8,587 nucleotides of DNA, taken from Chloroflexota bacterium (lineage in GTDB: Bacteria; Chloroflexota; Limnocylindria; Limnocylindrales; CSP1-4). The position numbers and the translations under genes were made by a program. Under the pieces are notes generated by a model that had not been told where the DNA came from, did not search any database, and saw only the letters and a program-made list of their open reading frames with translations. The stretch lies in NCBI GenBank assembly GCA_021777365.1, contig JAJYDP010000177.1, positions 1 through 8,587 of the forward strand, in the 5' to 3' direction. Below, in pieces: positions 1 through 8,587 of this stretch; positions within the stretch are counted from its first letter, which is position 1, and the number at the start of each line of letters is the position of its first letter.

Positions 1-1
1 C

Positions 2-256
2 AAGATCGAGAAGGCGAACCGGTATGCGCGCGAGACGGACCGGATCACGTTCCGGGCGCTCTCCCTGCAGTTCCGCGGTGACAACGACACGCACGACGTG
101 TCGCTCGATTCCGATGGGTGGCATTGCTCGTGCCATTTCTTCGACAACTGGAAGAGCTGCGTCCACGTGCTGACGCTCCAGAAGGTTCTGGGGAACATGC
201 TGCCCGAGGACGCCCAGACGTCGATCTTCGCCGCGGTCGAGGCGGCGGCGGTCTGA
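2..256 (+). CDS. Minimal SWIM zinc-finger protein, N-terminus cut off by window edge
   Basis: The frame is open from the window edge to a TGA at 254-256 and gives 84 residues. Numbered from the first complete codon, it contains Cys42-x-Cys44, eight residues, then Cys53-x-His55. This is the CxC...CxH signature of the SWIM zinc finger, preceded by Trp40-His41 and followed by a short hydrophobic helix ending in an Ala-rich tail. SWIM fingers bind Zn and mediate DNA or protein contacts; they occur in SWI2/SNF2 helicases and transposases and also as small stand-alone bacterial proteins. No other domain is visible, so the specific role is unknown. The segment before the finger (residues about 12-36) looks like a beta-rich lead-in. 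The protein may be small overall, but its start lies outside the window. It converges on the minus-strand lipoprotein gene. The open frame and the metal-ligand spacing are seen directly; the family name follows from the motif. Confidence 0.75.
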   Translation, partial: KIEKANRYARETDRITFRALSLQFRGDNDTHDVSLDSDGWHCSCHFFDNWKSCVHVLTLQKVLGNMLPEDAQTSIFAAVEAAAV

Positions 257-275
257 CCGCCCCTCCCTTGACAAC

Positions 276-296
276 CGCGGCGTCGCGAGCGCCGCG
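276..296. other. Small GC hairpin downstream of the SWIM gene
   Basis: A 7-bp perfect inverted repeat (CGCGGCG / CGCCGCG) encloses a 7-nt loop, 20 nt after the stop codon of the SWIM gene. No T-run follows. It could assist termination in tandem with the stronger hairpin at 308-335, or be a chance product of the high GC content. Confidence 0.3.
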
Positions 297-307
297 ATCG
301 GCGCACG

Positions 308-335
308 ACGAGCCGGCCCGGATGGGCCGGCTCGT
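308..335. terminator. Convergent hairpin terminator, 12-bp perfect stem
   Basis: The inverted repeat ACGAGCCGGCCC / GGGCCGGCTCGT pairs without mismatch around a four-base loop (GGAT). It lies between two convergent genes, 52 nt past the SWIM stop at 256 and 67 nt past the end of the minus-strand lipoprotein gene at 402, so it is placed to stop transcription from both sides. There is no clear U-tract on either strand (TTCC follows on the +), so it is not a textbook intrinsic terminator, but U-poor strong hairpins are common at gene ends in GC-rich bacteria. The stem is seen directly; the function is inferred. Confidence 0.65.
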
Positions 336-401
336 TCCGTGTGTGCCCGGCTCCGCCGCCGAACTTCGCCGGCCCGGGGCGCCGACGAGTCAGCGGCGTC
401 C

Positions 402-1319
402 CTATGCCGTCTCGGCCCCGCCCAGGAGCGAACCGTCGGCGGCGCTGATCCAGAGCACCACCTGGTGGGGCTCGTCGCCGGCCATCGCCTCGTACCGGAA
501 GGTGACCGCGTAGGCCAGGCGCAGCAGCGGTTCCGGAGCGTCCGAGAGCGAGGGATCCAGGAAGTTGTTCGGCCGCACCCAGATGAGCTCCGGCTCCGAC
601 TGGGAGAAGCCGGGCCGGCCGGTGAGCTGGCGCTGGGTCGCGAACGCGCTCGCCACCTCCTTCGCCCGGTCCGGCGGGATCGGGCTCGCCGGGGCGGGCG
701 CGGCCGGCGTGCCGGTCACGGTGACGGACTGGAAGGCGCCGCTCGCGGTGACGTCGACCACGGTCCCCTCGCCGGGGGCCGGATGGCCGTCGATCTCGCG
801 ACCCCAGGTGACCTCCCAGGCCTCGAGGCCGGGCTGCCAGCGGACCGAGGGCGACGCCTGCGGCAGCGCCAGGCCGAGGATCGCGGCGACCGCCCTGGCC
901 CGCCCCGGTGCCGTCGCGGCGGTGAGCGTGGCGGGTTCGCCGGCTCGCGGCGGGCCCAGGCGGATGATCGCGATCGGCGCATGCGTCTCGGTGTTCAGCT
1001 CCATCACGGTCGTGTCGCCCGACGGCGCCAGGAACTCCACGCGGTCGTAGTCCACGCCGCGCAGCATGTCCCGCTCCCGGACCGGGGCTGACGGGTTGCC
1101 CGGGATGCCGAGTGCGCGGGCGATCGCGACGGCACGGGCCTCCGCGGCGGATGCCTGGGTGGTGGTCTGCGGCAGGGCGCTCCACAGTGGATCACGGACG
1201 GTCCATCCGCGATCCTTCGCGCTCGACGCCTGGCAGGCGACGATCAGGAGCGGGATCGCGAAAACGAGGAGGGAGGTTGTCCGGCGCGGCGACCGGCGCA
1301 GATGCAGGAGTGCATGCAT
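402..1319 (-). CDS. Membrane-anchored lipoprotein with three PepSY/YcdB-like modules
   Basis: The product has 305 residues. The ATG at 1319 is chosen because AAGGAGG lies 5 nt upstream (1325-1331) and a signal peptide begins at once; the same frame stays open much further upstream, but only because GC-rich DNA lacks stops. The N-terminus has Arg residues at 8-13, a hydrophobic core at 17-28 and the lipobox Leu-Ile-Val-Ala-Cys29, so it should be lipidated and exposed outside the membrane. Three similar modules follow (about 58-120, 138-201, 217-301). Each has an Ala-rich helix and then strands with a Gly-turn, such as Trp168-Glu-Val...Val-Asp-Val-Thr-Ala-Ser-Gly and Leu268-Ala-Tyr-Ala-Val...Ala-Asp-Gly-Ser-Leu-Leu-Gly. 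This resembles PepSY/YcdB-type repeats found in peptidase propeptides and inhibitors. It is the second gene of a pair with the cysteine-peptidase-like gene, 11 nt apart. A role as inhibitor, chaperone or anchor of that protein is inferred, not shown. Confidence 0.75.
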   Translation of the reverse strand: MHALLHLRRSPRRTTSLLVFAIPLLIVACQASSAKDRGWTVRDPLWSALPQTTTQASAAEARAVAIARALGIPGNPSAPVRERDMLRGVDYDRVEFLAPSGDTTVMELNTETHAPIAIIRLGPPRAGEPATLTAATAPGRARAVAAILGLALPQASPSVRWQPGLEAWEVTWGREIDGHPAPGEGTVVDVTASGAFQSVTVTGTPAAPAPASPIPPDRAKEVASAFATQRQLTGRPGFSQSEPELIWVRPNNFLDPSLSDAPEPLLRLAYAVTFRYEAMAGDEPHQVVLWISAADGSLLGGAETA

Positions 1320-1324
1320 GGCGG

Positions 1325-1331
1325 CCTCCTT
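1325..1331 (-). promoter_or_regulatory. Shine-Dalgarno AAGGAGG overlapping the upstream stop codon
   Basis: On the minus strand the upstream gene ends in TGA (1333-1331), whose final A begins AAGGAGG, followed 5 nt later by the ATG at 1319. This fixes the lipoprotein start and places re-initiation right at the stop, so the two genes are probably translationally coupled. Confidence 0.8.
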
Positions 1332-2095
1332 CAGCGGCAGCGGGTGCAGGGAAGGGAGGGGATGGGAACGCCCGAGTACGTGTAGGTGCCCCACCAGTTC
1401 GGGACCGTGAGGCCCGACATGGGCGCGCTCCGGAGGGCGAGCTGGAACGATTCGCCCAGCCCGTGACCTGACTTGACGTACTTCCAGAACCAGGTCTCGA
1501 AGGACAGCATGTCGTTGGTCCAGGCCGTGCCCACGTAGCCGAGGAAGAAGCGGGGGCCCTGGTAGTTGGTGCCGTCCGACGTGCTGCGCGCCTTCTCGAT
1601 CCCGAACGCGCCCGGGAAGGTGGACGTCGATTCGCCCAGGTGACAGGTGGACGCGATCACCACGTTGGCCGACCGCACCGCCGTGGTGCCCGGCAACGTT
1701 CGCAGCGCGACGATCTGGTCCGCCGTGACGATCTTCTGCGCGCAGCTGCCGTTGTCCTCGCGGAAGCCCCAGCCCGTGGTGTAGTGGTCCCCGTGGCTGA
1801 AGACGTAGAAGCCGGCGTCCACCGGGACGCGCGAGAGCACCTTCGCGGCGGTGAAGGTGGTGGCCTCGAACGATGACGGCGCGTAGAGCATGAACTTGAA
1901 CCCATCCGTCGCCAGCGCACGGAGCTGCAGCGGGATGGTGGTGTTGATCCCGGCGCACGTCGTGAAGGCGGTCTTGTTGTCGTAGACGCTGCCCTGGTAG
2001 GCGGCCGCGGCCGGCCCGGCGGCCGCGGCGGCGGCGCCGAGCGCCAGCAGGAGCGGCAGGATCCGCTGCCACCCGGGCGTCCGACGGTGTCGCAT
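1331..2095 (-). CDS. Secreted clan CD (caspase/gingipain-like) cysteine peptidase homologue, putative
   Basis: The product has 254 residues. The ATG at 2095 has GGAGGAGG 5 nt upstream; an in-frame start 23 codons earlier has no signal-peptide character and is rejected. Residues 1-32 form a Sec signal peptide: Arg-rich start, Leu core at 13-19, Ala-rich tail ending near Ala32. The mature part shows two blocks typical of clan CD cysteine peptidases: a hydrophobic strand then Ser100-His101-Gly102 (Phe96-Tyr-Val-Phe before it), and a second strand Val145-Val-Ile-Ala-Ser-Thr150 then Cys151-His-Leu-Gly. A later Phe-Phe-Leu-Gly-Tyr-Val-Gly (183-189) and a Phe-x3-Phe...Gly stretch (199-219) resemble the segment after the catalytic Cys in gingipain and CHAT proteins. 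His101 and Cys151 are thus the candidate dyad. Four other Cys (47, 118, 250, 253) could form disulfides; the last two make a CxxC at the extreme C-terminus. Activity and substrate are unknown. It is first in an operon with a PepSY-like lipoprotein. Confidence 0.65.
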   Translation of the reverse strand: MRHRRTPGWQRILPLLLALGAAAAAAGPAAAAYQGSVYDNKTAFTTCAGINTTIPLQLRALATDGFKFMLYAPSSFEATTFTAAKVLSRVPVDAGFYVFSHGDHYTTGWGFREDNGSCAQKIVTADQIVALRTLPGTTAVRSANVVIASTCHLGESTSTFPGAFGIEKARSTSDGTNYQGPRFFLGYVGTAWTNDMLSFETWFWKYVKSGHGLGESFQLALRSAPMSGLTVPNWWGTYTYSGVPIPSLPCTRCR

Positions 2096-2100
2096 CGATA

Positions 2101-2108
2101 CCTCCTCC
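2101..2108 (-). promoter_or_regulatory. Shine-Dalgarno GGAGGAGG deciding the peptidase-like start
   Basis: The minus-strand GGAGGAGG ends 5 nt before the ATG at 2095. It selects that start over the in-frame ATG at 2164 and places the signal peptide at the N-terminus. Confidence 0.8.
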
Positions 2109-2239
2109 GGCGGGGTGGCGGCGGACGGAGGCGGGTACAGGCAGTCTGCCCGGGCGGCGTGCACCCGCGCTTACCGCCGGCTTTCCGCGCCTCGGGCCGC
2201 CGGCCGCGCATGCCGTCGTGGCGCGCACGCCACCGGTGA

Positions 2240-2281
2240 GCACGCCGCCGCCCGCGCACGCGCGCACGCCGCCGCCCGCGC
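2240..2281. repeat. 18-bp direct repeat, two copies at a 24-bp period
   Basis: GCACGCCGCCGCCCGCGC occurs at 2240-2257 and exactly again at 2264-2281, with 6 nt between copies. The unit is of low complexity (G and C plus a single A), so it may be slippage-derived, but it sits inside the divergent control region. Confidence 0.6.
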
Positions 2282-2384
2282 CACCGCGCGCGTGCCGGCA
2301 CCTGGCGCCTGTCCGGGACCTTCGGCTCTCATTTGGTGCGACCTTTCACTCCCCTGCGGCGGGCCAGACGCACTTCCGGCGTGG

Positions 2385-2390
2385 TATCCT
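2385..2390 (+). promoter_or_regulatory. Candidate -10 box of the tetR-fadNAE operon
   Basis: TATCCT stands out in a GC-rich background, directly before the palindrome at 2391-2416 and 66 nt ahead of the TetR start codon. No good -35 box is visible 16-18 nt upstream, so this is a weak call, supported mainly by its position against the operator. Confidence 0.35.
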
Positions 2391-2416
2391 GAGCCGACCA
2401 AACGTTCGTTCGGCTC
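2391..2416. promoter_or_regulatory. 26-bp palindromic operator, probably for the adjacent TetR regulator
   Basis: The two 13-nt halves match at 11 of 13 positions when one is reverse-complemented. The outer arms GAGCCGA and TCGGCTC are perfect, and the centre is AACGTT. It begins just after a candidate -10 box and ends 39 nt before the TetR start, where a bound dimer would block RNA polymerase. The inner CAAACGTTCGTTCG (2399-2412) also fits the CNAACGNNCGTTNG pattern that I recall for TetR-family regulators of phenylacetate and fatty-acid catabolism; I could not verify that. The symmetry is seen directly; binding by the TetR protein encoded next to it is inferred. Confidence 0.65.
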
Positions 2417-2455
2417 GACTGGCCGGGCCGGACATGGAGCAGCAGCGAGGTTCGG

Positions 2456-3229
2456 GTGTCGGCGTCGCCCACGGTGCCGCGCGATGCGATGACCGCCGGT
2501 CCCCCGGGACTGGCGGCAGGTTCCGCCCGGCCGGCGCAGGGACCCGGAGCCGCGCTCGCGCCGCGCCGCGCCCGGCGTCCCCGCGAGGAGGAGCTGCGGC
2601 GCACGTCGGTCCGCCTCTTCCGCGAGCACGGCTATCACGGCACCTCGATGCAGGACCTTGCCGAGGCCCTGGGGATGCACCGGGGCAGCCTCTACCACTA
2701 CATCGACTCGAAGGAGGACCTGCTCTTCGAGATCGTCGAGTCGGCGATGGCCCGGTTCCACGCGGAGGTGCGCCCCATCCTCGAGGGCGACGCGCCCGCC
2801 CCGGACCGCCTCCGCCGGGCCGTGGCGGCCCACCTCGCGATCGCGGCCGAGGAGCCGGACGAGCTCACGCTCCTCCAGGTCGAGGTCAAGGCGCTGGCGC
2901 CGGAACGCCGCGACCGCATCCTCGCCGAGCGCGACGGCTACGAGCACGCATGGCGCCTCTTCATCCGCGAGGGGATGCGTGACGGCTCGTTCGGCTGCGA
3001 CGACGAGCGCACCGCGGGCTTCATGATCCTGGCCGCCTGCAACTGGTTCAGCCAGTGGTACCACCCGGCCGGACCGCTCGGGGTGGACGACTTCGCCACT
3101 CGCTTCAGCGATCTGTTCCTCGACGCGCTCCGCGCCGCCCCCGCCACGGATGCCGCCCACTGGGGCGGCTCTCCCGGCGGAAACCCCGACCCACTGTCTG
3201 CGTCCGCCACCCATGCCCTGGAGCCGTGA
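2456..3229 (+). CDS. TetR-family transcriptional regulator of fatty-acid degradation (FadR/KstR2-like)
   Basis: The product has 257 residues. The GTG at 2456 is preceded by GAGG with a 5-nt gap. An in-frame ATG at 2489 (Met12) lacks a ribosome site but is possible. After about 40 Ala/Pro/Arg-rich residues comes a TetR_N helix-turn-helix domain (about 44-91): Leu54-Phe-x3-Gly59-Tyr-x2-Thr63-Ser, Leu68-Ala-x3-Gly73, then Gly77-Ser-Leu-Tyr80-His-Tyr and Lys86-Glu-Asp-Leu. The helical ligand-binding half ends with Asn-Trp-x2-Gln-Trp-Tyr-x3-Gly-Pro-Leu, as in regulators of the KstR2/FadR type that sense acyl-CoA. Its stop is one base from the fadN start, so it is co-transcribed with the enzymes and probably represses itself through the palindrome at 2391-2416. 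The family is clear; acyl-CoA as ligand is inferred from the operon. The N-terminal extension is longer than usual for TetR proteins. Confidence 0.9.
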   Translation: MSASPTVPRDAMTAGPPGLAAGSARPAQGPGAALAPRRARRPREEELRRTSVRLFREHGYHGTSMQDLAEALGMHRGSLYHYIDSKEDLLFEIVESAMARFHAEVRPILEGDAPAPDRLRRAVAAHLAIAAEEPDELTLLQVEVKALAPERRDRILAERDGYEHAWRLFIREGMRDGSFGCDDERTAGFMILAACNWFSQWYHPAGPLGVDDFATRFSDLFLDALRAAPATDAAHWGGSPGGNPDPLSASATHALEP

Positions 3230-3230
3230 G

Positions 3231-5699
3231 ATGACCATGGTTGCCGCCCCATCGAACGCCACCCTCCCGGCCGCCCTCCCGCGCCTCCGCCGCGCCGTCG
3301 TGCTCGGCGCGGGGACCATGGGAGCCCAGGTGGCCTGCCTGCTCGCCGGGCGCGGGGTGCCCGTCGACCTCCTGGATCTCGACGCGCCCACCGCGCGGGG
3401 AGGCCTCGACCGGGCGCGGAAGCTGTCGCCCTCGCCCCTCTACCTCCCCGAGGACGCGGAGGCAATCGCCCCGGCCGGGTTCGACTCGCTCGAGTCCTGC
3501 GTCGCGCGCGCCGACTGGGTGCTGGAGGCGGTGGTGGAGCGGCTCGACGTGAAGCGCGAGCTGCTCGCGCGTGTCGCCGCCGTGCTGCCCCCGGACGCAC
3601 TGCTCAGCACCAACACCTCGTCGCTCTCCGTGGCCGCCATGGCCGACGCGCTGCCGGCCCCGGTGGCGGCACGGTTCCTGGGCACCCACTTCTTCAACCC
3701 GCCGCGCTACGCGCGACTCGTCGAGCTGGTGCCCGGCCCCGCGACGGCCCCCGCGACCATGGCCAGGGCCCGTGCCATCGCGGCGGACGTGCTGGGCAAG
3801 GGGGTCGTGGACGCCCAGGACGCGCCCGGGTTCATCGTGAACCGCCTGGGCACCCAGGCGTCGCTCGCGGCGCTCGCGCTGGCGCAGGAACTCGGGCTGG
3901 GCATCGACGAGGTGGACGACCTCGCGGGCCCGCTGACCGGGCGGCCGAAGTCGGCGGTCTTCCGGACGATCGACCTGGTCGGGCTGGACGTCTTCGCCGC
4001 CGTGGTCGGGAGTCTCGCGGCCGCGGTGCCGGCGGACGATCCCGAGCGGGAGCTGTTCCGCCTGCCGCCCGTGATGGCCACCATGCTCGAGCGCGGGATG
4101 CTCGGGGTGAAGGCTGGGGGCGGGTTCTTCCGCAAGGAGGGCGACGAGATCCTCGCCCTCGACCTGGAGACGCTGGCCTACCGTCCGCGTCGGCACCCCC
4201 GCAGCGGGGTGGTGGAGATGGCCCGCCAGCTGGGCGACCTCGGGAAGCGTCTGCGGGCGCTGCTGGACGGCCCCCGCTCCGACGTGCCGGCCGCGTTCGT
4301 GCGGCGGAGCCTGGTGCGGTCGCTCTGGTACGCCGCGGCGGTCTCGCCGGGGACCGCCGGCTCGGTGGCGGACGTCGACCGGGCGATGCGCTGGGGGCTC
4401 GGCTGGGAGCGCGGCCCCTTCGAGACATGGGACGCGCTCGGTGTCGACCGCGTCGCCGCGCTGCTCCAGGAGGAGGGGCTCGAGGAGCCGCCGCTCGCGC
4501 GCGCGGCCCGGGAGGCGGGCGGGTTCTACGCTCCCGACGGTGCGTGGCAGCTGGACCTGGCGCGCTTCCGGCCCGCCGCGGCGTCGTCCGCCGGCGGGCC
4601 GTCGGCCTCCGGCGACGCGGCCGTGGAACCCCCCGGCGCGCCGTCGTCCGCCGGCGGGTCGTCTGGCGACGGCCGGGTGCCGGTCCCGCCGAGGCCGCGC
4701 GTCGTGCAGCTGGGCCGCGTCCGCGCCGAGCGCGGGGCACTGGCCGGGAACGGCGCCGCGAGCCTCGTCGAGGTGGACGGCGCGCTGGTCCTGGACCTGC
4801 ACGGCAAGTACAACATCATCGGCCTCGACACCATCGAGATGCTGGGGCGCGCCACGACGACCGCCGAGGAGCGCGGGCTCCCCCTCGTGGTCGGGACGGA
4901 CGCGGCCGACTTCTCCGCCGGCGCCAACCTGGCCCTCCTGCTCCTCGAAGCCGAGGACGACGAGTGGGACGAGCTGGACCGCGTGGTCCGGCGCTTCCAG
5001 ACCACCGGGCGCGCGTTCCGCTCCGCGCAGGTGCCCGTCGTGGTGGCCATCCGCGGCCGGGTCCTGGGCGGCGGTGCGGAGCTCGCCGTGGCCGGCGACC
5101 GGGTGCAGGCCGCCGCGGAGACGTACATGGGGTTCGTGGAGCTCGGGATGGGGCTGATCCCCGCGGGCGGCGGATCCACCGAGATGGCCCGCCGTGCCGC
5201 GGAGCGCGACCCGGGCGGGACGTGGGCGGACGCGTTTCCCGCGTTCGCCGCGGCGTTCGAGGCGATCGCGACGGCGAAGGTGAGCACCAGCGCCGCCGAC
5301 GCCCGGCGCCTGGGGCTGCTGCGGCCCGAGGACGGGATCAGCGCCGACCCGGACCGGGTGATCGCGGACGCGATCACCGTGGCGCGAGCCCTCGCCGAGA
5401 CCGGCTACCGGCCCCCGCTGGACCGGCCGATCCGGGTGCTCGGGCGCCGGGGGATCGCGGCGGCCGAGTCGCTGACCCACAACCAGCTGTCGGGCGGCTA
5501 CGTGAGCGCCTACGACCGCGAGCTGGCCGTGTCGCTGGCCCGGGTCATGTGCGGCGGCGACGTGCCGGAAGGGACGGAGGTCGGCGCCGACCACCTCCTG
5601 GACCTCGAGCGAGAGACATTCCTCCGCCTGCTGGGCCAGGCGAAGACCAGGGACCGGATCCGCGGGTTCCTCCGCACCGGCAAGCCCGTTCGGAACTGA
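3231..5699 (+). CDS. fadN: 3-hydroxyacyl-CoA dehydrogenase/enoyl-CoA hydratase fusion (FadN type)
   Basis: The product has 822 residues and carries out steps two and three of beta-oxidation: hydration of 2-enoyl-CoA and NAD-dependent oxidation of 3-hydroxyacyl-CoA. The ATG at 3231 follows the TetR stop by one base, with GGAG 7 nt upstream; in-frame ATGs at 3150 and 3213 lie inside tetR and are rejected. A Rossmann fold comes first (Gly26-Ala-Gly28-Thr-Met-Gly31), with Ser126-Thr-Asn-Thr-Ser and the catalytic pair His153 (Gly-Thr-His-Phe-Phe-Asn-Pro) and Glu165. The 3HCDH C-terminal domains follow from Pro-Gly-Phe201-Ile-Val-Asn-Arg to about 420. A crotonase domain (about 505-790) has oxyanion-hole segments Phe561-Ser-Ala-Gly-Ala-Asn and Leu612-Gly-Gly-Gly-Ala. 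Both catalytic Glu are present, 617 and 637, with the same 20-residue spacing as in mitochondrial hydratase. Dehydrogenase-before-hydratase order distinguishes it from FadB/FadJ and matches Bacillus FadN. An Ala/Ser/Gly/Pro linker (about 445-500) joins the halves and contains an internal duplication. Confidence 0.93.
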   Translation: MTMVAAPSNATLPAALPRLRRAVVLGAGTMGAQVACLLAGRGVPVDLLDLDAPTARGGLDRARKLSPSPLYLPEDAEAIAPAGFDSLESCVARADWVLEAVVERLDVKRELLARVAAVLPPDALLSTNTSSLSVAAMADALPAPVAARFLGTHFFNPPRYARLVELVPGPATAPATMARARAIAADVLGKGVVDAQDAPGFIVNRLGTQASLAALALAQELGLGIDEVDDLAGPLTGRPKSAVFRTIDLVGLDVFAAVVGSLAAAVPADDPERELFRLPPVMATMLERGMLGVKAGGGFFRKEGDEILALDLETLAYRPRRHPRSGVVEMARQLGDLGKRLRALLDGPRSDVPAAFVRRSLVRSLWYAAAVSPGTAGSVADVDRAMRWGLGWERGPFETWDALGVDRVAALLQEEGLEEPPLARAAREAGGFYAPDGAWQLDLARFRPAAASSAGGPSASGDAAVEPPGAPSSAGGSSGDGRVPVPPRPRVVQLGRVRAERGALAGNGAASLVEVDGALVLDLHGKYNIIGLDTIEMLGRATTTAEERGLPLVVGTDAADFSAGANLALLLLEAEDDEWDELDRVVRRFQTTGRAFRSAQVPVVVAIRGRVLGGGAELAVAGDRVQAAAETYMGFVELGMGLIPAGGGSTEMARRAAERDPGGTWADAFPAFAAAFEAIATAKVSTSAADARRLGLLRPEDGISADPDRVIADAITVARALAETGYRPPLDRPIRVLGRRGIAAAESLTHNQLSGGYVSAYDRELAVSLARVMCGGDVPEGTEVGADHLLDLERETFLRLLGQAKTRDRIRGFLRTGKPVRN
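4583..4658 (+). repeat. In-frame 60-bp-period repeat in the FadN interdomain linker
   Basis: GTCGTCCGCCGGCGGG occurs at 4583-4598 and again at 4643-4658. The 60-nt period equals 20 codons, so both copies encode Ser-Ser-Ala-Gly-Gly (residues 452-456 and 472-476). This suggests that the flexible linker between dehydrogenase and hydratase grew by duplication. Confidence 0.7.
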
Positions 5700-5704
5700 A
5701 GGAG
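5699..5704 (+). promoter_or_regulatory. Shine-Dalgarno AAGGAG overlapping the fadN stop codon
   Basis: The last base of the fadN TGA (5697-5699) starts AAGGAG, which lies 6 nt before the fadA ATG at 5711. It decides the fadA start and implies coupled translation. Confidence 0.8.
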
Positions 5705-5710
5705 CGAGCG

Positions 5711-6991
5711 ATGCGCGACGCCGTCATCGTCAGCGCCGTCCGGACCGCCGTGGGGCGGGCCCCGCGCGGCGCGCTGCGCGAGACCCGCGCCGACGAGCTG
5801 GGCGCGGCCGCGGTGCGGGAAGCCGTGGCCCGCGTCCGAGGGCTCGACCCGGCCGAGGTGGAGGACGTGGTCCTGGGCTGCGCCATGCCGGAGGGCGAGC
5901 AGGGGCTCAACGCCGCCCGGCCCGTCGCGCTGGCGGCGGGGCTGCCGGTCAGCGTCTCCGCCATGGTGGTGAACCGCTTCTGTGCCTCCGGGCTGCAGGC
6001 ACTCGCCATCGCCACCCAGGCCGTGGCGTCCGGGCAGGCCGACGTGGTGGTCGCCGGCGGCATGGAGTCGATGAGCGCGGTCCCCATGACCGGCCACCAC
6101 TTCTCGCCGAACCCCGGGCTCACCGCCGCGTGGCCCGACGTCTACCTCTCGATGGGGCTCACCGCGGAGGAGGTGGCCCGGCGGTACGGCGTCTCCCGGG
6201 AGGAGCAGGACGCCTGGGCCCTTGCCTCGCACCGCCGGGCCGCGGCCGCCCAGGACGCGGGCCGCTTCGCCGACGAGGTAGTGCCGGTGGTGATGCGCCG
6301 GACCACCGTGAACGGCGGCCGGCCGCGCGTCGAGACGGCGGAGTTCGCCGCCGACGAGGGGATCCGCCGCGATACCGACGCGGCGGCGCTGTCGGGTCTT
6401 CGCCCGGTCTTCGCTCGCGGCGGGACGGTGACCGCGGGGAACAGCTCCCAGATGAGCGACGGGGCGGCGGCCATGGTCGTGATGACCGGCGAACGTGCCG
6501 CCGCGCTCGGCCTGCGGCCGCTGGCGCGGCTGGTCGCGTTCGCCACCGCCGGCGTCTCGCCCGAGATCATGGGGATCGGTCCGGTGGAGGCCGTGCCGCG
6601 GGCGCTGCGGCAGGCCGGGCTCTCGCTCGCCGACATCGACCTGGTCGAGCTCAACGAGGCGTTCGCGTCCCAGGTGGTGGCGGTGGTCCGCGCGCTGGGA
6701 CTCGACGAGGCCCGGACCAACGTCAACGGCGGGGCGATCGCCCTGGGGCATCCGCTGGGCGCCACCGGCGCCAAGCTCTCCACCCAGGTGATCCACGAGC
6801 TCGCCCGGCGCGGGGCGCGCTACGGGCTGGTGACGATGTGCGTGGGCGGTGGCCAGGGGGCGGCCGGGATCATCGAGCGGCTCGACGGCGATCCGTTCGA
6901 GCAGGCGGCGCGGGCGCGGGCCCGGTGGGCCGCCGAGCGTGGCACGACGCCCGGTGGGACCGGGACCACGGAAGGGGAGGCGGCGGCATGA
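5711..6991 (+). CDS. fadA: Acetyl-CoA acyltransferase (3-ketoacyl-CoA thiolase)
   Basis: The product has 426 residues. It catalyses the last step of each beta-oxidation round, thiolytic cleavage of 3-ketoacyl-CoA by CoA to acetyl-CoA and a shortened acyl-CoA. The N-terminus is the usual Asp-Ala-Val-Ile-Val-Ser-Ala-Val-Arg-Thr-Ala-Val-Gly. The nucleophilic Cys91 sits in Asn-Arg-Phe-Cys-Ala-Ser-Gly. Asn315 is in Glu-Leu-Asn-Glu-Ala-Phe, His347 in Ala-Leu-Gly-His-Pro-Leu-Gly, and the acid/base Cys377 in Met-Cys-Val-Gly-Gly-Gly-Gln-Gly. All catalytic residues are therefore present. The gene lies 11 nt after fadN, and its stop overlaps the next start in ATGA. After the canonical end near residue 391 there is a tail of about 35 residues, charged and then Gly/Thr/Ala-rich, which most thiolases lack. 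Operon context favours a degradative thiolase over a biosynthetic acetoacetyl-CoA thiolase. Confidence 0.93.
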   Translation: MRDAVIVSAVRTAVGRAPRGALRETRADELGAAAVREAVARVRGLDPAEVEDVVLGCAMPEGEQGLNAARPVALAAGLPVSVSAMVVNRFCASGLQALAIATQAVASGQADVVVAGGMESMSAVPMTGHHFSPNPGLTAAWPDVYLSMGLTAEEVARRYGVSREEQDAWALASHRRAAAAQDAGRFADEVVPVVMRRTTVNGGRPRVETAEFAADEGIRRDTDAAALSGLRPVFARGGTVTAGNSSQMSDGAAAMVVMTGERAAALGLRPLARLVAFATAGVSPEIMGIGPVEAVPRALRQAGLSLADIDLVELNEAFASQVVAVVRALGLDEARTNVNGGAIALGHPLGATGAKLSTQVIHELARRGARYGLVTMCVGGGQGAAGIIERLDGDPFEQAARARARWAAERGTTPGGTGTTEGEAAA

Positions 6992-8587
6992 CCGAGGTGA
7001 GCGAGCGAGCCACGGCGGCCGAATCGGACGCCGGAACGCCCGCAGCGTCGGGCGGCGCGGCGGGAAGCGGCCGGCCGGCGGTCCCCGGCGGGGCCTTCGT
7101 GGTGCGGGCGGCCGAGCCCCCGGACGTCTTCACGCCGGAGCGGCTCGACGAGACCCAGCGCGCCATCCGGGACGCGGTCCGCGAGTTCGTGACGCACTCC
7201 GTCGCCCCCCGCCAGGAGGCGGTCGAGGCGCGGGACTACGGGGTGCACCGGGCGCTCCTGGCCGAGCTCGGCGAGCAGGGCTACCTGGGCGTCGACGTGC
7301 CCGAGGCCTACGGGGGCGCGGGCCTGGACAAGGTCACCTCCCTGCTGGTCAGCGAGGGACTCGCCGAGGCTGGGAGCCTGGCCGTCACCTACGGGGCCCA
7401 CGTGGGGATCGGGACGCTGCCGCTCGTCTTCTTCGGGACCGACGAGCAGCGGCAGCGCTGGCTCCCCGGCCTGGCGGACGGGTCGATCGTCGCGGCCTAC
7501 GCGCTGACGGAGCCCGGCGCCGGGTCGGACGCGCAGGGGATCCGCGCGCGGGCGGACCTCTCGGAGGACGGCACCCACTACCTGCTCAACGGCACCAAGC
7601 AGTTCATCACCAACGCCGGGTTCGCGGACCTCTTCACCGTCTACGCCAAGGTGGGCGGCGAGCAGTTCACCGCCTTCCTCGTCCCGCGCGACACGCCCGG
7701 CCTCACCATCGAGGCCGAGGAGCACAAGCTGGGGGTGCGCGGCTCCTCCACCTGCGCCCTCACGCTGACCGACGCGCGCGTGCCGGTGGAGAACGTGCTG
7801 GGCGAGATCGGCCGCGGCCACATCGTCGCGTTCAACGTCCTGAACGTCGGCCGCTTCAAGCTGGCGGCCGGCTGCCTGGGCGGGATGCGCCCGACCATCG
7901 ACCGGGCGATCGCGTACGCGACCGATCGCCGCCTGTTCGGCCAGCGGCTGCTGGACCTGCCGCTGACCCGCGAGCGGATCGCGACCATGGCGGAGCGCAC
8001 CTTCGCGGTGGAATCGGTCACCTACCGGAGCGCCGGGCTGATCGACACGCTCCTCGCGGGGGCGCACGGGGAGCCGGAACGCGCGCGCGCGGCCCTGGAG
8101 GAGTATGCGATCGAGTGCTCGATCGCCAAGGTGCTGGCCTCCGACGGCCTCAACGTGGTGGTGGACGACCTGCTGCAGCTGATGGGCGGCTACGGGTACG
8201 TGGAGGACTCCGGGGTCGCCGGCCTGTACCGGGACGCGCGAATCCACCGCATCTGGGAGGGGACCAACGAGGTCAACCGCCTGCTGGTGCCCGGGATGCT
8301 GCTGCGTCGCGCGATGCGCGGGCGGCTCGACCTGCTCGGCCCGGCCAAGCGGGCGGCCGACGCGCTCCTCGCGCCCGAGCCGCCGGTGGAGGACGGCGCG
8401 CCCCTCGAGGAAGAGCTGCGCCAGGTGCGGGCCATGCGGACCGCGCTGCTGGTGGCGGCGGGCGCCGCCGTCCAGCGCTACGGCGAGCGGCTGGAGGACG
8501 AGCAGGAGGTCCTCTACCGGGTCGCGGACCTGGCCATCGCGCTCTTCGCCGCCGAGTCGTCGGTGCTGCGGGCACGGGCGTCGGGCG
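6988..8587 (+). CDS. fadE: Acyl-CoA dehydrogenase, C-terminus cut off by window edge
   Basis: The frame stays open for 533 codons to the window edge with no stop. The ATG overlaps the fadA TGA (ATGA), and GGAGG lies 7 nt upstream. The enzyme is an FAD-dependent dehydrogenase that turns acyl-CoA into trans-2-enoyl-CoA, the first step of beta-oxidation, and passes electrons to ETF (not encoded here). After about 45 Ala/Gly/Pro-rich residues come the N-terminal helical domain, the FAD-contacting Leu173-Thr-Glu-Pro-Gly-Ala-Gly-Ser-Asp181, Gly202-Thr-Lys-Gln-Phe-Ile-Thr-Asn of the middle beta domain, and the C-terminal helical domain with Gly-Gly-Tyr-Gly-Tyr. The catalytic Glu424 is in Ile-Trp-Glu-Gly-Thr-Asn-Glu. 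About 100 further helical residues after this motif point to the long FadE/VLCAD-like type (Bacillus FadE is roughly 590 residues), so only a short C-terminal part is probably missing. The assignment as FadE rests on family plus the fadN-fadA-fadE order. Confidence 0.92.
   Translation, partial: MTEVSERATAAESDAGTPAASGGAAGSGRPAVPGGAFVVRAAEPPDVFTPERLDETQRAIRDAVREFVTHSVAPRQEAVEARDYGVHRALLAELGEQGYLGVDVPEAYGGAGLDKVTSLLVSEGLAEAGSLAVTYGAHVGIGTLPLVFFGTDEQRQRWLPGLADGSIVAAYALTEPGAGSDAQGIRARADLSEDGTHYLLNGTKQFITNAGFADLFTVYAKVGGEQFTAFLVPRDTPGLTIEAEEHKLGVRGSSTCALTLTDARVPVENVLGEIGRGHIVAFNVLNVGRFKLAAGCLGGMRPTIDRAIAYATDRRLFGQRLLDLPLTRERIATMAERTFAVESVTYRSAGLIDTLLAGAHGEPERARAALEEYAIECSIAKVLASDGLNVVVDDLLQLMGGYGYVEDSGVAGLYRDARIHRIWEGTNEVNRLLVPGMLLRRAMRGRLDLLGPAKRAADALLAPEPPVEDGAPLEEELRQVRAMRTALLVAAGAAVQRYGERLEDEQEVLYRVADLAIALFAAESSVLRARASG

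Follow-up and report, generated by a model that had tools for sequence, protein, structure and literature searches.

A candidate caspase-fold cysteine peptidase and an adjacent PepSY-type protein form a conserved gene pair in Limnocylindrales-type Chloroflexota

The two genes and their products

The window, by which we mean the whole stretch of Chloroflexota DNA analysed here (8,587 nucleotides), carries two genes on its minus strand (Table 1). As the initial annotation had proposed, these form a tight pair encoding two exported proteins, with gene 2 starting 11 bases downstream of gene 1. A purine-rich ribosome-binding stretch precedes both ATGs, the one in the gap standing five bases ahead of the gene 2 start codon, and site prediction found no terminator-like site between the genes. 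We infer that the two are co-transcribed. Site prediction gave no promoter-like site and one terminator-like site on the opposite strand, none of it convincing.

Table 1. Features of the gene pair, in window positions
Feature	Positions	Strand	Basis
Ribosome-binding-like GGAGGAGG, upstream of gene 1 ATG	2101..2108	-	read from sequence
Gene 1, exported caspase-fold (clan CD type) cysteine peptidase candidate, 254 aa	1331..2095	-	frame, model, relatives
Gene 1 N-terminal export signal, residues ~1-32	2000..2095	-	by eye; model segment of low confidence
Cys47, conserved	1955..1957	-	32/33 rows, remaining row a gap
His101, presumed catalytic, at end of strand 95-100, codon CAC	1793..1795	-	33/33 rows; model; codon
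Cys118, conserved	1742..1744	-	33/33 rows
Cys151, presumed nucleophile, at end of strand 145-150, codon TGT	1643..1645	-	33/33 rows; model; codon
Intergenic gap of 11 bases, with AGGAGG at 1325-1330	1320..1330	-	sequence
Gene 2, exported lipoprotein partner with three PepSY-type modules, 305 aa	402..1319	-	frame, model, relatives
Gene 2 lipobox Cys29 (LIVA-C29)	1233..1235	-	sequence
Partner module 1, residues 53-121	957..1163	-	model
Partner module 2, residues 137-202	714..911	-	model
Partner module 3, residues 216-304	408..674	-	model

The product of gene 1 begins with a hydrophobic Sec-type signal that, judged by eye, ends in AAAA-YQ. Its predicted single-chain structure is a confident caspase-type (clan CD) fold with six main strands. 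In clan CD, the catalytic His and Cys stand at the C-terminal ends of strands 3 and 4, and a Gly adjoins the His (PMC4357240); in the model, His101 follows the third strand and Cys151 the fourth, the two being neighbouring core strands, and Gly102 lies next to His101. Both the caspase-like fold and the positions of the two residues, which the initial annotation had read from the sequence, are thus borne out by the model and the codons. His101, Gly102 and Cys151 are identical in all 33 rows of an alignment of the window protein with relatives from 32 of 60 loci (including L001, which is nearly the window itself, and L028, a truncated frame), and Asp103 is identical in 32. These residues are also among the invariant columns of a 44-row alignment, for which P0043 and P0047 were omitted from 45 proteins. 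It is possible that Cys47 and Cys118 form a disulfide. The product of gene 1 is presumably a proteolytic enzyme.

In a structure search, solved clan CD structures head the list of fold matches to the peptidase model, with identities of 7-14% among the matches listed. Sequence profiles tell less: the window peptidase has no family at E <= 10 in Pfam, NCBIfam, PHROGs or PADLOC, and neither it nor its relatives reach the curated cut-off for C11, C13, C14, C25 or CHAT. The relatives do show weak profile matches, two of 27 to CHAT (best E 0.0027) and two of 27 to C25 (best E 0.0044). The family search that the initial annotation had suggested (C14, C25, CHAT and C11 for the peptidase, PepSY for the partner) therefore ended with no curated Pfam or NCBIfam match in either window protein, and a search of solved structures with the peptidase and partner alignments returned weak rows only (best E 0.92 and 0.15).

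The peptidase ends in a P-C-x-x-C motif (window 1331-1345), and Cys250 and Cys253 are nearly invariant in the 44-row alignment. Because eight same-family genomes stop ahead of the motif, it is non-essential to the peptidase family. Selenocysteine was considered and rejected, the TGA in these eight genomes (L125-L132) and in L020 being a C-terminal stop. An internal TGA occurs in L123 alone, at the position of the conserved Cys47; this locus (G007:C21, about 4100-4820) is a second, paralogous peptidase copy, 39% identical to the window peptidase, and may be broken or misassembled.

For the partner encoded by gene 2, the lipobox ending at Cys29 is present as first described, and in the window's genus the protein would be held by a lipid anchor. 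The initial annotation's tether does not extend to the family, since the strict lipobox pattern occurs in only 19 of 45 partners, two of which (L091 and L092) look doubtful. The partners of L064, L078 and L093 are apparent near misses, and those that have no lipobox start with a plain hydrophobic stretch. Judging from these N-termini, an export signal seems to be general among the partners and lipid tethering is not.

The claim of three PepSY-like modules holds for the predicted structure but not for curated sequence profiles. Each module is predicted to have the alpha-beta4 arrangement of the PepSY/FTP fold. The best structural match to the partner model is the PepSY-containing C-terminal domain of YpeB, in an alignment that covers all three modules, and propeptides of secreted metallopeptidases are also among the best matches. 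On the sequence side, the window partner matches no family in Pfam or PADLOC and does not reach the Pfam cut-off for PepSY or FTP; it gives one chance-level NCBIfam row (E 0.21) and, over residues 21-69, one PHROG of unknown function (E 0.0089). Among its relatives there are weak profile matches to FTP (10 of 61, best E 0.0064) and to PepSY (1 of 61, best E 0.0084).

On the plus strand, positions 2-256 hold the C-terminal end of a protein that converges on the pair and has a weak, sub-cut-off SWIM zinc-finger match (E 0.16). Positions 2456-8586, also on the plus strand, hold a divergent gene group that looks like a fatty-acid breakdown operon: Pfam recognises in it a TetR-type regulator as well as a 3-hydroxyacyl-CoA dehydrogenase/enoyl-CoA hydratase protein, and further on there are frames that by eye are thiolase-like and acyl-CoA dehydrogenase-like.

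Conservation and distribution of the pairing

In 177 genomes of the class, the peptidase is found in 52, the partner profile in 54, and both in 51. Scoring stopped at 15 peptidase and 12 partner candidates per genome, which leaves presences more certain than absences. The partner gene lies directly downstream on the same strand at 53 of the 57 peptidase places, that is, a gene for an exported hydrolase is followed directly by one for a PepSY-type partner (the 57 count both halves of one interrupted frame in G066). The remaining four places are at or near contig ends. For G002:C22, G065:C201 and G071:C132 this is judged from match positions and records, while in G007:C21 there are 355 bases left after the peptidase, and the next frame, which was not scored, has a signal-like start. 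The sole peptidase-only genome is G065, where the match starts at base 3 of the contig on the minus strand; the partner alone is found in G025 (a weak match, E 7.5e-4), in G045, as a stand-alone relative, and in G074, where it starts at base 28 of its contig.

Searching named genome contigs by profile gave 48 peptidase loci, all titled Chloroflexi or Chloroflexota or bearing names placed there; the Limnocylindrales, Aquidulcis and single Thermoflexus records among them we take to belong to Chloroflexota. In 45 of the 48 the peptidase gene is immediately followed by that of a homologous partner, and the sequences of L068, L107 and L108 break off too soon to tell. The record titled Thermoflexus hugenholtzii (L102) has a partner and a gap that resemble those of Aquidulcis records, and its title may be wrong. 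One Aquidulcis genome (L097, L100) has the whole pair twice, the copies standing on different contigs and each peptidase having a partner of its own. The adjacency, which the initial annotation had wished to see compared in other genomes, is conserved between genera and in two families. The pairing is not a matter of chance. The figure of 1e-39 estimated for chance ignores relatedness and is unfit for use as a probability.

Among 400 genomes drawn evenly from the phylum, with five or six candidates scored per genome, the peptidase profile matches 18, all within this order. The partner profile matches 25, of which seven are weaker and outside the order (best E 7.3e-10). A protein database gave 196 relatives; named relatives are nearly all Chloroflexota, some of them titled Limnocylindrales or Aquidulcis, and among the 120 listed one (P0081) is labelled Candidatus Dormibacteraeota. 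From the phylum survey and the database relatives, the pair looks confined to Limnocylindrales-type Chloroflexota, the label of P0081 standing against this.

Both genes are under purifying selection: over five pairwise comparisons per gene, made without the signal regions, dN/dS is 0.14-0.46 in the peptidase and 0.20-0.37 in the partner. The peptidase and partner trees correlate with r = 0.93 over 38 of 45 pairs, seven having been dropped by hand; in 1000 permutations the correlation never exceeded 0.18. Common vertical descent alone would account for much of the observed value. The two genes are co-inherited and strictly adjacent: they make up a genuine module, conserved across an order of bacteria, that has no curated name.

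No third gene joins them to a comparable extent. Other neighbour clusters, which include mixed-in antisense frames, occur in at most 27 of the 48 loci versus 45 for the partner, and a third conserved gene was rejected. When ten neighbour frames were scanned, four had no match and the others differed by lineage (phosphoglucose isomerase, phosphomannomutase, FecCD with a periplasmic binding protein, a glycosyltransferase and MFS); the pair stays together while its flanking genes change between lineages. A mobile origin was also rejected, the peptidase having no match in phage or plasmid records; in viral contigs there was no relative, as none of seven pattern matches was confirmed.

Partner-type lipoproteins also occur with no peptidase in the retrieved stretch (L115-L122 and L124; eight genomes, nine places), so the PepSY-like partner family has solitary members, several of which bear an extra cysteine pair. 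The idea that these stand beside another hydrolase was rejected: of 20 neighbour frames scanned at seven loci (L115 and L117-L122), nine had Pfam matches, namely GNAT, urocanase, MFS, GTP cyclohydrolase I, a PLP enzyme, aromatic amino acid lyase, PIN, an ATPase and alanine racemase N, with no peptidase among them.

What the partner may do

The observation of paired genes that started this work is confirmed, and its interpretation is partly supported. The outcomes that the initial annotation had named as speaking against itself, namely a fold that lacks the caspase-like sheet or sets His101 and Cys151 far apart, a missing PepSY fold, or a pairing not conserved in related genomes, did not occur: both folds are predicted, the two residues are close as judged by strand placement, and the pairing is conserved. 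We lean, by a modest degree, towards reading the pair as a two-gene module of an exported hydrolase and a PepSY partner, organised like SleB-YpeB, in which the hydrolase is a caspase-fold peptidase that the partner restrains in trans. By analogy, the role of the partner is probably to stabilise, silence or position the peptidase, and a regulatory link from partner to peptidase is likely.

Two precedents underlie this reading. SleB and YpeB are described as an exported hydrolase and a PepSY protein that are encoded in one operon and need each other for stable presence (PMC6660665), and the degradation of YpeB at germination is reported as a step that may release SleB (PMC13393411). The PepSY propeptides of M4 peptidases are inhibitory in the cases covered by the account in PMC4282423. 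On these grounds the partner is cast as a trans-acting stabiliser and probably an inhibitor. The scenario would run as follows. The peptidase, carrying a His101/Cys151 dyad and a probable Cys47-Cys118 disulfide, would be exported, as would the partner, which in the window's genus would be lipid-anchored. The partner would most likely bind the newly exported peptidase in trans, by analogy with PepSY propeptides acting in cis on M4 peptidases and with YpeB acting on SleB, and through inhibition or help in folding could keep it stable, quiet and near the membrane. The peptidase would then be held until the partner is removed or cleaved.

Several points weigh against a restraining partner. The region of YpeB that the partner resembles is its C-terminal PepSY region, whose residues are described as giving no cross-link to SleB, yet the region is needed for stabilisation; and the best inhibitor of SleB in vitro is reported to be the N-terminal part of YpeB, which the partner lacks. 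The solitary partner-type relatives in eight genomes, the curated PepSY/FTP profiles that match relatives weakly and the window partner not at all, and the share of shared vertical descent in the tree correlation argue in the same direction. That a PepSY-type protein is a dedicated trans inhibitor as well as stabiliser of an extracellular caspase-fold cysteine peptidase is accordingly a more tentative proposition, which we hold at somewhat below even chances.

The same features of YpeB would suit a partner that is solely a chaperone or stabiliser, an external propeptide that folds or holds the peptidase and does not inhibit it, as its PepSY region is required for stabilisation and is not cross-linked to SleB in the published description. 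We consider this unlikely, given the inhibitory M4 propeptides described in PMC4282423. A strict one-to-one pairing fits an enzyme and its substrate as well, and the partner might be a dedicated target whose cleavage passes a signal or frees something from the membrane; YpeB is reported to be proteolysed during germination (PMC13393411), and YycI, a PepSY protein, is described as regulating a two-component system (PMC4282423). Such a role seems improbable, because the best fold matches of the partner are a hydrolase partner and inhibitory propeptides, and a cursory look noticed no conserved cleavage linker in it.

Less probable again is that the genes are neighbours through history alone and do no joint work. 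Solitary partner relatives exist in eight genomes and related loci share some other neighbour genes too, but those neighbours vary between lineages and their clusters fall well short of the partner's count among the 48 loci. A toxin-immunity pair, with the exported peptidase directed at cells nearby and the partner shielding the surface of the producer, would suit the patchy presence (52 of 177 genomes), the export of both proteins and the lipid anchor of the partner in some lineages. It fits poorly with trees that track each other, with purifying selection on both genes and with the results of the searches: no match in phage, plasmid or viral-contig collections, none in PADLOC, and no toxin-delivery domain detected by Pfam in the window protein. 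We give it the least credence of all.

If restraint by the partner is correct, clan CD would join the metallopeptidases and a cell-wall hydrolase under PepSY control, and the controlled enzyme would belong to a peptidase family that has no curated name. Holding a caspase-like enzyme by PepSY-type restraint would be unfamiliar, and it may be an unrecorded mode of controlling such an enzyme outside the cell. PepSY modules have been proposed as regulators of extracellular peptidases, and PMC4282423, at its time of writing, describes PepSY-only proteins as having a mostly unknown or unclear role. A pair kept across two bacterial families places the gene for a likely target beside such a protein, and the open-licence literature searched does not link enzymes of the target's type to PepSY. 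Because both proteins are small, the idea is directly testable.

Relation to known systems

The initial annotation had called the pairing unusual. SleB-YpeB already provides a PepSY partner whose gene lies beside that of an exported hydrolase; what is unusual is narrower, namely such a partner beside a caspase-fold cysteine peptidase, for which no description was found. By titles, the open-licence literature gave nothing on a PepSY-type partner beside a caspase-fold cysteine peptidase, nor on a PepSY domain together with a cysteine peptidase, and the term PepSY is absent from a survey of caspase homologs (PMC3501461).

In its fold, the placement of its dyad and the Gly beside the catalytic His, the peptidase model resembles clan CD (caspases C14, gingipains C25, legumain C13, separase and CHAT), but unlike the named families of that clan the window peptidase matches no curated family. 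The partner has a counterpart in SspA of Streptomyces, likewise an exported lipoprotein built of PepSY modules; SspA, however, has two modules and is recognised by Pfam, and the account of it in PMC4282423 mentions no paired peptidase in the part concerned. In the staphopain-staphostatin pairs, as described, the genes for a cysteine protease and its inhibitor also share one operon. Those proteins have folds other than the ones here, and the inhibitor stays cytoplasmic. The FTP/PepSY propeptides of M4 and M36 metallopeptidases differ in acting in cis, and on zinc enzymes, whereas the module here forms a protein of its own that accompanies a cysteine peptidase.

With SleB, the spore cortex-lytic enzyme of Bacillus, and its partner YpeB, the pair shares an exported hydrolase and an exported, membrane-held PepSY protein in a single conserved operon, and the C-terminal domain of YpeB is, as noted, the top structural match of the partner. 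The window pair is not itself a SleB-YpeB locus, because none of eight genomes of the window's genus matches the Pfam PepSY or YpeB models, including PF14620 (YPEB_PepSY1-2), and the control genomes, Bacillus subtilis for PF14620, do match. SleB differs from the window peptidase in that it cuts peptidoglycan and is not caspase-like, and YpeB differs from the partner in having an extra N-terminal region.
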